Below are positions 1 through 64,000 of a stretch of DNA of 64,000 nucleotides, in pieces. The first letter of the stretch is position 1. Each line of letters begins with the position of its first letter. The stretch lies in NCBI GenBank assembly GCA_009377585.1, contig WHTS01000014.1, positions 1 through 64,000 of the forward strand. The letters run 5' to 3'. Under the pieces are notes generated by a model. The model was given only the letters and a program-made list of their open reading frames with translations. It was not told where the DNA came from and ran no database searches. A program made the translations under genes and the position numbers. The DNA comes from Betaproteobacteria bacterium (GTDB lineage Bacteria > Pseudomonadota > Gammaproteobacteria > Burkholderiales > WYBJ01).

Positions 1-19
1 GAGAGGAGGGGAAAGCGCT

Positions 20-103
20 AGTCGAGTTTCACGCCGACCTCACGGAACAGCTTGCCGATCTTCGCGTAGTCGGCTTTCACGCGTTGGGTGAGCTCTTCCG
101 ATG
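20..103 (-). pseudogene. TctC/Bug receptor C-terminal relic
   Basis: On the minus strand a frame ending in TAG at 20-22 reads SEELTQRVKADYAKIGKLF followed by REVGVKLD. This is the typical last helix of Bug/TctC tricarboxylate receptors (usual form KWGKVIKAAGIKLD). About 15 codons further upstream the similarity fades, and a stop lies near 148, so about 290 residues of the usual 320 are missing. No start codon or signal peptide is present. It is one of five such remnants in the window. Confidence 0.6.
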
Positions 104-172
104 GTGGTGGTGCGGGTTGAAGCACTTCGAGCTGTCCGTATCGTGGACATTATAACCATCAAGATGGCATCA

Positions 173-202
173 GGATTGCGGCCGTCGTCACGGCCGCAAT
201 CC
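173..202. other. Perfect 13-bp stem hairpin
   Basis: GGATTGCGGCCGT and its exact complement flank the 4-base loop CGTC. It lies in the roughly 280-bp gene-free stretch between the TctC relic and the lytic transglycosylase gene. No T-run follows on either strand, so it is a poor fit to an intrinsic terminator. Nothing else recognisable was seen between 104 and 380. Confidence 0.5.
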
Positions 203-380
203 CATGAGCATTGCGCGAGGGAACGGCGGACTCGCCGCGAGGCGCAGCGGGACTATGCGATCCCGCTGACGTAGTGCGGCGCCGTTTCAGCGCACGCAGA
301 AATGCTCACCCGTGTTGCAAGACCGATCTCGGCCCGGAACTTCGGGCTCGACGAGCCCTCGCAGGGCGCCTGCAGAACAC

Positions 381-1331
381 TCACCGTTGAAAGCCGATAG
401 TGTTCGTGGCGCCCCTGCGCAACGGGATCATCATGGGAGACGGCTCCACGACGCTCGGGTTGTACGGGTGAGTGTGCTTGCGGTACATCGACGTGATGCG
501 CGCGACGTAATTGCGCGTCTCTTCGTAGGGCGGGATGCCCTGGTAGTGCTCGACGGCACGCTCGCCCGCGTTGTATGCGGCCAGAACCAGCTTGACGTCA
601 CCCTGGAAAAACGCCATCAGCCAGCGCAGATAGGCGAGCCCCCCCTTGATGTTCTCCGAGGGATTGAAAACGCTCTCAACTCCGAACCGCTCGGCCGTTT
701 CCGGAATCAACTGCATCAGGCCCTGCGCGTTCTTTGGCGATACGGCGGCTGCGTTGAAACCGGATTCGACCGAGATAACCGCCATGACGAGCTGCGGGTC
801 GATCGCGTATTGCGGCGCAAGGTGCTTCACGAGCACCGCGATCTCCCGAGGGGCCTTTGTAGCACGGTGCTTCACGAGCACCTCGATCTCCCGAGGCGCC
901 TTTGTATCGAGTGCGACCCGATCTGGGCGTAAGCAGGGCGGAAGCTCGGTGTTCGGACGCGCCCGGACAAGCTGCAGGCGTCTGCGCGCGTATTCGTGAC
1001 CTTGTTCGGCCGCCATCGCGAACAGGACGGCGGCGATCCCGGTGTCGCGCGCCACGCCCCGGCCGGTCGTATAAATCCAGCCCAGGCGGAACTGCGCTTC
1101 TGCATGGCCCAGTCTCGCGGCGCGACAGTAAAGCTGATTCGCCTTGTCGAAATTCTGTTCCCCGCCTTCTGCCTGGTCGTACGTTTGCGCGAGACGCGTC
1201 AATGCAGCGGGATCCTCCTTTGCAACCCGAGTCGTTTCGGTCGCTCTGTTCCCGTTTCCATGGACCGGAGGTGCGAACGATAAGGACATCAGTCCAAGGA
1301 AGAGAGCGGCTGAGATCGGCAGTCGATGCAT
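381..1331 (-). CDS. Sel1-repeat lytic transglycosylase (SLT family)
   Basis: A 316-residue exported murein lytic transglycosylase that would cleave peptidoglycan glycan strands in the periplasm. Residues 1-25 form a signal peptide. Residues 65-120 carry Sel1/TPR-like repeats (AEAQFRLGWIYTTGRG). Residues 175-285 are the SLT domain: VISVESGFN with catalytic Glu189, NAQGLMQLIPETA, and AAYNAGERAV. Between the two lies an exact-length 15-residue tandem duplication (143-157 and 158-172, TKAPREI-VLVKH). The gene is single and divergent from the luciferase-like gene. Domain assignment is secure; the physiological partner is unknown. Confidence 0.9.
   Translation of the reverse strand: MHRLPISAALFLGLMSLSFAPPVHGNGNRATETTRVAKEDPAALTRLAQTYDQAEGGEQNFDKANQLYCRAARLGHAEAQFRLGWIYTTGRGVARDTGIAAVLFAMAAEQGHEYARRRLQLVRARPNTELPPCLRPDRVALDTKAPREIEVLVKHRATKAPREIAVLVKHLAPQYAIDPQLVMAVISVESGFNAAAVSPKNAQGLMQLIPETAERFGVESVFNPSENIKGGLAYLRWLMAFFQGDVKLVLAAYNAGERAVEHYQGIPPYEETRNYVARITSMYRKHTHPYNPSVVEPSPMMIPLRRGATNTIGFQR
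821..910 (-). repeat. 45-bp in-frame tandem duplication inside the lytic transglycosylase
   Basis: Units 821-865 and 866-910 differ at only a few positions and encode TKAPREIEVLVKHRA and TKAPREIAVLVKHLA. The unit is 15 codons, so the frame is kept and the linker before the SLT domain is lengthened by one unit. Confidence 0.85.
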
Positions 1332-1658
1332 CCTCGTGTCGTCGCTTCACGTTGAACGAAGAAAGTACGGGAGACGAACCAGCGGAACTTATACTGGATC
1401 GCTTTGCAACGAGGCGTTAAACAGATCACAGTGAAGAACAGGAGCGTATCCAAGCACTATTATTGAGCGGGAAGTTCATGCGGTATGGCATGATTCCGTC
1501 TCGGCGCTGTCGTCCCGCAGCGACTTCAAGCTCAGGTTGCCGAGGAACCTTGGTGCTGTGAAATGCCGGCCAGATTTTTGGCAGACCATTCCGGTTCCGC
1601 ACCGGGATCGCGCCGTCGCCAAACAGTCGATAATCGATGACTTCGCCAGGGGCCGTTC
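1332..1658. other. Divergent intergenic region
   Basis: This 327-bp gap separates two divergent genes and should carry both promoters. No convincing promoter pair or small gene was found. A frame without a usual start (1435-1662) ends in a TGA that overlaps the next ATG; its product is not recognisable. Confidence 0.4.
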
Positions 1659-2684
1659 ATGACAGATATCCAATTCGGATTGATGATCCGAGGGCAGTTT
1701 CCGCAGGATGAAGACATGGGCGTGCGGTTCGAGGAAATGGTCGAGCAGGTGCGCCTCGTCGACCGTCTCGGCTTCGCGTCCCTCACCAAGGGGATGCACT
1801 ACGCATCACATCCGCTGCAGGCACTCAATCAGATTGTCTTTCATTCGCGCATGGCGGCGGAGTCGCAGCGGCTGCGGCTCAACTTCGGGATCGTCCTGCT
1901 TGCCTTGCACAAGCCGCTGGATATCGCCGAGCAGCTCGCATCGCTCGATGTCATATCTCAGGGCCGGGTGATTTTCGGCGCCGCCCTCGGTTATCGGGAA
2001 GTCGAGCTGGCGGCCTTCGGTGTGCAACGCAAGGAGATCGTCCATCGGTTCAGCGAGAACATCGAAGCAATCAAACGGCTGTGGACCGAAGACAAGGTCT
2101 CCATGAAGGGAACCTACTTCGATCTTGTCGACGCCAACGTTTCCGTGAAGCCGGTTCAAAAACCACGCCCGCCGATCTGGATCGGCGCCAATGCGGACCC
2201 GGCCATCGAACGGGCCGCCCGGATCGGCGATTGCTGGTACGTCAATCCGCACAATCGGATGGACACCATCGAGCGGCAGATCGATGTCTACAAGCGCGCC
2301 CTCGACGCGGCCGGAAAACCCTTCCCGGCGGAGTTTCCCGGCCGGCGCGAGTGCTTCGTCGCTCGCACGCGCGACGAAGCCATTCGACTGTGCCGGCCTT
2401 ATCTTGCCAAGAAATACGAGGTGTACCACGCCTGGGGCCAGGACAAGGCGATGCCGGAGGGGGACAACGATCTCGGCCTCGAATTCGACGAGCTCATCAA
2501 GGACCGCTTCTTCTTGGGCGGGCCGGACGAAGTGGCGCAACAGATCATCGACTACACGCGCAAGACCGGCATCAATCACCACATCCTGAGCTGTCAATGG
2601 CCAGGGATGCCACAGAAGCTGGTGTCGGATACGCTGCAGTTGCTGGCCGAAGAGGTCTTCCCTCGGGTGCGGCAGGGCCTGTGA
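1659..2684 (+). CDS. LLM-class flavin-dependent oxidoreductase
   Basis: 341 residues of the bacterial luciferase-like TIM-barrel family, which uses FMNH2 or F420. The N-terminus (DIQFGLMIRGQFP), LNFGIVLLALHKPLDIAEQL at about 70-90, the GRVIFGAALGYREVELAAFG stretch at about 103-122, and the PPIWIGANADPAIERAARIGD segment at about 171 are the family core blocks. AGGGG-like bases about 10 nt upstream support the ATG at 1659. It is monocistronic. Whether it uses FMN or F420 cannot be decided by eye, but a full F420 gene set lies about 51 kb away, so F420 is possible. The substrate is unknown. Confidence 0.85.
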   Translation: MTDIQFGLMIRGQFPQDEDMGVRFEEMVEQVRLVDRLGFASLTKGMHYASHPLQALNQIVFHSRMAAESQRLRLNFGIVLLALHKPLDIAEQLASLDVISQGRVIFGAALGYREVELAAFGVQRKEIVHRFSENIEAIKRLWTEDKVSMKGTYFDLVDANVSVKPVQKPRPPIWIGANADPAIERAARIGDCWYVNPHNRMDTIERQIDVYKRALDAAGKPFPAEFPGRRECFVARTRDEAIRLCRPYLAKKYEVYHAWGQDKAMPEGDNDLGLEFDELIKDRFFLGGPDEVAQQIIDYTRKTGINHHILSCQWPGMPQKLVSDTLQLLAEEVFPRVRQGL

Positions 2685-2767
2685 GGTCCCTTATGATTTG
2701 GGTCATTCCCGCTCTGACGGAAGCGCCCTCTAGCGCACGCGGGAGCCCAGCGAATTAGGTCGTATCC

Positions 2768-2795
2768 CTGGATTCCCGTTTTCACGGGAATGACG
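2768..2795. repeat. REP-like palindrome, CTGGATTCCCG family
   Basis: An inverted repeat (ATTCCCGTTTTCACGGGAAT core) between two convergent genes. Similar units occur at 36964-36991 and, in opposite orientation, 58592-58620. This is the kind of short dispersed palindrome common between convergent genes in betaproteobacteria. Confidence 0.75.
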
Positions 2796-2809
2796 CTGTC
2801 AGTGCATCC

Positions 2810-4471
2810 TCAGTGATGGCGGGCCGATTCGCCGCCGGACGAAGTGACTGCCGCGGACTTCGCCGAGCGCGCCCTTGCGTTGCTCGCCTGCTGAAGCCCT
2901 TCGAGCGACCACGTGTTCTTGGGGAAGCGCTTCAGGTCTTGCTTGAATGCCCGCTCGGCATCCGCGTAACGCCCCGCCTCGAGCAGTACCCGTCCCAGCT
3001 CCTGGCGTACCGGCACGCTCCATTCCGGCGGCTCGCCGTAGACGAGCTCGTCTTCGAGTTGCGCGGCCTTGTAAAGATGGCTGACCGCCGTCTGGCGATC
3101 ACCCTTCGCCTGCGCGATGTGCCCGGCGAGCACCTCGGCGGCGATGCCGAGCATCTGACCCGACGTGTTGAATTCCAGACGCTCGGGAGCGAGCGACTCA
3201 TCGTCGCGGGCGGCACGCACGCGCACTAGGTCGGATTCCGCGGCGGCAATCATGCCCTTTGCGGCATGCGCACGGCCGCGCGCGTAGTGCCACATGGCGC
3301 TCGCATGCTTCAGGTCCGCCTGCGGCCCTTTCGTCTGAAGAATCTCATCCCAGAGACCGAAGCGCACTTTCAACTGCAAGTGCCGGGTGAGATGGTTCTG
3401 GGTGAACAGCATGCCGGGGGCGCGCAGCATCTCGGGCGCAACCAGCGTCGCAATCTTTTCCGCCGCCGATATCGCCTGCTCCTGCCGCCCGATCATGGCT
3501 GCGGCGAAGGCGAGGAAATCGTAGTTGTGAGGATAGTAGCCCGCGACGTAGACGCCGGCGGCCGGGTTCTGGTCCCGGATGTAGCTTTCGTCGGCATGGA
3601 TGGCGTGCTCGTTCGCCCTGATGGCATCGGCATAGCGACCCACCCGAACGTAGATGTGACCGGGCATATGCACGATGTGGCCCGCGCCGGGCATGAGGCC
3701 CACCAGCCGCTCGGCTGCCGCCACGGCGCGCTCGGGCTGTACCGCTTCCACGGCATGGATGTAGAAGTGATTGGCGCCGGGATGATCCGGGTTCGCCTTC
3801 ATGACGTACTCGAGCTGAGCGAGAAGCTCGGGCGTGCTCTCGCGCGGCTTGCCGTCGCGCGTCCAGTAATTCCACGGAGACAGATCCATGAGCGCTTCGG
3901 CGTAGAGCGTGCGCGCCTCGAGATCTTGCGGGTGGCGGCGCACCACCTCGCGCAGCGCCTCGGCGTAAGCGCGATCGAGCGCTGCCCGGTCCTCGGGAGG
4001 AACCTCGGCGTATCGCGCTGCAAGGGCGTGAATGAGCGCCTGCTCCCTCGGGCTCGCATGGCCGGCTAGTGCGGCCGCCTTGCCGATCGCTGCAAACGCT
4101 GCGAGGGCCGCCTTGGCAGCCATCGGCGCGTTGATGTTCGGGCCGAGCGCGAGCGCGCTGCCCCACGGGCACATGGCGCACTTCGGGTCGAGCCGCGCGG
4201 CTTCCTCGAACGCACGGATCGCCTCCTGGTGATTGAAAGCGTAGTAGAGCCGCAGGCCCTGGTCGAAGTAACGCTGTGCCTGCGGGCTCTCGGTGGTGAT
4301 GGCGTAATGGTGATCGCCGAGATTCCGATAGAGCGGGATGGCCGCCTTGGGCTGTGCGGTCGTACCGTGCAGCGCGGCGTGCGATTCCGAATGCGAAGAA
4401 GCGCCGAGCGGCCAGGCGAACGCGCATGTGGCGATGATCGTGACAACGTGGGTGGCAGCGGATCGGATCAT
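2810..4471 (-). CDS. Secreted tetratricopeptide-repeat protein
   Basis: 553 residues from the ATG at 4471, chosen over an upstream start because it is preceded by AAAGGAA and begins a clear signal peptide (MIRSAATHVVTIIATCAFAW). The mature part is helical with several TPR-like units, for example QEAIRAFEEAARLDP at about 82-96 and a C-terminal one near AGRYADAERAFKQDLKRFP. A CAMC pair at about 98-101 and a histidine-rich IVHMPGHIYVRVG segment are notable. Likely a periplasmic scaffold. Substrate and partners are unknown. It ends close to the preceding convergent gene with a REP palindrome between. Confidence 0.75.
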   Translation of the reverse strand: MIRSAATHVVTIIATCAFAWPLGASSHSESHAALHGTTAQPKAAIPLYRNLGDHHYAITTESPQAQRYFDQGLRLYYAFNHQEAIRAFEEAARLDPKCAMCPWGSALALGPNINAPMAAKAALAAFAAIGKAAALAGHASPREQALIHALAARYAEVPPEDRAALDRAYAEALREVVRRHPQDLEARTLYAEALMDLSPWNYWTRDGKPRESTPELLAQLEYVMKANPDHPGANHFYIHAVEAVQPERAVAAAERLVGLMPGAGHIVHMPGHIYVRVGRYADAIRANEHAIHADESYIRDQNPAAGVYVAGYYPHNYDFLAFAAAMIGRQEQAISAAEKIATLVAPEMLRAPGMLFTQNHLTRHLQLKVRFGLWDEILQTKGPQADLKHASAMWHYARGRAHAAKGMIAAAESDLVRVRAARDDESLAPERLEFNTSGQMLGIAAEVLAGHIAQAKGDRQTAVSHLYKAAQLEDELVYGEPPEWSVPVRQELGRVLLEAGRYADAERAFKQDLKRFPKNTWSLEGLQQASNARARSAKSAAVTSSGGESARHH

Positions 4472-4714
4472 AGAGGGTTCCTTTCTCATGAGCTCGAGCG
4501 GCAACATGCGCGCCGCGCTTCGATGAACCACGCGCCGTGAGCCGTGATGGCGGACTCGCGGCGAAAGCGACCGGTGCAGCCTACGCGCGCCGGGTATTCC
4601 TTTCATTTCCGCCCGAGCCTGATTTGTATCGGGCTTGTTTCAGGCGCCTGTCTATGGTCCTGTCCGAATGCTCGATTCAGACGCTCGTCGTACGTGCTGC
4701 CCGCCATGCTCGGG

Positions 4715-4740
4715 CCGCGCGCCGCTGCAGCGGCGCGCGG
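4715..4740. promoter_or_regulatory. Perfect 26-bp GC palindrome upstream of monooxygenase operon
   Basis: CCGCGCGCCGCTG followed by its exact complement, centred on CTGCAG. It sits in the 340-bp gap between the divergent TPR gene and the small ORF that opens the monooxygenase operon, about 70 bp before that ORF. It could be an operator or a hairpin; no T-run follows. No other structure was recognised in 4472-4811. Confidence 0.45.
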
Positions 4741-4811
4741 CGGCGATGATGCAGCCGCCCCTGGCGCTCGCTGCGCTATGATGAAGGCGCACTGCGAGCG
4801 AAGGAGGAGCC

Positions 4812-4946
4812 ATGACCGAGATCGGTTCGGAACGCGAGCACGCTTGTCTTTCGGCGAAGGAAGCGGCGCAAATCCGGTTGAAAGTGCGCCGCGCATTCGC
4901 ACAGCGGGCTAGCGCAATACCGCGTAGCGAGCGCGTGCGCGCATGA
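4812..4946 (+). CDS. Small 44-residue ORF coupled to the monooxygenase
   Basis: ATG at 4812 follows a near-perfect Shine-Dalgarno (AAGGAGGAG at 4801-4809). It encodes a basic 44-residue peptide starting MTEIGSEREHACLSAKEAAQ and ending SERVRA. Its TGA overlaps the ATG of the FAD monooxygenase (ATGA at 4943-4946), so the monooxygenase, which has no comparable ribosome site of its own, is probably translated by coupling. It has no recognised domain. It could be a true small protein or a leader cistron. The strong ribosome site and exact overlap argue against chance. Confidence 0.6.
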   Translation: MTEIGSEREHACLSAKEAAQIRLKVRRAFAQRASAIPRSERVRA

Positions 4947-6574
4947 ACACCATTCCGGTCCTGATCGTCGGCGCCGGACCGGTCGGGTTGAGTGCCTCCA
5001 TTCTGCTCTCGCGCCTCGGCATCGCCTCGCGCCTGGTCGAGCGGCGCAAGAGCACGTCGATTCACCCCAAGGCGCGCAACATCAACATGCGCACGATGGA
5101 GATCTTCCGCCAGTGCGGCGTCGAGGACGCCGTGCGCGCCGCGGGGCTCCCCATCGAGCGCACGCGCTTCCTGATCTGGGCCGAGTCGCTCGCCGGACGC
5201 GAGATCGAGCGCCGCATCGAGCAGCGCTCGCACCCGGATGGTGAGATTCCCAGCGCAGCAAAGCACTGCCTGTGCGCGCAGGACGACCTCGAGGCCGTGC
5301 TGCGCCGACATGCCGAGGCGCTCGCCCCCGGCACGGCTGCCTTCGGCACGGAATTGATCCGCGTCGAGCAGGACGCCGGCGGCGTCACGGCGACGGTGCG
5401 CGATGCGAGCGGCGAAAAGCAGTTGCGGGCCCAGTACCTGATCGCCGCGGACGGCGCGCGCAGCCCCGTGCGCCAGGCGCTCGGCATCCCGATGCACGGT
5501 GTGCACGAGGTCTATCGCAGCGTGAACGTGCTGCTCAACGCGGACCTGAGGCCGTGGGTGCAGGACCGGCCGGCCGCGATCTACATCATCCAGCGCGACG
5601 ATCTGCGTTGTACCTTCATGACGATCAACGGCGTCAACCGCTGGGGCTTTCTCATCAACCTGCCGCTCGACGCAGCCTTCGAGCCGTACACATCCGAGCG
5701 CTGTGCCGAGGTCGTGCGGTTGGCCGCGGGCGTGCCGGACCTGGACGTCGAGATCCTCGGCGTCGATCCATGGGTCGCCGCAGCCGAAGTGGCCGAGCGC
5801 TATCGCGTGGGACGCGTGTTTCTCGCCGGCGACGCGGCGCACTTGATGCCGCCCACCGGCGGTTTCGGCCTCAACACCGGTGTGCAGGATGTGCACAACC
5901 TCGCGTGGAAGCTCGCGGCCGTGCTGAACGGCCGGGCCGCGCCGGGTCTGCTCGACACCTACGAAGCCGAGCGCCGTCCTTTCGGTCAGTACGTCACTCA
6001 GCAATGCCTCGAGACCGCGTTCTCGATGGGTCGCGGCGCGCAGCCGGCTCAAGCCGCCGGCGCGCCGCAGAAGCTCGCGCGCCCCGAGTTCCATAACGAG
6101 CTGGGCATGATCTTCGGTGCCGCCTACGCGTCGGCCGCCGTGATCCCGGATGGCACCGAGCTGCCAGTGGTTGCCAATCCGGTGGCCGACTACGTCCCGT
6201 GTGCGCGGCCAGGCAGTCGCGCCCCGCACGTCTGGCTCGAGCGCGACGGGCGCCGCGCCTCCACGCACGACCTGATCGATTTTCGCTACACCGTGTTCGC
6301 AGGTCTCCGGGGCGAGGCATGGCGCGATGCTGCGACCGCAGCCGGCGAGGCGCTCGGCGTCCCGCTCCAGAGCCATACGGTTGGTAACGGCTCGGATTTG
6401 CGCGATCCCGCGCAGCGCTTCACGGCGGAGTACGACATCGAACCCGACGGCGCGGTGCTGGTACGCCCCGACGGTCACATCGCGTGGCGCCGGCGCTCGG
6501 GCAGTGCCGATCCGCGGCGCGAGCTCGAATCGGCGCTGCGCGCCATGCTGCATGGAGGAGAGTCGCCATCATGA
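4943..6574 (+). CDS. FAD-dependent aromatic monooxygenase
   Basis: 543 residues, the usual size of PheA/TfdB/MhpA-type flavoprotein hydroxylases, which add one oxygen to an aromatic ring using NAD(P)H and O2. The dinucleotide motif GAGPVG is at 10-15, the second FAD/NAD(P)H motif (LIAADGARSP) at about 166-175, and the FAD ribose motif (RVFLAGDAAHLMPPTGGFGL) at about 291-310. The C-terminal thioredoxin-like domain is present but short. ATGA overlaps join it to the small ORF upstream and to the MmgE/PrpD gene downstream, so the three are one transcript. The actual aromatic substrate is unknown. Confidence 0.88.
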   Translation: MNTIPVLIVGAGPVGLSASILLSRLGIASRLVERRKSTSIHPKARNINMRTMEIFRQCGVEDAVRAAGLPIERTRFLIWAESLAGREIERRIEQRSHPDGEIPSAAKHCLCAQDDLEAVLRRHAEALAPGTAAFGTELIRVEQDAGGVTATVRDASGEKQLRAQYLIAADGARSPVRQALGIPMHGVHEVYRSVNVLLNADLRPWVQDRPAAIYIIQRDDLRCTFMTINGVNRWGFLINLPLDAAFEPYTSERCAEVVRLAAGVPDLDVEILGVDPWVAAAEVAERYRVGRVFLAGDAAHLMPPTGGFGLNTGVQDVHNLAWKLAAVLNGRAAPGLLDTYEAERRPFGQYVTQQCLETAFSMGRGAQPAQAAGAPQKLARPEFHNELGMIFGAAYASAAVIPDGTELPVVANPVADYVPCARPGSRAPHVWLERDGRRASTHDLIDFRYTVFAGLRGEAWRDAATAAGEALGVPLQSHTVGNGSDLRDPAQRFTAEYDIEPDGAVLVRPDGHIAWRRRSGSADPRRELESALRAMLHGGESPS

Positions 6575-7926
6575 CCCATCTGACCACCCTGGCCCAATTC
6601 GTCGCCCGCACACCCGGCAACCGCATCCCGCCCGCTGCCATCACGCGGGCAGGACACGCGCTCATCGATGTGCTGGGCGTCACCATCGCCGGGAGTGTCG
6701 AGCCGGTATCGAAAATCATCGCGCGGCATGTTGCGGCCACTTCGCGCGGTAGCGCCACGGTGATCACGGGCGGCGCGCAAGTCAGTGCGGCCGATGGGGC
6801 ACTGGCCAACGCCACTGCCGGTCATGCGCTCGATTTCGACGATTCGAATTTCGTGCTGGGCGAGCATCCCACCGTGACGCTGATGCCAGCGCTGCTCGCC
6901 GTCGCCGAGGAGCTCGGCAGCAGCGGACGCGAAATTCTCGAAGCGTATGTCATCGGCTTCGAAGTCGCCACGCGCCTCGCGCAAGCCGTGCACTTCGAGC
7001 ACTATAAAAAGGGCTGGCATCCGACGGCGACCCTGGGCGTGTTCGGTGCCGCCGCCGCGGTGGCAAGGCTCTTGCGCCTCACCGAAGACCAGGTGCTCCA
7101 TGCGCTGGCGCTCGCCGCCTCCATGGCCTCGGGCGTCAAAGCGAACTTCGGCTCCATGGCGAAGCCCCTGCAGGTCGGGCACGCCAGCCGAAACGGCGTG
7201 CTGTGCGCGCAACTCGCTGCCGCCGGATTCACCGCCAACCCGCTCGCGCTCGAAGGCAAGCAGGGCTTCTTCGAGGTCTACAACGGCGCGGGCCACTATC
7301 GCGCCGAGGCCGTCTCGAACTTCGGAGACGAGCTGGAGATCATGCGCTCGGGGCTCAAGTTCAAAAAGTACCCGTCCTGCGGCTCGACGCACGCGCCGAT
7401 CGACGCGGCACTGGACCTCATACGTGGCGAGCCACTACGTGCGGCCGATGTCGACACCATCACGATCGCAATGAATCAGCGCCGCATCACGCACGTGAAC
7501 CGCCCCAAGGTCAGCAACGGTCTCGAAGGCAAGTTCAGCATCCAATACACGCTCGCGGCGGCGCTTGCCGACGGCGCGATCAGCCTGCGCCATTTCAACG
7601 AAGAGAACGTGGCGCGTCCCGAATTGCAGCAACTGGTTGCCCGTGTGAATGTCGTGGGCGTCCCCGGCCTGGATTCGTTGTCGCAGCAATGCGGGTTGAC
7701 CGTCAGGTTCAAGGACGGAAGCACGCGCTCGGTGCGACGCGAAGACGCCGAAGGCCGCGATTCGGATGAATTCGTACGCTATCTCGAACCGAAATTCGTC
7801 GACTGCGTCGAACAGGCTTACTCGCGGGAACACGCACGAGCGCTGTTCCGCGATCTCGAAGCGTTCGAGACGCTGACCGACATCAGGCCCGTCATGCGCA
7901 AGCTTGCAGGCGCGGCGACATCATGA
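6571..7926 (+). CDS. MmgE/PrpD family protein
   Basis: 451 residues of the 2-methylcitrate dehydratase/aconitate-decarboxylase-like fold. Family blocks seen: HALIDVLGVTIAGS near the start, GHALDFDDSNFVLGEHPTV at about 85-105, GWHPTATLGVFGAAAAVARL at about 145-165, and KKYPSCGSTHAPIDAAL at about 265. The ATG at 6571 overlaps the monooxygenase stop and has GGAGGAG upstream; an earlier in-frame start would overlap the monooxygenase by about 90 bp. In this context it probably dehydrates or isomerises a small organic acid downstream of ring cleavage. That role is inference. Confidence 0.85.
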   Translation: MTHLTTLAQFVARTPGNRIPPAAITRAGHALIDVLGVTIAGSVEPVSKIIARHVAATSRGSATVITGGAQVSAADGALANATAGHALDFDDSNFVLGEHPTVTLMPALLAVAEELGSSGREILEAYVIGFEVATRLAQAVHFEHYKKGWHPTATLGVFGAAAAVARLLRLTEDQVLHALALAASMASGVKANFGSMAKPLQVGHASRNGVLCAQLAAAGFTANPLALEGKQGFFEVYNGAGHYRAEAVSNFGDELEIMRSGLKFKKYPSCGSTHAPIDAALDLIRGEPLRAADVDTITIAMNQRRITHVNRPKVSNGLEGKFSIQYTLAAALADGAISLRHFNEENVARPELQQLVARVNVVGVPGLDSLSQQCGLTVRFKDGSTRSVRREDAEGRDSDEFVRYLEPKFVDCVEQAYSREHARALFRDLEAFETLTDIRPVMRKLAGAATS

Positions 7927-7954
7927 GCAAGTCGTGAAGCGGTGCTGGCGGCGT

Positions 7955-7975
7955 GGCGCGCATCGATTGCGCGCC
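7955..7975. other. 8-bp stem hairpin
   Basis: GGCGCGCA and TGCGCGCC flank the loop TCGAT in the 73-bp gap between the MmgE/PrpD and DHA2 genes. No T-run follows, so attenuation or termination is only possible. Confidence 0.3.
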
Positions 7976-7999
7976 GCTGTCGAAGGACACTAGATCCCA

Positions 8000-9562
8000 G
8001 TGTCAACGGCAGCCCCATCACCTGACAACAAGTGGCTCGTGACAGTCGCCGGCATGGCCGGAGCGATCGCGATGATCATGTCCTCGACCATCGCCAACGT
8101 CGCCGTACCGACCGTGATGGGCGCCTTCGGGGTGGGGCAGGACCAGGCGCAGTGGCTGGCGACGGGGTTCATCGCGACGATGGTCGCCAGTCAGTTGCTG
8201 AGCGCCTGGTTCGTGCGCGCCCTCGGCGTGCGCGCCGCCTTCCTGTTCATCAATGGCGTTTTCTTCGCCGGTACCGCGATCGCATTCTTCAGCCCGACCT
8301 TCGAGATGCTGGTGCTGGGGCGCGTGCTGCAAGGATTCTCCGCGGGCATCGTGCAGCCGATGACCATGGCGCTCATCTTCATGCAGTTTGCGCCCAACCG
8401 TCGCGGACAAGCCATGGGTGTCCACACCATGGGCATTCAGATCGCGCCCATGCTCGGGCCCATGATCGGCGGCTTGATCATCGACAGCGTCGGCTGGCGC
8501 GAGATCTTTCTCGTCCCGGTACCGATCTGCGCGGTATCGGTGCTCCTCGGCATGCTCTATCTGCCGGGGCGCGAGGAGCAAGGAGCCTGGCCGAAATTCG
8601 ACTGGCTGGGGTATTCGCTGCTGGTTGCGGCGATCGGGACCTTGCTCGCCGCCGGCGCGAACGGGCAGCGGTATGGCTGGGACTCGGACGCGATCGTGCT
8701 GATGGCGCTCATCGGCCTTGCCAGCGGCATGGCCTTCGTCTGGCTGCAGCTGCGATCGGCATCCCCGCTGCTCGATTTCTCGCTGTTCAAGATCCCGCAA
8801 TTCACCGCGGCGGTCATCGTCGGATTCGTATTCGGCCTCGGCAACTTTGCGTCCAACTACCTGATCCCGGTAGCGGTGCAGGAGGTGCAGGGGTTGACGC
8901 CCTTCCTGTCGGGCTTGATGCTGGTGCCCGCCGGGTTCCTCGTGATAGCGGGCACGCCGATATTCGGCCGCATGGCCGACCTCTTTCCGGCGCATCGAAT
9001 CGTGATTTGCGGACTCTGCCTGTTCGCGCTGGGCAACTACCTCATGAGCCGGACCGATGCGAACACCACCTTCGGCACTTTCGTCGTTTTGGTCATCATC
9101 GCCCGCTGCGGCATGGCGGTGCTCGTGCCCTCGCTCAGCATCTCGGCGCTCAACGTGCTCGCCACCGAGCAGCTGCACAGGGGCACCGGCACGATCAACT
9201 TCATCCGGCAGCTGGGTGGATCATGCGGCGTTACTGCGCTGGTCGTGTTCATCGAGCGGCGCACGGAGTTCCACGCCGACGCCATGGCGGCCACGCAGAC
9301 CTCCGACAACACGACGAGCCAGGCGCTGCTCTCCAGCCTGAGCGCATTGCTGGCGGAAATGGGCGTGTCCGAGAACGTGCGCGGGCCCGCCGCGCTGCAT
9401 TACCTGGGCGAGGTGATCGAGGCGCAGGCGAGCGCCCGGGGCTTCGGCGACGCCTTTTTGATGATCGCGATCGCGTTCGTGCTGGCGGTAATACCGGCCT
9501 GGAATCTGGGCAGGACGCGCAGGCGGCCGGTGGCGCGGCGCGAACAGGTGGCGCAACGCTAA
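8000..9562 (+). CDS. DHA2-family MFS drug/solute exporter
   Basis: 520 residues with about 14 hydrophobic segments, as in EmrB/QacA proton-driven inner-membrane exporters. Blocks seen: QAQWLATGFIATMVASQLL in TM2, GRVLQGFSAGIVQPMTMALI around TM4, and the antiporter-like GVHTMGIQIAPMLGPMIGG in TM5. The start is GTG at 8000, with AAGGAC about 12 nt upstream. It lies 73 bp after the MmgE/PrpD gene on the same strand, so it may move a substrate or toxic intermediate of that operon. Its substrate is unknown. Confidence 0.85.
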   Translation: MSTAAPSPDNKWLVTVAGMAGAIAMIMSSTIANVAVPTVMGAFGVGQDQAQWLATGFIATMVASQLLSAWFVRALGVRAAFLFINGVFFAGTAIAFFSPTFEMLVLGRVLQGFSAGIVQPMTMALIFMQFAPNRRGQAMGVHTMGIQIAPMLGPMIGGLIIDSVGWREIFLVPVPICAVSVLLGMLYLPGREEQGAWPKFDWLGYSLLVAAIGTLLAAGANGQRYGWDSDAIVLMALIGLASGMAFVWLQLRSASPLLDFSLFKIPQFTAAVIVGFVFGLGNFASNYLIPVAVQEVQGLTPFLSGLMLVPAGFLVIAGTPIFGRMADLFPAHRIVICGLCLFALGNYLMSRTDANTTFGTFVVLVIIARCGMAVLVPSLSISALNVLATEQLHRGTGTINFIRQLGGSCGVTALVVFIERRTEFHADAMAATQTSDNTTSQALLSSLSALLAEMGVSENVRGPAALHYLGEVIEAQASARGFGDAFLMIAIAFVLAVIPAWNLGRTRRRPVARREQVAQR

Positions 9563-9725
9563 GCAGGGATCACACGGAGCGGCGAGGCCGACACTGCGCG
9601 CAGCATGCCCCATCCAGGCTCAAGGCATTATCATCCACGACGAAGGCAGAGATTCGAACACGTCGATACCCGCACGCGGGCCGGCTGGACAGCGCCATTC
9701 TGCCCGTCATTGCGAGGAGTACAGC

Positions 9726-10706
9726 GTGAGATACAGAAAAGTGCTCGTACTGAGCAGCATCGTTGCATCCGTCGTGGCAGCCGCAGGGTCCGTGGGGAAC
9801 GCCTCGGCTCAGAGCTATCCGACCAAACCGATCAGCATCATCCTGCCGTTCCCGCCCGGCAGCGGCAACGACACGGTGGCCCGCATCATCGGACCGAAGA
9901 TCACCGAGCAACTGGGCCCGCCGGTGATCGTGGACAACCGTCCGGGGGCGGGCGGGGTGGTCGCCGCGGATGCGGCATCTCGGGCTGCCCCCGACGGCTA
10001 CACGCTCTTCCTGCCCAGCTCGAGCGTCGCCATCAACATGCATTCGCCACGGGCGAAGTACGATCTGATCCGCGACTTCGCGGCCATATCGGTGGTCGGC
10101 AAGCTGCCCTTCGTGCTCGTCGTGCACGCCTCGATGCCCGTGAGCACGATCAAGGAGCTGGTTGCCCTGGCGAAACGCCGGCCGAAGGAGCTCAACTTCG
10201 CATCCAGCGGCGTCGGCGGTACGGGGCATCTGCTCGGAGAGCTCCTGCGCACCAGCACCGGCATCGAGATCACTCATGTTGCCTACAAGGGCAGCGCGGC
10301 GGCCTCGCGTGAGTTGATGTCGGGGCAGGTCCACATGCTTTTCACCAATATGTCGTCGATGGCGCCGCACGTGAAATCGGGGCGTCTGAAGGCGCTCGGT
10401 GTCTCGGGCTCGCAGCGTACCTCGGTCCTGCCCGATGTGCCGACCATGGCCGAGGCGGGCTATCCGCAGCTCGACATCGGTACCTGGTTCGCGTTGGTAG
10501 CGCCCGCAGCGACCCCGCGCGCGATCGTCGCCAAGCTCAATCAGTGCATGGTCAAGGTCCTGGGCATGTCCGATGTGCGCGCGCAGCTCGCGCGTCAAGG
10601 CGTGCAGCCGAGTCCGGGCACGACCGAGGAGGCCGCAGACTTCCTGAAAAAAGACGTCGCGCGCTGGGGCAAGATCCTCGAGGACGCCGGCATCACGCTG
10701 AACTGA
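9726..10706 (+). CDS. Bug/TctC-family periplasmic receptor
   Basis: 326 residues. A signal peptide (to NASAQ at about 29) precedes SYPTKPISIILPFPPGSGND, the ligand-loop start of tripartite tricarboxylate receptors. VIVDNRPGAGGVVAADAA (about 62-80), DGYTLFLP, ITHVAYKGSAAASRELMSG and the terminal WGKILEDAGITLN complete the signature. GTG start at 9726. These proteins bind carboxylates and pass them to TctA/TctB or act as orphan receptors; no tctAB is next to it. It follows the exporter and precedes a cupin gene. Confidence 0.9.
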   Translation: MRYRKVLVLSSIVASVVAAAGSVGNASAQSYPTKPISIILPFPPGSGNDTVARIIGPKITEQLGPPVIVDNRPGAGGVVAADAASRAAPDGYTLFLPSSSVAINMHSPRAKYDLIRDFAAISVVGKLPFVLVVHASMPVSTIKELVALAKRRPKELNFASSGVGGTGHLLGELLRTSTGIEITHVAYKGSAAASRELMSGQVHMLFTNMSSMAPHVKSGRLKALGVSGSQRTSVLPDVPTMAEAGYPQLDIGTWFALVAPAATPRAIVAKLNQCMVKVLGMSDVRAQLARQGVQPSPGTTEEAADFLKKDVARWGKILEDAGITLN

Positions 10707-10784
10707 CACCGGTGTCCGCGCGATGATCGATGCGATCAAGCGAGCTCGAGACGGCTTGCAAAGTATGGAATGCAGGAGCAACCC

Positions 10785-11528
10785 ATGATTCTCTCGATCC
10801 CCCCGATGCTGCCTCGTCCGGACAAGATACACGTCGTGCGCGACAACGAGACCGAAACGTGGCGCAGCGACTTCACCGAGCGTTGCGTCGGAACGCCGCA
10901 GCTGCTGCTGGTCGAGCAGCAAATCCCCGCCTCGGCCATTCTTCCTCACTATCATTGCATCGACCAGTTCCAGATCTTCATGGACGGGTCAGGCAAGCTC
11001 GGCAATCACCCGATCGAGCCGATCGCAATCCACTACACCAACGCGCACACTGGCTATGGCCCGATCGTCGCCGGTGAAGCCGGCATGTCGTACTACGTGG
11101 TGCGGCCGAGCTTCGATATCGAGGGATCGCAATACATTCATGTCCCGGCGGCCAGGGCACGTCTGCGGCCTGGCGGAAAGCGCTACCTGCTTGCCGAGCA
11201 TGTACACACGCGCACGCTCGCCGACCTGCGGGCACTCGACAGTACGACGGTGGAGCGCGTGCTCGACGTCCCGCAGGATGACTCCGATGCCGGAGTATTC
11301 GCCGACATCGTTTGCATGGGGCCCGGGCAGCGGCACGAGGGGCCAGCGCCCGAGCTCGGCGGCGGTCAAGTGCACATCGTGCTGCAGGGCACAGTCGTCC
11401 ACGCCGACACCGTTCTCGGCACGCGAGGCGCCGTGGCCGTTACACCGGACGAACCAAGCGTCACGGTGACCTCGGGGCCCGATGGTGCGCAGTTGATGGT
11501 CCTTCAGTACCCCAAGCGCCTGGGTTGA
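10785..11528 (+). CDS. Cupin-like protein
   Basis: 247 residues from the ATG at 10785, preferred because CAGGAGC lies 6-11 nt before it; an in-frame ATG five codons earlier has no ribosome site. The segment LPHYHCIDQFQIFMDG (His55, His57, Gln61) is a cupin motif-1-like metal site. A second sandwich follows with GGGQVHIVLQGTVVHADT near the end, suggesting two cupin domains. Flanked by TctC genes on both sides, it may belong to the same carboxylate or aromatic pathway. The precise reaction is unknown. Confidence 0.6.
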   Translation: MILSIPPMLPRPDKIHVVRDNETETWRSDFTERCVGTPQLLLVEQQIPASAILPHYHCIDQFQIFMDGSGKLGNHPIEPIAIHYTNAHTGYGPIVAGEAGMSYYVVRPSFDIEGSQYIHVPAARARLRPGGKRYLLAEHVHTRTLADLRALDSTTVERVLDVPQDDSDAGVFADIVCMGPGQRHEGPAPELGGGQVHIVLQGTVVHADTVLGTRGAVAVTPDEPSVTVTSGPDGAQLMVLQYPKRLG

Positions 11529-11547
11529 CTGACCGGTGGAGGAATCG

Positions 11548-12510
11548 ATGCGCGTTGCTGCTTGCTGGAGCCTTGTCGCGGCTGGTCTGACCGCGCTTGC
11601 GCATGCCGACGACTATCCCGATAGACCGATACGGGTCGTCGTAGGCTTCTCGCCCGGCGGCGGTGCCGATGCGGCAGCGCGAGTCGTGGGGCAAACGCTG
11701 CGTGAGCGCTGGGGACATCCCGCCGTGGTGGACAACCGTCCCGGTGCCGGCGGCAACCTCGCTGCGGACCTGGTCGCGAAGGCGAGCCCGGACGGCTACA
11801 CGCTTCTGGTATCCAGCCCCGGGCCGATCGCCGTCAACCCGGCGCTCTATGGGCAGCTTCCCTACGACCCGCAGAAAGACCTTGCACCCGTCACGCTCAT
11901 CGCCCAAGGCGCTAACGTGCTCGTCGTCCATCCCTCGATGCCGGCGACCAGCGTGAGCGCCTTGATCGAGCTCGCGAGATCGAAACCGCGAGGCTTGAAC
12001 TACGCGTCGTCGGGTGTCGGCAGCACGCCGCATTTATGCGCGGAGCTCTTCAAGCTCGCTGCCAACATCAAAGGCACCCACGTTCCCTACAAAGGTGCAG
12101 GGCCGGCCGTCATCGATCTGGTCGCCGGTCGCGTCGATTTCATGCTGGTGTCGATCCCTTCGATTCTGTCGCAAGTGAAGGCGAAGCGACTGAAGGCTCT
12201 TGCGGTCACCTCGCGCGAGCGTTCCTCCGTGCTGCCGGAGCTGCCGACGTTGGCCGAGGCTGGTCTGCCCGGCTACGAAGCGACGGTATGGTGGGGTCTG
12301 TGGGCCCCTGCCGGCGCGCCGGCTGCCATCGTCAGAACTCTGAACACCACCGTCGTTTCCAGCCTGAAAGACGCCGCAGTTCGGGAGCGCCTGGCAAGGG
12401 GCGGAGCCGAGGTCGTCGGCAACTCAGCGCAGGAATTCGCGGCGTTCATTCGCGCCGAGACGCTCAAATGGTCGGACGTAATCAAGAAGGCCGGCATCCG
12501 ACGCCAATAA
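11548..12510 (+). CDS. Bug/TctC-family periplasmic receptor
   Basis: 320 residues. ATG at 11548 follows GGAGGA at the usual spacing; a GTG four codons earlier is less likely. The signal peptide ends near AHADD. Family blocks: RPIRVVVGFSPGGGADAAA, AVVDNRPGAGGNLAADLVAK, DGYTLLVSS, GTHVPYKGAGPAVIDLVAG and the final KWSDVIKKAGIRRQ. It starts 19 bp after the cupin gene and is probably co-transcribed with it. Confidence 0.9.
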   Translation: MRVAACWSLVAAGLTALAHADDYPDRPIRVVVGFSPGGGADAAARVVGQTLRERWGHPAVVDNRPGAGGNLAADLVAKASPDGYTLLVSSPGPIAVNPALYGQLPYDPQKDLAPVTLIAQGANVLVVHPSMPATSVSALIELARSKPRGLNYASSGVGSTPHLCAELFKLAANIKGTHVPYKGAGPAVIDLVAGRVDFMLVSIPSILSQVKAKRLKALAVTSRERSSVLPELPTLAEAGLPGYEATVWWGLWAPAGAPAAIVRTLNTTVVSSLKDAAVRERLARGGAEVVGNSAQEFAAFIRAETLKWSDVIKKAGIRRQ

Positions 12511-13019
12511 AAGCAACGGCCAATCGTATCGATCTCGGCGAGCCGGGCGGAAAGCCGGTTTGCACGACCTGACCCCGTCGGCCGTGCAACAAGCAAGACC
12601 TGACCCCATCGGCACTGTCGCCGACGTCCGTTTACGGGTGACTCTCTGCCGTCCGCTCGACGCTCACCAGCTGACCGGATTGGCCGAATACAGACATCCC
12701 GCGCGGCTATACCGAATTTCGGAGATGGGTCGTAAGCCGACAGACGTAGCTCCGGCTTCGAGAGAGTCGGCGATCTCACTCCCTCTTTGGTTCGATGCCG
12801 AGTAGGTGTACGCTTCCGCGACTCTCCGTCCGCAACCGAGCCGGCGAGCCGCCGTTCACACTTCAAACTGTGAGCCCGCACCCCTTATAGTACACGGCTC
12901 ATCGCTATTCGCGTTCGCCACGCCTTTCCAATCGGGATTTCACACGCAACTTCGAGCCGCTGTTTCCAGCCGTGACACGCGCCCTTTGCGCATGATCGTT
13001 CTGAACAGGAGGATCGACG
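12511..13019. other. Long intergenic region between two TctC genes
   Basis: 509 bp with no supported gene. Short open frames here begin inside the repeat at 12585-12610 and look spurious. An AGGAGG ribosome site lies at the 3' end, just before the next TctC start. Any promoter for that gene should be in this stretch, but none is clear. Confidence 0.4.
12585..12610 (+). repeat. CAAGACCTGACCCC repeat, single arm
   Basis: A 26-bp unit (core AACAAGCAAGACCTGACCCC) identical to the right arm of the inverted repeat at 16895-16947. A shorter GACCTGACCCC occurs just upstream at about 12566. It is a half-copy of the same dispersed element. Confidence 0.65.
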
Positions 13020-13994
13020 ATGTGGAACGTGCCCCTCGCAGTCGCGACCGTGTCGGCTGCAATCTTCAGCATTAATGCGCCAGCCGCGGTCCCGGACTAC
13101 CCTAATCGCCCATTGCGCTACGTCGTGGCCACCGGTCCGGGCGGCGCATCCGACTTGCTCGCCCGCGTGATCGGCGCCGCCCTGTCGGAGAAGCTAGGTG
13201 TGCAGGTGGTCATCGACAACCGCCCTGGCGCGGGGAATACGGTCGGCGCGGAGACAGCGGCCAAGGCGTCGCCGGACGGCCATACGCTGCTCAGCTGCAA
13301 CATCGCTTCGCTCGCCGTCGGCCCGGCGCTCTACCGCAATCTCAGCTACGATCCCGAGCGCGATTTCGCGCCGCTTGGCATGATCGCGAGCAATCCGAAC
13401 GTGCTCACCGTCAATCCGTCGGTGCCCGCCACGACGCTTTCCGAGTTCATCGCACTGGCGAAATCCCGTCCCGGGAAACTCAACTACGCGTCGACCGGTG
13501 TGGGCACCTCGCCCCAGCTTTCGATGGAGCTCTTCCGCATGCAGGCCGGCTTTACCATCGGGCACGTGCCCTACAAGGGCGTGGGTGCGGCGTTGGTCGA
13601 CCTCATGGGAGGCCGCGTCGAAGCGATGTTCTCCACCGTGCCCGCCGCGCTGGGATCGCTGCGGGGAGGCAAGGTGCGTGCTCTCGGCGTAACTTCGGCG
13701 CAGCGCGATATCGATGTGCCGGACGTGCCGACCTTCGCCGAATCCGGGTTGCCGGATTTCGAGGTGGTCTCCTGGCAAGGACTGTGTACCAACAGCGGAG
13801 CCCCGCAGGCCGCGCTCGAGCGGCTGCGCGGCACGTTGGCCGCCATATTGGCCCAACCCGATACGCGCAAGCGCATCGCCGATCATGGCTTTCGGCCGCA
13901 TGTGCTGCCAGCTGATAAATTTGCGCTCTATGCGCGTGCCGAGCGCGTCCGGTGGGCCAAGCTCGTGAAGGCCATCGGCGTCGTGCCGAAGTAG
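13020..13994 (+). CDS. Bug/TctC-family periplasmic receptor
   Basis: 324 residues; ATG at 13020 follows AGGAGGATCGACG. The signal peptide runs to about INAPAA. Blocks: RPLRYVVATGPGGASDLLAR, VVIDNRPGAGNTVGAETAAK, DGHTLLSCN, IGHVPYKGVGAALVDLMGG and WAKLVKAIGVVPK at the end. It is third in a row of receptors on this strand, but its predecessor is 509 bp away. No tctAB genes are adjacent. Confidence 0.9.
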   Translation: MWNVPLAVATVSAAIFSINAPAAVPDYPNRPLRYVVATGPGGASDLLARVIGAALSEKLGVQVVIDNRPGAGNTVGAETAAKASPDGHTLLSCNIASLAVGPALYRNLSYDPERDFAPLGMIASNPNVLTVNPSVPATTLSEFIALAKSRPGKLNYASTGVGTSPQLSMELFRMQAGFTIGHVPYKGVGAALVDLMGGRVEAMFSTVPAALGSLRGGKVRALGVTSAQRDIDVPDVPTFAESGLPDFEVVSWQGLCTNSGAPQAALERLRGTLAAILAQPDTRKRIADHGFRPHVLPADKFALYARAERVRWAKLVKAIGVVPK

Positions 13995-14086
13995 CAACAT
14001 CCGCCGCGGACCGCGCAGAACCGGGCACGTGCTGGCGCCGCGGTACACGGGAGTACCGCGGCACCCATCCGTCGGTACCGCATAGC

Positions 14087-14518
14087 TCACTGTACGGCTG
14101 CGGTCCTCGCCGGCGCGTCGGCCGCAATGGCGGACTGGCCGAGAAACTTCACCGCGGCCAGTTCGCCGATCTGCCTCCCCATGGCGGCGCCGACTTCGGT
14201 GGACGTGCGGTAGTGAATGCCCTCGTAGACGCGCGCGTCGGCCACCTCCTTGGCGAACGCGCCGACGCTCGTCCAGCGCCGCGTCACGCCTTTCGCAGTC
14301 GGGCTCGTCGTTGCCAACTCCGGCGCGGGACCGTCGCCGATCTCGGCTTGGAGAACCGCGGCCACGGCCGACGCGAGAATCGAGTGTGCGCTCGGATACT
14401 CGGGATGCAGCGGGTTGCCGATGAATGGAATCCAGGCAGCATCGCGATCGGTAGCGTCATTGCCGTCGAGGTCGCCATTGCGAATCGCGGTGACCGGGCG
14501 CCAGAAGTGGTAATGGTG
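14087..14518 (-). pseudogene. Vanadium haloperoxidase/PAP2-type protein, C-terminal fragment
   Basis: The minus strand encodes HYHFWRPVTAIRNGD, then NPLHPEYPSAHS and VYEGIHYRTSTEVGAAMGRQ before the stop at 14087. These match motifs 1 (RP part), 2 (PSGH-like, here PSAHS) and 3 (GIHY) of the vanadium chloroperoxidase/acid phosphatase superfamily. Homology ends at about 14512-14518, just where the conserved Lys of K-x6-RP should be. The upstream continuation is antisense to a TctC fragment. The N-terminal two thirds are lost, so this is a remnant. Confidence 0.75.
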
Positions 14519-15055
14519 GCCAAATCCAGGCCGGGCGAGCTCACGTTCGCAACACCCGGCGCGGGATCGGCGCCGCACTTGTCGGCGGAGCTCTTCAAGC
14601 GCATGGCCGGCATCGACATGACCCATGTTCCGTACAAAGGCATTCCTCCCGCCATTACGGATGTGGTCGGCGGCCGCGTGACGATGCTGTTCACCACCAC
14701 CATTTCGGCGGCGCCGCACATCAAAGGCGGCAAGGTGAAGGCGCTCGCGATTAGCGCGGCGAAGCGGCTGGACACGATGCCCGATGTGCCGACCATAGGC
14801 GAGACACTCAAGGGTTACGAGGCCGAGGCATTTCAGGCGATGGTGGCACCAGCCGGCGTGCCGCGCGCCATTGTCGACAAGGTCGCGCGAGAAGTTGCCG
14901 CAATCGTGCGCCAGCCGGAAATCACCAAGACCTTCGCGGCATCCGGTGCTGTCGCCGTCGGCAGTACGCCGGCCGAGTTCGCTGCGTTCCTGAAAACCCA
15001 AATGGCAAAGTGGGGCAAGGTGATCAAGGAAGCCGGCATCCGGCTCGAACGTTGA
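14513..15055 (+). pseudogene. TctC/Bug receptor 3' half
   Basis: 180 codons starting MVAKSRPGELTFATPGAGS and continuing with DMTHVPYKGIPPAITDVVGG and KWGKVIKEAGIRLER before the stop. This is the second half of a TctC receptor; signal peptide, ligand-binding N-lobe and the VDNRPGAGG block are absent. Its 5' end coincides with the broken end of the haloperoxidase fragment on the other strand. An ATG at 14513 could start translation, but the product would lack a signal peptide and half the fold. Confidence 0.85.
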
Positions 15056-15160
15056 TCCATCCTGCACGTTCCCTGCAAGGGTAATGCGAGCGCGCATACC
15101 GATCTTGTGGCGGGCAACGTGGGAAAAGGTGACACGTGCCGCGGGCATCAAGCTCGATGC
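15056..15160 (+). pseudogene. TctC/Bug relic with internal deletion
   Basis: One frame reads LHVPCKGNASAHTDLVAGNV (receptor middle, cf. HVPYKGNAPA-TDL). Within the same bases a second frame then reads WEKVTRAAGIKLDATRQ (receptor C-terminus). The roughly 100 codons normally between these blocks are missing and the frame is shifted. It directly follows another TctC fragment, so the locus looks like stacked receptor debris. Confidence 0.6.
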
Positions 15161-15209
15161 CACGCGCCAGGTGAAACCAGACGCCGCCGTCAAGGCGGCG
15201 TCGCATCGC

Positions 15210-15587
15210 CTACTGCGGTGCCTTGCGGTTCGCGTCGACCAACTGCATCCGCCAGCCGTCCGGATCGCGCAGATTCACGGTCGTGCGCCCAGTGGAGACG
15301 ACGTAGTTCGGCTCTCGCATGGTCTTCACCCCTTTGGCGAGCAGCTCGTCGTAGGTCTGTTGCGCGTTGTCGCACTTGAACGCGATGTGGTTCACGCCGA
15401 TGTTTTCTTCGCGACTGACCTGATGAATCTCGAATATGGGTTGGTTCTCTCCGGGCAGCTGCAACTCCGCCGATGAGCCATGGTGGGAGGTACGTGTAAG
15501 CACCTTGAATCCCATCTTCTCGAAAAAAGCGATGAACTCCTCGACGTCGCGGACGATCAGCTCGATGTGGTCGATCCCACTAATCAT
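15210..15587 (-). CDS. VOC (glyoxalase/bleomycin-resistance) family protein
   Basis: 125 residues, one complete vicinal-oxygen-chelate module pair. GIDHIELIVRDVEEF starts the first beta-alpha-beta-beta-beta unit with His7. GVNHIAFKCDNAQQTYDELL starts the second with His67. Glu53 fits a third metal position, while the usual C-terminal Glu is Gln115 (GWRMQLVDA), so metal binding may be altered. It likely dimerises. It is a single gene facing away from the MFS gene; lyase, dioxygenase or isomerase function cannot be told apart. Confidence 0.85.
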   Translation of the reverse strand: MISGIDHIELIVRDVEEFIAFFEKMGFKVLTRTSHHGSSAELQLPGENQPIFEIHQVSREENIGVNHIAFKCDNAQQTYDELLAKGVKTMREPNYVVSTGRTTVNLRDPDGWRMQLVDANRKAPQ

Positions 15588-15730
15588 GTGACTGCCTCCA
15601 ACGCAAGTTGTGATGCTGTGACGGCCTGCTGTGAACGCAACGAGAGCCGCTCAGCACCGGCCCCCTCGCACGTCTGGCGCTCGCGGTTGTCGCGCATCGC
15701 GTGCGGCACGTACGATAACATGCAAGCTAG

Positions 15731-16879
15731 ATGTCGATCCTCTACGTTCTCGCACTGACCGCGTTGAGCGGCCTGGCGGTGCGCGCCGCCAACATGGTGC
15801 TCGTGCTGTACGCGCTCAAGCTCGGCTCCTCCGCCTTCGTCATCGGTCTGCTCGGGGCCATGTTCGCCATCCTGCCGATGCTGTTTTCGATGCCGGCCGG
15901 CAAGCTCGCCGATCGCTACGGATCGCGCGCGCCGCTGCTGGTTTGCGTCGTGGGCAGCGGCCTGGGGCTGCTCGTGCCCTGGGCATTTCCCGGCATCACC
16001 GCGATGTTCATCGCCGCGGCGCTGATCGGGCTTTCGCTCGCCATGGTAGTGCCGCTGCAGAATCTCATCGGTCTCATCAGCACGCCGGAAACGCGCGCCC
16101 GCAACTTCGCCAACTTCAGCCTCGGGATGGGATCGGCGAACCTGCTCGGCCCGCTGATCGGCGGCTTCTTCGTCGATCTCGCGGGGCCGGCGACCACTTG
16201 CCTCTATCTGTCGTTGCTCAACGTCGTGGCAGTCGCGATGCTCGTCGTCTGGGGGCACCGGCTGCCCCACGCCCCCGCCGAAGCGAAGCCCAAGGGCAGC
16301 GTGTACGCGATCCTGAAAATTGGCAATGTGCGCCGGGCAATCGCCACCAGCAGTCTGATCAACGTCGGCCGCGATCTCTATCAGTTCTATTTTCCCGTGT
16401 ACGCGCACGCAATCGGGCTTTCCGCCTCCCTGATCGGCATCGTGCAGGCCACCAACTTCGGCGCCGAGCTCACGGTGCGTTTCTTTCTCTCGCGCCTGTT
16501 GAAGAAGTTCAAGGAGGAACAGCTCCTCGCCTACTCCTTCTTCATCGGAGCCGGAAGCCTCGTGCTCATACCCTTCTTCCAGAGCGTGTACGTCCTCCTC
16601 CTGCTCTCGTTCGCGCTGGGACTGGGGATGGGCTGCGCGCAGCCGATCATCACCATACTGATGTACAGCTATTCGCCCAGGGGCCAGACCGGTGAGGCGC
16701 TGGGGCTGCGCATGAGCTTCATTCATCTGACCAAGCTGATCGGCCCGGTGGTATTCGGGGCGATCGGCAGCGCGCTGGGACTGACGCCGATGTTTGTGTT
16801 GAACGCGGTGGTCATGGCGGGCGGCGGCATGCTGAGTCGGCCCAGGTTACGTCGGCCCCGTTCCGGGACGGCGCCTTGA
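15731..16879 (+). CDS. MFS transporter
   Basis: 382 residues, about 12 hydrophobic segments, no signal peptide. The loop 2-3 signature is MPAGKLADRYGSRAPLL (about 57-73), and a later AEQLLAYSFFIGAGS region leads into the second half. The start ATG at 15731 has no good ribosome site, but earlier starts are unsupported. It ends 15 bp before a 53-bp inverted repeat. The substrate is unknown; it stands alone between a VOC gene and a convergent EthD-like gene. Confidence 0.82.
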   Translation: MSILYVLALTALSGLAVRAANMVLVLYALKLGSSAFVIGLLGAMFAILPMLFSMPAGKLADRYGSRAPLLVCVVGSGLGLLVPWAFPGITAMFIAAALIGLSLAMVVPLQNLIGLISTPETRARNFANFSLGMGSANLLGPLIGGFFVDLAGPATTCLYLSLLNVVAVAMLVVWGHRLPHAPAEAKPKGSVYAILKIGNVRRAIATSSLINVGRDLYQFYFPVYAHAIGLSASLIGIVQATNFGAELTVRFFLSRLLKKFKEEQLLAYSFFIGAGSLVLIPFFQSVYVLLLLSFALGLGMGCAQPIITILMYSYSPRGQTGEALGLRMSFIHLTKLIGPVVFGAIGSALGLTPMFVLNAVVMAGGGMLSRPRLRRPRSGTAP

Positions 16880-16894
16880 CGGGCTCGCCGGCGA

Positions 16895-16947
16895 GGGGTC
16901 AGGTCTTGCTTCTTGCACATGTCATGCAACAAGCAAGACCTGACCCC
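16895..16947. repeat. 53-bp inverted repeat, GGGGTCAGGTCTTGCTT family
   Basis: The left arm GGGGTCAGGTCTTGCTT and right arm AAGCAAGACCTGACCCC form a 23-bp stem with one mismatch around a short loop. It sits exactly between two convergent genes (stops at 16879 and 16949) and may serve as a bidirectional terminator. The right arm recurs at 12585-12610, and a similar GGGGTCAGGCTCG motif occurs near 43413, so it is a dispersed element rather than a one-off terminator. Confidence 0.75.
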
Positions 16948-16948
16948 A

Positions 16949-17686
16949 TCAACCCTGAACCGGCGGCCAGATGCGACGGCCGGCATGCGGACCGTTGGGT
17001 GCATGCACGACGATCTTCAGCACGTGGCGACCGGTCCATCGTTCGCCCAGGCCGGCATCCCGAAAGCGCTGCTCGAAATTTTCCTCGCCCGGCTCCATCT
17101 CCATGAACTCGTAGAGGATGCCGTGCTTGGCCCAGCCGACGATCGAAATCAGCTTGCGTGCACCGATGCAGCCGCGCGCCCGCGTCACCTGCGGCAGCTT
17201 CATCTGCCGATACCACAAAGCGAGATCCAGGTCGTCGGTCTGGTCCCGGGTCTGGTAGTTACCGAGCTGGATCGCCGGCGGCGCGCCGGTGCCGGGCAGA
17301 TGGCGGTACCAGTCGGGACCGCTCACCCTGGTCTCCTCGATGAAGATGCCGAAGCGGTATTCCATGCGCTTGCCGAGTTGCGCTTCGGTTTCCGCATCTG
17401 TCTTTCCTGCAAGGTTGGGATCGAAGAACACGTCGGGTGAGGCGGCGGCCGTGACCAGAAGATATTGCGAGCCGCGGGGAACGCTGGGATCGTCCGTGTC
17501 CACGCGGGAGGGATATCCCGGCGGATTGGAGGTGCCCGTTTGCGGCGCACGCTCGTAATGACCGATCCAGATAGGGCCTGGCCGGGCCTGCAATGCCGGC
17601 AAATGCTGCCCGTGCAGCCAAGCCAGAAAACCCTCACGATCCGCATCGGCGAGGTCGTACCATTCCGCCTTGATTGCCGTGTCCAT
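16949..17686 (-). CDS. Hypothetical protein, EthD/dimeric alpha-beta barrel-like
   Basis: 245 residues with no signal peptide or membrane segment. It opens AIKAEWYDLADADREGFLAW with a LHGQHLPALQ helix, and has repeated IGHYER/LGNYQT type strands, which suggests two ferredoxin-like halves as in EthD or antibiotic-monooxygenase-like proteins. The conserved-looking PDWYRHLPGTGAPPAIQLGN segment is central. It could act in degradation of an organic compound, but no reaction can be named. Ends 1 bp after the inverted repeat. Confidence 0.55.
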   Translation of the reverse strand: MDTAIKAEWYDLADADREGFLAWLHGQHLPALQARPGPIWIGHYERAPQTGTSNPPGYPSRVDTDDPSVPRGSQYLLVTAAASPDVFFDPNLAGKTDAETEAQLGKRMEYRFGIFIEETRVSGPDWYRHLPGTGAPPAIQLGNYQTRDQTDDLDLALWYRQMKLPQVTRARGCIGARKLISIVGWAKHGILYEFMEMEPGEENFEQRFRDAGLGERWTGRHVLKIVVHAPNGPHAGRRIWPPVQG

Positions 17687-17770
17687 CGGTTACCTCCATT
17701 TTCTGCGCGCATCCTCGGGCGAGCGCACGAATGGCATAAAGGGGTCAGTGTAACTGGCGAAGGAGAGTCG

Positions 17771-18568
17771 ATGTCCAACGCGAATGTCGGTCTATGGGCC
17801 AGCGGCGACGCGTACGAGAAGTACATGGGCCGGTGGAGTCGACGCATAGCGCCTCACTTTCTCGATTGGCTTTCGCTTCCGCCGGACAGGGGCTGGGTCG
17901 ACATAGGTTGCGGAACCGGTGTGCTGAGCTCAGCCATCCTCGGCGACTGCACTCCCAGCCGGGTCGTTGGCATCGACCCTTCCGAGGCCTTCGTCGAGGT
18001 CGCCCGATCGCAGTTGCCCGATCCGCGTTTTCATTGTCGCCAAGGCAGCGCCGAGGCCATTCCGCTCGAAGACGATGCGTTCTCCGCGGCGGTCTCGGGA
18101 CTTGTCCTCAACTTCGTTGCGGACAAGCCCAAAGCCGTGGCGGAGATGAGACGGGTTGTTGCTACCGGCGGCACCGTTGCCTCGTACGTCTGGGACTATG
18201 CGGGTCACATGCAGATCATGCGCTACTTCTTCGATGCGGCAAGCGAGCTCGATGTCAAAGCACGCGAGTTCGATGACGGGGCCAAGGCGCCAATTTGCGG
18301 GCCGGGTCCGTTATCGGCGCTATTCAAGGATGCGGGTCTGACCGAGGTCGAGGTACGAAGCATCGATATTCCGGCTGCGTTCGCGAGCTTCGATGACTAC
18401 TGGACGCCGTTCCTTGGCGGTACCGGATCGGCACCGAAGTACTGCGCGTCTTTGACCCCCGACGCGCGCGCGGAGCTGCGTGAGGCGCTCGAGCGCCGGC
18501 TTCCCACCAGCCCGGACGGAGAAATACTCCTGACGGTTCGCGCCTGGGCCGTGAAAGGTACGCGCTGA
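17771..18568 (+). CDS. Class I SAM-dependent methyltransferase
   Basis: 265 residues. ATG at 17771 follows GAAGGAGAG. SAM motif I is WVDIGCGTGVLSSAI at about 42-56, the acidic loop VVGIDPSEAFVEVA follows, and LEDDAFSAAVSGLVLNFVAD (about 100-119) is motif II/III. The N-terminal GDAYEKYMGRWSRRIAPHFL is typical of Methyltransf_11/UbiE-like enzymes acting on small molecules. The substrate is unknown. It is monocistronic and followed by a TctC tail relic. Confidence 0.85.
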   Translation: MSNANVGLWASGDAYEKYMGRWSRRIAPHFLDWLSLPPDRGWVDIGCGTGVLSSAILGDCTPSRVVGIDPSEAFVEVARSQLPDPRFHCRQGSAEAIPLEDDAFSAAVSGLVLNFVADKPKAVAEMRRVVATGGTVASYVWDYAGHMQIMRYFFDAASELDVKAREFDDGAKAPICGPGPLSALFKDAGLTEVEVRSIDIPAAFASFDDYWTPFLGGTGSAPKYCASLTPDARAELREALERRLPTSPDGEILLTVRAWAVKGTR

Positions 18569-18631
18569 GTCGGGTAACATCGCGTACGCAGAACCACGAA
18601 TATCCAGTCAGCGACCGAAGGGAGAAGAACC

Positions 18632-18718
18632 ACACCCGAGCAGTTCACCGCGCTGATCCGCGCCGAGACCGCGCGTTACAGCAAGGTCGTGCAGGCGGCG
18701 GGGATCCGTCTCGACTGA
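18632..18718 (+). pseudogene. TctC/Bug receptor C-terminal relic
   Basis: The 28 codons before the TGA read TPEQFTALIRAETARYSKVV then QAAGIRLD, the last helices of a TctC receptor. No upstream similarity is seen; the methyltransferase gene ends 63 bp earlier. Confidence 0.7.
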
Positions 18719-18792
18719 TCGAATCGGGATCGGGCGTAGTCGACGCCGGGGTCACGCTGGCAAGACGCAACCCCGGCGCCCAACGCCTTGCG

Positions 18793-18858
18793 CTACTCCG
18801 CCGTGACGCCTGCGTCCCGGATGACCTTGCCCCACTTCTGCGTCTCGGCTTGCAGGCG
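18793..18858 (-). pseudogene. TctC/Bug receptor C-terminal relic
   Basis: The minus frame ending in TAG at 18793 reads RLQAETQKWGKVIRDAGVTA, a receptor C-terminus. It is tail-to-tail with the relic at 18632-18718. About 65 bp further on, the broken ABC binding-protein gene begins, so its body was probably lost in the same rearrangement. Confidence 0.65.
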
Positions 18859-18923
18859 CGCGCAAGGACCGAACCAGGCTTGCGCTCCCCCGACTTGCAA
18901 GCGCATGATGAGGTTCGCCATTG

Positions 18924-20289
18924 TGGCTCTCCAAGCACATCTGGGACACGCTGCTCGAGCAGGATCCGAAAACCGGTGAGGTCAAGCCGCATCTCGCCAC
19001 CTCCGGTCGCCTACGTCGATCCGACCACGATCGAGGTCAAGCTTCGCCAGGGCGTGACGTTTCACAACGGTGATGCGCTGACCGCGGACGACGTGGTCTA
19101 CACCGTCAACTGGCAGAACGACCCGGCCAACACCAAGGTGGCGTCGCGCTCGCGCACGAACTGGATCAAGCAGGCGGAGAAGGTCGATACGTACACCGTA
19201 CGCCTGCACCTCACGAAGCCGTTCGCGCCGGCCATGGCGTACCTGGTCGCGAACGTGCCGATTTACCCGGCGGCCTATACCAAGGCCCATGGCTCCGAGG
19301 GCATGAGCAAGCAGCCGATCGGCACCGGCCCGTACCGGGTGACGGAGGTCTCGCCCGGAAATCAGATCGTGCTCGAGCGCAACAAGAATTACTTCGGGGG
19401 CGTGCGCGGACAGCCGAAGATCAACAAGATCGTCATGCGCATCGTGCCCGAGTACAACACGCAGGTTGCCGAGCTGCTCGCCGGGAATGCCGATTTCATC
19501 TGGCGCGTCCCCAAGGACATGGCGCAGAAGTTGAAGGGGCGCAAGGGCTTGCACGTCATGGTTGGCGATACCATGCGCTTTGGCTACCTGCAGTTCGACA
19601 TCACGGGCAGGCCCGGACCGATGGCTGAGCCGCTGCGCAAACTCGAAGTGCGGCAGGCGATCGCGCACGCGGTCAACCGCAAGCAGATCGTCGAACAGCT
19701 CATGGGCGGCGGCAGCGTGGTCGACCTCGCCTGCTATCCAAGCCAGTTCGGCTGCGCCTCGAAGAGCGCGGTCCACTACGAATACAGTCCGGCAAAGGCG
19801 AAGGAGCTGCTCGCCAAGGGCGGCTATCCGAACGGCTTCGAGATCGACTTCTACGGCTATCGCGACCGCCAGCTCGCGGAAGCCATCATGGGCGACCTCG
19901 CCAAGGTCGGGATCAAGACCAGGCTGCAATGGCTGCAATACTCGACATTGCGCGATAAGGTGCGCAAGGGCGAGGTGCCGATGAACTTCATGGCCTGGGG
20001 CTCTTCTTCGATCAACGACGTGGATCGTTCGACCGCCTATTTTTTCGGCAAGGGCCCCGACGATACGACTCAGGATCCCAAGGTGGCGGAGCTGCTCAAC
20101 AAAGCCGCTACCGAAGTGGATCCGGCCAAGCGCCTGGCGCTCTACGACGAGGCGCACGCGATCATCACGCGCAATGCATACTGGCTGCCGCTTTTCTCCT
20201 ACGCCTATTTCTATGCGATGACGAAGGATCTGCAGTTTCAGCCGACACCGGACGAGATTCCGCACCTGTACCGCACGAGCTGGAAGTAG
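18924..20289 (+). pseudogene. Dipeptide/oligopeptide-type ABC substrate-binding protein, 5'-truncated and frameshifted
   Basis: The frame at 18924 reads WLSKHIWDTLLEQDPKTGEV, the N-lobe of an SBP_bac_5 protein, then runs out of phase near 19001-19012. In another frame YVDPTTIEVKLRQGVTFHNG continues to a normal C-terminus (LQFQPTPDEIPHLYRTSWK). The signal peptide and about 60 N-terminal residues are missing; the sequence before 18924 is a TctC relic. Intact permease and ATPase genes follow. Reading the second frame from an upstream start would give a cytoplasmic protein without the N-lobe, so I regard it as broken. Confidence 0.8.
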
Positions 20290-20439
20290 CGCCCCAGGTT
20301 TCCGGTGCGGTTTTCCGACGAGGCGGGAAGAAAATCGGCGTCTCGCCCCGCGCCATGACGAACGCGCTGCGGGTCGATGCGGCGCCCGAGGCGATCGGGT
20401 ATCCAAATCGGGCGAGGCAACAATGAGCGGGAGCACGAC

Positions 20440-21357
20440 ATGCTCAAGTACACCGCGCACAAGCTGCTGATCGCCATTCTGGTCGCGCTGACGGTATCGT
20501 TCGTCGCATTCATGGCGTTGCGCGTGTCGGGCGATTTGGCCACGGCGATGGCGGGCGAGTCGGCGAGCGGGGAGGACATCCAGCGCATTCGCACCCAGCT
20601 CGGTCTCGATCGGCCGCTCATCACGCAGTACTGGGACTGGGCATCCAGCGCCGCGAGCGGCGACTTCGGCAAGTCGTTCTACTATCCGGAAAGGGTGTGG
20701 ACGCTGATCGAGCAGCGCCTGCCGATCACGCTCACGCTCGCATGCTGGGGGCTGGTGATCTCGCTCGTGATCGGCGTTCCGCTCGGAGTCCTCGCCGCGC
20801 TACGGCCGAACACGCTCATCGATCGGGTGGCGATGACCCTTGCCGTGCTTGGCCAGGCGTTGCCGACGTTCTGGCTCGGGCTGCTGCTGATCATTCTGTT
20901 CGGGCTGATCCTGCGCTGGCTGCCGATCAGTGGCGCGGATACCTGGATGCACTTCGTCCTGCCGAGCTTCGTGCTCGGCTACTACTCCACCCCGGCGGTG
21001 ATGCGGCTCACGCGCTCGGGGATGCTCGAAGTGCTCGCCTCCGATTACATCCGCACCGCCTATGCCAAGGGTCTGACGCACGGCACGGTTCTGTTCAAGC
21101 ATGCCTTGCGCAACGCGGCCATTCCGGTGGTCGCGCTCGCGTCCGTGCAGTTCGGCCATATGCTGTCGGGCTCGGTGGTGATCGAGACGGTGTTCGCCAT
21201 GCAGGGGGTCGGACAACTGGCCTGGCAGTCGATCAGCCGGCAGGATTTTCCGGTGGTGCAGGCGGTGCTGCTGCTGGTGTCGATGTTCTACGTCTGGCTC
21301 ACTTTCGCCTCCGACCTGATCAACGCGTGGCTCGATCCGCGCATTCGCGGCGCCTGA
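20440..21357 (+). CDS. ABC transporter permease, DppB/OppB type
   Basis: 305 residues from ATG 20440 ([20 protein letters not shown]), chosen because the first membrane helix starts here. About six membrane segments. The periplasmic loop carries [18 protein letters not shown]. The EAA-like cytoplasmic loop [20 protein letters not shown] with LRNAAIPVV contacts the ATPases. It forms the membrane channel with the next gene, 11 bp downstream. The binding protein upstream is broken, so the transporter may need another receptor. Confidence 0.9.
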
Positions 21358-21368
21358 GGATCCCCGTC

Positions 21369-22286
21369 ATGGCAAACGGCATCGGCGTCGCTACCGCCAC
21401 CATCGAAGATGTCGAACGCGCCCTGACGCCCGCGCCCGGCAGGATCCGTTTGCGGCGCATGCTCGGACACCGCAGCTTCGTGATCGCCGGCGTCGTGCTC
21501 GCGCTGATCGTAGGGTTGGCGCTTGCGGCGCCGCTGGTCTCGCCGCACGATCCTTATATTCAGAACCTGAACAATCGCCTCGTGCCGCCCGTATTTCTCG
21601 ACGGCGGCTCGTGGGCGCATCCGCTCGGCACCGATGCGCTCGGGCGCGACTACCTTGCACGGGTCGTCTACGGGGCGCGGATTTCGCTCCTCATCGGGGT
21701 GCTCACCGCGCTCATGTCCGGCGTCATCGGCGCCGCGCTCGGCGTGAGCGCGGGCTACTTCGGCGGGCGCGTGGATTCGGTCATCTGCTACATACTGGCG
21801 GTGCGCCTTTCCATGCCGGTCGTGCTGGTCGCACTCGCGGTGGTATCGCTGGTCGGGGGGTCGCTTACCGCGGTCATCATGGTCATGGGCTTGTTGCTCT
21901 GGGACCGCTACGCGGTCGTCATGCGCAGCGCCACGCAACAGGTGCGCGCGCTCGATTATGTCGCGGCGGCGGCCGCTGTCGGGTCGTCGACCACGCGCAT
22001 CGTGCTCACGGAAGTGCTGCCCAACGTATTGAACAATCTGATCGTGGTGGCTACCTTCGAGGTTGCGCATGCGATCCTGCTGGAGGCGGCGCTCTCCTTC
22101 CTCGGGCTCGGCGTGCAGCCGCCGCTGCCCTCGTGGGGCCTGATGATCGCGGAGGGGCGCGAGCACCTGCTGTTCGAGCCATGGGTAATCGTCATCCCCG
22201 GGATCGCGCTTTCGGTGCTGGTGCTGGCGGTCAACATGGTCGGCGACGGCATTCGCGACATCGCCGCGCCGGAGAATCGCAATTGA
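21369..22286 (+). CDS. ABC transporter permease, DppC/OppC type
   Basis: 305 residues. An N-terminal cytoplasmic tail leads to TM1 ([20 protein letters not shown]), then the DppC signature [20 protein letters not shown] at about 85-104. The EAA loop is about [20 protein letters not shown], ending [20 protein letters not shown] and [19 protein letters not shown] at 21369 is 11 bp after the partner permease. It pairs with it in a heterodimeric channel. Confidence 0.9.
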
Positions 22287-22326
22287 ACGTGGACCGTCGC
22301 GTTCGCTCCGCTTGCATTCGGGCAGC

Positions 22327-23313
22327 ATGAACGCACTGCTCGAGGCGCGCAACCTGGTGGTCGATATTCCGCTCGCGGCCGGGATGCTGCACCCGGTTCG
22401 CGGTGTGACCTTTGCCGTCGAGCGCGGCGAGACGCTGTGCATCGTCGGCGAGTCAGGATGCGGCAAGTCGCTCACGGCGCTCGCATTGATGTCGCTGCTG
22501 CCCCGGCGGGCGCGGCGCACTGCGGCAACGCTTGCGTTCGACGGCATCGATCTGCTCGAGGCGACCGACAACGAGCTCGCCGACTTGCGCGGTAGCCGCA
22601 TGGCGATGATCTTCCAGGAGCCGATGACCTCGCTCAATCCGGCGTACACGATCGGCAATCAGCTCGGCGAGATGCTCGTGCGGCACCGCGGGGCAACGCG
22701 TGCCGAGGCGCGCGAGCGGGCGGTGTTTCTGCTCGAGAAGGTCGGGATCACGGCGGCGGCGAGCCGGCTGTCGCAGTACCCGCATCAACTTTCCGGGGGG
22801 CTGCGCCAGCGAGTGATGATTGCAATGGCGCTCATGTGCGGACCCGACCTGATGATCGCGGACGAGCCGACCACGGCGCTCGACGTGACGATCCAGGCTC
22901 AGATCCTGCTCCTGCTCGCGCAATTGCGGCGCGAGTTCGGCATGGGATTGGTGCTGATCACGCATGACCTCGGGATCGTCGCAAGGGTGGCGGACCGCGT
23001 TGCCGTGATGTACGCCGGTCAGATCGTCGAGCAGGGCACCGCGGCCGAGATTTTCAGGCAGCCGCGCCATCCCTACACACGCGGCCTGATGGCGTGCATT
23101 CCGGTGCCCGGCAAGGTCGCGCGCGGCAGCCCGCTCGGTTCCATCCCCGGGATGGTGCCCTCCTTGATCGGGAGCATGAGCGGGTGCAGCTTCCGCAGCC
23201 GCTGCGGGTTCAGGCGCGAAGCATGCGAAGCCGAGGTCGCACTCGTCGAAGATTGGACAGGTCATGCGGCGCGCTGCATTCTGTCGCCCGATGAGCTTGC
23301 GAGCGCGACATGA
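22327..23313 (+). CDS. ABC transporter ATP-binding protein, DppD type
   Basis: 328 residues. Walker A GESGCGKS is at about 45-52, Q-loop [16 protein letters not shown], signature [15 protein letters not shown], and Walker [13 protein letters not shown]. The C-terminal oligopeptide-transporter extension is present with Cys residues ([11 protein letters not shown]). I chose the ATG at 22327; a TTG five codons earlier is possible. Its TGA overlaps the next ATPase gene (ATGA), implying coupled, equimolar synthesis. Confidence 0.9.
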
Positions 23314-24308
23314 CGGCACTGCTCGAGAGCCGCGACGCCGAATGCACTTTTCGTGTCGGCCGCGCACTTTTCCGCACGGCCCGCACGCTCAAGGCGGTCA
23401 ACGGCGTCAGCCTGCGCGTCGACAAGGGCGAAATCCTCGGCCTGGTCGGCGAATCGGGCTGCGGCAAGAGCACGCTCGCAAAAATGCTGCTGGGACTGCT
23501 GCAGCCGACCGCGGGCGAGATTCTGTTCGAGGGCCAGCCGCTGTACTCGATTCCGCGACTCGAGCGGGCAAGGCGGGTGCAGCCGATCTTTCAGGATCCG
23601 TATTCGTCGCTCAACCCGCGCCAGACGGTCGCCGACATCGTTTCGTTGCCGCTGCGCGTGCATGGCGTCGGCAGTTCGTCCGAGCAGAAGAAGCGCGTAG
23701 CCGACATTCTCGATCTGGTCGGTCTCGCGCGCCGCTATGCCGACAGCTATCCGAACCAGCTCTCGGGCGGGCAGCGCCAGCGCGTGGCGATCGCGCGCGC
23801 CCTGGTAATGCGTCCGGAGCTGGTCATCTGCGACGAACCGACCTCCGCCCTCGATGTCTCGGTGCAGTCGCAGATCCTCAACTTGCTACTCGAACTGCGC
23901 AAGGAGCTCGGCGTCACCTACATTCTGATCAGCCACAACCTGGCCGTTGTCGAGCATCTCGCAACCCGCGTGGCGGTGATGTACCTCGGGCGCATCGTCG
24001 AGGAGAAGGATACCGAGAGCCTCTTTCGCCAGCCCGAGCACCCCTATACGCAGGCACTGCTCGATTCGGTCCTGACCCCCGAGCCCGGCCTCGGTATTCC
24101 CGATTCGCAGCTCGGTGTTGCATTTCCGAACCCGATCGATCCGCCGGGCGGATGCGCATTCCATCCGCGCTGCCGGTTCGCACTGCCGCGCTGCTCCACC
24201 GAACCGCCGCTGCCGGCGCGCACGAACGGGGCGTTAATCGAGTGCCATTTGAGCGTCATATCTCGTCATCGAGGCCTACCGCCGAGCGCCAGTCCTTCTT
24301 TCCCTTGA
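23310..24308 (+). CDS. ABC transporter ATP-binding protein, DppF type
   Basis: 332 residues. Walker [22 protein letters not shown]-loop IFQDPYSSLNPRQTV, signature LSGGQRQRVAIARALV and Walker B LVICDEPTSALDVSVQ. The normal family end (GGCAFHPRCRFALPRC to IECHL) is followed here by about 18 extra residues (SVISRHRGLPPSASPSFP) that are antisense to the end of tctA. The stop lies 53 bp inside that convergent gene. It is the last gene of the dpp-like set. Confidence 0.88.
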   Translation: MTALLESRDAECTFRVGRALFRTARTLKAVNGVSLRVDKGEILGLVGESGCGKSTLAKMLLGLLQPTAGEILFEGQPLYSIPRLERARRVQPIFQDPYSSLNPRQTVADIVSLPLRVHGVGSSSEQKKRVADILDLVGLARRYADSYPNQLSGGQRQRVAIARALVMRPELVICDEPTSALDVSVQSQILNLLLELRKELGVTYILISHNLAVVEHLATRVAVMYLGRIVEEKDTESLFRQPEHPYTQALLDSVLTPEPGLGIPDSQLGVAFPNPIDPPGGCAFHPRCRFALPRCSTEPPLPARTNGALIECHLSVISRHRGLPPSASPSFP

Positions 24309-25779
24309 ACACCAGCGGCTTGATGGCGAGCAGGAATATCACGAACCCAGCCGCGAGCATCGTCGTCGCGATCGGCCGCTCGATGAATATGGCGTAGTCG
24401 CCGGCGCTCATCGACAACGACTGGCGCAGCGACAGCTCCAGCATCGGCGCGAGCACGAGACCCAGCGCCACCGGCGCAAGGTCGTAGCCGAACTTGCGCA
24501 GAACGTAGCCGATGACCCCCATGACGAGCAGGATCCACACGTCGGTGATGCTGTTGCTGACCGAGTAGGTGCCGAGGATGCAGAAGCACAGGATGCACGG
24601 ATAGAGATAGCTGTAGGGGATGCGCAGCAGGTTGACGAAGACGCCCACCATCGGCAGGTTGAGGATGAGCAGGACGACGTTGCCGACGTACATGCTCGCC
24701 ACGAATCCCCAGAAGAGCTCGGGCTGCTGCTGGATCAGCAGCGGTCCGGGCAGGACACCGTGCACCATGATGGCGGCGATCATCACTGCAGTGATGGGGC
24801 TGGTGGGGATGCCGAGCGCCAACATCGGCACGAAAGCGCCGCTCGCCGCGCCGTTGTTGGCGGATTCCGGACCCGCCACGCCTTCGATCGCGCCTTTGCC
24901 GAAGCGCTCCGGAGTCTTCGACACGCGGCGCTCGATCCCGTAGGACACGAACGAGGCGATGATGTGCGCCGATCCCGGGATGATGCCGATCAGGAACCCG
25001 AGCACGCTGCCGCGGCACACCGGACCGACCGAGCGCCGGAGCTCCTCGCGCGAGGGGACGAGATCGCGCAGCTTCGGCCGCTGAACGGGGGGCATTGTCG
25101 TCGCGCCCGCGGTCAGCAGGATCTCCGAGACCCCAAACAGCCCCACTGCGACCGGCACGATTCCCACCCCGTCGCTCAGCTCGACCATACCGAAGTTGAA
25201 GCGCGTGTAGCCGCTCATGACATCGATGCCGATCATGCCGAGCATCAGCCCCGCTGCCGCCATCGCCAGCGTCTTCAGCGTCGAGCCCCCGCTCATGTAG
25301 GCGAGGATGAATAGCCCCATCAGCAGCAGCGCCGTGTACTCCGGCGGCCCGAAACGCAGCGCCCACTGCGCCAGCGTCGGCGCGAGCAGCGTCAGCCCGA
25401 TCACGCCGACCGTGCCGGCCACGAAAGAGCCGATCGCGGCGATGGCGAGCGCGGGTCCCGCGCGCCCGTTCTGGGTCATCGCGTAGCCGTCGACGCAGGT
25501 CATCACGGAGGCCGCTTCGCCCGGAATGCGCATCAGGATGGAGGTGGTCGAGCCGCCGTACATCGCGCCGTAATACACGCCAGCGAGCAGCACGATTGCG
25601 ATAATCGGGTTCAATCCGAACGTGGCCGGCAAGAGCAGACTGATGCCGGCGAGCGGCCCGAGCCCCGGCATCATGCCGACCAGCGTGCCGACGAGGCAGC
25701 CCGCGAAGGCGTAAACCAGGATCGATGGAGTGAGCGCAACCGAGAAGCCGAGCAGCAGCCCTTCCAGCGTCTCACCCAT
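24256..25779 (-). CDS. tctA: Tripartite tricarboxylate transporter large membrane subunit TctA
   Basis: 507 residues, the usual TctA length, with about 11-12 membrane segments. Family blocks: GTLVGMMPGLGPLAGISLLL (about 31-50), YYGAMYGGSTTSILMRIPGE (about 69-88), FLIGIIPGSAHIIASFVSYG and AGPESANNGAASGAFVPMLA, LGIPTSPITAVMIAAIM. It imports di/tricarboxylates with sodium or protons after delivery by a TctC receptor. It is third in a tctCBA operon, 93 bp after tctB. Its end overlaps the convergent dppF-like gene by 53 bp. Confidence 0.93.
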   Translation of the reverse strand: MGETLEGLLLGFSVALTPSILVYAFAGCLVGTLVGMMPGLGPLAGISLLLPATFGLNPIIAIVLLAGVYYGAMYGGSTTSILMRIPGEAASVMTCVDGYAMTQNGRAGPALAIAAIGSFVAGTVGVIGLTLLAPTLAQWALRFGPPEYTALLLMGLFILAYMSGGSTLKTLAMAAAGLMLGMIGIDVMSGYTRFNFGMVELSDGVGIVPVAVGLFGVSEILLTAGATTMPPVQRPKLRDLVPSREELRRSVGPVCRGSVLGFLIGIIPGSAHIIASFVSYGIERRVSKTPERFGKGAIEGVAGPESANNGAASGAFVPMLALGIPTSPITAVMIAAIMVHGVLPGPLLIQQQPELFWGFVASMYVGNVVLLILNLPMVGVFVNLLRIPYSYLYPCILCFCILGTYSVSNSITDVWILLVMGVIGYVLRKFGYDLAPVALGLVLAPMLELSLRQSLSMSAGDYAIFIERPIATTMLAAGFVIFLLAIKPLVFKGKKDWRSAVGLDDEI

Positions 25780-25872
25780 CGACCCGCCGCTCTTGAAAGC
25801 TGAAACATGAAGCGTGCAACGGGGCGCCCTTCATTCTTTTGCCTTTCGCCTCCCGCCTTGCGTTTGCCGACG

Positions 25873-26373
25873 TCAAAAGCCCCATGGGCTCCGCGGCAGC
25901 GGCACGTGCAGCAGATCGCCGACGACGTAGAAAGAGCCGAAGCCGAATCCCAGCGCCACCAGCGCCACCGCGAGCGCGTTCTTGCGCTCGACCACGCCCA
26001 GCAAGAAGATGAGAAGCGTGATCACCGTGATGCGATAGCCGAGCGGCTCGAGCAGCAGCGTCGCGCTAGCACAGGCCAGCACGACAACCACGGCACGGGT
26101 CGCCTCGGGCCATTGCATGGCCGTGAGGCGCGAGGAGCGCGAGCCGCCGAGCGCGATCAGCAGGCCTATCGCTCCCAGAAAAATCGCCAGGGCGAGCGGC
26201 AAGTAGCCGGGTCCCGGCTCCGCAAGGGTGCCCAGAGGGTAGTCGCGATTCGCCCATGCCAGGTAAAGGGCGAGCGCGGTCAGCATCAATCCGGAGAACT
26301 GATCGCTGCGCAAACCCCCGGGCTTCTCCTCCGTGTCCGGCGCGCCCGCGCCTGTGTTCGGATTGCCGGTCAC
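25873..26373 (-). CDS. tctB: Tripartite tricarboxylate transporter small membrane subunit TctB
   Basis: 166 residues with about four membrane segments (QFSGLMLTALALYLAW, LPLALAIFLGAIGLLIAL, AVVVVLACASATLLLEPLGY, ITVITLLIFLLGVV), the TctB layout. GTG start. It lies between tctC (16 bp upstream) and tctA, and should pair with TctA in the inner membrane. Confidence 0.85.
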   Translation of the reverse strand: MTGNPNTGAGAPDTEEKPGGLRSDQFSGLMLTALALYLAWANRDYPLGTLAEPGPGYLPLALAIFLGAIGLLIALGGSRSSRLTAMQWPEATRAVVVVLACASATLLLEPLGYRITVITLLIFLLGVVERKNALAVALVALGFGFGSFYVVGDLLHVPLPRSPWGF

Positions 26374-26389
26374 CGATTCTCGCTCACGG

Positions 26390-27367
26390 TCATTTCTTGG
26401 CGTCGACCTTGCCGACGATCTTCACCAGTCGCGCGAGACGCTTGGCGTCGGCCTCCCAATACTTGCCGAACTCGGGCGCATCCTTGTACTGCACGAGCGT
26501 GCCCACGCTCGCCATCGATTTCTTGAAGCCAGCATCCTCCACCGCCTTGCTCGCCGCGGCGCGCAGTGCCGTCAGCGCCGAGTCCGGGATGCCGCGCGGA
26601 CCGACCAGGCCGGCCCAGATGTAATACTCGACGTCCTTGTAACCAAGCTCCCGGAACGTTGGAATGTCGGGATACGAGGGATGGCGGTCCGCGCCCCAGC
26701 TCACAATCGGGCGCACCTTTCCGGACTTGACGTGGCCGCTGATGGCCGCAGGCCCGCCCGCCGTCAACTCGACGTGGCCACCCAGCACCGCCGTGAGAGC
26801 CGGCCCGCCGCCGGTCGTCGGCAGGTGGCGTATCTTGACCTTCGAGGCGTACAGGAACATCTCCATCGGCATGTGCAGGGCGCCGTAGAGTCCGGACGAG
26901 GAGAAGGTGAGCGCGTCCGGCTTCGCGCGCGCGAGCGCGACGAGATCCTGCAGCGATTTCACCGGCAGGGACGGATGCACGACCAGGATCGTGGGATCCG
27001 CGCTGATCAGCGCGATCGGCACGAATTGGTCGAGCGAGTACGCGGGCTTGCGGTTGAACAGCTCATCGGCGGCCGGGATCACCGAGATGCTCGAGAGCGC
27101 CATCAGAATGGTGTAGCCATCGGGCTTGGAGTTCGCCGTAACCGCATTACCCACCGCTCCGCCCGCCCCGGGCCGGTTGGTGATCGTCACTGGCTGCCCC
27201 AGTACCTTTTCCATCGCCGCGGCGGTCGGCCGGGCGGTGGTATCGGCGACGCCGCCCGGCGGAAACGCGACCACCATGGTGATCGGGCGACTCGGAAACC
27301 GCTCCTGCGCGGTCGCGACCAGCGCAAACGCCGCCAATGCTGCTCCCATCAGAGAACGCGTGCTCAT
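26390..27367 (-). CDS. tctC: Tripartite tricarboxylate transporter receptor TctC
   Basis: 325 residues; ATG follows GAGGAGGATCC. Signal peptide to about VATAQE. Blocks: RPITMVVAFPPGGVADTTAR, VTITNRPGAGGAVGNAVTA, DGYTILMALS, KIRHLPTTGGGPALTAVLGG. The C-terminal helix LVKIVGKVDAKK is slightly atypical. As first gene of tctCBA it is the only receptor in the window with its own membrane subunits. The other receptors may share this TctAB pair. Confidence 0.92.
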   Translation of the reverse strand: MSTRSLMGAALAAFALVATAQERFPSRPITMVVAFPPGGVADTTARPTAAAMEKVLGQPVTITNRPGAGGAVGNAVTANSKPDGYTILMALSSISVIPAADELFNRKPAYSLDQFVPIALISADPTILVVHPSLPVKSLQDLVALARAKPDALTFSSSGLYGALHMPMEMFLYASKVKIRHLPTTGGGPALTAVLGGHVELTAGGPAAISGHVKSGKVRPIVSWGADRHPSYPDIPTFRELGYKDVEYYIWAGLVGPRGIPDSALTALRAAASKAVEDAGFKKSMASVGTLVQYKDAPEFGKYWEADAKRLARLVKIVGKVDAKK

Positions 27368-27467
27368 GGATCCTCCTCCCCCGTGCTGTAATCACTTTGC
27401 GTCCGGCATGCGCGCCGGGCGTTCTTGGTCAGGTAATCGCTTACCTGGGCGTCATTCTATCGCGGCC

Positions 27468-27663
27468 TATCGAGCTTTCGAAAAATGCTTGACGCTCGAT
27501 TCCCTCACTTGCAGTGCGCGCATCGGCATACAGGCCGATGCCGTTCGACCGGCGCGGACCATGATCCGCGAATTCCCGGCCTCACCCCCCAGCCCCTCTC
27601 CCGGAGGGAGAGGGGAGCGTCCAGCGCTAAAAGGGTTGTCGCCCATTTAGCGAATTCTCAATA
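27468..27663 (+). mobile_element. MITE-like element, copy A (split)
   Basis: Left part from TATCGAGC at 27468 includes TGCTTGACGCTCGATTCCCT. About 75 bp of unrelated sequence follow. Then the right part begins at about 27580 with the CCCCTCTCCCGGAGGGAGAG hairpin, and the second hairpin CGCTAAAAGGG / CCCATTTAGCG around TGTC ends in TCTCAATA. The termini match those of copies B and C. The insert makes it 196 bp rather than about 117. It occupies most of the gap between tctC and the opine-dehydrogenase gene; the rest holds nothing recognisable. Confidence 0.65.
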
Positions 27664-27738
27664 GAGCGGTGTGCCGCGAGCACGCGGTTGTGCAGCTCGC
27701 TGATTCCCTCGATCATGCGCGGGCGAAGGCTGGCCTCT

Positions 27739-28854
27739 TCAGCGTGAGCCGAACGTCCGCTGCTTCACTGCCGCCGGCGTGCCGTCGAGGTCCATGTCCG
27801 CGAGCGATGGCCCGCACTGCCACGGATCGACGCCGAGCAGAACGCCGAGGATCTGCGCGAACGCGCGGTGCAGCGGGACCGCGATCCCCGCCTGATCGGC
27901 AAGCTGCACGCACGGCACGATGGCGTAGGGCAGATCGTCCCCTGTCCACGCGCGCCAGATGTCGGGCTGAAACGCAGGGAAAGACTTGTACACGGGATTC
28001 TGCATCGCTTCGTAGAAGGTGCTGCTCGTGTAGCCGTAGTACTGCTCGATCGCCTTCGCCATCGGCGTGTGCGCGACGCCGTAGGCCTCGCACACGAGCT
28101 TGCGCTCGGCGTCGAGCGCGTCGCCGAGCACGCCCGCCGCCGGCACGACGCCCTCCTGGTAGAAGCCGAACTTCCTGCCCTCGAGTTTCGCGCGCTCCAT
28201 CGCGCCGACGTTCGGCAGCACCATCGCCGGGTGCACGATCAGGTTCAGGTTCTCGAGCCCGGTCTGGAGCACCGAAGACGCCGCCTCGAAATAGGGGAAC
28301 AGGGGCTTCAGGACTGCGAGCGCCTCGCCCGACCGAGAAGCCGGCACCGTCGCAATCTGAATCCCCTTGCGCAGCCCCCTGGGCGTCACCACCGCGCCGT
28401 CGATCCGCGCAGCATGTGTCGGCGCGGGCGCTTCGGTCACGAGCACGTCGTCGCGACCCGCTTTGCGCAGCAGCGGCGTCAAGCGCGCGGCCGGCCAGTA
28501 CCCGTGGCTTTGAACGTGCACGACGGCGCCGCGCGCGAGCTCGGGAATCATGGCGCTGAACTTGTCTTCGAGCTGGTGCATGTCGACTTCGATCAGCACG
28601 ACCTCGGCATCCTTCAGCGCCTCGGCAGTGGTGTCGCAGATCCTGTCGAGCTTTGCAAAGCCGGTTTTCCTGGAGATGAGGTGCTTGGGATCGCCTTCGA
28701 CGGTGAAGCCTCCGGCCTTGCGCACTGCCGGAAGCTGATCCTTCTGCTCCGCAAACACCGCATAGCGAACCTCGTGACCCGACAGCGCGAGATCCGACGC
28801 GCACACGGCACCGATCGCACGCGCGGTATTGCCGATGACTGCGACTTTCGACAT
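27739..28854 (-). CDS. NAD/NADP octopine/nopaline dehydrogenase-like protein
   Basis: 371 residues. An N-terminal Rossmann-like unit (KVAVIGNTARAIGAVCASDL) is followed by the Octopine_DH helical domain with NLNLIVHPAMVLPNVGAMER at about 205-224, containing the catalytic-type His-Pro, and later YYGYTSSTFYEAMQNPVY. The first glycine loop differs from the usual GxGxxG. Such enzymes join or split an amino acid and a 2-oxo acid with NAD(P)H. The neighbourhood has a peptide/opine-type ABC importer and tctCBA, which would fit use of an opine or similar imine-linked compound; this is inference. Confidence 0.8.
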   Translation of the reverse strand: MSKVAVIGNTARAIGAVCASDLALSGHEVRYAVFAEQKDQLPAVRKAGGFTVEGDPKHLISRKTGFAKLDRICDTTAEALKDAEVVLIEVDMHQLEDKFSAMIPELARGAVVHVQSHGYWPAARLTPLLRKAGRDDVLVTEAPAPTHAARIDGAVVTPRGLRKGIQIATVPASRSGEALAVLKPLFPYFEAASSVLQTGLENLNLIVHPAMVLPNVGAMERAKLEGRKFGFYQEGVVPAAGVLGDALDAERKLVCEAYGVAHTPMAKAIEQYYGYTSSTFYEAMQNPVYKSFPAFQPDIWRAWTGDDLPYAIVPCVQLADQAGIAVPLHRAFAQILGVLLGVDPWQCGPSLADMDLDGTPAAVKQRTFGSR

Positions 28855-29018
28855 GCAATTACTCCATTGAAAACGCCGTCATTTGCGGAATCTGGCGCGA
28901 GCGCGAAGCGATCCCGCATCCGGGGTGACTTCTCGGCAGCTCAGGAACGGATTCTGGCATACGCCAGGGCCTGGAGAAAGTTGACCGCAAATGGGACGGC
29001 CGTAAACGGGAACAGACC

Positions 29019-29264
29019 TCGATGGCCGAACAGACGAACGGGTGCTTCGATTATTGATCGTTCCGTATTGGACGACAGTCCAATACGGACGCGACGCTCC
29101 CCTCTCCCCCCGGGAGAGGGGTTGGGGGTGAGGGACGAGCGTGTCATGGAATAGGGAACGCTCGATAGATCGGGGCGGCGCTCCAGGCCCTGGGCGCTGC
29201 GCTCGAGCATGTCGTTCGCATCACCGCCTGGCCGACGCGACCGGACGAGTACGCCGAGTACGCG
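29019..29264 (+). pseudogene. ridA relic interrupted by MITE-like copy C
   Basis: The left piece (about 29019-29051) reads MAEQTNGCFD; the right piece (29177-29264) reads ALGAALEHVVRITAWPTRPD then EYAEYA. Both match consecutive parts of the intact RidA-family gene at 33471-33830 (LAEQTNGCFDQIE and ALGGSLEHVVRITAWLTSLD). By eye the 88-bp right piece matches about 76 positions. The 116-bp element at 29052-29167 sits between the pieces. Ends of the gene are lost. Confidence 0.75.
29052..29167 (-). mobile_element. MITE-like element, copy C, inserted in ridA relic
   Basis: Starts TATTGATCG and ends CTCGATA, i.e. inverse of copy B. It has the hairpin TCCGTATTGGAC / GTCCAATACGGA around the loop GACA (29062-29089, TGTC on the other strand), then the C/G-rich hairpin CCTCTCCCCCCGGGAGAGG and a spaced GAGCG/CGCTC pair. 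Flanking ridA sequence shows CGAT on both sides, a possible 4-5 bp target duplication. Confidence 0.75.
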
Positions 29265-30286
29265 TCCACGACGCCGACGATCTCCTCCAGCAAGCGGTGC
29301 AGTTGGTTGCGGTAGCCGGATCGACCGGCGGGATGTTTGTCGTCCGAAGTCATCACGACGCTAAGCGCCAGCGACGGTACGATATAGAGCATCTGCCCGC
29401 CGTAGCCATAGGCATAATGCACGGCGTGCTCACCGACGCGCCGGTGAAACCAACCGTAGCCGTAGCCGTCGCCGGTGAAGCGAGAGTGGGTGCGAATCGT
29501 CCAGGACAGCTCGATCCACTCGGGTGAGATCAATGGCTTGCCTGCCGCCGTCCTGCCGCCATTGCGATAGAGCTCGCCGAAGGCCAGCAGCGATCTCGTG
29601 CTCATCGCCATCTGGTTGCCGCCGATATAAATGCCCTGCGGATCGCGCTCCCACGCAGCGATCGAGAAGTCCTCGAGCGGGCCCAGCCAATCGCGGGCGA
29701 GCTGCAGCGTGGAGCGGCCGCTCACCCGCGTGAGAATGGCCGAAAGCAGATGGGTGGAGCCCGTGGAATAGAGCATCTGTCCACCGGGGTCGTCGACGAA
29801 GGGCCAGGCCAGTGCCGTGCGCACCCAATTGCCGCTCGATACCCATCGCCCGTAGTTCACACCCGAGGTACGCTGAAGGCCCGCCTGCATGGACAGCAAG
29901 TGACCGATGGTGATCCGCGCCAAGCGAGGATCGGGCTTGGCCGGCAGCTCGTTCCTGAGCAGCGGCGCGATTTTCTGCTCGGTCCCTTCCAGCAGGCCCT
30001 TGGCGATGGCAATGCCCACGAGCGCCGAAATGACCGCCTTCGACACCGACTTGATGTTGGTCGGCGCGCTCAGCGAAGTACCGCGGTAGCCGCGTTCAGC
30101 AAGGGTGGCGCCGTTGTGCGCGACGATGACCGTCTTGAGAGGATCGAGTGCCGCAGCGCGCTCGAAAATCTGCGCGAGGGCCGTTGCGGTCGGTTTCCCG
30201 ACCGATCGAGCCCGACTTCGAGAAGCGACGGCTAGCGGCGCGAAGAGCAAGGTAACGGCGGAGATGAGTATCGAGCGCCTATCCAC
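29144..30286 (-). CDS. Serine hydrolase, class C beta-lactamase/penicillin-binding-like
   Basis: 380 residues from GTG 30286, chosen because a twin-Arg-like signal (MDRRSILISAVTLLFAPLAV) starts there. The nucleophile motif SVSK is at 80-83. The YxN equivalent is YSTGS in GGQMLYSTGSTHLLSAIL. A late YAYGYGGQMLYIVPSLAL stretch replaces the KTG box. Likely an exported esterase or D-peptidase rather than a true lactamase. The last 40 or so residues are antisense to the ridA relic and the stop lies inside MITE-like copy C, so the original C-terminus was probably replaced. Confidence 0.75.
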   Translation of the reverse strand: MDRRSILISAVTLLFAPLAVASRSRARSVGKPTATALAQIFERAAALDPLKTVIVAHNGATLAERGYRGTSLSAPTNIKSVSKAVISALVGIAIAKGLLEGTEQKIAPLLRNELPAKPDPRLARITIGHLLSMQAGLQRTSGVNYGRWVSSGNWVRTALAWPFVDDPGGQMLYSTGSTHLLSAILTRVSGRSTLQLARDWLGPLEDFSIAAWERDPQGIYIGGNQMAMSTRSLLAFGELYRNGGRTAAGKPLISPEWIELSWTIRTHSRFTGDGYGYGWFHRRVGEHAVHYAYGYGGQMLYIVPSLALSVVMTSDDKHPAGRSGYRNQLHRLLEEIVGVVDAYSAYSSGRVGQAVMRTTCSSAAPRAWSAAPIYRAFPIP

Positions 30287-30350
30287 GGATCGACCGGCAT
30301 CCGGCTGCGAAACGACTGGCAGTTTAACCGGGCCGCGGCTTGTTGGCCGA

Positions 30351-31328
30351 TCACTGGCGCTTGATGCCCGCCGCCTTGATGACTTTGCCCCACTTGTCGA
30401 TTTCGTGGCGTATGAACGCGGCGTACTCCTCGGGCGTGGTCCCGAGTATCTCCGCGCCGAGGCTCTCCAGGAGCTTGCGCACATCGGGCTCGTTCAACGC
30501 GCGGATCGTCGCCTTGTGCAGCCGCTGCAGGATGGGGCGCGGCGTCCCGGCCGGCGCCGACAGCCCCCACCAGCTCGTGACCTCGTATCCCGGCACGCCG
30601 CTCTCCGCAACGGTCGGGAGCTTTGGCGCAGCCGGAGAGCGCTTCAGGCCAGTCGTCGCCAACCCGTTCAGCTTGCCGGCGCGAACATGGCGAATGACCG
30701 TCGGCACGTTGCCGAAGTAGAGCGATATCTCGCCCGCGAGCAGCGCCACCATCCCCGGGCCGCCGCCCTTGTAGGGAAGGTGCACCCACTTCACCTGGGT
30801 CATGTACTGGAACAGCTCCGCGGACAGGTGCACCGAAGTGCCGATCCCGGACGACCCGTAGTTGACCTTCCCCGGGTTCGCCTTGGAGTAGGAAATGAGC
30901 TCGCTAACGCTACGCGGCGGAAACGACGGGTGGGTAGCCAGCAGGTTCGAACCCCTGCCGATCTGAGTGATGAACTCGAAGTCGCGGATCGAATCGTAGC
31001 TCAGGTTATCGATGAGCGAGGGATTGGTGGTGTGGCCCGGCGCATTCATCAGGATCGTGTATCCGTCGGGTTTCGCCTGCGCGGCCAGCGCGGTGGCTAT
31101 CGACGTGTTGGCGCCGCCGCGATTGTCGACCACGACCTGTTGGCCAAGGTATTCGGTGAGCTTGGGCGCGATGAGGCGCGCGACGATGTTGTTGCTGCCG
31201 CCCGGTGGGAAGCCGATGATGAAGCGAATCGGCTTGCTCGGGTAATTCTCCTGGGCTCCCGCGGTGACGCAATACGCTGCGGCGAACGATAGCGCCAACA
31301 CGGCGCCAATCCGCTTGTGAACAATCAT
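30351..31328 (-). CDS. Bug/TctC-family periplasmic receptor
   Basis: 325 residues; ATG 31328 with AAAGGAG upstream and a clear signal peptide (to TAGAQ). Blocks: RFIIGFPPGGSNNIVARL, VVVDNRGGANTSIATALAAQ (variant of RPGAGG), DGYTILMNAP, WVHLPYKGGGPGMVALLAGE, KWGKVIKAAGIKRQ. It starts 64 bp before the serine hydrolase gene on the same strand and is divergent from another TctC gene. Confidence 0.9.
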   Translation of the reverse strand: MIVHKRIGAVLALSFAAAYCVTAGAQENYPSKPIRFIIGFPPGGSNNIVARLIAPKLTEYLGQQVVVDNRGGANTSIATALAAQAKPDGYTILMNAPGHTTNPSLIDNLSYDSIRDFEFITQIGRGSNLLATHPSFPPRSVSELISYSKANPGKVNYGSSGIGTSVHLSAELFQYMTQVKWVHLPYKGGGPGMVALLAGEISLYFGNVPTVIRHVRAGKLNGLATTGLKRSPAAPKLPTVAESGVPGYEVTSWWGLSAPAGTPRPILQRLHKATIRALNEPDVRKLLESLGAEILGTTPEEYAAFIRHEIDKWGKVIKAAGIKRQ

Positions 31329-31808
31329 GTTTCGCTCCTTTGTCGACAGGCGGAGGCATTTCAAGGCATTGGGGCGCCAGCCGTCTAGCCGTGCGCCACC
31401 GTGGAGAAGATCGCGTAGGACATTGCCGCAACGTTCGGTCGCGTACGTCAGCAAGCCGGCGCGCACTGGAAGCGAGCGCCGGCGGCGTGCTCCAGGCTCG
31501 ACAGGTCCCCGAAGCGCAATGGGCATACCTTTCGTTCCATGCCAAGGAGGTGTAACCTACGTACGCTTGCCGCGCAGATCTGCGCCGACGAGCGGTTCTC
31601 ACACCCCATCACACTGCGAAGCCGCATTTCCTGATTTGCGCGCTTCGTCGTTTCTCGTTCGTCACGCCGCCCGTTCGCTTTTCACGCACGAAATTCCGCG
31701 AGCCGATGCACGCTCGATCTCACGGCCGGCACTGCTATGTAAAGGAGCGTACGTAACCGGCCCCATCTGCCGTTCGGCTCGACCGGGCCACTTGAAGGAG
31801 GGCGTGTC
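31329..31808. other. Divergent intergenic region between two TctC genes
   Basis: 480 bp between head-to-head receptor genes. Ribosome sites lie at each end (AAAGGAG for the left gene, GAAGGAGGG for the right). No small gene, repeat copy or clear operator palindrome was found. Promoters for both genes must lie here. Confidence 0.4.
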
Positions 31809-32780
31809 GTGAGACTGATCGTCGGAGCATGGTGCTCGGTGTGGTTTGTCGCAGCCTCTTCGTTCCCGCAGCCGGCAGTGGGTGCACAAGACTGGCCCGT
31901 ACGCCCGGTGCGCATCGTGATCGGTTTTTCGCCGGGTAGCTCGACCGACTTCACCGCCCGCACGATCGGCCCGAAGCTCTCCGAGCTCTGGAAGCAGCCG
32001 GTCGTCTACGAAAACCGGTCCGGCGCGGGCGGATCGCTCGCCAATGCGACCGTGGCCAGAGCGACTCCCGACGGATACACGCTGAGCATGATCTCGTCGT
32101 CGTTCGCAGTCAGCGCGTTATTGGCGGCGAAAGCTGCGTACGATCCGATCAAGGATTTCGTGGCGGTCACGCAAATCGGATATCCGACGAGCGTTCTGGC
32201 CGTATCGCCCTCGCTGGGGATCAAGACGGTCAAGGAGCTCATTGCGATGGCGCAGGCGCGCGAGGGCAAGTTCTTCTTTGGCACGACGGGCGCCGGCAGC
32301 GGCACCCACATGACCACCACACGGTTCAACATGGCCGCCGGGATCAAGCCACAACATGTCGCGTTCAAGGGTCAGCCCGAGCTGCTGATCGAGATCGTCA
32401 CCGCCCGCGTGCACTTCGGTATCCCTGGCTTGGGCCCCTCACTGGGGATGATCCGCGACGGGAAGCTCGTGCCGCTTGCGGTCGTGACGCCAAAGCGCGC
32501 GCCGCAGCTCCCGGATGTGCCGGCAGTGATCGAGGTCCTGCCCAACTTCGAGCGCGATGCAACCCACGGCTTGATGGCGCCGGCGGGCACGCCACGGGCC
32601 GTGATCGAGAAGATCAGCCGTGACGTCGACCGCGTGCTCGACATGCCGGACGTACGAGCTCAGTTCGAGAAGATCAGTTTCTTTCCGGCGCACGTGCCGC
32701 CGGACGAGTACCAGAAACTGATTCATGGGCTACTGGTCAACTTCGAGCGCGTGGCGCGCGAAGCCGGCTTGAAGAAATAG
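31809..32780 (+). CDS. Bug/TctC-family periplasmic receptor
   Basis: 323 residues; GTG start at 31809 preceded by GAAGGAGGG. Signal peptide to about AVGAQD. Blocks: RPVRIVIGFSPGSSTDFTAR, VVYENRSGAGGSLANATVAR, DGYTLSMISS, PQHVAFKGQPELLIEIVTAR, and an unusual end (FERVAREAGLKK) in place of WGKVIKxAG. It stands alone with about 95 bp to the next convergent gene. Confidence 0.9.
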   Translation: MRLIVGAWCSVWFVAASSFPQPAVGAQDWPVRPVRIVIGFSPGSSTDFTARTIGPKLSELWKQPVVYENRSGAGGSLANATVARATPDGYTLSMISSSFAVSALLAAKAAYDPIKDFVAVTQIGYPTSVLAVSPSLGIKTVKELIAMAQAREGKFFFGTTGAGSGTHMTTTRFNMAAGIKPQHVAFKGQPELLIEIVTARVHFGIPGLGPSLGMIRDGKLVPLAVVTPKRAPQLPDVPAVIEVLPNFERDATHGLMAPAGTPRAVIEKISRDVDRVLDMPDVRAQFEKISFFPAHVPPDEYQKLIHGLLVNFERVAREAGLKK

Positions 32781-32876
32781 TCGCGCGGAACTGTAACAGC
32801 GAGCAATCTCCTTCGGTTGCGCATCGGCAGCGGCCGAGCCTGGTAGCAGGAGCTCGCAGTTCGAGAGCAACACGCG

Positions 32877-33323
32877 TCATTCAGGGTTCTCGGGTTCGAC
32901 GAGCGTTGCGAGCTGCGCGAGCGACTCCTGCCAGCCGAGATAGCACATCTCGACCGGGATGGCCTCCGGCAAGCCTTCCTGGACGATGCTCAGTTCCGCG
33001 CCGCACGACACCGCCTTCAACGACACCGTGGTACGCATCTCCCCAGGCAGGTTCGGGTCATCGAACCGGTCCGTGTAGCGAATACGCTCGCCTTCGACAA
33101 GCTCCAGATACTCGCCGCCGAACGCGTGCTCATGGCCGGTGGAAAAATTCGTGAACGACATCCGATAGCTGCCACCCACCCTGGCATCCGCGTGATGGAC
33201 CTTGCACGTGAAGCCGTAGGGCGGTAGCCATTTGGCCGTGGCATCCGGGTCCAGGAACGCCTTGTACACACGCTTCGGCTTGGCGCGGAGCACCCGATGC
33301 AGTCTGACGGTATTGGTGGTCAT
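32877..33323 (-). CDS. SRPBCC/AHSA1-family protein
   Basis: 148 residues from ATG 33323. The helix-grip fold of the START/AHSA1 group is recognisable: VRLHRVLRAKPKRVYKAFLD, DATAKWLPPYGFTCKVHHAD, VGGSYRMSFTNFSTGHEHAF and GEYLELVEGERIRYTDRFDD. The C-terminal helix carries GWQESLAQLATLVEPE. Such stand-alone proteins bind hydrophobic ligands; the ligand is unknown. It is divergent from the ridA gene. Confidence 0.85.
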   Translation of the reverse strand: MTTNTVRLHRVLRAKPKRVYKAFLDPDATAKWLPPYGFTCKVHHADARVGGSYRMSFTNFSTGHEHAFGGEYLELVEGERIRYTDRFDDPNLPGEMRTTVSLKAVSCGAELSIVQEGLPEAIPVEMCYLGWQESLAQLATLVEPENPE

Positions 33324-33470
33324 GTCTGGTCGCCTTTTCGAGAATGGTCGTTTGGGAACGGCCGAGAGACAGACCGTTCGCTTCCTAATCGATGGCGCTA
33401 GCGCGAAATCGACAGGCAGCGGCGTGAAATCGTACACTGACCCGCTCGCAATCTCGAACAGGTGGCAGAC

Positions 33471-33830
33471 ATGGGCATAGAGCGTGTTCCAGGCGCCACG
33501 GGCGCCAGCTTCAGCAAGGCGGTGGCGGTCACTGGGGCGGGCAAGACCGTGTACGTATCAGGCCATCTCGCCTCGGGCGGCTCGTTGGCGGAGCAGACCA
33601 ACGGGTGCTTCGACCAGATCGAGACGGCGCTGCGGGCGCTCGGCGGGTCGCTCGAGCACGTCGTTCGCATCACCGCCTGGCTGACGAGCCTGGACGAGTA
33701 CGCCGAGTACGCGCGTGTGCGCGGCGAGCGCTTCGGAGCGAACCTGCCGGCGAGCGCAGCCGTGCAGGTTGCCGGCCTGCTCCAGGGGGCGCTCATCGAG
33801 ATCGACGCGGTCGCTTTCATCCCGGATTGA
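33471..33830 (+). CDS. RidA/YjgF family protein without the catalytic Arg
   Basis: 119 residues from ATG 33471 (AGGTGG six bases before it); a GTG three codons earlier is possible. The trimeric chorismate-mutase-like fold is evident: VYVSGHLASGGSLAEQTNGC, RALGGSLEHVVRITAWLTSL and ALIEIDAVAFIPD. The Arg that binds the carboxylate in 2-imine/enamine deaminases (as in PARSAV) is Ala here (PASAAVQVAG), so deaminase activity is doubtful. A decayed relative lies at 29019-29264. It starts 23 bp before an FMN hydroxy-acid dehydrogenase remnant and may have shared its transcript. Confidence 0.85.
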   Translation: MGIERVPGATGASFSKAVAVTGAGKTVYVSGHLASGGSLAEQTNGCFDQIETALRALGGSLEHVVRITAWLTSLDEYAEYARVRGERFGANLPASAAVQVAGLLQGALIEIDAVAFIPD

Positions 33831-33853
33831 ACGAGTGAGCATTGGAGCGCGCG

Positions 33854-34753
33854 ATGGCCAGTGAAAATCTAGGTGCTTACAACATCGAAGACCTTCGCCA
33901 GAGGGCAAAGAAGCGTCTGCCTCGCGGCATATTCGAGTATATCGACGGCGCGGCGGAGGATGGAATAGCGCTCAAGCATAACCGCGACGTTTATCAGTCG
34001 CTCAAGATCAAAAACCGCGTTCTCAAGAACGTGTCCAAGCGCAGGAACGGCTTCTCCATGCCGCTGCGGTATACGCCGAAGCTGATTGCGCAGGTCCTCG
34101 CCAACCCCGGCTGGTGTCTGCGTGTTCTCGCTCCACAATACATCCAACGCGGCGCGTTCAAAAAAGCGAACTATCCGCCGGAGCTGGCGAGCAAGCTCAC
34201 GGACAAGCTGGTCGACCATGAGCTCACCAAGCCCGACACCCAGTGCTGGGACGACATCAAGCGTATCCGCGACATCTGGCCGGGCAACATGCTGGTCAAA
34301 GGGCTGCAGAGTCTCGAAGACGCCATGATCGCCGCCGATTACGGTCTGGACGGTGTCGTGCTGTCGAACCATGGTGGCCGCTACCTGGATTGCGCACCGG
34401 CGCCGCTGCAGTTGGTGCCAGAGGTTCGCAGAGCCGTAGGCGACCGTCTCAAGATCATCATCGATAGCGGCGCGCGACGCGGTTCGGATCTCGTGAAGGC
34501 CATCGCCGTCGGCGCGGATATGGTCATGTCCGGACGGCCTACGCTCTACGGCTCTGCCGCCGCTGGCGAAGCCGGTGCCTACCGTGCGCTCGAGATTTTC
34601 CAGACCGAGATGGACCGGGTCATGGCTCAGCTCGGACTCACGAGCGTCGATGAAATCAGCCCGCACGTCTTCTGGAACCCGCCCGATTGGGTTCCGAAGC
34701 CGAAACCTGCCCGGTTATTGGAGAAGATCGCCTCTCAGGCTTCTGGCGGCTGA
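33854..34753 (+). pseudogene. FMN-dependent alpha-hydroxy-acid dehydrogenase with a large internal deletion
   Basis: 299 codons, against about 380-400 for the lactate/glycolate oxidase family. The N-terminus (NIEDLRQRAKKRLPRGIFEY IDGAAED in two stretches) and the C-terminal half are normal: VLSNHGGRYLDCAP with catalytic His, IIIDSGARRGSD, and GRPTLYGSAAAGEAG. But LKNVSKR at residue about 65 jumps directly to RNGFSMPLRYTPK. About 100 residues holding barrel strands 1-4, the first FMN contacts and the substrate Tyr are missing. The frame is kept, so a protein could be made, but it should not fold as an oxidase. Confidence 0.8.
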
Positions 34754-34763
34754 ACATGAACCC

Positions 34764-36422
34764 TCACACATCCATTCCGAAATGCAGCCGCCGGTACGGA
34801 ATGCTGATGACATTGCGCGAGATGCGCAGGTCGATCACCATCGGCCCAGTGCCGGCCAGGAACTCGTCGATCGCGGTGCTGAATTCGTCCAGCGTGCGTG
34901 CCGTGGCGCCGCGGCAGCCGAAGTCGCGTCCGAGCCCCGCGAAATCCGGTGACTTCACGAACGAAAGCATCGGGTCGCGCTGGTGGGCGCGCAGCTTGTG
35001 GTATTCCGCGCCGTAGGCTTCGTCGTTCACGACCACGTACAGGAACTTGAGACCCAGGCGGGCCACGGTATCCAGCTCCTGGATGCTTTGCAGCGCACCG
35101 CCGTCGCCTTCCACGCACACGAACGCTCCGCCCAAGCCCACCGCTGCCCCGACGGCGGTCGACAGCGCCTGCCCGATGCAGCCGAACGCAGTGCAGAAGA
35201 TCTGCAGCCCGCGGCGGCGCTTCATCAGCATGACGCGAAACGAGCACGCATGGGCGTTGCCGGATGAAACGAGGTGGATGTCGGGCGGCAGTTTCTCATC
35301 CAGCAAGGCCACCGCCTCGCGCGGATCCACCGTGCCGTCCTCGATCTCGAACTCCGCCGGATCGCGTCCCGCGTTGGCGAGAATTCTGCGCACTTCGGCC
35401 GTGCGGAAGCCGCGGCCGCCGGCGCCGTCGCGTTCGAGCAGCTCGATCAGCTCCTTCAGAGTGGCTGTCGCATCGCCCTGGAGATAGCAATCGGCGCTCC
35501 GGTCGTTCCCCATCATCTTGTGCGGTTCGATGTCGATGTGGATGAACTTCGCCTGCGAATAGAGATAGCCGCCCGCCAAGGTGTGCGTGCTCAGTCTTGC
35601 GCCGACGGCGATCACGCAGTCGGCCTCCTCGAACAGCTGCAGCACCTCGCGTGCGGAGAAGAGCCCGGAAACGCCGACGTAGTATTCCGAGTCGGCGAGC
35701 GTGCCCTTGGCCACCAGCGTGGTCGCGATCAGCGCGCCGATGCGCTCGGCCAGCCGATTGGCTGCGTCCTTCGCCGCCGGCGACATCGCGCCGCGGCCTA
35801 AAACGATCACCGGCTTCTTGGCGGCCTTGATGATACCGGCGGCCTCGCGCAGGCGCTCGAGGTCCGGACGGATCGCCTGCTGTCCCGCGAACATTTCGCT
35901 CGAGGGCCGGTAGTCGTCGCCGTCGGCATCGCATTCCATCTGCTGCACCTCGAGCGGCGCACACAGCACGTAGGGACGCGATTCGAGCCGCGCGCGATAG
36001 AACGCATCGCGGACCGCGTCTTCGGCGTAGGACGGCTTCAGCACCTCGATGTAGCCGGCGCCGGTCGCGGCCACCAGCGCATCCTGGTTCATGTGCTGGA
36101 CGACGTGTTCGTTATTCAGGGCGGTCTTGCTCGTGTACACGACCACCGGCGTGCGCGAGCGTGCCGCGACGATGAGCGAGGTCGTCATGCGTGCGAGTCC
36201 CGGGCCCTGGGTAGCGCTCGCGACCCCGATCTTGCCGGTGGCCATCGCGTAGCCTTCGGCCATGGTGACGGCGCAGCCCTCGTCGCGCACATCGATGATC
36301 TTCAGCTCCGGATATTTCGAGATCGCGGACCACCAGGTCATCTGCCCGTCGCCCAGCAGACCGAACAGCGTCGTGGTGCCTTCCTTGATGAAGGCATTCG
36401 CCATCGCGTCGTAGACTTTCAT
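34764..36422 (-). CDS. Thiamine-diphosphate-dependent enzyme, acetolactate-synthase-like
   Basis: 552 residues with the three ThDP domains. The Pyr domain has the cofactor-activating Glu48 in IIDVRDEGCAVTMAEGYAMA. The middle domain contains AAKKPVIVLGRGAMSPAAKD. The PP domain carries GDGGALQSIQELDTVARLG ending VVVND, the GDG-x(24-27)-N metal site. ATG 36422 follows GGGAGG. It could be an acetolactate synthase, a 2-oxo acid decarboxylase or a related lyase; no small ALS subunit is near, which argues against branched-chain synthesis. It is convergent with the hydroxy-acid dehydrogenase remnant, 10 bp away. Confidence 0.82.
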   Translation of the reverse strand: MKVYDAMANAFIKEGTTTLFGLLGDGQMTWWSAISKYPELKIIDVRDEGCAVTMAEGYAMATGKIGVASATQGPGLARMTTSLIVAARSRTPVVVYTSKTALNNEHVVQHMNQDALVAATGAGYIEVLKPSYAEDAVRDAFYRARLESRPYVLCAPLEVQQMECDADGDDYRPSSEMFAGQQAIRPDLERLREAAGIIKAAKKPVIVLGRGAMSPAAKDAANRLAERIGALIATTLVAKGTLADSEYYVGVSGLFSAREVLQLFEEADCVIAVGARLSTHTLAGGYLYSQAKFIHIDIEPHKMMGNDRSADCYLQGDATATLKELIELLERDGAGGRGFRTAEVRRILANAGRDPAEFEIEDGTVDPREAVALLDEKLPPDIHLVSSGNAHACSFRVMLMKRRRGLQIFCTAFGCIGQALSTAVGAAVGLGGAFVCVEGDGGALQSIQELDTVARLGLKFLYVVVNDEAYGAEYHKLRAHQRDPMLSFVKSPDFAGLGRDFGCRGATARTLDEFSTAIDEFLAGTGPMVIDLRISRNVISIPYRRLHFGMDV

Positions 36423-36556
36423 GGGGCCTCCCAAAAATGAGATCGAGTGGCGAGACGACCGCAAGTCGTTCCCGTGCAACGGAAACTCAGAATAGCATTG
36501 ATTGTTCCGGATTCCGGCGCTGCGGTGAGTCCGCTCGATCACCGCTTTCCCATAAC

Positions 36557-36868
36557 GTGGACACGGCAGCGCTCAAGAACATGCTGTGCAAGGGTCTGGT
36601 CTACACGCATTCGTCCGGGCGCCAGGACACCAAGCAGAGCCTGATCGACGGCATGGAGTCCGGGACGACGGTCTATACGTCGATGGTGCCGTCGGAGGTG
36701 AAGGCGCAGGACGTCGGGAACGCTGTCGTCCTCACCGGTGTGGCGGCCATCAACGTCAATTCCAACGGCAAGCCGAATTCGTTCCGCGTGCGGTTCACCG
36801 ACGTCTACGAAAATCAGAACGGCACATGGCGGATGATTACCTGGCAGTCGACGAAGCTGCCCGAATAG
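36557..36868 (+). CDS. NTF2-like (DUF4440) protein, N-terminally short
   Basis: From GTG 36557 the 103 codons read MDTAALKNMLCKGLVYTHSS, then a NTF2-like cone: TVYTSMVPSEVKAQDVGNAV, SFRVRFTDVYENQNGTWRMI and TWQSTKLPE. The first helix usually seen before DTAALDRLLADDLVYTHSSG is absent, and no ribosome site precedes the GTG. It may be a truncated relic or use a longer non-standard start. Function unknown. Confidence 0.5.
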   Translation: MDTAALKNMLCKGLVYTHSSGRQDTKQSLIDGMESGTTVYTSMVPSEVKAQDVGNAVVLTGVAAINVNSNGKPNSFRVRFTDVYENQNGTWRMITWQSTKLPE

Positions 36869-36963
36869 CTCCCGCGCTGGCGTCGCCGTCGGTCCCGATA
36901 GAACCATTCGAGGCAGGCTCCGCGGGCGCGATGGGTCGATCTCGCGCCCCCGAGTTCAGCGGC

Positions 36964-36991
36964 CTGGATTCCCGCTTGCGCGGGAACGACG
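36964..36991. repeat. REP-like palindrome, CTGGATTCCCG family
   Basis: ATTCCCGCTTGCGCGGGAA inverted repeat between two convergent genes; same family as 2768-2795 and 58592-58620. Confidence 0.7.
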
Positions 36992-36998
36992 ACTTGTT

Positions 36999-39287
36999 CT
37001 AGCGCGCTGCTCCGCGGATCGCCCGCCAAACCTTGGCGGGCGTGAGCGGCATGTCCAAGCTCTTGATCCCCAGCGGGCGCAGGGCATCGTGCACCGCGCC
37101 GACGAGCACCGGAATCGACGCCGTGCAGCCGGACTCGCCCACGCCCTTGACGCCGAGCGGGTTTACCTTGCTTTGCGTCGGGTGTTCTTCGCCGCGAATT
37201 CCGGGGATCAGGCCGGCGCGCGGCATGTAGTAGTCCATGAAGCTCGCGGTCAGCGACTGGCCCGTCTCCGGATCGTAGACCACCTGCTCGCCGAAGACCT
37301 GTCCCGCGCCCTGCACCACGCCGCCGTGCAGTTGACCTTCGACGACGCTATGGTTGATGACCACGCCGATGTCGTCCACCGCGCAATACGATACGACCTC
37401 GGTCTTGCCGGTGTCGGGATCGACCTCCACTTCGGCGATGTGACAGCCGTTCGGATACGTCGAGCCGAACTTGCCGTCCGCCATGTAGCTCAGCGTCTTG
37501 CCTTTACCCAGATCTGCGAGCTTCACGGCACGATCGGATTCGCCGGACGTGAATTCGCCATTGCCGTAGTCGACCTGCGAGGGCTCGACATGGAGCTCGA
37601 GCGCCGCCAGGCGCTTGCCCTCTTCGACCAGCTTCTGTGCCGCGATATGGCAGACGCTGCCGGCGCCGACGGTACTGCGCGAGCCGCCGGTCCCGTTGCC
37701 CCTGAGCGTCGTCCCGGGCACGCACTGGACGATCTTGATTCTCTCCAGCGGAATCTGTAGCACGTTGGCGACGATTTGCGCGAACGTCGTCTCGTGACTC
37801 TGTCCCTGCGTCTTGGCGACATTGAGCACGCTGACCGTGCCGCTCGCATCGAGCTGGATCTCGACCTCGTCCGCGGGGGCGTTGCCGAGGCCGGTGTTCT
37901 CGATGACGGTCGAAATGCCGATCCCGCGCAGCTTGCCGGCTTGCTTCGATCTGGCCCGTCGCCCCTCGAAGCCTTTCCAGTCGGCGAGCGCGAGCGCCTT
38001 TTCGAGCACGCCCGGCATGTCCGCGTTCTCGTACGAGCCGCCGGTCGGCGACGTGTACGGAAATGCCGACGGGGGAATGAAGTTGCGCCGGCGTAGCTCC
38101 GCCGCATCCATGCCGATCTCCGTGGCGGCCTGGTTGACCAGGCTCTCGACGGCATAGGCGATATCCGGCCGGCCGGCGCCGCGATAGGCGCCGATCGGTG
38201 TGGTGTTCGTGATCGGAATGCGATACGACGCGTACAGCGCCGGGATCTGGTAGACGCCCGTCATGCAGTTGGTTGTATTGCGGATGTGCCCCTGCGCGCC
38301 CGGCGAGAGGTACGCACCGAGATCGACGATCCAGTCGATGCGCATCGCCAGGAACTTGCCGTCTCTGTCGAGCGCGAGCTGGCCGTCGGCGATCATGTTG
38401 CGGCCGTGCGTGTCGGTCAGAAGACCTTCCGTGCGCCGGGACACCCACTTCACCGGCGCCCCCACCGTTTTTGCAGCGATCATGAGCGCCGCGTATTCCG
38501 GATAGGCGCCCGAGCGCTGGCCGAAGCCGCCGCCGACATCGTCGACCTCGAATACGAGCTTCTCCTGCGGCACCTTGGTGTAGTTCGAGAGCTGCCCGCG
38601 CAGCGTGGTGATGCCCTGCATCGGCGAGTGGATGCGATAGGCTTCCGTTTGCGCGTCGTAGGCGACCAGACACGCCCGCGGCTCCATCGGATTCGGCGCC
38701 ACGCGCGTCGACACGATCTTGGCGCGCGTGATGTGGTGGGCGGCGGCGAAAGCCGCTTCGACGGCTTTCTCGTCGCCGACTTCGGATTCCCAGGCCAGAT
38801 TGCCCGGCACCTCGTCCGACAGTTGCGGCGCGCCGTCGACGAGCGCGCCTTCCGGATCGGTGACGCTTTGCAGGTCGCGATACTCGATTTCCACCAGCTC
38901 GGCGGCGTCCTCAGCGGCGTCGGCGCTGTCGGCAACGACCAGCGCTACGGCTTCGCCCACGAAACGCACCTTCTTGTGCGCGAGCACCGGGCGCTCCGGG
39001 GCCCTCGCCTTCATGCCGTTCTTGCCGATGAACTGCATCGTGTGCGGCGCCCGGGTGTAACCGGCGCGCACCGCGTCTTCGCCGGTGAATACCTGCTTCA
39101 CGCCGGGGAAGGCAGCCGCGGCCTTCGTGTCCACCGAGACGATCTCGGCGTGCGCCCGGTCGGAGCGCACGAAGAAGCCGTAGAGCTGCCCCGGCGCGGT
39201 CCAGTCCGAGGCGTACCTGCCGGCGCCGGTGATGAGGCGGACGTCCTCGACGCGGCGGCCGTGGTGGTGATGGGATTCGGTGCTCAT
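36999..39287 (-). CDS. Xanthine dehydrogenase/CO dehydrogenase-type molybdopterin-binding large subunit
   Basis: 762 residues, the size of separate large subunits of molybdenum hydroxylases, which hydroxylate aldehydes or heterocycles with water. The a/b hammerhead (RVEDVRLITGAGRYASDW) is at 10-28. Moco blocks: GGGFGQRSGAYPEYAALM, GAYRGAGRPDIAYAVESLVN, GQSHETTFAQIVANVL, and the catalytic Glu in GVKGVGESGCTASIP near the C-terminus. AYRGAGRP, not AYRCSFR, argues against true CO dehydrogenase. ATG 39287 follows GGGAGAAA. No FAD or 2Fe-2S subunit gene is adjacent, which is unusual for this family. Confidence 0.88.
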   Translation of the reverse strand: MSTESHHHHGRRVEDVRLITGAGRYASDWTAPGQLYGFFVRSDRAHAEIVSVDTKAAAAFPGVKQVFTGEDAVRAGYTRAPHTMQFIGKNGMKARAPERPVLAHKKVRFVGEAVALVVADSADAAEDAAELVEIEYRDLQSVTDPEGALVDGAPQLSDEVPGNLAWESEVGDEKAVEAAFAAAHHITRAKIVSTRVAPNPMEPRACLVAYDAQTEAYRIHSPMQGITTLRGQLSNYTKVPQEKLVFEVDDVGGGFGQRSGAYPEYAALMIAAKTVGAPVKWVSRRTEGLLTDTHGRNMIADGQLALDRDGKFLAMRIDWIVDLGAYLSPGAQGHIRNTTNCMTGVYQIPALYASYRIPITNTTPIGAYRGAGRPDIAYAVESLVNQAATEIGMDAAELRRRNFIPPSAFPYTSPTGGSYENADMPGVLEKALALADWKGFEGRRARSKQAGKLRGIGISTVIENTGLGNAPADEVEIQLDASGTVSVLNVAKTQGQSHETTFAQIVANVLQIPLERIKIVQCVPGTTLRGNGTGGSRSTVGAGSVCHIAAQKLVEEGKRLAALELHVEPSQVDYGNGEFTSGESDRAVKLADLGKGKTLSYMADGKFGSTYPNGCHIAEVEVDPDTGKTEVVSYCAVDDIGVVINHSVVEGQLHGGVVQGAGQVFGEQVVYDPETGQSLTASFMDYYMPRAGLIPGIRGEEHPTQSKVNPLGVKGVGESGCTASIPVLVGAVHDALRPLGIKSLDMPLTPAKVWRAIRGAAR

Positions 39288-39354
39288 GGCGTTTCTCCCT
39301 GCGCGAGTTTCGGTGCTTTCGCCGAAGCATCGCAGCATTGACGGCAAGTTTCAA

Positions 39355-39450
39355 TATTGCTTTCCATGAACCTGCCCGCCCCAGCGGGCACTGGACGCTC
39401 CCTTCTCCCCCCGGGAGAAGGGTTGGGGAGTGAGGCCGGGGTTTCGAGAA
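39355..39450 (-). mobile_element. MITE-like element, copy E (diverged)
   Basis: Begins TATTGC, then a short hairpin TGCCCGC / GCGGGCA, then GGACGCTCCCTTCTCCCCCC with the complementary GGGAGAAGGG and GTTGGGGAGTGAGG. Order and orientation match copies C and D. The loop here is CCCA instead of GACA and the outer end is unclear. It lies in the 377-bp divergent gap between the molybdenum hydroxylase and the DUF35 gene; the rest of that gap shows nothing else. Confidence 0.55.
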
Positions 39451-39664
39451 CCATGGTTCGCGCCGGCCGAACGGAAGAGACGCCACGCAGGTTCGAGGGT
39501 GCATCCGCGATACTTCTATCGTGGCGTCTCTCCGCGATGCCGCCCGACAGAATGTGGACCCCATCTGCAACCTTGACCCGCAGCAGACCCCTCCACATAA
39601 TCGAGACCGACCCTGCGCCGTCGAGGCGACGCGTACCGTAGCAGCAGCCAGAGAAGGGAAAACC

Positions 39665-40096
39665 ATGTCGTCGACGATCCCTGGTTTGGAGCGGCCCGCC
39701 CCGGTTCCGAACGAATTGACCAAGCCGTTCTGGGAAGCCTGCAACAAGCACCGGTTGGTGTTGCAGAACTGCACTGCCTGCCAGCGGCTGCACTACCCGC
39801 CCGCGCAAAAATGCAGCCAATGCGGCTCGGCCGACAAGCTGGAATGGAAAGAAGTCGCAGGCAAGGGCCACATCGACGTGTATTTCGTGATACGCGACTC
39901 CCGCATCCGGGGTTTCCGGTCGGCGCAGCCCATCAATTTCGCGCTGATCACCCTGGACCAGGACCCCGGCATCAACTTCCTCTCCAACCTTCCGGGCACG
40001 CCGCCGGGCGAGGTGCCTGTCGGCGCTCCGGTGGAAGTGAAGTTCGAGCAGACGAGCAGCGGCCAGTTCCTCCCCGAATGGCGGGTGGCCAGCTAG
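39665..40096 (+). CDS. DUF35 zinc-ribbon/OB-fold protein
   Basis: 143 residues. N-terminal helix KPFWEACNKHRLVLQNC leads into a rubredoxin-like zinc ribbon with Cys36, Cys39, Cys50 and Cys53 (CTACQRLHYPPAQKCSQCG), followed by an OB-fold (GHIDVYFVIRDSRI, PINFALITLDQ, GAPVEVKFEQTSSGQFLPEW). ATG 39665 has AGAGAAGGG upstream. Partner of the thiolase-like gene 61 bp downstream. Such pairs bind acyl-CoA and form complexes with thiolase-fold enzymes (for example the Ltp2 aldolase/DUF35 pair in steroid side-chain breakdown). Confidence 0.85.
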   Translation: MSSTIPGLERPAPVPNELTKPFWEACNKHRLVLQNCTACQRLHYPPAQKCSQCGSADKLEWKEVAGKGHIDVYFVIRDSRIRGFRSAQPINFALITLDQDPGINFLSNLPGTPPGEVPVGAPVEVKFEQTSSGQFLPEWRVAS

Positions 40097-40157
40097 CCCA
40101 GCCATGAACCGGCGAATCACACGAGCGCACTAGGGCACTGAATGGTGGGGGACTGAA

Positions 40158-41453
40158 ATGGCGAGCGACACGAATTGGATGAGAAATCGCGAAGGCATGG
40201 GGCTCTGGGAGCATCGGGGCAAGGTCGCGATCGTGGGCTGGGGGCAATCTCACATCGACCGGCGCTGGGACGGCGTAACGCTCGACAGGAGCTGCGGCGG
40301 CCTGACCAAGGAGGCGTGCCTCAAAGCCGTCGCGGACGCGGGCCTGTCGCTGGACGACATCGATGGGCTCATCACCAGCCCGGACACCCGGGCGGAGCAA
40401 ACCTGGGCGCCGCGGCCGTACTTCGCCCCACCCTACGACACCGAGGACGGCCTGACCAAAGCCTCGGCGGAATGGATTCAGCGTGAGCTCGGATTCAAGA
40501 ACGCGAAGTACCTGAAATCCGATGCGCCCTACATCGGCCCGATGATGGGACTGGCCGCTCAGGCCGTGGGCGACGGTTTATGCGAGACCGCCCTGGTGTG
40601 GTATCCCATGGTGAACCTCGCGGGCCGGTACGGACACAACAATCCGCAGAACAACCGCCAGGAAGCCCCCGGCCCCAACGCCTTCACGCTCCCCTGGGGC
40701 TATCAGAGCGGTGCGATGTTCAACAATCTCCTCGTCTTCCTGCAATACTGCAAGAAGTACGGCAAGTCCCACGACGGTCTCGCGCCCCTGTGTCTGAACT
40801 TGCGCAGAAACGGCTTGAGGACGCCCTGGGGATACTACGCTATGCACGAGCCCCATCAACTCACGCGCGAGGAATACTTGAACGGACGCGTGATCGAGGA
40901 ACCGCTGGTGGTCCACGATTGCGACCGGCCGGTCAACACCTGCGCGGCCTTCGTCTTCACCACGGCCGAGCGCGCCAAGGATCTGCGGCAAACGCCGATC
41001 TACGTCCTCAACCATTGTCAGAATAGCAGCCGCGGCCGCAGCAGCATGGCGACGCTGGAGGAGCATCAGGAAGCCTGCGCGAGCCTGGCGCGCAAGATGT
41101 GGGATGGATCGGGTCTCGGTCCCAAGGACGTCGACATCTTCAATCCCTACGACGGCTACCTCACCTTCACGCAGCAGTTCCTCGAAGGTTTCCAGTGGCA
41201 CGGCGTGAAGTGGGGCGAGGCGCACGACTTCTATGCCGATGACATCCGGGTCGAAGGCCCGCATCCATTTCTTTCCAGCGGCGGCAACAACGGCACCGGG
41301 CGCACCCGCGCTTGTCTCTTCTCCGACAGCCTCGAGCAGCTTCGCGGGACGGCAGGCGCGCGACAAGTGACGGTGCGGGCCGAAACGGCGCTCGCGGGCT
41401 GCAACACGCCGGACAGTTGCGGCTTCCTCATGATGAGCAAGTCCCCGAGCTAG
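40158..41453 (+). CDS. Thiolase-fold protein, SCP2-thiolase/Ltp-like
   Basis: 431 residues. The thiolase core is seen in KVAIVGWGQSHIDRRWDGVT (about 22-41), KEACLKAVADAGLSLDDIDG, AAQAVGDGLCETALV, and NPYDGYLTFTQQFLEGF in the second half, with a GGNNGTGRTRA glycine loop near the end. The usual nucleophilic Cys segment is absent (SDAPYIGPMMGL), as in non-classical lipid-transfer-protein thiolases that act as retro-aldolases. With the DUF35 gene it probably forms one acyl-CoA enzyme complex. Substrate unknown. Confidence 0.82.
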   Translation: MASDTNWMRNREGMGLWEHRGKVAIVGWGQSHIDRRWDGVTLDRSCGGLTKEACLKAVADAGLSLDDIDGLITSPDTRAEQTWAPRPYFAPPYDTEDGLTKASAEWIQRELGFKNAKYLKSDAPYIGPMMGLAAQAVGDGLCETALVWYPMVNLAGRYGHNNPQNNRQEAPGPNAFTLPWGYQSGAMFNNLLVFLQYCKKYGKSHDGLAPLCLNLRRNGLRTPWGYYAMHEPHQLTREEYLNGRVIEEPLVVHDCDRPVNTCAAFVFTTAERAKDLRQTPIYVLNHCQNSSRGRSSMATLEEHQEACASLARKMWDGSGLGPKDVDIFNPYDGYLTFTQQFLEGFQWHGVKWGEAHDFYADDIRVEGPHPFLSSGGNNGTGRTRACLFSDSLEQLRGTAGARQVTVRAETALAGCNTPDSCGFLMMSKSPS

Positions 41454-41593
41454 CCAGAATTCCGCCGCGCGGGCGGATCGGGCCGATCAGCGCGAACCGA
41501 AACTCTGGCGAGGGTCGACACCCTGGCATAGGGCCGCGGCGCGACCTTCCACGCCACGTCACGACGGGGTGGTATCCCGGCTTCAAGCTCGGG

Positions 41594-42073
41594 GTGTTTC
41601 TCCTGCTCATTGCCAACACCGTCGTATTCGCCGTTGACGGAACCGCCGCCGAAGGACTCGACGCCGCGGCCTGGCTGATACTGCTTTTGCTGTTCGAGCT
41701 CGAAACGGCGCACGCCACGCGCCTTTCGACGCGGCGCGCGTTGATCGCGGTGCACGCGGTGAGGCTGGCTGCGGGCGCGGCGGTCCTCGCCGCCGCCATC
41801 GGCTATGTCAATGAAGAGGACTGGCTCGACTCGGCCAATGCGGGGCTCTGGATCGCCGTCGTGGCTCTGCTCGAATTCAAGGTCCGGTTCGCACAAGGCC
41901 TTGCACGCCACCTCGGTGTGGTCGAGACGATTGCAGCCGTCCTGTACCTCGGTCTCGCCGCATTGGTGCTTACCTGGGCCTGGCGCGGCGAATGGTTCGA
42001 CGCCTACGATGCGGCGCTCTGGCTGGTCGCGTTCGCCACGATCGAGATGAACGTGCTTGCCATCGGACGTTAG
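41594..42073 (+). CDS. Small integral membrane protein
   Basis: 159 residues if started at GTG 41594. Hydrophobic segments: FLLLIANTVVFAV, DAAAWLILLLLFELETAH, LAAGAAVLAAAIGYV, GLWIAVVALLEFKVRFAQ, ETIAAVLYLGLAALVLTWAW and ALWLVAFATIEMNVLAIG. Acidic residues sit in several of these. Similarity of style suggests the frame could begin earlier (TGWYPGFKLG precedes), but there is no ATG, GTG or TTG between the thiolase stop and 41594 in frame, so the true start is uncertain. Function not recognised. Confidence 0.6.
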   Translation: MFLLLIANTVVFAVDGTAAEGLDAAAWLILLLLFELETAHATRLSTRRALIAVHAVRLAAGAAVLAAAIGYVNEEDWLDSANAGLWIAVVALLEFKVRFAQGLARHLGVVETIAAVLYLGLAALVLTWAWRGEWFDAYDAALWLVAFATIEMNVLAIGR

Positions 42074-42086
42074 ACTTCCCGGACGC

Positions 42087-42204
42087 TATCGAGCTTTCGG
42101 TAAGTGCTTGACGCTCGATTCCCTCACCCCCAGCCCCTCTCCCGGAGGGAGAGGGGAGCGTCGTGCGGAAAGCGGCTTGTCAGCCACTTTCCGGATTCTC
42201 AATA
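42087..42204 (+). mobile_element. MITE-like element, copy B (most complete)
   Basis: 118 bp with termini TATCGAGC and TCTCAATA (7-bp imperfect inverted repeats TATCGAG/TATTGAG). Inside: GAGC/GCTC pair with TGCTTGACGCTCGATTCCCT; C/G-rich hairpin CCCCTCTCCCGGAGGGAGAG; second hairpin CGGAAAGCGGCT / AGCCACTTTCCG around the loop TGTC. Its right end overlaps the last codons of the MidA-like gene, whose TGA lies inside the terminal repeat. Confidence 0.75.
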
Positions 42205-43386
42205 AGCGACTGGGTTCGAAAATCCCAGAAGATCGACGTTCAGCCCTTGCCCTTTCGCCTGTGCGAGCACTTTCAACTCGCCATACTGCTCCGGGTCAAC
42301 CAGAGCCATCATGGCCATGCGGTTCAGCGTCGCCCGGGCGCTGGACAGGCCTTGCTCCTCGAGCGCATCGACGAAGGAAGAGAAGCCGAGGTTCGTGAGG
42401 AACTGGCTTTGTGGGGTGTAGCCGAGAGTGGCGAGCCCGTGCCGCTCGCCCAGTCGCATGAGCGACGTGAAGTCCACCTGGCAGGTGATGTCCTGCTGCC
42501 CAACATCCTGCAACGGGTCGTTTCTTGCGGCGTGTCGATGGTAGCAAACCAGCGTACCGTCGCTATTCTCGCGAGCGTACAGGTCGTCCGCCAGCTGACC
42601 GTAGTCGATCGTCAGCACGAAGCCTCGGTCGAGCGCACGCGCGATCTGAGCGGTCCAGTCCTCCAGGCCCAGGTTCACTTCGCCTCGATACCCCTCGGGC
42701 AGGGATAAGCCCAAGTCGGCGAGCCTTCGTTCGACGCGAGCCGACGATGGCTCGTCCAGCACTTCGGTGAGCTTGTCATCGGCCAGCGTGACGAAGATCT
42801 CCTTGATGCTTCCGCCCTGAATGGCGAATCGATGGACCGGGAAGTTGTCGATCAGCTCGTTACTCAGGATGCAGCCGACGACATGCCGGAACGCGCTCAG
42901 TCCTGCCCCCTGCACGCGGCGAACGGCCGAGCCCGCATCGGCCTCGAGCGCGGACATCCGATCGCCGCTTCCACCGTTCCATCCGGCGGCATGATCGGAC
43001 TCATGCAGCCAGTGAGGCGCGTAGTCGGCTGCGACATAGAAAAGCGCCTCGGCCAGCCGGGGCGTGCTGCGCGAACAAGCCTGCACGATCGACCGGGCCA
43101 AGGCACCGTCGCCGCAACCAACCTCGATCACATGGAAATCGGCAGGCTCGCCGAGCAGGCGCCACATCTGCTCGAGTTGGCGCGCGATCAGGGCGCCGAA
43201 AACCGGGTGGCTCATGGCCGAGGTGCCGAAGTGGGCGCTGATCCGTTGCGCTCTGGACGCGTAGAACCCGCCTTGGGGCGAGTACAGGCAGAGCTGCATG
43301 AACCGGGCGAACGTGATCCGCCCATGCTTTGCTATGAGATCGCGGATGTCCTGCTCGACCGCCGAGCGCAATGTTTTCCCCTCCAC
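42199..43386 (-). CDS. SAM-dependent methyltransferase, MidA/NDUFAF7-like
   Basis: 395 residues; GTG start. N-terminal ITFARFMQLCLYSPQGGFYA is the typical entry of the DUF185/NDUFAF7 family. The SAM motif is FHVIEVGCGDGALARSIVQA at about 83-102. Later blocks HVVGCILSNELIDNFPVHRF, FVLTIDYGQLADDLYARENS and GTLVCYHRH, DVGQQDITCQVDFTSLMRLG are diagnostic. The mitochondrial relative methylates an Arg of complex I; the bacterial substrate is not established. The stop codon is supplied by the terminal repeat of MITE-like copy B, so the last few residues may be altered. Confidence 0.85.
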   Translation of the reverse strand: MEGKTLRSAVEQDIRDLIAKHGRITFARFMQLCLYSPQGGFYASRAQRISAHFGTSAMSHPVFGALIARQLEQMWRLLGEPADFHVIEVGCGDGALARSIVQACSRSTPRLAEALFYVAADYAPHWLHESDHAAGWNGGSGDRMSALEADAGSAVRRVQGAGLSAFRHVVGCILSNELIDNFPVHRFAIQGGSIKEIFVTLADDKLTEVLDEPSSARVERRLADLGLSLPEGYRGEVNLGLEDWTAQIARALDRGFVLTIDYGQLADDLYARENSDGTLVCYHRHAARNDPLQDVGQQDITCQVDFTSLMRLGERHGLATLGYTPQSQFLTNLGFSSFVDALEEQGLSSARATLNRMAMMALVDPEQYGELKVLAQAKGQGLNVDLLGFSNPVAY

Positions 43387-43423
43387 GGACGGTCTCGCGA
43401 GCGCAGGAAAAGGGGTCAGGCTC

Positions 43424-43495
43424 GGGGCCAGGCTCGATTTATCGTGCGACCCATCTCGCGCCTGTGGCCTAAATCGCCAAATCGAGCCTGGCGCC
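43424..43495. repeat. Inverted repeat, CAGGCTCGATTT family
   Basis: GGGGCCAGGCTCGATTT (43424-43440) and AAATCGAGCCTGGCGCC (43479-43495) are inverted with one mismatch and a 38-bp spacer. Just upstream, GGGGTCAGGCTCG (about 43413) resembles the element at 16895. It fills most of the 162-bp gap between two minus-strand genes. Confidence 0.6.
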
Positions 43496-43548
43496 TTTTC
43501 CGCCCGCTTACGCGAGAATGACGCGATGGCGGAGCGCCGGCCCGCGGC

Positions 43549-44724
43549 TCAGCGGGCCAGAAAGCGCTCGGTGAGGCGCGTCCAGTAGGCCGCACCCACC
43601 GTCAGATTCTCGTCGTTGAAGTCGAAGCGCGAGGTGTGCACCATGGCCGAGGCGCCGTTGCCCAGGCGCACGAAGCAGCCCGGCACCCGCTCCAGCATGT
43701 AGGCGAAGTCTTCGCTGCCGGTCACCAGCTCGACCTCGCCCGTGTTCTCGCTGCCAACGAGCTCTGCGGCTACTTCGCGCGCGAACGCGGTCTGTGCCGC
43801 ATCGTTCACGAGCACGGGATGGCCCCAGCCGTAATCGACTTCCGCAGTCGCACCGTAGCTCGCCGCGTGCGCTTGGGCCAGCTCGGTGATGCGGCGCTTC
43901 AGCAGCTCTCGCACGTCGATATCGAACGAGCGCACGGAAAGCCCGAGCGTCGCCTCGTTCGCGATGACGTTCATCGCCTTGCCGCCGTGGATCGTACCCA
44001 CCGTGACGATCGCGACCTGGGTCGGATCGACGTTGCGCGCGACGATCGTCTGCAGCGCCATCACCAGGCTCGAAGCGACGACGATCGGATCGATCGTATG
44101 GTGCGGGCGCGCGGCGTGGCCGCCTTTGCCCTTGACCGTGATCGTGACGCGATCCGACGCCGACATCATTGGTCCTGGCCGGAAGTGGAAAGTCTTCTCG
44201 GGCTTTCCCGGTTGATTGTGCAGCCCGAAGATCGCATCGCACGGGAAGCGTTCGAACAAACCATCGTTCAGCATCCGCTTCGCCCCGCAGTCGATGCCCG
44301 CTTCCTCGGCCGGCTGGAAGATCAGGTTGAGCGTACCGGAGAAATTCTTGCGAGCGGCGATCTGCTTTGCCGCACCGAGCAGAACCGTCGTGTGACCGTC
44401 GTGGCCGCAGGCGTGCATGACGCCTTCGTTGCGGCTGGCGTAGGCCAGGCCCGTCTCTTCCAGAATCGGCAGCGCATCCATGTCGGCACGAATGCCGAGG
44501 CGCTGCTTGCCGCTGCCGAGCTGAAGGCGCCCGACGACGCCGGTGCCGCCGACGCCTTCGGCCACCTCGTAGCCCCAGCTCCTGAGCTTCTGCGCGACCA
44601 GCCGCGCGGTCTCCACTTCCTTGTGCGAGAGCTCGGGATGCGCGTGAATATGCTGCCGGATGTCAGCGAGCTCGGCGCGGTCGCCTTCGACGTCTTCGAT
44701 ACGGCAATACTTGTCTTTTGCCAT
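43549..44724 (-). CDS. M20-family amidohydrolase (hippurate hydrolase-like)
   Basis: 391 residues from ATG 44724; a TTG four codons earlier is possible. Metal site: MHACGHDGHTTVLLGAA (Cys106, His108), FQPAEEAG with catalytic Glu140-Glu141, and later His in HNQPG and MVHTSRFDFNDENL. Dimerisation domain contains VKGKGGHAARPHHTIDPIVV. These cytosolic enzymes hydrolyse N-acyl amino acids, and hippurate or indoleacetyl conjugates are common substrates. It stands alone 44 bp from the YeaQ-type gene on the same strand. Confidence 0.9.
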   Translation of the reverse strand: MAKDKYCRIEDVEGDRAELADIRQHIHAHPELSHKEVETARLVAQKLRSWGYEVAEGVGGTGVVGRLQLGSGKQRLGIRADMDALPILEETGLAYASRNEGVMHACGHDGHTTVLLGAAKQIAARKNFSGTLNLIFQPAEEAGIDCGAKRMLNDGLFERFPCDAIFGLHNQPGKPEKTFHFRPGPMMSASDRVTITVKGKGGHAARPHHTIDPIVVASSLVMALQTIVARNVDPTQVAIVTVGTIHGGKAMNVIANEATLGLSVRSFDIDVRELLKRRITELAQAHAASYGATAEVDYGWGHPVLVNDAAQTAFAREVAAELVGSENTGEVELVTGSEDFAYMLERVPGCFVRLGNGASAMVHTSRFDFNDENLTVGAAYWTRLTERFLAR

Positions 44725-44768
44725 CTTCTTACCCAATCAAGTTCGCCAGGGGTCGATCAGACCTGCCA

Positions 44769-45032
44769 TCAGCCGCCGGACGTGCCGCTGCGCTTCTTCA
44801 CCATGCTGTATATCGCCAGCAATACGATGGCGCCGATGACCGAGGCGATGAACCCTGCGGTTTCCCCGGCGCCGTACCAGCCGAGCGCCTGGCCGACGAA
44901 ATTGGCCAGCAGCGAGCCCGCGATACCCAGAACGGCCGTCAGGATCAAACCCAGCTTGTCGTCGCCGGGGTGCAAGGCGCGAGCGATCAATCCCGCGACA
45001 AAACCGATAACGACCATCCATACGTAGCTCAT
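44769..45032 (-). CDS. GlsB/YeaQ/YmgE family membrane protein
   Basis: 87 residues with three hydrophobic segments: WMVVIGFVAGLIARALHPGD, GLILTAVLGIAGSLLANFVG and AGFIASVIGAIVLLAIYSMV. The LGIAGSLLANFVG glycine pattern is the transglycosylase-associated (YeaQ) signature. ATG 45032 follows GGGAGG. Such small proteins are often stress-induced; nothing here shows the regulation. Confidence 0.88.
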   Translation of the reverse strand: MSYVWMVVIGFVAGLIARALHPGDDKLGLILTAVLGIAGSLLANFVGQALGWYGAGETAGFIASVIGAIVLLAIYSMVKKRSGTSGG

Positions 45033-45348
45033 CTTGCTGACCTCCCTGTATCGTTGCATCCAGCGGCGCCATCTACGGCAGCCATCCAATGTCATGCTTC
45101 GAGACACGCGCCGCCAGTCTAGCGCGTCACTGCGCGTCTTGCACAGTTCGAGCTGTTTTGGTCCGATCCTGATGTAGAGCGTGCCGGTTCAACGGCGATT
45201 CGCACTGCCTGCGAAGACGTGGCCGAGCAGCTGGCGAAGAACTGGAAAAACTCCCGTGCTAGCATAGCCCGGAAAAATGCACCAGGAGCCGGCTGCGTAA
45301 CCGGCTTTCCAGTCAGGACACGTGTAACTTCAAGCCATCGGGGGTGCC
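45033..45348. other. Divergent intergenic region
   Basis: 316 bp between the YeaQ-type gene (-) and a ThDP enzyme (+). A weak AGCCGG/CCGGCT hairpin lies near 45292. No gene or repeat copy was recognised. Confidence 0.35.
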
Positions 45349-46974
45349 ATGAAAGTCGGCCAGGCGATTGCACGCATCATGAAGGCGGAGGGTATGCAGA
45401 TTCTTTGCGGCTACCCGGTCAATCACCTGATCGAGTTCGCCGCGGCCGAGAACATCCGCCCGGTGATCGTGCGCCAGGAGCGCATCGGCCTGCATATGGC
45501 GGACGCAATCTCGCGCGTCACGTCCGGCAATATGCTCGGCGCCTTCTGCATGCAGCACGGGCCGGGAGCGGAGAACGCGTATGGCGGCGTGGCGCAGTGC
45601 TACGGCGAGAGCATTCCGGTGCTCGTGGTGCCGCAAGGCTATGCACGGCGCATTTCGAGCATCGACCCGAACTTCAGCTCCGCCCTGCAGATGCGCGGCG
45701 TGACCAAGTCATCCGAGCATCTCATGCTGCCGAAGGAGGCGCCGAACGCGCTGCGGCGCGCATTCTCCAGGCTGCGCAACGGCCGCGGCGGTCCGTGCCT
45801 GGTCGAAGTGCCTACCGACATCTGGAACGAGGAGATCGGCGACTTCGCCTACACCCCGGTGGTCAAGGCGCGCACCGCGCCGGACCCGGCGGATGTGCGC
45901 AGGGCCGCCGCCGCGATCCTGGCGGCCAAGCGCCCGCTCATCTATGCCGGCACCGGCGTGCACTGGGCGCAAGCCTGGCCGCAATTGAAGCAGTTCGCAG
46001 AGCTCCTGGGTGCGCCGGTCACCACCAGCCTCGGCGGCAAGTCGAGCTTTCCGGAGAACCATCCGCTTTCGCTCGGCTCCGGCGGCAACGCGGTGCCGCT
46101 CGCGGTGCACCAGTTCGTGCAGAACGCGGATCTCATCATCGGCATCGGCTGCTCGTTTACCGAGACCAACTTCGGTATCAAGTTCCCGGACGGCAAGAAG
46201 ATCGTTCATGCCACGCTGGAGCCGGATCACCTGAACAAGGACGTGCGTGCTGAAGTAGCCTTGCTGGGGGATGCGCAACTGGTGCTGGAGGCGTTGATCG
46301 GCGAGCTCGGGCAGACGATCAAGTCCCCACGCGATGCCGCCTCCGGAATAGCCGAGATCGCGCAGCTGCGCGAGCAGTTCCTGTCGCAGTGGATGCCACT
46401 ACTGACCTCCAACGACTCGCCGCTCAATCCCTATCGCGTGATCTGGGATCTGATGCACACGGTCGATCGCGACAACTGCATCATCACGCACGATGCGGGC
46501 AGCCCGCGCGATCAGATCTCACCGTTCTGGGTCTCGACCACACCGCTGTCCTACATCGGCTGGGGCAAGACCACGCAGCTCGGTTACGGTCTGGGTCTCG
46601 CGATGGGCGCAAAGCTCGCCAAGCCGGACAAGCTCTGCATCAACCTTTGGGGCGACGCTGCGATCGGCTTCACCGGCATGGATTTCGAAACGGCAGTGCG
46701 CGAACGCATCCCGATCCTTTCCATCCTGCTCAACAACTTCTCGATGGCGATCGAGCTCAAGGTGATGCCGGTATCGACGGAAAAGTATCGTTCCACCGAC
46801 ATCTCCGGCAACTATGCTGACATGGCCAAGGCCTTCGGCGGCTATGGCGAGCGGGTCACGCAACCGGCCGAGATCAAGGCGGCGATCCAGCGCGGCATCC
46901 AGGCGACGCAAGAAGGCCGGCCGGCGCTGCTGGAGTTCATCACCAGCAAGGAGACGCGGGTTTCCAAGCTTTAA
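45349..46974 (+). CDS. Thiamine-diphosphate-dependent enzyme, acetolactate-synthase-like
   Basis: 541 residues in Pyr-middle-PP order. Glu44 (VIVRQERIGLHMADAISRV) is the ThDP-activating residue. AAKRPLIYAGTGVHWAQAWP is the middle-domain start. The PP metal site is LWGDAAIGFTGMDFETAV through ILLNNFSM (GD-x-N). The N-terminal region differs from the ThDP enzyme at 34764-36422, so they are not recent copies. A decarboxylase or carboligase acting on a 2-oxo acid is likely; the exact reaction cannot be told. It is a single gene, convergent with the Gfo/Idh/MocA gene. Confidence 0.82.
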   Translation: MKVGQAIARIMKAEGMQILCGYPVNHLIEFAAAENIRPVIVRQERIGLHMADAISRVTSGNMLGAFCMQHGPGAENAYGGVAQCYGESIPVLVVPQGYARRISSIDPNFSSALQMRGVTKSSEHLMLPKEAPNALRRAFSRLRNGRGGPCLVEVPTDIWNEEIGDFAYTPVVKARTAPDPADVRRAAAAILAAKRPLIYAGTGVHWAQAWPQLKQFAELLGAPVTTSLGGKSSFPENHPLSLGSGGNAVPLAVHQFVQNADLIIGIGCSFTETNFGIKFPDGKKIVHATLEPDHLNKDVRAEVALLGDAQLVLEALIGELGQTIKSPRDAASGIAEIAQLREQFLSQWMPLLTSNDSPLNPYRVIWDLMHTVDRDNCIITHDAGSPRDQISPFWVSTTPLSYIGWGKTTQLGYGLGLAMGAKLAKPDKLCINLWGDAAIGFTGMDFETAVRERIPILSILLNNFSMAIELKVMPVSTEKYRSTDISGNYADMAKAFGGYGERVTQPAEIKAAIQRGIQATQEGRPALLEFITSKETRVSKL

Positions 46975-47098
46975 GCGCGTATGCGGGCTCGTTGCCTTCG
47001 CCGCGATCTGCGATGACGTTTCAGGAAAGCATTTGAGCGGGTCGTTGCCGCGAAGACAGGGATACAGAACCAGCCGCCATTCCGGTACGCACGCGCGA

Positions 47099-48205
47099 TC
47101 AGCTTGCGAGCGGCAGGCTCACGGCCGCGCCGGATTTGAGCGACCGATCGATCGCAGCCGTAACCTCGATCGTGCGGCGCGCATCCTGCGCGGTTGCGAG
47201 CAAGCACTGATGCCCGGTCGCCAGGTGATCGAGCCAGTTGCGCGTCTCCGAGGCGACCGGCCCGATGAACTCTCCCAGCGCCCAATCGCCCGGCGTGCCG
47301 CTGCCGAGGAACACCGTGTTCACCTTGTGCTCCGGGATGTAGACGTGCGGCGCGCCATGATCGCTGCACAGGATCTGGTCGGTGTGGTCGTCGTCGAGGA
47401 TCATGACCCCGTCGGAGCCGATCAGCTCGACGCGGGCGGCGTGGCCGAGCGCCGGATAGTGATGCGGCAGGGCATAGCACTCGCCGAGATTGAGGATGGC
47501 GCCGTCGGCGAGCGTCACGATGGCCCAAACGAGGTCGGGCTTGTCGTAGCCCGATGCCTTGATCAGGTTGGCCTGCCCGCGCGCATACACTTCGACCGGC
47601 GGGTTGCCCTCCAGCATCCAGTTCAAGGTGTCGATGTAGTACACGAGCCCGGACAGCGAGGAGCTGTCGGCGGGCAGGCGCGACAGCGTCTGCATCGCCT
47701 GAGAGCGCGAGTTGTACACGCGCGCCGCGCCGCCTGTGATGCGCCCGAGCCGGCCCTGGACGATCTGCTCCTTGGCGAGCAGGTAGCGCTTCTTGAAGCG
47801 CCGGCTGTAGCCGACGCGCAGATCGCAACCGCCGGCCTGTGCCGCAGCGATCAGCTCGTCCGCGCTGGCCAGATCGAATGCCAGCGGCTTTTCCACCAGC
47901 ACGGGCTTACCCAGTCGTAGCGCCTGCATGAGCGGCTCGTAATGTTCGCGCTCGATGGTCGAGACGACAATCGCGCTCACCTCCGGCCGCGACATCGCCT
48001 CCAGGTTGTCGGCAGTCCAGAACTGTGCCCCGACATTGGAAGCCAGCTGGCGCGCGCGTGCGGGATCGCGGTCAGCGAGGGCCACGAATGTCACCGCCGG
48101 ATGCTCGGCGGCGAGCTTGGCGCGCAGCGAGCCGATTCGGCCGCAGCCGATCACCGCGATGCCGAGTTGCCTACGCTGCATGGGCTGGCTGACGTTCGCC
48201 GACAT
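47099..48205 (-). CDS. Gfo/Idh/MocA family NAD(P)-dependent oxidoreductase
   Basis: 368 residues. Rossmann motif IAVIGCGRIGSLRAKLAAEH at 16-35; the EKP motif (LVEKPLAF, 103-110) that carries the active-site Lys; and a C-terminal alpha/beta domain with YYIDTLNWMLEGNPPVEVYA. It oxidises a sugar, inositol or other polyol-like or cyclic alcohol. Last gene of a minus-strand catabolic set running from the LVIVD protein, separated from the FAH-family gene by MITE-like copy D. Confidence 0.88.
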   Translation of the reverse strand: MSANVSQPMQRRQLGIAVIGCGRIGSLRAKLAAEHPAVTFVALADRDPARARQLASNVGAQFWTADNLEAMSRPEVSAIVVSTIEREHYEPLMQALRLGKPVLVEKPLAFDLASADELIAAAQAGGCDLRVGYSRRFKKRYLLAKEQIVQGRLGRITGGAARVYNSRSQAMQTLSRLPADSSSLSGLVYYIDTLNWMLEGNPPVEVYARGQANLIKASGYDKPDLVWAIVTLADGAILNLGECYALPHHYPALGHAARVELIGSDGVMILDDDHTDQILCSDHGAPHVYIPEHKVNTVFLGSGTPGDWALGEFIGPVASETRNWLDHLATGHQCLLATAQDARRTIEVTAAIDRSLKSGAAVSLPLAS

Positions 48206-48223
48206 GTCGCGTTATACCTCGCC

Positions 48224-48290
48224 TATTGAAGATCCGGAAAGTGGCTGACAGCCGCTTTCCACGACGCTTCCCTCTCGCTCCGTTCCTTTG
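48224..48290 (-). mobile_element. MITE-like element, copy D (partial)
   Basis: Begins TATTGAAGATC, then hairpin GGAAAGTGGCT / AGCCGCTTTCC sharing the loop GACA (same stem as copy B), then ACGACGCTTCCCTCTCGCTC. The second half of the C/G-rich hairpin and the far end are missing or too diverged to place. It lies in the 95-bp gap between two genes of the same operon. Confidence 0.6.
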
Positions 48291-48300
48291 CGCAACTTCG

Positions 48301-49239
48301 CTATCGGCTTCCTTGCGGCCGATTGCGTGTGACGGCGTCGGGATGCGTCGAATCCGCGCCCATGTAGATTCCCTTCTCCCAGCTGCGCTGCAACGGATCG
48401 CGCACCGCGAGTTGCATGCGACCGATGTGCTGGATCTCGAAATCGACCACCTCGCCATCCTGCAGCGGGCCAAGACCTTCGTGATTGGTGCCGCACGCGA
48501 TCACGTCGCCGGAGTTGAGCGTCATGATGGCCGAGGCAAATTCCACCAGCTCGGGGACGAGATGCTCCATGTCGTCGGTGTTGTAGTTGTGCCGCAGCTG
48601 ACCGTCCACCCAGAAGCGCACCAGGACATCGTTCGGGTCGGGAATCTCGTCCAGCGTTGCGATACAGGGGCCGAGCGGCGCGAAGGTATCGAACGACTTG
48701 CCGATCCAGCTCCCGGTCTTCCACGTGCGCCGGCCCTCGCCGCGCGCCGAAACGTCGATCATTCCGGTATAGCCGAACACGGCGTCGCGCCAGTTCGACT
48801 GCTTCACCTGCTTGGCCGGCCCCTTCAGCACCAGCGCGAGCTCGGCTTCGTGCATGAAAATCCAGGGCTCGGTGAATTCCGGCAGCACGATCGTATCGCC
48901 CGGGCCGACCACGGCATCCGGATTCTTCAGAAACATGTTGAGCGGCCGCGCCTCGAGCGCCCCATGCTCCCAGTAGTTCGCGATGCACGCGAGAATCTTC
49001 CCGGGCCGGGGCAACGGCGGGCGCAGCCGCACTTCGGCCAGCGGCCTCGCATCGCCGTCGCGCGCGCGTTGTTCGAGCTTGGCGCGCAGGCTGTCGAACC
49101 CATCGATGATCGCCGTCATCGTGGCCTGCGGCGAATGCCCGCGCGGCGCGAGATCCGATACATCGACGATCCCGCGATCGGTGATCACGCCGGGCACGAT
49201 ATTCCCGCCCCGGCCATTTTCGAATAGTGCGAGTCTCAT
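48301..49239 (-). CDS. Fumarylacetoacetate hydrolase family protein
   Basis: 312 residues; the ATG at 49239 has GGGAGG upstream, a GTG one codon earlier is equivalent. Metal ligands: Glu131 and Glu133 in FMHEAELALVLKG and Asp162 in GYTGMIDVSARG. Other family blocks: PGKILACIANYWEHG, KNPDAVVGPGDTIVLPEFTE and SFDTFAPLGPCIATLDEIPD. Such enzymes hydrolyse C-C bonds or hydrate/isomerise products of aromatic ring cleavage. Gene order with an ACMSD-like amidohydrolase supports a ring-cleavage pathway. Confidence 0.9.
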   Translation of the reverse strand: MRLALFENGRGGNIVPGVITDRGIVDVSDLAPRGHSPQATMTAIIDGFDSLRAKLEQRARDGDARPLAEVRLRPPLPRPGKILACIANYWEHGALEARPLNMFLKNPDAVVGPGDTIVLPEFTEPWIFMHEAELALVLKGPAKQVKQSNWRDAVFGYTGMIDVSARGEGRRTWKTGSWIGKSFDTFAPLGPCIATLDEIPDPNDVLVRFWVDGQLRHNYNTDDMEHLVPELVEFASAIMTLNSGDVIACGTNHEGLGPLQDGEVVDFEIQHIGRMQLAVRDPLQRSWEKGIYMGADSTHPDAVTRNRPQGSR

Positions 49240-49305
49240 CACCGCCTCCCTCGAAGGAATCGTCGCCCTAGGCGCATGCCGTACACGCGCTCTCGCATGA
49301 CCGTG

Positions 49306-50409
49306 CTATTGGACCCGCAACAGTTTCGCTGCCGTGGTGCCCAGAATCGCGATGCGCTCGTCATCACTCAGGCTCGGCGTGTTGAGGACGTGATCGACCG
49401 CCTTGTCCTCCCACGGATAGGGGTGGTCGGTGCCGAGCATGATCTGGCTCGAGCCCACGTTCGCGGCCAGGTGCCGCAGCGCTTCGGGCGTGAAGATGAG
49501 CGCATCGTAGTAGAGCTGCTTCAGGTACTCCGTCGGCCGTTTCTTCAACGTGCGGTTGCAGCGCTGCGGGAACGTGAGGCAGCCGTGGTCGGAGCGGTCC
49601 ATGTAGGAGGCGAGGTAGCCGCCGCCGTGCGCGGCGCAAATCTTCAGCCCCGGGAACATGTCGAGCGTCCCCTCGAAGATCAGGTGCGAGAGCGCGATCG
49701 TCGTGTCGAGCGGATTGCCGATCACGTTATCGAGCACGCCATTGCCTTTCAGGCGCCGGGCGAGGTCGGGCGTGCCCTGCGGGTGCACGAAGACGAGGAT
49801 GTCGAGCTCCTCGCACTTGCGCCAGAACGGATGGAACTTCGGATCGGCGAACTCGTCGTCACCGACGCTCCCGCCGACCGCGGCGCCACGCAAACCGAGC
49901 TTCTTCACCGCGTGCTCGAGCTGTTGCACGGCCAGCTCGGGGAACTGCAGCGCAACCGATGCGAACGCGACGAAGCGGTCGGGATTGCGCGCGCAGATCT
50001 CGACCAGCCCTTCGTTGTTGAGGCGCACCACGTCCGCGGCGGTATCGCGATCGGCCTGGTACCAGTTCGGATTGATGCTGAGCGCTTCCATGTCGATGCC
50101 CTGCGCGTCCATGGCGCGAAGACGGCTCGCCGCGTCCTCGAGCACGATGCCATCGGTATGGTGCCTGTAGGCATCTTCGCCGATGAGCTTGCACGCTGCG
50201 GGGATGAGACAGTGCGCGTGCACGTCGATCGTCTTCACGCGCCGGCCCTTGACGACGACTTCGCGGCGCTTGACCGCGGATTGCGCGGAGCCTGAGCCCG
50301 ATTGTGCCGCTGCAGCCATTCGCGGCTCCTGCGCGGCAATGAGCTCGCAGCCCGTAAAAACGATCGCGGGATCGACCGTGCGCGGATTGGTTGCGCTGTG
50401 CGTATTCAT
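49306..50409 (-). CDS. ACMSD-type amidohydrolase
   Basis: 367 residues from ATG 50409 (GGAGGG upstream). Metal site of the Amidohydro_2 family: IDVHAHCLIP (His64, His66), LVFVHPQGTPDL, ICAAHGGGYLASYMDR and MLGTDHPYPWED. About 55 residues precede the first metal motif, longer than usual. These enzymes decarboxylate or hydrolyse compounds such as 2-amino-3-carboxymuconate semialdehyde. It lies between the receptor gene and the FAH-family gene on the same strand. Confidence 0.88.
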   Translation of the reverse strand: MNTHSATNPRTVDPAIVFTGCELIAAQEPRMAAAAQSGSGSAQSAVKRREVVVKGRRVKTIDVHAHCLIPAACKLIGEDAYRHHTDGIVLEDAASRLRAMDAQGIDMEALSINPNWYQADRDTAADVVRLNNEGLVEICARNPDRFVAFASVALQFPELAVQQLEHAVKKLGLRGAAVGGSVGDDEFADPKFHPFWRKCEELDILVFVHPQGTPDLARRLKGNGVLDNVIGNPLDTTIALSHLIFEGTLDMFPGLKICAAHGGGYLASYMDRSDHGCLTFPQRCNRTLKKRPTEYLKQLYYDALIFTPEALRHLAANVGSSQIMLGTDHPYPWEDKAVDHVLNTPSLSDDERIAILGTTAAKLLRVQ

Positions 50410-50532
50410 TTTGCTTCCCCCTCCGTTGGTTGGCAGCGCTACTATACCGCGCGGCATTCGGGGGAGGGAAACGATGCGCGCGCCGCACGCGCCATGTCTT
50501 CCACGCGCTCGAAGTCCGCGGCCGCGTGCGAC

Positions 50533-51534
50533 TCAGCGCGGCTTCACTTCGCCGAGCTCGCCCAGCAGCGACTCGAGCTTCTTGTACTCTTCCTGCATGA
50601 ATCTGAGCGCGCCCGCGCTGTTTAGATACTCGTCTTCCCACTGATAGCGCTCGAGCGCCTGCTGCCACTCGGGCGACTTGACCATCGCAGCGAGCGTCTG
50701 GTCCCAGTACGCGATCTGCGCGGGCGTAAGGCCCTTCGGCCCGACCAGGGAACGCCAGTTCGCGGTTACCGCATCGATGCCGAGCTCTTTCCAGGTGGGA
50801 ATGCTCGCCGCCTCGCCCCCCAGCCGTTTCGGCGCGGTTACCGCGAGCGCGCGCAGCTTGCCGCTGGTCGCGTGCTTCAAGGCCGATCCGGGTGTCGCCA
50901 TCAGCACATCGACGTGGCCGCCCATGACCGCGACGGTCGTCTGCGCCGAGCCCTTGAACGGCACGAACACCACTTTCTTCAGATCCACGCCGCCCGCCTT
51001 CAACACCATCCCGGCCGCGATGTGATTGCCGCTGCCCGGATTGGTGATGGCGAAAGTCAGCGATTCCGGTTTCGCCCGCAGGTGCGCAATCAAATCCGTG
51101 CCGGTCTTGATCGGCGAATCGGGCCGAACCCACATGCCGATGTATTCGCTGGTGAGCAGCGCGAGCGGTGTTACATCCGTGTAGGTCAACGGATGCGACC
51201 CGGTGATGCGGTTGGTCAGCAGGTTCGGCAGCGCCATGGAAACGTAGTGCGCGTCGCCGGCGTGCTGATTGAGATATTGCATCGCGATCACGTGCCCGCC
51301 GCCGGGCTTGTTGATCGCGATCACCGCATTGCCGGCATTGGTGCGCTCCAGGTACTTCTGGATGAGCCGGCCGGTCATGTCGAGCGGGCCGCCCGCCGGC
51401 GTGCCGATGATGACTTCGATGTTGCGCGTCGGACGCCACTCGCTGGCCGCAGCGAAGCAGGACGTGCTCACCAGCAGCGCGGCGCACGCTGCCGCGATGG
51501 ACGTCAACATCCTTACTGCCTGACTACCCGGCAT
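50533..51534 (-). CDS. Bug/TctC-family periplasmic receptor (divergent type)
   Basis: 333 residues; an internal ATG at 51510 gives a shorter, equally good signal peptide (MLTSIAAACAALLVSTSCFA). RNIEVIIGTPAGGPLDMTGR replaces the common PGG loop, VIAINKPGGGHVIAMQYLNQ replaces RPGAGG, and VVFVPFKGSAQTTVAVMGGH is present; the C-terminus (YKKLESLLGELGEVKPR) is unusual. Only 4 bp separate it from the upstream LVIVD gene. It likely delivers the pathway substrate to a shared TctAB. Confidence 0.85.
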   Translation of the reverse strand: MPGSQAVRMLTSIAAACAALLVSTSCFAAASEWRPTRNIEVIIGTPAGGPLDMTGRLIQKYLERTNAGNAVIAINKPGGGHVIAMQYLNQHAGDAHYVSMALPNLLTNRITGSHPLTYTDVTPLALLTSEYIGMWVRPDSPIKTGTDLIAHLRAKPESLTFAITNPGSGNHIAAGMVLKAGGVDLKKVVFVPFKGSAQTTVAVMGGHVDVLMATPGSALKHATSGKLRALAVTAPKRLGGEAASIPTWKELGIDAVTANWRSLVGPKGLTPAQIAYWDQTLAAMVKSPEWQQALERYQWEDEYLNSAGALRFMQEEYKKLESLLGELGEVKPR

Positions 51535-51538
51535 CGCA

Positions 51539-52861
51539 TCAGCCTCGATCGAGCTCGACCACGTCGAAGCGCGGGCCGCGGTCGACCAGGTAGATGATGC
51601 CGCGCTCGTCCATGTCGACGTCGTTGGTCAGCGGTCCGGCACGACCGCGCGCGGGCTCGGGGATGAAATGGGCGACCTCGTGCGGCGCGTCCGGCTGGGC
51701 CACGTCCACGATGCGCAGGCCGCCGGCGAACCAGGTGCAGTAGACGAGCGTCTCCTTGCGCATGCGCTCCAGGAACTGATGGCCGCCGAATCGGCCCGGT
51801 GTCGCGCGCGCCCAGGGCGAATCGAGCTCGCTCACCTCGAACATCGACACCGGCTTGATGTCCGCAAAGTCGGTCACGTCGAAGACCCACAGCGCCGCAT
51901 GCGGCCGGCCGCGCCGGCGCTCCATCTCCTCGGCGCCGTGGGCGTGATCTTCCTCGTCGATCGCGACGGCAACGCGGCGTCCGCCGATCGGCACCGGCAT
52001 TTCCATGAAGGTATGCGTCGGTTCGACGAACGGGGGGTGATAGTTGTAGGCGCCGACGGTCCTCGGGTTGCGGATGTCGGCAACGTCGATGATGCGCATG
52101 CCCGCCATCCAGCAGCCCGCCCATAGCCGATCGCCCGAGCGCAGGGCATGATGCAGCCGGTTGCGCCGGCCGGGCCACGCCGGCGTTTCGCCTGCCGCGG
52201 TGTGCTGGCCGGGCATCCACCAGCGCGAGACTTCCTCCACCTTCGACGGATCGCGGATGTCGTAGATCACCAGGATCGCTCCGAGGTACCCCGGCATCTC
52301 GGTCGAGATATAGGCGTAGTTCGCATCCATGTCGTAGCGATGCACACCCCGGCCTCCGGTCTTGACGAACGAGATCAGCTTGGGCTTCGTCTTGTCGCTC
52401 ACGTCGTAGAGCTTGAACCCGCCTTGATCGTAAGGATTGCGCTCGGAAGCCTCGAGCACGGCGATATCCGATTCGCTCACGCTCAGCTTGTCTGCGATTT
52501 CCCTGACCGTCGGCTTGCGGCCGAGCTGCTGCTCCAGCGCCGTGCGCGCGCTCGCCAGGACCTCGGACTTTCGCCCGAGCGCGGACGCGTTCATTTCGCT
52601 GTTGACGATCATGAGGCCGCCGACCACCCGGGCCTTGTGGCTGTGCGAGCTCGGGTCGTCGAGGTGGATCTGCGACACGATGCGCGGCTTGCGCGGATCG
52701 GAAATGTCCAGGATGGAGGTGCCGAGGCGGTCCTTGTTGGTCAGATGCCCGATGTAGGCATGGTTGCCCTGGATGCACACCTGTCCCGCACCCGGAAGCG
52801 CCATCTGAGCGAGGTGCTTCATGTTGCGGCTTGCGACGCTTGCAGTTTGGGGCGCGTTCAT
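51539..52861 (-). CDS. LVIVD-repeat protein with a sigma-factor-like HTH insert
   Basis: 440 residues from ATG 52861; no signal peptide. Repeated units of the LVIVD beta-propeller type: HAYIGHLTNKDRLGTSILDI, GGFKLYDVSDKTKPKLISFV, ILVIYDIRDPSKVEEVSRWW, MRIIDVADIRNPRTVGAYNY, LWVFDVTDFADIKPVSMFEV and GLRIVDVAQPDAPHEVAHFI. Between units, at about 107-141, ARTALEQQLGRKPTVREIAD then KLSVSESDIAVLE resembles the sigma-70 region 3 helix-turn-helix. It opens the minus-strand catabolic set. Function unknown. Confidence 0.75.
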   Translation of the reverse strand: MNAPQTASVASRNMKHLAQMALPGAGQVCIQGNHAYIGHLTNKDRLGTSILDISDPRKPRIVSQIHLDDPSSHSHKARVVGGLMIVNSEMNASALGRKSEVLASARTALEQQLGRKPTVREIADKLSVSESDIAVLEASERNPYDQGGFKLYDVSDKTKPKLISFVKTGGRGVHRYDMDANYAYISTEMPGYLGAILVIYDIRDPSKVEEVSRWWMPGQHTAAGETPAWPGRRNRLHHALRSGDRLWAGCWMAGMRIIDVADIRNPRTVGAYNYHPPFVEPTHTFMEMPVPIGGRRVAVAIDEEDHAHGAEEMERRRGRPHAALWVFDVTDFADIKPVSMFEVSELDSPWARATPGRFGGHQFLERMRKETLVYCTWFAGGLRIVDVAQPDAPHEVAHFIPEPARGRAGPLTNDVDMDERGIIYLVDRGPRFDVVELDRG

Positions 52862-53158
52862 CTTGTGGTCCGACTCGCAGCATAGTGACGATTGCCGCAA
52901 TCCTACCTCAACTGGATGGGATTGAACGCGCATGTCCCATCGGGGTCAGGCCTGCGTAAGACCCCATGCGCGCGCTGCCTACACGCGCTTGTGCAGCGCT
53001 CGACCCGAAGCGCTGTTGCGAGCTTGAGTACGCGCGGCGAATGGTTTAGATTGGCCCGCCGGAATGTCGGCGGCCGGCGTGCGGGGCTTTGGCCGCACCT
53101 TCGGCCCGCTTGCATTCGTCCGCGCGCAGGCCGCGCGGCCACTCACCGGAATCGATCG

Positions 53159-54109
53159 ATGCGACTCGGAATGCTTCTGCCGCACCGCGCCGTGGTGCTG
53201 TCCTCGGCGCGCCGCCCGCCGTTGGATCAGTGCTGGGCGAGCGCGCGCCTGTGCGATCAGGCCGGCATGGATCTATGGGTCGGCGACAGCATCGTGGCCA
53301 AGCCGCGGCTGGAGCCGCTGACGACGCTCGCATACTGCGCCGCGATCACCGAGCACGCGCGCCTGGGCACGGCGGTGCTGCTGCCGGCGCTGCGCCAGCC
53401 GACCGTGCTTGCGCACATGCTGGCGAACATCGATCAGCTGAGTGCCGGCCGTTTGGTGCTGGGTCTCGGCGTGGGTTGGCCTTTGCCGGTGATCGAGCGC
53501 GAATGGGAGGCATGCGGGCGCGTGCACAAGCGCCGTGCGCGCGACCTGGAAGAGCACATCGTGGTGTGGCGCAAGCTGTGGAGCGGGGCGCCGGTCGGCT
53601 TCGAAGGCAACGGCTTCAAGTTGACCGAGCACACGATCGGCCCGCTGCCGTGGACCGAAGCGGGCCCCCCGGTGCTCGTCACCGCCGGCAACCGCGGCGA
53701 ATTCATTCCGGCGCAGATTGAGCGGGTGGGCCGACTGGGCGACGGCGTCATCACCACCTACGTGACCGAGGACGATATTCGCCGCTTGCGAGAGCTCTGC
53801 CAGGAAGCGTTCGAGAAGCACGGCCGGGCGCGCCGCGAGTTTCCGCTGTGTGTCTACACGACCGTGCGCATCGAGCCCGATGCGGCCAAAGCCGAACGCG
53901 AGACGCGCGCTTTCCTCGAGCGCTACTACGGTGGCGGCGTCAACTTCCGCGGCCTCATGGGGCTCGGGCCGGCAGTCGCGGTGATCGAGGTGCTGAAGCG
54001 CTACCAGGCGGCCGGCGTTACCGATCTCTGCGTCCGCTTCGCCGGCGAGGATCAGGTCGCGCAGCTGGAGCAGTTCATCCGCGACGTGCTGCCTGCGTTC
54101 GTATCATGA
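53159..54109 (+). CDS. LLM-class oxidoreductase, probably F420-dependent
   Basis: 316 residues from ATG 53159 (MRLGMLLPHR). Luciferase-like core: CDQAGMDLWVGDSIVAKPRL, TTLAYCAAITEHARLGTAVL, LPALRQPTVLAHMLANIDQL, SAGRLVLGLGVGWPLPVIER, and DLEEHIVVWRKLW. The gene is 34 bp before an F420:NADP oxidoreductase and cofE-cofD-cofC, so F420H2 is the likely cofactor. The substrate is unknown. The 297-bp gap upstream (52862-53158) should hold the promoter of the cluster; no clear one was seen. Confidence 0.8.
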   Translation: MRLGMLLPHRAVVLSSARRPPLDQCWASARLCDQAGMDLWVGDSIVAKPRLEPLTTLAYCAAITEHARLGTAVLLPALRQPTVLAHMLANIDQLSAGRLVLGLGVGWPLPVIEREWEACGRVHKRRARDLEEHIVVWRKLWSGAPVGFEGNGFKLTEHTIGPLPWTEAGPPVLVTAGNRGEFIPAQIERVGRLGDGVITTYVTEDDIRRLRELCQEAFEKHGRARREFPLCVYTTVRIEPDAAKAERETRAFLERYYGGGVNFRGLMGLGPAVAVIEVLKRYQAAGVTDLCVRFAGEDQVAQLEQFIRDVLPAFVS

Positions 54110-54143
54110 GGGATCGTTTCAACAACAGAATCGGGAACCGCCT

Positions 54144-54815
54144 TTGAGCACATCACAAACCATCGCCGTCCTCGGCGGTACCGGCAAGGAAGGCAAGGGC
54201 CTCGCGCTGCGCTGGGCAGCGAAAGGCCACGAGATTGTGATCGGATCGCGTTCGGCCGAACGCGCGCAAGCGGCTGCGGACGATATTGCCGCGATGCTGG
54301 CCGGTAACGCGCGCGTGCGCGGCGCGGAGAATCTTGCTGCCGCGCAGGCCTGCACGCTGGCCGTTCTCTCGGTGCCGTACGCCGCGCAAGTCGAAACGGC
54401 CGAGCAAGTAGCAGCGGCGCTGGCGGGCAAGATCCTGATCGACGTGACGGCGCCGCTGGTGCCGCCGCGCGTGGATCGGGTCGCGCTGCCCAATGGCGAG
54501 TCGGCCGTGGTGGCCTTGCAGCGCCGGCTCGGCGCCGAGGTCCGAGTCGTGTCCGCATTCCAGAACGTGTCGGCGGCGCATTTGAGCGATCTCACGCACG
54601 CCATCGATTGCGATGTGCTGGTCTGCGGCGACGACGCGCAGGCGCGCGAGACGGCGATCGGGCTCGCTCACGATGCCGGCATGCGCGCATGGCATGCCGG
54701 CGTGCTGGCCAATTCAGTCGCGGCCGAGGCGCTCACGTCGGTGCTGATCGCGATCAACAAGCGCTACAAGATCGCGGGCTCCGGCATTCGCATCACCGGC
54801 TTGCCTTCGGGCTGA
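54144..54815 (+). CDS. npdG: NADPH-dependent F420 reductase
   Basis: 223 residues; TTG start at 54144. The NADP-binding loop AVLGGTGKEGKGLALRWAAK (8-27) and GSRSAERAQAAADDI are characteristic of F420:NADP oxidoreductases. Further blocks: LAVLSVPYAAQVETAEQVAA, LIDVTAPLVPPRVDRVALP, SAFQNVSAAHL and DCDVLVCGDDAQARE. It moves hydride between NADPH and F420, supplying F420H2 to the luciferase-like enzyme upstream. Seven bp before cofE. Confidence 0.88.
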   Translation: MSTSQTIAVLGGTGKEGKGLALRWAAKGHEIVIGSRSAERAQAAADDIAAMLAGNARVRGAENLAAAQACTLAVLSVPYAAQVETAEQVAAALAGKILIDVTAPLVPPRVDRVALPNGESAVVALQRRLGAEVRVVSAFQNVSAAHLSDLTHAIDCDVLVCGDDAQARETAIGLAHDAGMRAWHAGVLANSVAAEALTSVLIAINKRYKIAGSGIRITGLPSG

Positions 54816-54822
54816 CGGCAGC

Positions 54823-55590
54823 GTGCACGTGCGAGAGCTGACTCTCATCGCGCTGACCGGCATCCCCGAAGTGGAAGCGGGTGCTTCGCTTCCCGATATC
54901 ATCCTGCAAGCGCTCGACCGCAGCGGAGCAAGCCTCGCCGCGGCGGATGTGCTCGTGGTCGCGCAGAAGATCGTCTCCAAGGTCGAGGGCAGGCGCGTGC
55001 CGCTGGCAGACGTACAGCCTTCCGAGCGCGCGCGGGCGTTGGCGGTGCAGGCGCAGAAGGACCCGCGTCTCATGGAGCTCGTCCTGCGCGAGGCGCGCGA
55101 AGTGCTGCGCGTGAAGCCTGGCATCGTGATCGTCGAGCATCGGCTGGGCTTTGTCATGGCCAACGCCGGGATCGATCAATCCAATCTCGCCCCGGGCGAG
55201 AGCGAGAGCGTGCTGCTGCTGCCGGAGAATCCGGATGCATCCGCGGCGCGGTTGCGTGCCGTGATCGCAGCGGCATGCGGCGTCGATGTCGGCGTCATCA
55301 TCAACGACAGCTTCGGGCGCGCGTGGCGCAACGGCGTGACCGGCGTTGCGATCGGCGTGGCCGGCGTGCCGGCCCTGGTCGACATGCGCGGCCGGACCGA
55401 TCGGGCCGGACGCGAGCTCAGAGTCACCGAGATCGCGGCGGCCGACGAGCTGGCCGCCGCCGCATCGCTCGTGATGGGGCAGACGGGCGAAGGCTTGCCG
55501 GTCGTGCTCGCCCGCGGTTTTCCCTATGCGCTGCGCGAAAGCAGCGCCGCCGAGCTCGTCCGACCCAGGGCGCAGGACCTCTTCCGATGA
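54823..55590 (+). CDS. cofE: Coenzyme F420-0:L-glutamate ligase
   Basis: 255 residues; GTG start. Adds glutamate to F420-0 with GTP. Family blocks: ELTLIALTGIPEVEAGASLP (1-25), DVLVVAQKIVSKVEGR, VIVEHRLGFVMANAGIDQSN, and GVIINDSFGRAWRNGVTGVA IGVAGVPAL (in two stretches). The length equals CofE alone; the extra nitroreductase-like domain of actinobacterial FbiB is absent. Its stop overlaps the cofD start (ATGA). Confidence 0.92.
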   Translation: MHVRELTLIALTGIPEVEAGASLPDIILQALDRSGASLAAADVLVVAQKIVSKVEGRRVPLADVQPSERARALAVQAQKDPRLMELVLREAREVLRVKPGIVIVEHRLGFVMANAGIDQSNLAPGESESVLLLPENPDASAARLRAVIAAACGVDVGVIINDSFGRAWRNGVTGVAIGVAGVPALVDMRGRTDRAGRELRVTEIAAADELAAAASLVMGQTGEGLPVVLARGFPYALRESSAAELVRPRAQDLFR

Positions 55591-56543
55591 TCCTCGCGCT
55601 GGCCGGCGGAGTGGGCGGCGCGCGCCTCGCCGTCGGGCTCGCACGGGTGCTGACACCGAGTCGACTCGCGGTTGTCGTCAACACCGGCGACGATTTCGAG
55701 CACCTGGGCCTCACGATCTGTCCCGACGTCGATACCGTGCTCTATACCCTCGCAGGCGTGCACAATCCCGCGACCGGTTGGGGCCGCCGCGACGAGACGT
55801 GGTCCGCGCTGGACACGTTCGCCGAGCTGGGGGGGGAGACCTGGTTTCGCCTCGGCGACCGGGATCTTGCGCTGCACGTCCTGCGAACGCATGCGCTGCG
55901 TGCCGGGGTGCCGCTCGCGCAGGTCACGCAGATGCTCGCGCGCCGACTCGGCGTGCGCCATGCGATCCTGCCGATGAGCGAGACACCCGTTCGCACCCGC
56001 GTGCGCACCAACCGGGGCGAGCTCGCGTTCCAGGATTATTTTGTTCGGCTGCGCTGCCGCCCGCGCGTGCAAGGATTCCGCTTCGTCGGCGCCGCACGGG
56101 CTCGCGTTCCGGAGCGGCTCGCGACACTGTTGGCCTCGCCCCGGCTGCAGGCGGTCGTGATCGCGCCGTCCAATCCCTACGTGAGCATCGCGCCGATCCT
56201 GCGCGTGCCGACGATCGGGCGCTGGTTCGCGTCCCGGCGCGTGCCGGTGGTCGCGGTGTCGCCCATCGTGGGCGGCGCGGCGCTCAAGGGCCCGGCCGCG
56301 AAGATGATGCGCGAGCTGCGCGTTGAGGCGAGCGCGCTGGGCGTCGTGCGCCACTATCGCGGCACGGTCGACGCCTGGGTCATCGATCGCGCCGATGCAG
56401 CCTGCGCGCCGGACATCGAAGCGATGGGCCATCCCGTGTGCGTCACCGATACGATCATGAGCGACGCGCGCAAGAGCGAGCGTCTGGCCGGCGAAGTGAT
56501 CCGGTTCGCGCGCTCGCTCGCCAGAGGGCGAGCGTCCGATTGA
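55587..56543 (+). CDS. cofD: 2-phospho-L-lactate transferase (F420 biosynthesis)
   Basis: 318 residues. ATG 55587 overlaps the cofE stop. LALAGGVGGARLAVGLARVL at 3-22 is the nucleotide-binding loop, VVNTGDDFEHLGLTICPDVD at about 30-49 binds FO and metal, then TVLYTLAGVHNPATGWGR, GDRDLALHVLRT, and PSNPYVSIAPILRVP. It transfers the phospho-acid moiety from a guanylated precursor to FO. In related Gram-negative bacteria the moiety may be 3-phosphoglycerate; this cannot be decided from the text alone. Confidence 0.93.
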   Translation: MILALAGGVGGARLAVGLARVLTPSRLAVVVNTGDDFEHLGLTICPDVDTVLYTLAGVHNPATGWGRRDETWSALDTFAELGGETWFRLGDRDLALHVLRTHALRAGVPLAQVTQMLARRLGVRHAILPMSETPVRTRVRTNRGELAFQDYFVRLRCRPRVQGFRFVGAARARVPERLATLLASPRLQAVVIAPSNPYVSIAPILRVPTIGRWFASRRVPVVAVSPIVGGAALKGPAAKMMRELRVEASALGVVRHYRGTVDAWVIDRADAACAPDIEAMGHPVCVTDTIMSDARKSERLAGEVIRFARSLARGRASD

Positions 56544-56620
56544 TGGATTGCGTCCATGGCCGTCCGCGGTGGCCGCATGCCGATGCGCGTCCTGCAAGGA
56601 AGGGAGAGAAGCCGCGCTCA

Positions 56621-57277
56621 ATGCGTACACCTGGAACAAGCCCCAGTGGCCGCCACGCTCCATGGATCATCCTGCCGGTGCGGGGCGAAGCGGCCGGCAA
56701 GTCGCGCCTTGCCGCCGTGCTCGACCCGATCGAGCGCATGCGGCTCAACCGCAAGTTGTTGCGCCGAACGCTGGACGCGATTGAACACTGGCAAGGCAGC
56801 CTCGCGCATTGCATCGTCGTGAGCCCGTGCGCGCGCACGGCTGCGTCCGCGCTGGCGCGCGGCGCGGTCGTGTTGAGCGAGCCCTTGCCGCGGCGCGGGT
56901 TGAACCGCGCCGCCGCGCTCGGCGTGAAGCTTGCGGCACGACGCGGCGCGCTCCGTGTGCTGATTCTGCCCGGTGATCTCGCACTGCTCCGCGTCGCATC
57001 GTTGAATGGCATGGCGCGCGCTGCCGGCGCGGGTGCGCGCGCGGCCATCGCCCCCGATCGCGCCGGCAGCGGGACCAATGCGCTACTCATCCCTGCGGGC
57101 GCGCGCTTCCGCTTCGCCTTCGGCGCCGACAGTTTCGCGCGCCACGTCGCAGCCCTGCGCGCACGCGGCTACGCCGTGACCGTGCGCACCGACCAGGGTT
57201 TGTGCTTCGATCTCGATACGCCGCAAGACCTGGCCGCCGTGGCGGGTGCGGGTCTATGGCAGTCATTCGGTACTTGA
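56621..57277 (+). CDS. cofC: Phospholactate/phosphoglycerate guanylyltransferase (F420 biosynthesis)
   Basis: 218 residues from ATG 56621. WIILPVRGEAAGKSRLAAVL at about 15-34 is the nucleotidyltransferase P-loop-like start, followed by LNRKLLRRTLDAIEHW. Mid-protein blocks: LPRRGLNRAAALGVKLAARR, VLILPGDLALLRVASLN and GSGTNALLIPAGARFRFAFG; the end reads GLCFDLDTPQDLAAVA. It makes the GDP/GPP-activated acid for CofD. Lies 77 bp after cofD; a GGGAGAG is rather far (about 15 nt), so the start could differ. Confidence 0.9.
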   Translation: MRTPGTSPSGRHAPWIILPVRGEAAGKSRLAAVLDPIERMRLNRKLLRRTLDAIEHWQGSLAHCIVVSPCARTAASALARGAVVLSEPLPRRGLNRAAALGVKLAARRGALRVLILPGDLALLRVASLNGMARAAGAGARAAIAPDRAGSGTNALLIPAGARFRFAFGADSFARHVAALRARGYAVTVRTDQGLCFDLDTPQDLAAVAGAGLWQSFGT

Positions 57278-57306
57278 GTGGCGGCAAGTCATCGCGACCG
57301 CGGGAC

Positions 57307-58506
57307 TCAAGCAGAAGTAGCCGCCTTCTCCGGACAGCGCCGGTAGCAGGCGAGCGCGATGACGAGCGCGATCGAAAGCGCGCCGAACATCGCGCGATAG
57401 GCAGACTCGCCGATCGGCGCGCCGGGCGTCGAAAGCGTCTGCACGATCACGCCGGTGAGCACTTGCAGCGAAGCCGCACCGAACAGCACTGCGCAGTTGA
57501 CCGTGCTGATCCCACGCCCGATCAATCGGTCGGGATAGAACTGCCGCCCGTGGGTCGCGATCAACACGCTGTAGCCGCCGATCAACCCCAGCAGCGTGAG
57601 CAGCAGCGTAGCGGTCGTAAGGCCGGGACGCGGCCATAGCGCCAGCACCGCGAACACGACCGAGCTCGCGGTGGCGCCGAGCACGATCGTACGCTTGGTG
57701 CGCGCCGTCCAGCGATCGAGCAAGGTCGATCCCAGCGCGCCGGCGATCACGCCGATCGCCATCCAGAAAAGCGCCTTGCCGCGCCCCAGCGTGTCCAGGC
57801 CGTGCACGTCGCTCAAGTAGGGTCCCGCCCACAGTCCGATGATGCAACTGGTCGTGCCCCACGCGAACCAGGCCATCACCATGAGCCGCCAGATTCCCGG
57901 AATACGCAGCACTTCCATCACGCCCGCCGCGCTTTGCCGGAGCGTCTCGCGTGGCCGAGCGTGGAAGTCGTGCCCCGGCGGCGCATCGCGCACCAACGCA
58001 TAGACCAGCGCGGCGAGCAGCAGGGTCGCGACGAGCAGCGCGACATAGGCCCCGCGCCAGCCGAACCACGAGGCGATCAGCGCCATCGGCACGGTCGAGA
58101 CGAGATTGCCGAGCTGGCTCGTCGCCATGATGCCGCCCGCGATGGTGGAGAAGTGGCGGGCGTCGAACCAGCGTACGCAGGCGACGATGCCGGCCATCAC
58201 CAGCACCGCGCCGCCGACGCCCATGAAGGCGCGCGCGAACACGAGCCCGCCGACGCTGTGCGCGGCGCCGAACAGCCCTGCGCCGATGCCCGAGAGCACC
58301 AGCATGATCGGCATCGTTGCGCGCGTGCCGAAGCGATCGAGCAGGATGCCGCCGGGAATCTGGGTAAAGGCCGCAGCGAGGAACATCGCGCTGGTGAGCG
58401 CGGCGAGCGAGGCGGCCGACGCGTCCAGCTCGCGCATGATGTCGGGCGCCACGACCACGTGCGCGTTGCGAAAGAATTGCGCCGTCATGGCGACCAGCGC
58501 GGCCAT
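57307..58506 (-). CDS. MFS transporter (nitrate/sugar-phosphate-like)
   Basis: 399 residues with about 12 membrane segments. Motif-A-like IPGGILLDRFGTRATMP lies after TM2 (about 50-66), and GARHS-like WFDARHFSTIAGGIMATSQL in TM5. The ATG at 58506 falls inside TM1; the frame continues upstream as NRKRVWIVVMAALVAM, so a CTG or other rare start near 58560 may be used. Substrate unknown. It ends 30 bp from cofC and is convergent with it. Confidence 0.8.
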   Translation of the reverse strand: MAALVAMTAQFFRNAHVVVAPDIMRELDASAASLAALTSAMFLAAAFTQIPGGILLDRFGTRATMPIMLVLSGIGAGLFGAAHSVGGLVFARAFMGVGGAVLVMAGIVACVRWFDARHFSTIAGGIMATSQLGNLVSTVPMALIASWFGWRGAYVALLVATLLLAALVYALVRDAPPGHDFHARPRETLRQSAAGVMEVLRIPGIWRLMVMAWFAWGTTSCIIGLWAGPYLSDVHGLDTLGRGKALFWMAIGVIAGALGSTLLDRWTARTKRTIVLGATASSVVFAVLALWPRPGLTTATLLLTLLGLIGGYSVLIATHGRQFYPDRLIGRGISTVNCAVLFGAASLQVLTGVIVQTLSTPGAPIGESAYRAMFGALSIALVIALACYRRCPEKAATSA

Positions 58507-58591
58507 GACGACGATCCAAACGCGCTTGCGGTTGAGTGCGATTTCGGTAGCGCTGGCGATCAGGATGGAATAGTCGGGAAGCGCTGGAAGT

Positions 58592-58620
58592 CGTCATTCC
58601 CGCGAACGCGGGAATCCAGG
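58592..58620. repeat. REP-like palindrome, CTGGATTCCCG family
   Basis: CATTCCCGCGAACGCGGGAAT inverted repeat, opposite orientation to 2768 and 36964. Lies in the gap between two minus-strand genes. Confidence 0.75.
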
Positions 58621-58711
58621 TGGACGGGGCATCGCTCGATCGTTCTTCCACATCCGCGGAAGGTCATTCCCGTCACAGCGGAAGTGACGCATCGACGGCC
58701 TTCGCGTCCGG

Positions 58712-59908
58712 CTACACGATCGCCTTGGCCGAGTGCAGCGCCGCGAGCTCGGAATCGTTGTAGCCGACCGCCTTCAGAACCTCGTCGGTGTGCTGGCCGA
58801 TGCGCCCGGGCGCCCGCTCGATCGACGCACCGCCGTGCGCGAACCGGAACGCGGTCAACGGCACCGACATCGGCTTGCCGACGCCGTCCATGGCTTCGAA
58901 CCGATGCAGCAGCCCGCGATGCCTGACCTGCGGATCTTCCACCGCCTCGCGCAGCTCGCGCACGCGACAGGCGGGCACATGGCGGCTCTGGAAGAATTCC
59001 TCCCATTCCGCCGCCGTCTTCTCCTTCATCTTCTCGGCCACGAACTTGTACTTCTCGTCGAAGCGCTCGTAGCGCTCCTTGAGGCTGTTCTTCTTCGCCT
59101 CCTCCGGGTTGCCCAGCGCCTCGAAGAAGCGCTTGTGCTGGCGGGCGTTGCTGGCCGCGATCTGCAACAGCGACCCGTCCTTGGTCTCGTAGGCGCATTG
59201 CGGCGCGAAGCGCAGGATGTTGCCGTTGCGCTTCGGATGGTGGCCGCTGTGCAGGTAGTCGGTCATGTGCGACGCCTGCAGGATCATGGCGACATCGAGC
59301 ATTGCCATATCGATGTACTGGCCCTTGTTCGTGCGCGTGCGCTGGAACAGCGCCGTGGCCAACGCGAATGCGCCCGTCGTGCCGGTGGCATAGTCGATCA
59401 CCGGCGAGCCCGCCTTGATGGGGCCGGATGTCGGCGTTCCGGTCGAAGCCGTGATGCCCGAGGTCGCCTGGATCGCCTGGTCGTAAGCGGTCATGTAGCC
59501 GCGCGGTCCGTCCTGGCCGAACGCCGTCATCGAAGCGTAGATGAGCCGGGGATTCAGTTTCGACAGCTCGTCGTAGCCCAGGCCGAGCGACTTGAAGGCG
59601 CCGGGACGATAGTTCTCGACCAGGATGTCGGCCCACTCGGTGGCGAGCTTCTTCAGCGCAGCGCGGCCGCCCTCGGTCTTCAGATCGAGCGCGATGCAGC
59701 GCTTGTTGGAGCCTTGCGTGAGAAAGCCGGTGCCGAGCCCGAGCTTGTTCAACTCCATGTCGGCGCCGGATTCGCGGCTCTGGTCGGGCGCATTGGGATC
59801 GTCGACCTTCACCACATCGGCGCCGAGCACGGCCAATTGATACGCAGCGAACGGTCCGGCCAGGACATGGGTGCAGTCGAGGATCTTGATGCCTTCGAAG
59901 GGTCGCAT
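58712..59908 (-). CDS. CaiB/BaiF class III CoA-transferase
   Basis: 398 residues. Start block MRPFEGIKILDCTHVLAGPF; nucleotide and CoA sites around KRCIALDLKTEGGRAALKKL and ADILVENYRPGAFKSLGLGY; catalytic Asp143 in MTAYDQAIQATSG; then AIDYATG-like PVIDYATGTTGAFALATAL. Transfers CoA between carboxylic acids (for example from succinyl-CoA or oxalyl-CoA). It is a single gene; the acid is unknown, but the acyl-CoA theme fits the DUF35/thiolase pair elsewhere. Confidence 0.92.
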   Translation of the reverse strand: MRPFEGIKILDCTHVLAGPFAAYQLAVLGADVVKVDDPNAPDQSRESGADMELNKLGLGTGFLTQGSNKRCIALDLKTEGGRAALKKLATEWADILVENYRPGAFKSLGLGYDELSKLNPRLIYASMTAFGQDGPRGYMTAYDQAIQATSGITASTGTPTSGPIKAGSPVIDYATGTTGAFALATALFQRTRTNKGQYIDMAMLDVAMILQASHMTDYLHSGHHPKRNGNILRFAPQCAYETKDGSLLQIAASNARQHKRFFEALGNPEEAKKNSLKERYERFDEKYKFVAEKMKEKTAAEWEEFFQSRHVPACRVRELREAVEDPQVRHRGLLHRFEAMDGVGKPMSVPLTAFRFAHGGASIERAPGRIGQHTDEVLKAVGYNDSELAALHSAKAIV

Positions 59909-60040
59909 GGTGGTCTCCAGTCAAAATGGGCAAGCCCGGAATGCGGGACGCAGCCGCCGCGCGCGGGTGCACAACGATTCGAATGAAGCCGCAGGATAGC
60001 AGAACGAATTCGCCTGCTCGTCGAGGAGGAGGCGGAATCA

Positions 60041-60145
60041 AGAACCAAGAACCAAGAACCAAGAACCAAGAACCAAGAACCAAGAACCAAGAACCAAGAA
60101 CCAAGAACCAAGAACCAAGAACCAAGAACCAAGAACCAAGAACCA
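60041..60145 (+). repeat. Minisatellite: 15 tandem AGAACCA units
   Basis: Exactly 105 bp of the perfect heptamer AGAACCA (15 copies), preceded by a partial unit. It lies in the 532-bp gap between the CoA-transferase and dienelactone-hydrolase genes, about 130 bp upstream of the CoA-transferase start, where copy number could affect the promoter. Its translation (LVLGSWF on the other strand) is low complexity and not a gene. Confidence 0.9.
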
Positions 60146-60400
60146 CACCACCCCGCCCGCTGCGCGGGCACCCCTCCTCGTGAGCAGTATTAGCCCCGCA
60201 GGCGGGCAGGCGCGGTTAAGAAACCTGGTTGGGTTTCTTGAGAGAGGAGGGGATAAGTCGAGTTCCCCTCCTGCAAAGGAGGGGCGGGAGGCGACAGTGT
60301 CGCGGACGGGGTGGTTAATCGCGCGGCTGAACCCACAGCGCGGCTGAACCCACACCACCCCGGCGCTACGCGCCACCCCTCCTCGTGAGAGGAGGGGAAG
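60146..60400. repeat. Intergenic repeat block, CCACCCC...CCCCTCCTCGTGAG family
   Basis: Two direct copies of a unit (about 60147-60184 and 60352-60397) read CACCACCCCG, a short GC hairpin (CCCGCTGCGCGGG or GGCGCTACGCGCC), then ACCCCTCCTCGTGAG. Between them lies a CCCCTCCTGCAAAGGAGGGG hairpin (60265-60284) and GTCGCGGACGGGGTGGT. A fragment of the same family (GAGAGGAGGGG) opens the window at base 1. Confidence 0.7.
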
Positions 60401-60440
60401 CTAAAACCATCGCGCACCCGTGAGGCGCCTGCAAGTCGCC

Positions 60441-61139
60441 TCACCCGAGATACCGACGAAAGAAGTCCACGCTCAACCCGAGCGCCCGATCGGCATCATC
60501 CTTGCGATACGGCTTGCCGCCCTTGCGCGCGAACGCATGATCGGCGTCGGGATACTTGTGGATCGTCACCAGCGGATTCGGCGACAAGCGCCGTTCCAGC
60601 AGATCGTTCACCTCGGCCTGCACCCAGCGGTCCTTCATCGCCATGTGCAGCATGAACGGCCGGTGCAGGTTGGGCGCCTCGCGAATGTTGTGCTCGATGT
60701 AGGTGCCGTAGTAGGCGACCACGCAATCGATGTCGGTGCGGCAGCACATCAGGTAGCAGAGCTTGCCGCCCAGGCAGTAACCCACCGCGCCCACTCTTCC
60801 GTTGCACTCCTCGCGTGCGAGCAGGTACTTCCAGGTGTCCGCCATGTCGCGCACGCCCAGGTCGTAGTCGAAGTCGTAGTAGAGATCGAACGCCTTCTTC
60901 ACCTGCTCGGGATCGTGGTCGGAGAGCTCCACGCCCGGCTCCTGGCGCCAGAAGAGATCGGGCGCGAGGCAGACGAAGCCGGCCTGCGCGAATTCGTGGG
61001 CGTGATGGCGCATCGTGTCGTTCACGCCCCAGATCTCCATGATGGCGATGATCGCGCCGGCGGGCGTGCGATCGGGGATCGCCAGGTAGGCGCCCATTTC
61101 GCCATCGCGCAGGGGAACCCGGATGCTGCTCGATTGCAT
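60441..61139 (-). CDS. Dienelactone hydrolase family protein
   Basis: 232 residues from ATG 61139 (GAGGG upstream). Alpha/beta hydrolase with Cys nucleophile: GAVGYCLGGKLCYL (Cys122), Asp170 in MAMKDRWVQ, His201 in YPDADHAFARKGG, and Glu35 in MEIWGVNDTMRHHA that poises the Cys. This is the full dienelactone-hydrolase set. It hydrolyses cyclic dienelactones from (chloro)catechol degradation to maleylacetate. No chlorocatechol genes are adjacent, so it could act on another lactone or ester. Confidence 0.9.
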   Translation of the reverse strand: MQSSSIRVPLRDGEMGAYLAIPDRTPAGAIIAIMEIWGVNDTMRHHAHEFAQAGFVCLAPDLFWRQEPGVELSDHDPEQVKKAFDLYYDFDYDLGVRDMADTWKYLLAREECNGRVGAVGYCLGGKLCYLMCCRTDIDCVVAYYGTYIEHNIREAPNLHRPFMLHMAMKDRWVQAEVNDLLERRLSPNPLVTIHKYPDADHAFARKGGKPYRKDDADRALGLSVDFFRRYLG

Positions 61140-61238
61140 GGCGTAGCCCTCGTTGGTCGGCGAAGGATAGCATCGCCGCGCGGCGAGTTCCTTGCTGCGA
61201 AACGACGGTGAATCGGCACTGTCGTTCGGCAAGAACCG

Positions 61239-63180
61239 TCACGTCATCGACGGCGAGGCGAGCACGCTGCGCAAGGTCTCGTAGCCGACCGGCTTGACCA
61301 GATGCGCATTGAAACCGGCAGCGAGCGTGCGCGCCCGATCGCTGTCCTGACCCCACCCGGTCAGGGCCACGATGAAGATGTCCTTGCCCCAGTCTTGCTG
61401 GCGAATGGTGCGGCAGACGTCGTACCCGTTCATCCTGGGCAAGCCCAGGTCGAGGATAATGAGGTCCGGCCTGAAATTGCGCGTCTTCTCCAGCGCCTCG
61501 ATGCCGTCAGCTGCCATTTCCACTTCGTTGCCGTCGAGCCGAAGCAGCGCGGCAAGGGATTGGACGCTGTCTTGCACATCGTCCACGACCAGCACGCGAC
61601 GCATGGCGACGGAATCGGGCCGGGAGGGCTCGGGCGCATGCGCTGTCGCGCTCGGAGCGTGCACGACCGGTAGGCGGACACTGAGCTCGCTGCCCTTGCC
61701 CAGGCCGGCGCTATGGGCCGTTATGGTTCCGCCGTGCATTTCCACCAGCGAGCGCGCCAGTGACAGCCCGATCCCCAGGCCGCCCTCGGAGCGAGCGAGC
61801 GCAGGCCGGGCCTGCGAGAACATCTGAAACAGGTTTGGAAGCTGCTCGGGATCGATGCCGATGCCCGAATCCGAGATGCGGATGCACACCTCGTCGCCTT
61901 CGAGGGCGGCCGTCAAGGCGATGCGCCCGTCGGGTTCCGTGTACTTGGCGGCGTTGTTGAGCAGATTGGCGAGGACCTGGGACAGGCGCACGGCGTCCCC
62001 GTGCAGGTGAATCGGATCCGATGGCAGCGAGACGGTGAACTGCTGACGGATATTGGGCCGGGAAGTTTCGACCGCCTGCTGGACCACCCGGGTCAGTTCC
62101 ACCGGCTGGCGGCGCAGCGCGAGCTTGCCGCGCGTTATGCGGCTGACATCGAGCAGATCGTCGATCAGGTGCACCATGTGATCGACCTGCCGATCCATGA
62201 TGTCCTGCGCCGTGCGCACGACCGGATGGTCCACGGCGCTCAGCTTGAGCAGCTGCACGGCATTGCGTATCGGTGCCAGGGGATTGCGCAGCTCGTGGGC
62301 GAGGGTGGCGAGGAATTCGTCCTTGCGGCGGTCGGCTTTCCCGCAGCGCCTCGCGTGCTTCCCGCGCGTCGGTGATGTCGATGTTGACGCCCTGCATCCG
62401 CGTTGCGGCACCATCGGTGCCCTGATCCACGCGGCCGATGCAGGCAATCCAGCGGATCGCACCGTCGGTTCTGCGGATGCGAAATTCCTCGTGGAAGTCA
62501 CCGCCACGGGCGACGATCTCTTCGAAAATCCGGATCGCGCGCGTCCTGTCCTCGGGAACGATGTACCCGAGCCAGTTCTCCTCGCTCGGCGTCCCGGTAC
62601 CGACCGGCACGCCGATCAGGGCATGGAGTCCTTCGGACGATTCCACGTTGTTGGTCTCGAAATCCCAGTCCCACAGCCCCAGCCGTGCGGCGCGCTGGGC
62701 GCGCAGCAATCGCTCGCTGCGCACATTGAGCACGTGAGCGGTATCGCCCGCCGCGGCCAGGGCCGCGTCGATCTCCCGAATCGAGCTGCCCCGGGTGAGA
62801 AAGGACGGTGCGGGACCGCGCAACCGCTCCAGGGCGTCGTGCAACTCGTGAACACCTTGGGCCAGCGTTCTCGCCCGTGCGAGCGCGAGCACCACGGCGA
62901 TCGCGAGCGCGACGAGCACCGCGAGCCCGACCGCGGTCGCTGTTCGCCGCATGGGCGCATCGACCACTGCGCCCGGCGTCAGCACATTGACCGTCCAGCC
63001 CGAAACCTTCGAACGGTGGAATGCGACCACGACGTCCGCGTCGGACACGCCCGGTCCCCGCACCATCGCCTCGGCGTGCGAGGCCAACACCTCTCGGTAC
63101 CACGGCTGGACCGGCTGGCCGGCAAGCCGTTGCGCGTGGCGACACAGGTCGCGGACGGGGTGGTCAGCGAGCGAAATCAA
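61239..63180 (-). pseudogene. Hybrid sensor histidine kinase, 5'-truncated and frameshifted
   Basis: From TTG 63180 the frame reads a short remnant of an extracytoplasmic dCache-like domain (VVAFHRSKVSGWTVNVL), TM (TAVGLAVLVALAIAVVLAL), a HAMP-like linker, then a PAS domain (LGLWDWDFETNNVES to MQGVNIDITDAREAREAL). At about 62335 an extra base shifts the frame; HisKA (KDEFLATLAHELRNPLAPIR with phospho-His), HATPase (ISDSGIGIDPEQLPNLF, SEGGLGIGLSLARSLV) and a receiver domain (LIILDLGLPRMNGYDV, phospho-Asp) continue out of phase. The N-terminal TM1 and most of the sensor domain are missing. The TTG overlaps the stop of the upstream kinase (TTGA). Confidence 0.75.
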
Positions 63181-64000
63181 TACGACGAACCCGGGCGCGA
63201 AACGTCCGGTAGATGCTCGCGCAGGATCTCGAACAGCCGCCGCGGCTCCACCGGCTTGGCGATCAGGGCGCACACGCCGCTGCGGGCGGCCTGCTCCGGG
63301 TCGATGTCGGTGCCGTAACCCGAATAGAGCAGCACCGGCAGATCGGCGCGCGCCAGCGTGAGGCGCTGCGCGAGCTCGATACCGGTCATTCGCGGCATCG
63401 TGTAGTCGGTGAGCACCAGGTCGACCCGGGCCGGATCGCGCACGAACCAGTCGTACGCTTCGAGCGGGTTGCGGATGACGGTCGCCTCCAGTCCCCAGCC
63501 GGCGAGCATCTCTTCGAGCAGGCTCGCCACCATGTCGTCGTCGTCCACCACCAGCACTCGGCCGTGCAGGCGTCCGGGCCCGGAATCGGCGGCAGCCGCG
63601 CCTTCGACAGATCCGGCCGCGACCTGTGCACCTTCGCCGAGCGGCTGCAGCAATACCCGGAAGGTCGCGCCCACGCCCGAGCGCGTGTCCACGCAGACGT
63701 GGCCGCCATACTCGTGCACGATGCCGTGCACGGTGGCAAGCCCCATGCCGCTGCCCTTGCCGACCTCCTTGGTGGTGAAGAACGGCTCGAACATGCGATC
63801 GATGATGCCCGCGACGATGCCCGGGCCGCTGTCGGCGACGGCGAGCGCGAGGTACATGCCGTCGATGCGCTGCCGGCACGAGGCGCAGACCTCGCCCGAC
63901 AGGTCGATCCAGCCCAGCGTGACGTGGATCGTGCCCGTGCCTTCCATCGCGTCGCGCGCGTTGATGCACAGGTTCAGCAGTACCTGCTCGAAGTGCACCG
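63177..64000 (-). CDS. Hybrid histidine kinase C-terminal part (gene continues beyond the window)
   Basis: At least 273 residues; the 5' end is outside the window. HATPase domain: N-box FEQVLLNLCINARDAMEGTG, G1 VADSGPGIV, MFEPFFTTKEVGKGSGMGLA and TVHGIVHEYGGHVCV. Then a receiver domain: VLVVDDDDMVASLLEEMLAG, VLTDYTMPRMTGIELAQRLT (phospho-Asp), and the switch Lys in CALIAKPVEPRRLFEIL. Domain order PAS?-kinase-REC indicates a hybrid kinase that feeds a phosphorelay. It reads directly into the damaged kinase gene downstream. Confidence 0.85.
   Translation of the reverse strand, partial: VHFEQVLLNLCINARDAMEGTGTIHVTLGWIDLSGEVCASCRQRIDGMYLALAVADSGPGIVAGIIDRMFEPFFTTKEVGKGSGMGLATVHGIVHEYGGHVCVDTRSGVGATFRVLLQPLGEGAQVAAGSVEGAAAADSGPGRLHGRVLVVDDDDMVASLLEEMLAGWGLEATVIRNPLEAYDWFVRDPARVDLVLTDYTMPRMTGIELAQRLTLARADLPVLLYSGYGTDIDPEQAARSGVCALIAKPVEPRRLFEILREHLPDVSRPGSSY

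Follow-up and report, generated by a model that had tools for sequence, protein, structure and literature searches.

A probable IS630-type miniature transposon in a ridA relic, and a related subfamily often placed at stop codons in the same betaproteobacterial genome

Background

The window analysed here, the whole stretch of 64,000 nucleotides (positions 1 to 64,000 of contig WHTS01000014.1, assembly GCA_009377585.1), contains an intact ridA gene of the Ribonuc_L-PSP family (33462-33830, plus strand; Pfam PF01042, E 7.5e-21) and, at 29019-29264, a second, fragmentary ridA sequence whose two parts are separated by a short repeat, referred to below as copy C. The locus raises the question of what this repeat is, where exactly it starts and stops, how it came to lie inside a decaying gene and what its relatives do elsewhere in the genome. 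The initial annotation had described it as a MITE-like copy able to move.

Results

In a tblastn comparison, residues 41-84 of the intact RidA matched 29019-29264 (E 2e-8) with the element interrupting the match. The left part of the relic, from RidA residue 41 on, covers 29019-29051 (plus strand; tblastn and gapless realignment) and the right part, up to residue 84, covers 29168-29264 (plus strand); the right half alone forms a 98-nt direct repeat, 86% identical to 33616-33713. After removal of the element and one TA the relic aligned gaplessly across the junction to both the ridA of the window and that of the sister genome G001. The flanks therefore belong to one contiguous ridA sequence, and the claim that a MITE-like copy separates two halves of a ridA relic matching the intact gene was confirmed.

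In G001 (locus L054) an intact ridA lies right behind the homologue of the gene at 27739-28854, and the relic stands here at the same spot after that gene. The stretch 28932-28983, located upstream of ridA in G001, has been retained next to the relic. Because the G001 gene occupies the matching place and this stretch is kept beside the relic, the relic probably marks the ancestral ridA site, G001 being its uninterrupted version at the orthologous place in a relative. The homologues of 27739-28854 and 34764-36432 are adjacent in G002, so the stretch 29000-34760 is variable.

Copy C extends over 29052-29167 on the minus strand, 116 nt including both flanking TAs; the TA at 29052-29053 forms its right end and the TA at 29166-29167 its left end, each being one half of the target duplication. 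The same boundaries are common to 41 distinct complete copies (those recovered among the loci fetched by then), and in 41/41 the flanks read Y-TA...TA-R, with C or T before the TA on the left and A or G after the TA on the right. The element was delimited in this way because TA is the sole duplication common to all 41 copies; the target duplication is TA within YTAR. The tetranucleotide CGAT, in which the initial annotation had seen a possible target duplication, does occur on both sides, at 29048-29051 in ridA sequence and at 29163-29166 in element sequence, but it was rejected in that role because the right-hand CGAT belongs to the end of the element, which reads TATCGAG on the minus strand. 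The ends can be fixed at base level, as had been proposed.

The reconstructed empty site reads GAT TAG, compared with GAC CAG and GAC CAA in the two intact ridA genes, which means that the TTAG target is an in-frame stop in the relic and a Gln codon in the relatives. Since all recovered copies suggest that the element requires YTAR, the Gln codon would have turned into a stop before the insertion. The relic also lacks 40 residues on the N-terminal side and 38 of 122 on the C-terminal side. From the pre-existing stop and the loss of both ridA ends we infer that the gene was probably dead before the element arrived and that the element did not kill it.

The relic is crossed antisense by a minus-strand ORF of the beta-lactamase family (PF00144; 29144-30484) that stops inside the element. 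Its C-terminal tail is made of the antisense ridA relic followed by seven residues from the element. Judging from the joined flanks, the ORF would have stopped at the target's TAA before the element inserted; its homologue in G003 ends near the point where the similarity stops.

The genome assembly comprises 242 contigs, some of which carry copies of the element at their ends. With up to three mismatches the left-end pattern was found 48 times and the right-end pattern 53 times. A pattern search with YTATYGAKCGTTCC gave 109 matches. The reversed control patterns gave 0. The genome contig scan gave no match to the exact right end. The right-end pattern had no match in three sister genomes and was confined to this one of the four genomes examined. 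On these counts the family looks mobile, in agreement with the initial annotation. Relatives carrying the element without a ridA flank, which had been named as evidence against the insertion, would not be a valid objection to mobility, as the other copies have unrelated flanks, which is expected of a mobile element. Repeat copies stand at the ends of several contigs of G000 and G001, so the copy numbers given are probably lower bounds.

The 41 complete copies fall into 35 of 115-117 nt, five of 194 nt and one of 308 nt. The 35 short copies show a mean pairwise identity of 98.6%, 127 of their 595 pairs are identical, and copy C is identical to six others in their alignment. The sequence TATYGAKCGTTCC is present at both ends as terminal inverted repeats, the two ends differing at two positions. 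The C subfamily is short, multicopy and free of any transposase gene, has terminal inverted repeats and a fixed TA target duplication, and the family leaves empty orthologous sites, namely ridA of G001 for copy C and seven junctions of the TAG-type subfamily described below; these are the features by which MITEs are recognized. As a separate observation, the length added by a C-type insertion is 114, 192 or 306 nt, each divisible by three, in 38 of the 41 cases, and the most frequent short form, judged by eye, has one open frame that runs from TAT to the regenerated TAR stop.

Three members of a sister subfamily are present in the window: copy A (27468-27663, plus strand, long form of 196 nt), both ends of which were ranked high by the IS630-end matrix presented below, copy B (42087-42204, plus strand, short form of 118 nt) and the partial copy D (48224-48282, minus strand), which retains the right end and hairpin H3 only; the latter two were also recognized by the matrix. 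Nested in copy A is a palindromic module of about 77 nt (27509-27585, plus strand, limits set by eye), missing from short copies and found in other long ones.

Within long copies the module occupies two different element positions. It was also seen in L009, L012, L017, L018, L019, L023, L025 and L026, further in L027, L029, L079, L080, L083, L091 and L099, and, inverted, within a second repeat family (L030, L037). By eye, its first bases pair with the flank as CAC/GTG or CCC/GGG. Locus L049 (G001:C307) holds, as judged by eye, a copy of the A/B type that has TA ends and paired changes in its stems and is split by a nested repeat of another kind. The window also contains a tandem array of AAGAACC units at 60035-60145.

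A search of the genome for the DDE_3 domain gave six matches. One of them, at L105, belongs to a 1111-nt IS630 copy with TATTGAGAATCCG at both ends, HTH_33 and DDE_3 domains, and TA at both ends in the context T-TA...TA-A; a matching end pair was absent beside all the six DDE_3 matches of this assembly except L105. The ends of this IS630 copy match those of copies A and B, so that the A/B subfamily shares its ends with an IS630-family element. The L105 transposase (968-2013) is encoded in two overlapping frames, which may mean frameshifting or slippage. IS630 is reportedly selective for TA in CTAG, according to the title of one study. Relatives of the L105 transposase were found at 27 loci of named genomes, 15 of them labelled Burkholderiales (including its families and genera) or Rhodocyclaceae/Sulfuritalea, a grouping of genera that we presume.

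Seventeen loci (15 of the 27 relatives together with L139 and L140) were searched for inverted repeats, only ends beginning TATT, TATC or TACT being accepted, and end pairs of this type were found at 14 of the 17. A C or T preceded 13 of 14 left ends and 12 of 12 assessable right ends. End matrices were built from 10 of the 14 loci (L154, L156, L157 and L158 were omitted as near-repeats of others); the first matrix included two ends found with a MITE-like motif and the second was made without them. In the second matrix the four A/B ends and the D end were the best 5 of the 1926 TA-starting 30-mers in the window, scoring 28.5-40.1 bits, with the next 30-mer at 3.3. The ranking held when the first four bases were ignored (19.5-31.1 bits, next 0.8). 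Scored with the first matrix, the left MITE end of copy B fitted an IS right end best, and the right MITE end an IS left end.

In the second matrix the top scorers did not include the ends of copy C, which reached 0.1 to 7.7 bits in the first. The best match for the right end of copy C, at 24/30 positions, is an end next to a degraded IS630 gene in G003, and that for its left end, at 21/30 positions, an end next to an IS630 remnant at G000:C91. Both of these ends had been found with the MITE-derived motif, so that the matches are partly selected. The family is tied to IS630, strongly for the A/B subfamily and less so for the C subfamily.

Folding of the minus strand predicted three hairpins in copy C: H1 at the left end (29136-29164; z -5.6 for the whole element), H2 formed by CCCCTCTCCC...GGGAGAGGGG (29099-29121; fold and aligned elements) and H3 next to the right end (29062-29089; fold and paired changes among copies). 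In an alignment of 15 elements this three-hairpin structure pairs 95.3% of cells, compared with 43.5-54.0% in slid versions. Changes on both sides affect five pairs, against 1.5 in shuffles, of which 0 of 500 reached that number; H3 contains all five, one of them being unpaired in 10 of the 15 rows, and none of the two-sided changes in the 15 aligned elements falls in H1 or H2. Among 13 TAG-type rows (ten with TAG and three with changed tips) the stems show 0.04 pairwise differences per site and the other columns 0.30, with 0.40 in the H1 loop, 0.53 in the right tail and only 0.07 in the linker before H2. The list that supplied the 13 rows was seeded with similarity to copy B and with the left-end pattern, a choice that favours stems, so that part of the invariance of H1 and H2 follows from the selection; the comparison with loops and tips of the same elements suffers less from it.

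This contrast suggests that the stems are maintained as the tips decay. An RNA role under selection is possible, and it is also possible that the stems were needed for movement before the decay began. Rfam covariance models applied to 26500-49000 with E up to 1 gave no match at the element; the sole match there, at 43410-43509, was far below the gathering score.

An older subfamily of the same family, called here TAG-type, has left ends of the form TAGCGAGC...GCTCGCTCCCTC. The exact pattern, searched without regard to genes, was found at 22 places in this genome, outside the window, and in none of the other 398 of the 399 genomes drawn from the order. At 19 of the 22 places TAG is preceded by C or T. 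Among the 20 assessable copies (those with at least 300 upstream bases) the element's TAG is the in-frame stop of the upstream best coding frame in 16 and not in 4. As background, 6 of 89 assessable YTAR sites in the window are such stops; the C copies lie at stops in 2 of 37 cases in forward sense and in 6 of 39 in reverse. The exact pattern requires TAG and misses copies with a decayed tip: the short changed-tip copies L001-L003, L007, L011 and L031 are not counted among the 22, and none of the four complete ones (L002, L003, L007, L031) scored at a stop. The figure of 16/20 is for this reason somewhat inflated and the true share at stops is lower.

When both strands were scored, all 16 complete TAG-type copies had a downstream gene running in the direction of the element, and 15 of the 16 had an upstream gene doing so. 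For the complete changed-tip copies the downstream gene agreed in three and was opposed in one (L031), and for complete copies beginning TATC or TATT it agreed in one of three. These counts rest on 23 complete rows, 49 'partial' rows having been excluded as wrong-strand or incomplete detections.

The right end of the TAG-type was detected by script in 15 of the 22 cases, and in 14 of these a start codon with an open frame follows 2-19 nt on, in the remaining one 51 nt on, as found by a scan of the element's direction only (gene direction was taken from the scoring of both strands). Inspection of the other seven by eye gave four more with an ATG within about 15 nt (the end TA changed in one of them), one with the next gene further on and two without an intact right end. 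As a yardstick, a sense start within 30 nt was found at 12 of 90 YTAR sites of the window and beside 5 of 41 C copies (2 not assessable), by a script in which 16 of 39 rows had no left end, the palindromes causing wrong-strand or incomplete detections.

With the element left out, each of the seven TAG-type junctions compared matched one or more sister genomes contiguously over the joining point. Of 14 base-level alignments, 4, spread over three of the seven loci, show the YTAR itself in the relative: in G001 at a psd-pssA-like pair (aligned gaplessly) and at a NifU-like/ferredoxin-like pair, and in both G002 and G003 at a HIT-tatA-like pair. In the remaining ten alignments the stop is mostly TGA or the spacer is different. 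In G002 and G003 the match to the psd-pssA-like pair is broken into two pieces with extra spacer, and by eye no element is present in the spacer of G002. The gene-pair names used in this work (psd-pssA, HIT gene with tatA, ubiA-ubiD, NifU-like/ferredoxin-like) are those we presume from reading the sequences.

The position of the TAG-type at stops might come from survivorship alone: insertions into YTAR that keep the upstream stop survive and all others are lost or decay. This explanation, which could about equally well hold or fail, agrees with the rarity at stops of the C subfamily, whose forward orientation removes the stop (2/37, against 6/39 in reverse, when the element reads TAT TGA), and with the six uncounted changed-tip copies, in that TAG may simply persist where it serves as a stop. 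It does not account for the single orientation, since a reverse insertion would add only one residue and a stop and yet the downstream gene runs the same way in 16/16 complete TAG-type copies, nor for nearly unchanged stems beside variable loops and tips.

Another reading is offered tentatively, as possible rather than probable: the end would have changed from TAT to TAG, so that the element can enter and supply the stop of the upstream gene, and the hairpins would now be selected as an operon-tuning RNA element. Lying between closely spaced genes, the element would have become fixed in a single orientation; its loops and transposon tips would decay, and the three hairpins might tune how stable or how well translated the flanking operon pieces are. 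A MITE supplying the stop of an upstream gene was not found among the literature titles and abstract openings searched, a survey that included few subscription papers and is weak evidence.

Discussion

Copy C is very probably a non-autonomous DNA transposon (MITE) composed of two IS630-like ends with hairpin-rich filler between them and presumably moved in trans by an IS630-type transposase; its appearance is that of a larger transposon reduced to its two joined ends. The defined ends, the TA duplication in YTAR, the many near-identical copies at unrelated sites, the empty site in G001 and the presence in this genome of an IS630 copy whose ends match those of copies A and B support this reading. 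The transposase acting in trans would excise the element, which would then be pasted into a TA, in this case the one inside TTAG of the decaying ridA. The family is best read as a new MITE of the IS630 (Tc1/mariner) type, ordinary in kind, accompanied in the same genome by the TAG-type as an unusual subfamily.

A palindromic repeat of the REP/BIME kind, moved by a RAYT (REP-associated tyrosine transposase) and not by an IS630 transposase, would agree with the palindromic, often intergenic and mosaic character of the family and with its nested palindromic module, but the TA target duplication in 41/41 copies and the IS630-like ends of the sister copies make it very improbable. That some other rearrangement parted the relic halves, with copies spreading by recombination between repeats, is hardly credible: rearrangements did occur here, the relic being truncated at both ends and fused to the neighbouring ORF, but the same junction rule holds in 41/41 copies with unrelated flanks, and sister genomes show empty sites both at ridA and at seven TAG-type stop-start junctions.

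Copy C offers the case of an IS630-type MITE resolved to the base, for which a sister genome has the empty site. Across the wider family, one structured element recurs between neighbouring genes (pairs resembling psd-pssA, HIT gene with tatA and ubiA-ubiD), and sister genomes supply empty sites, which makes a natural series. The effect of a structured repeat between adjacent genes, and the near-uniform orientation of one type, become testable in this series.

Known systems were compared by their published descriptions. RUP with IS630-Spn1 is the closest known case found. RUP is a non-autonomous repeat of about 107 nt with IS630-family-like ends and TA-containing target sites, has stop codons in all six frames and tends to lie in or near IS elements (PMC2229807, PMC3049150). 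The likeness lies in the short, non-autonomous form, in ends resembling those of an IS630-family element of the same genome and in the TA sites; the present family differs, as far as that description goes, by its insertion in YTAR and by one subfamily sitting on stop codons. Correia/NEMIS, described as short bacterial MITEs giving RNA hairpins cut by RNase III (PMC2229807), are likewise short bacterial MITEs. For ISY100, insertion into TA with TA duplication was demonstrated in vitro (PMC2170065); ISY100 and IS630/Tc1-mariner elements share both features with the present family and differ in encoding a transposase, which is lacking in the element studied here.

For an orientation-dependent effect in transcribed regions the closest known case found is ERIC (RU-1), a short palindromic mobile repeat with TA duplication that is cotranscribed with its neighbours and affects the upstream transcript depending on its orientation (PMC2229807, PMC2759123). 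By this description it is alike in being a short palindromic mobile repeat with TA duplication. In one reported ERIC case the repeat removed the stop codon of a gene and lengthened the protein (PMC2759123), whereas here the TAG-type provides the stop.
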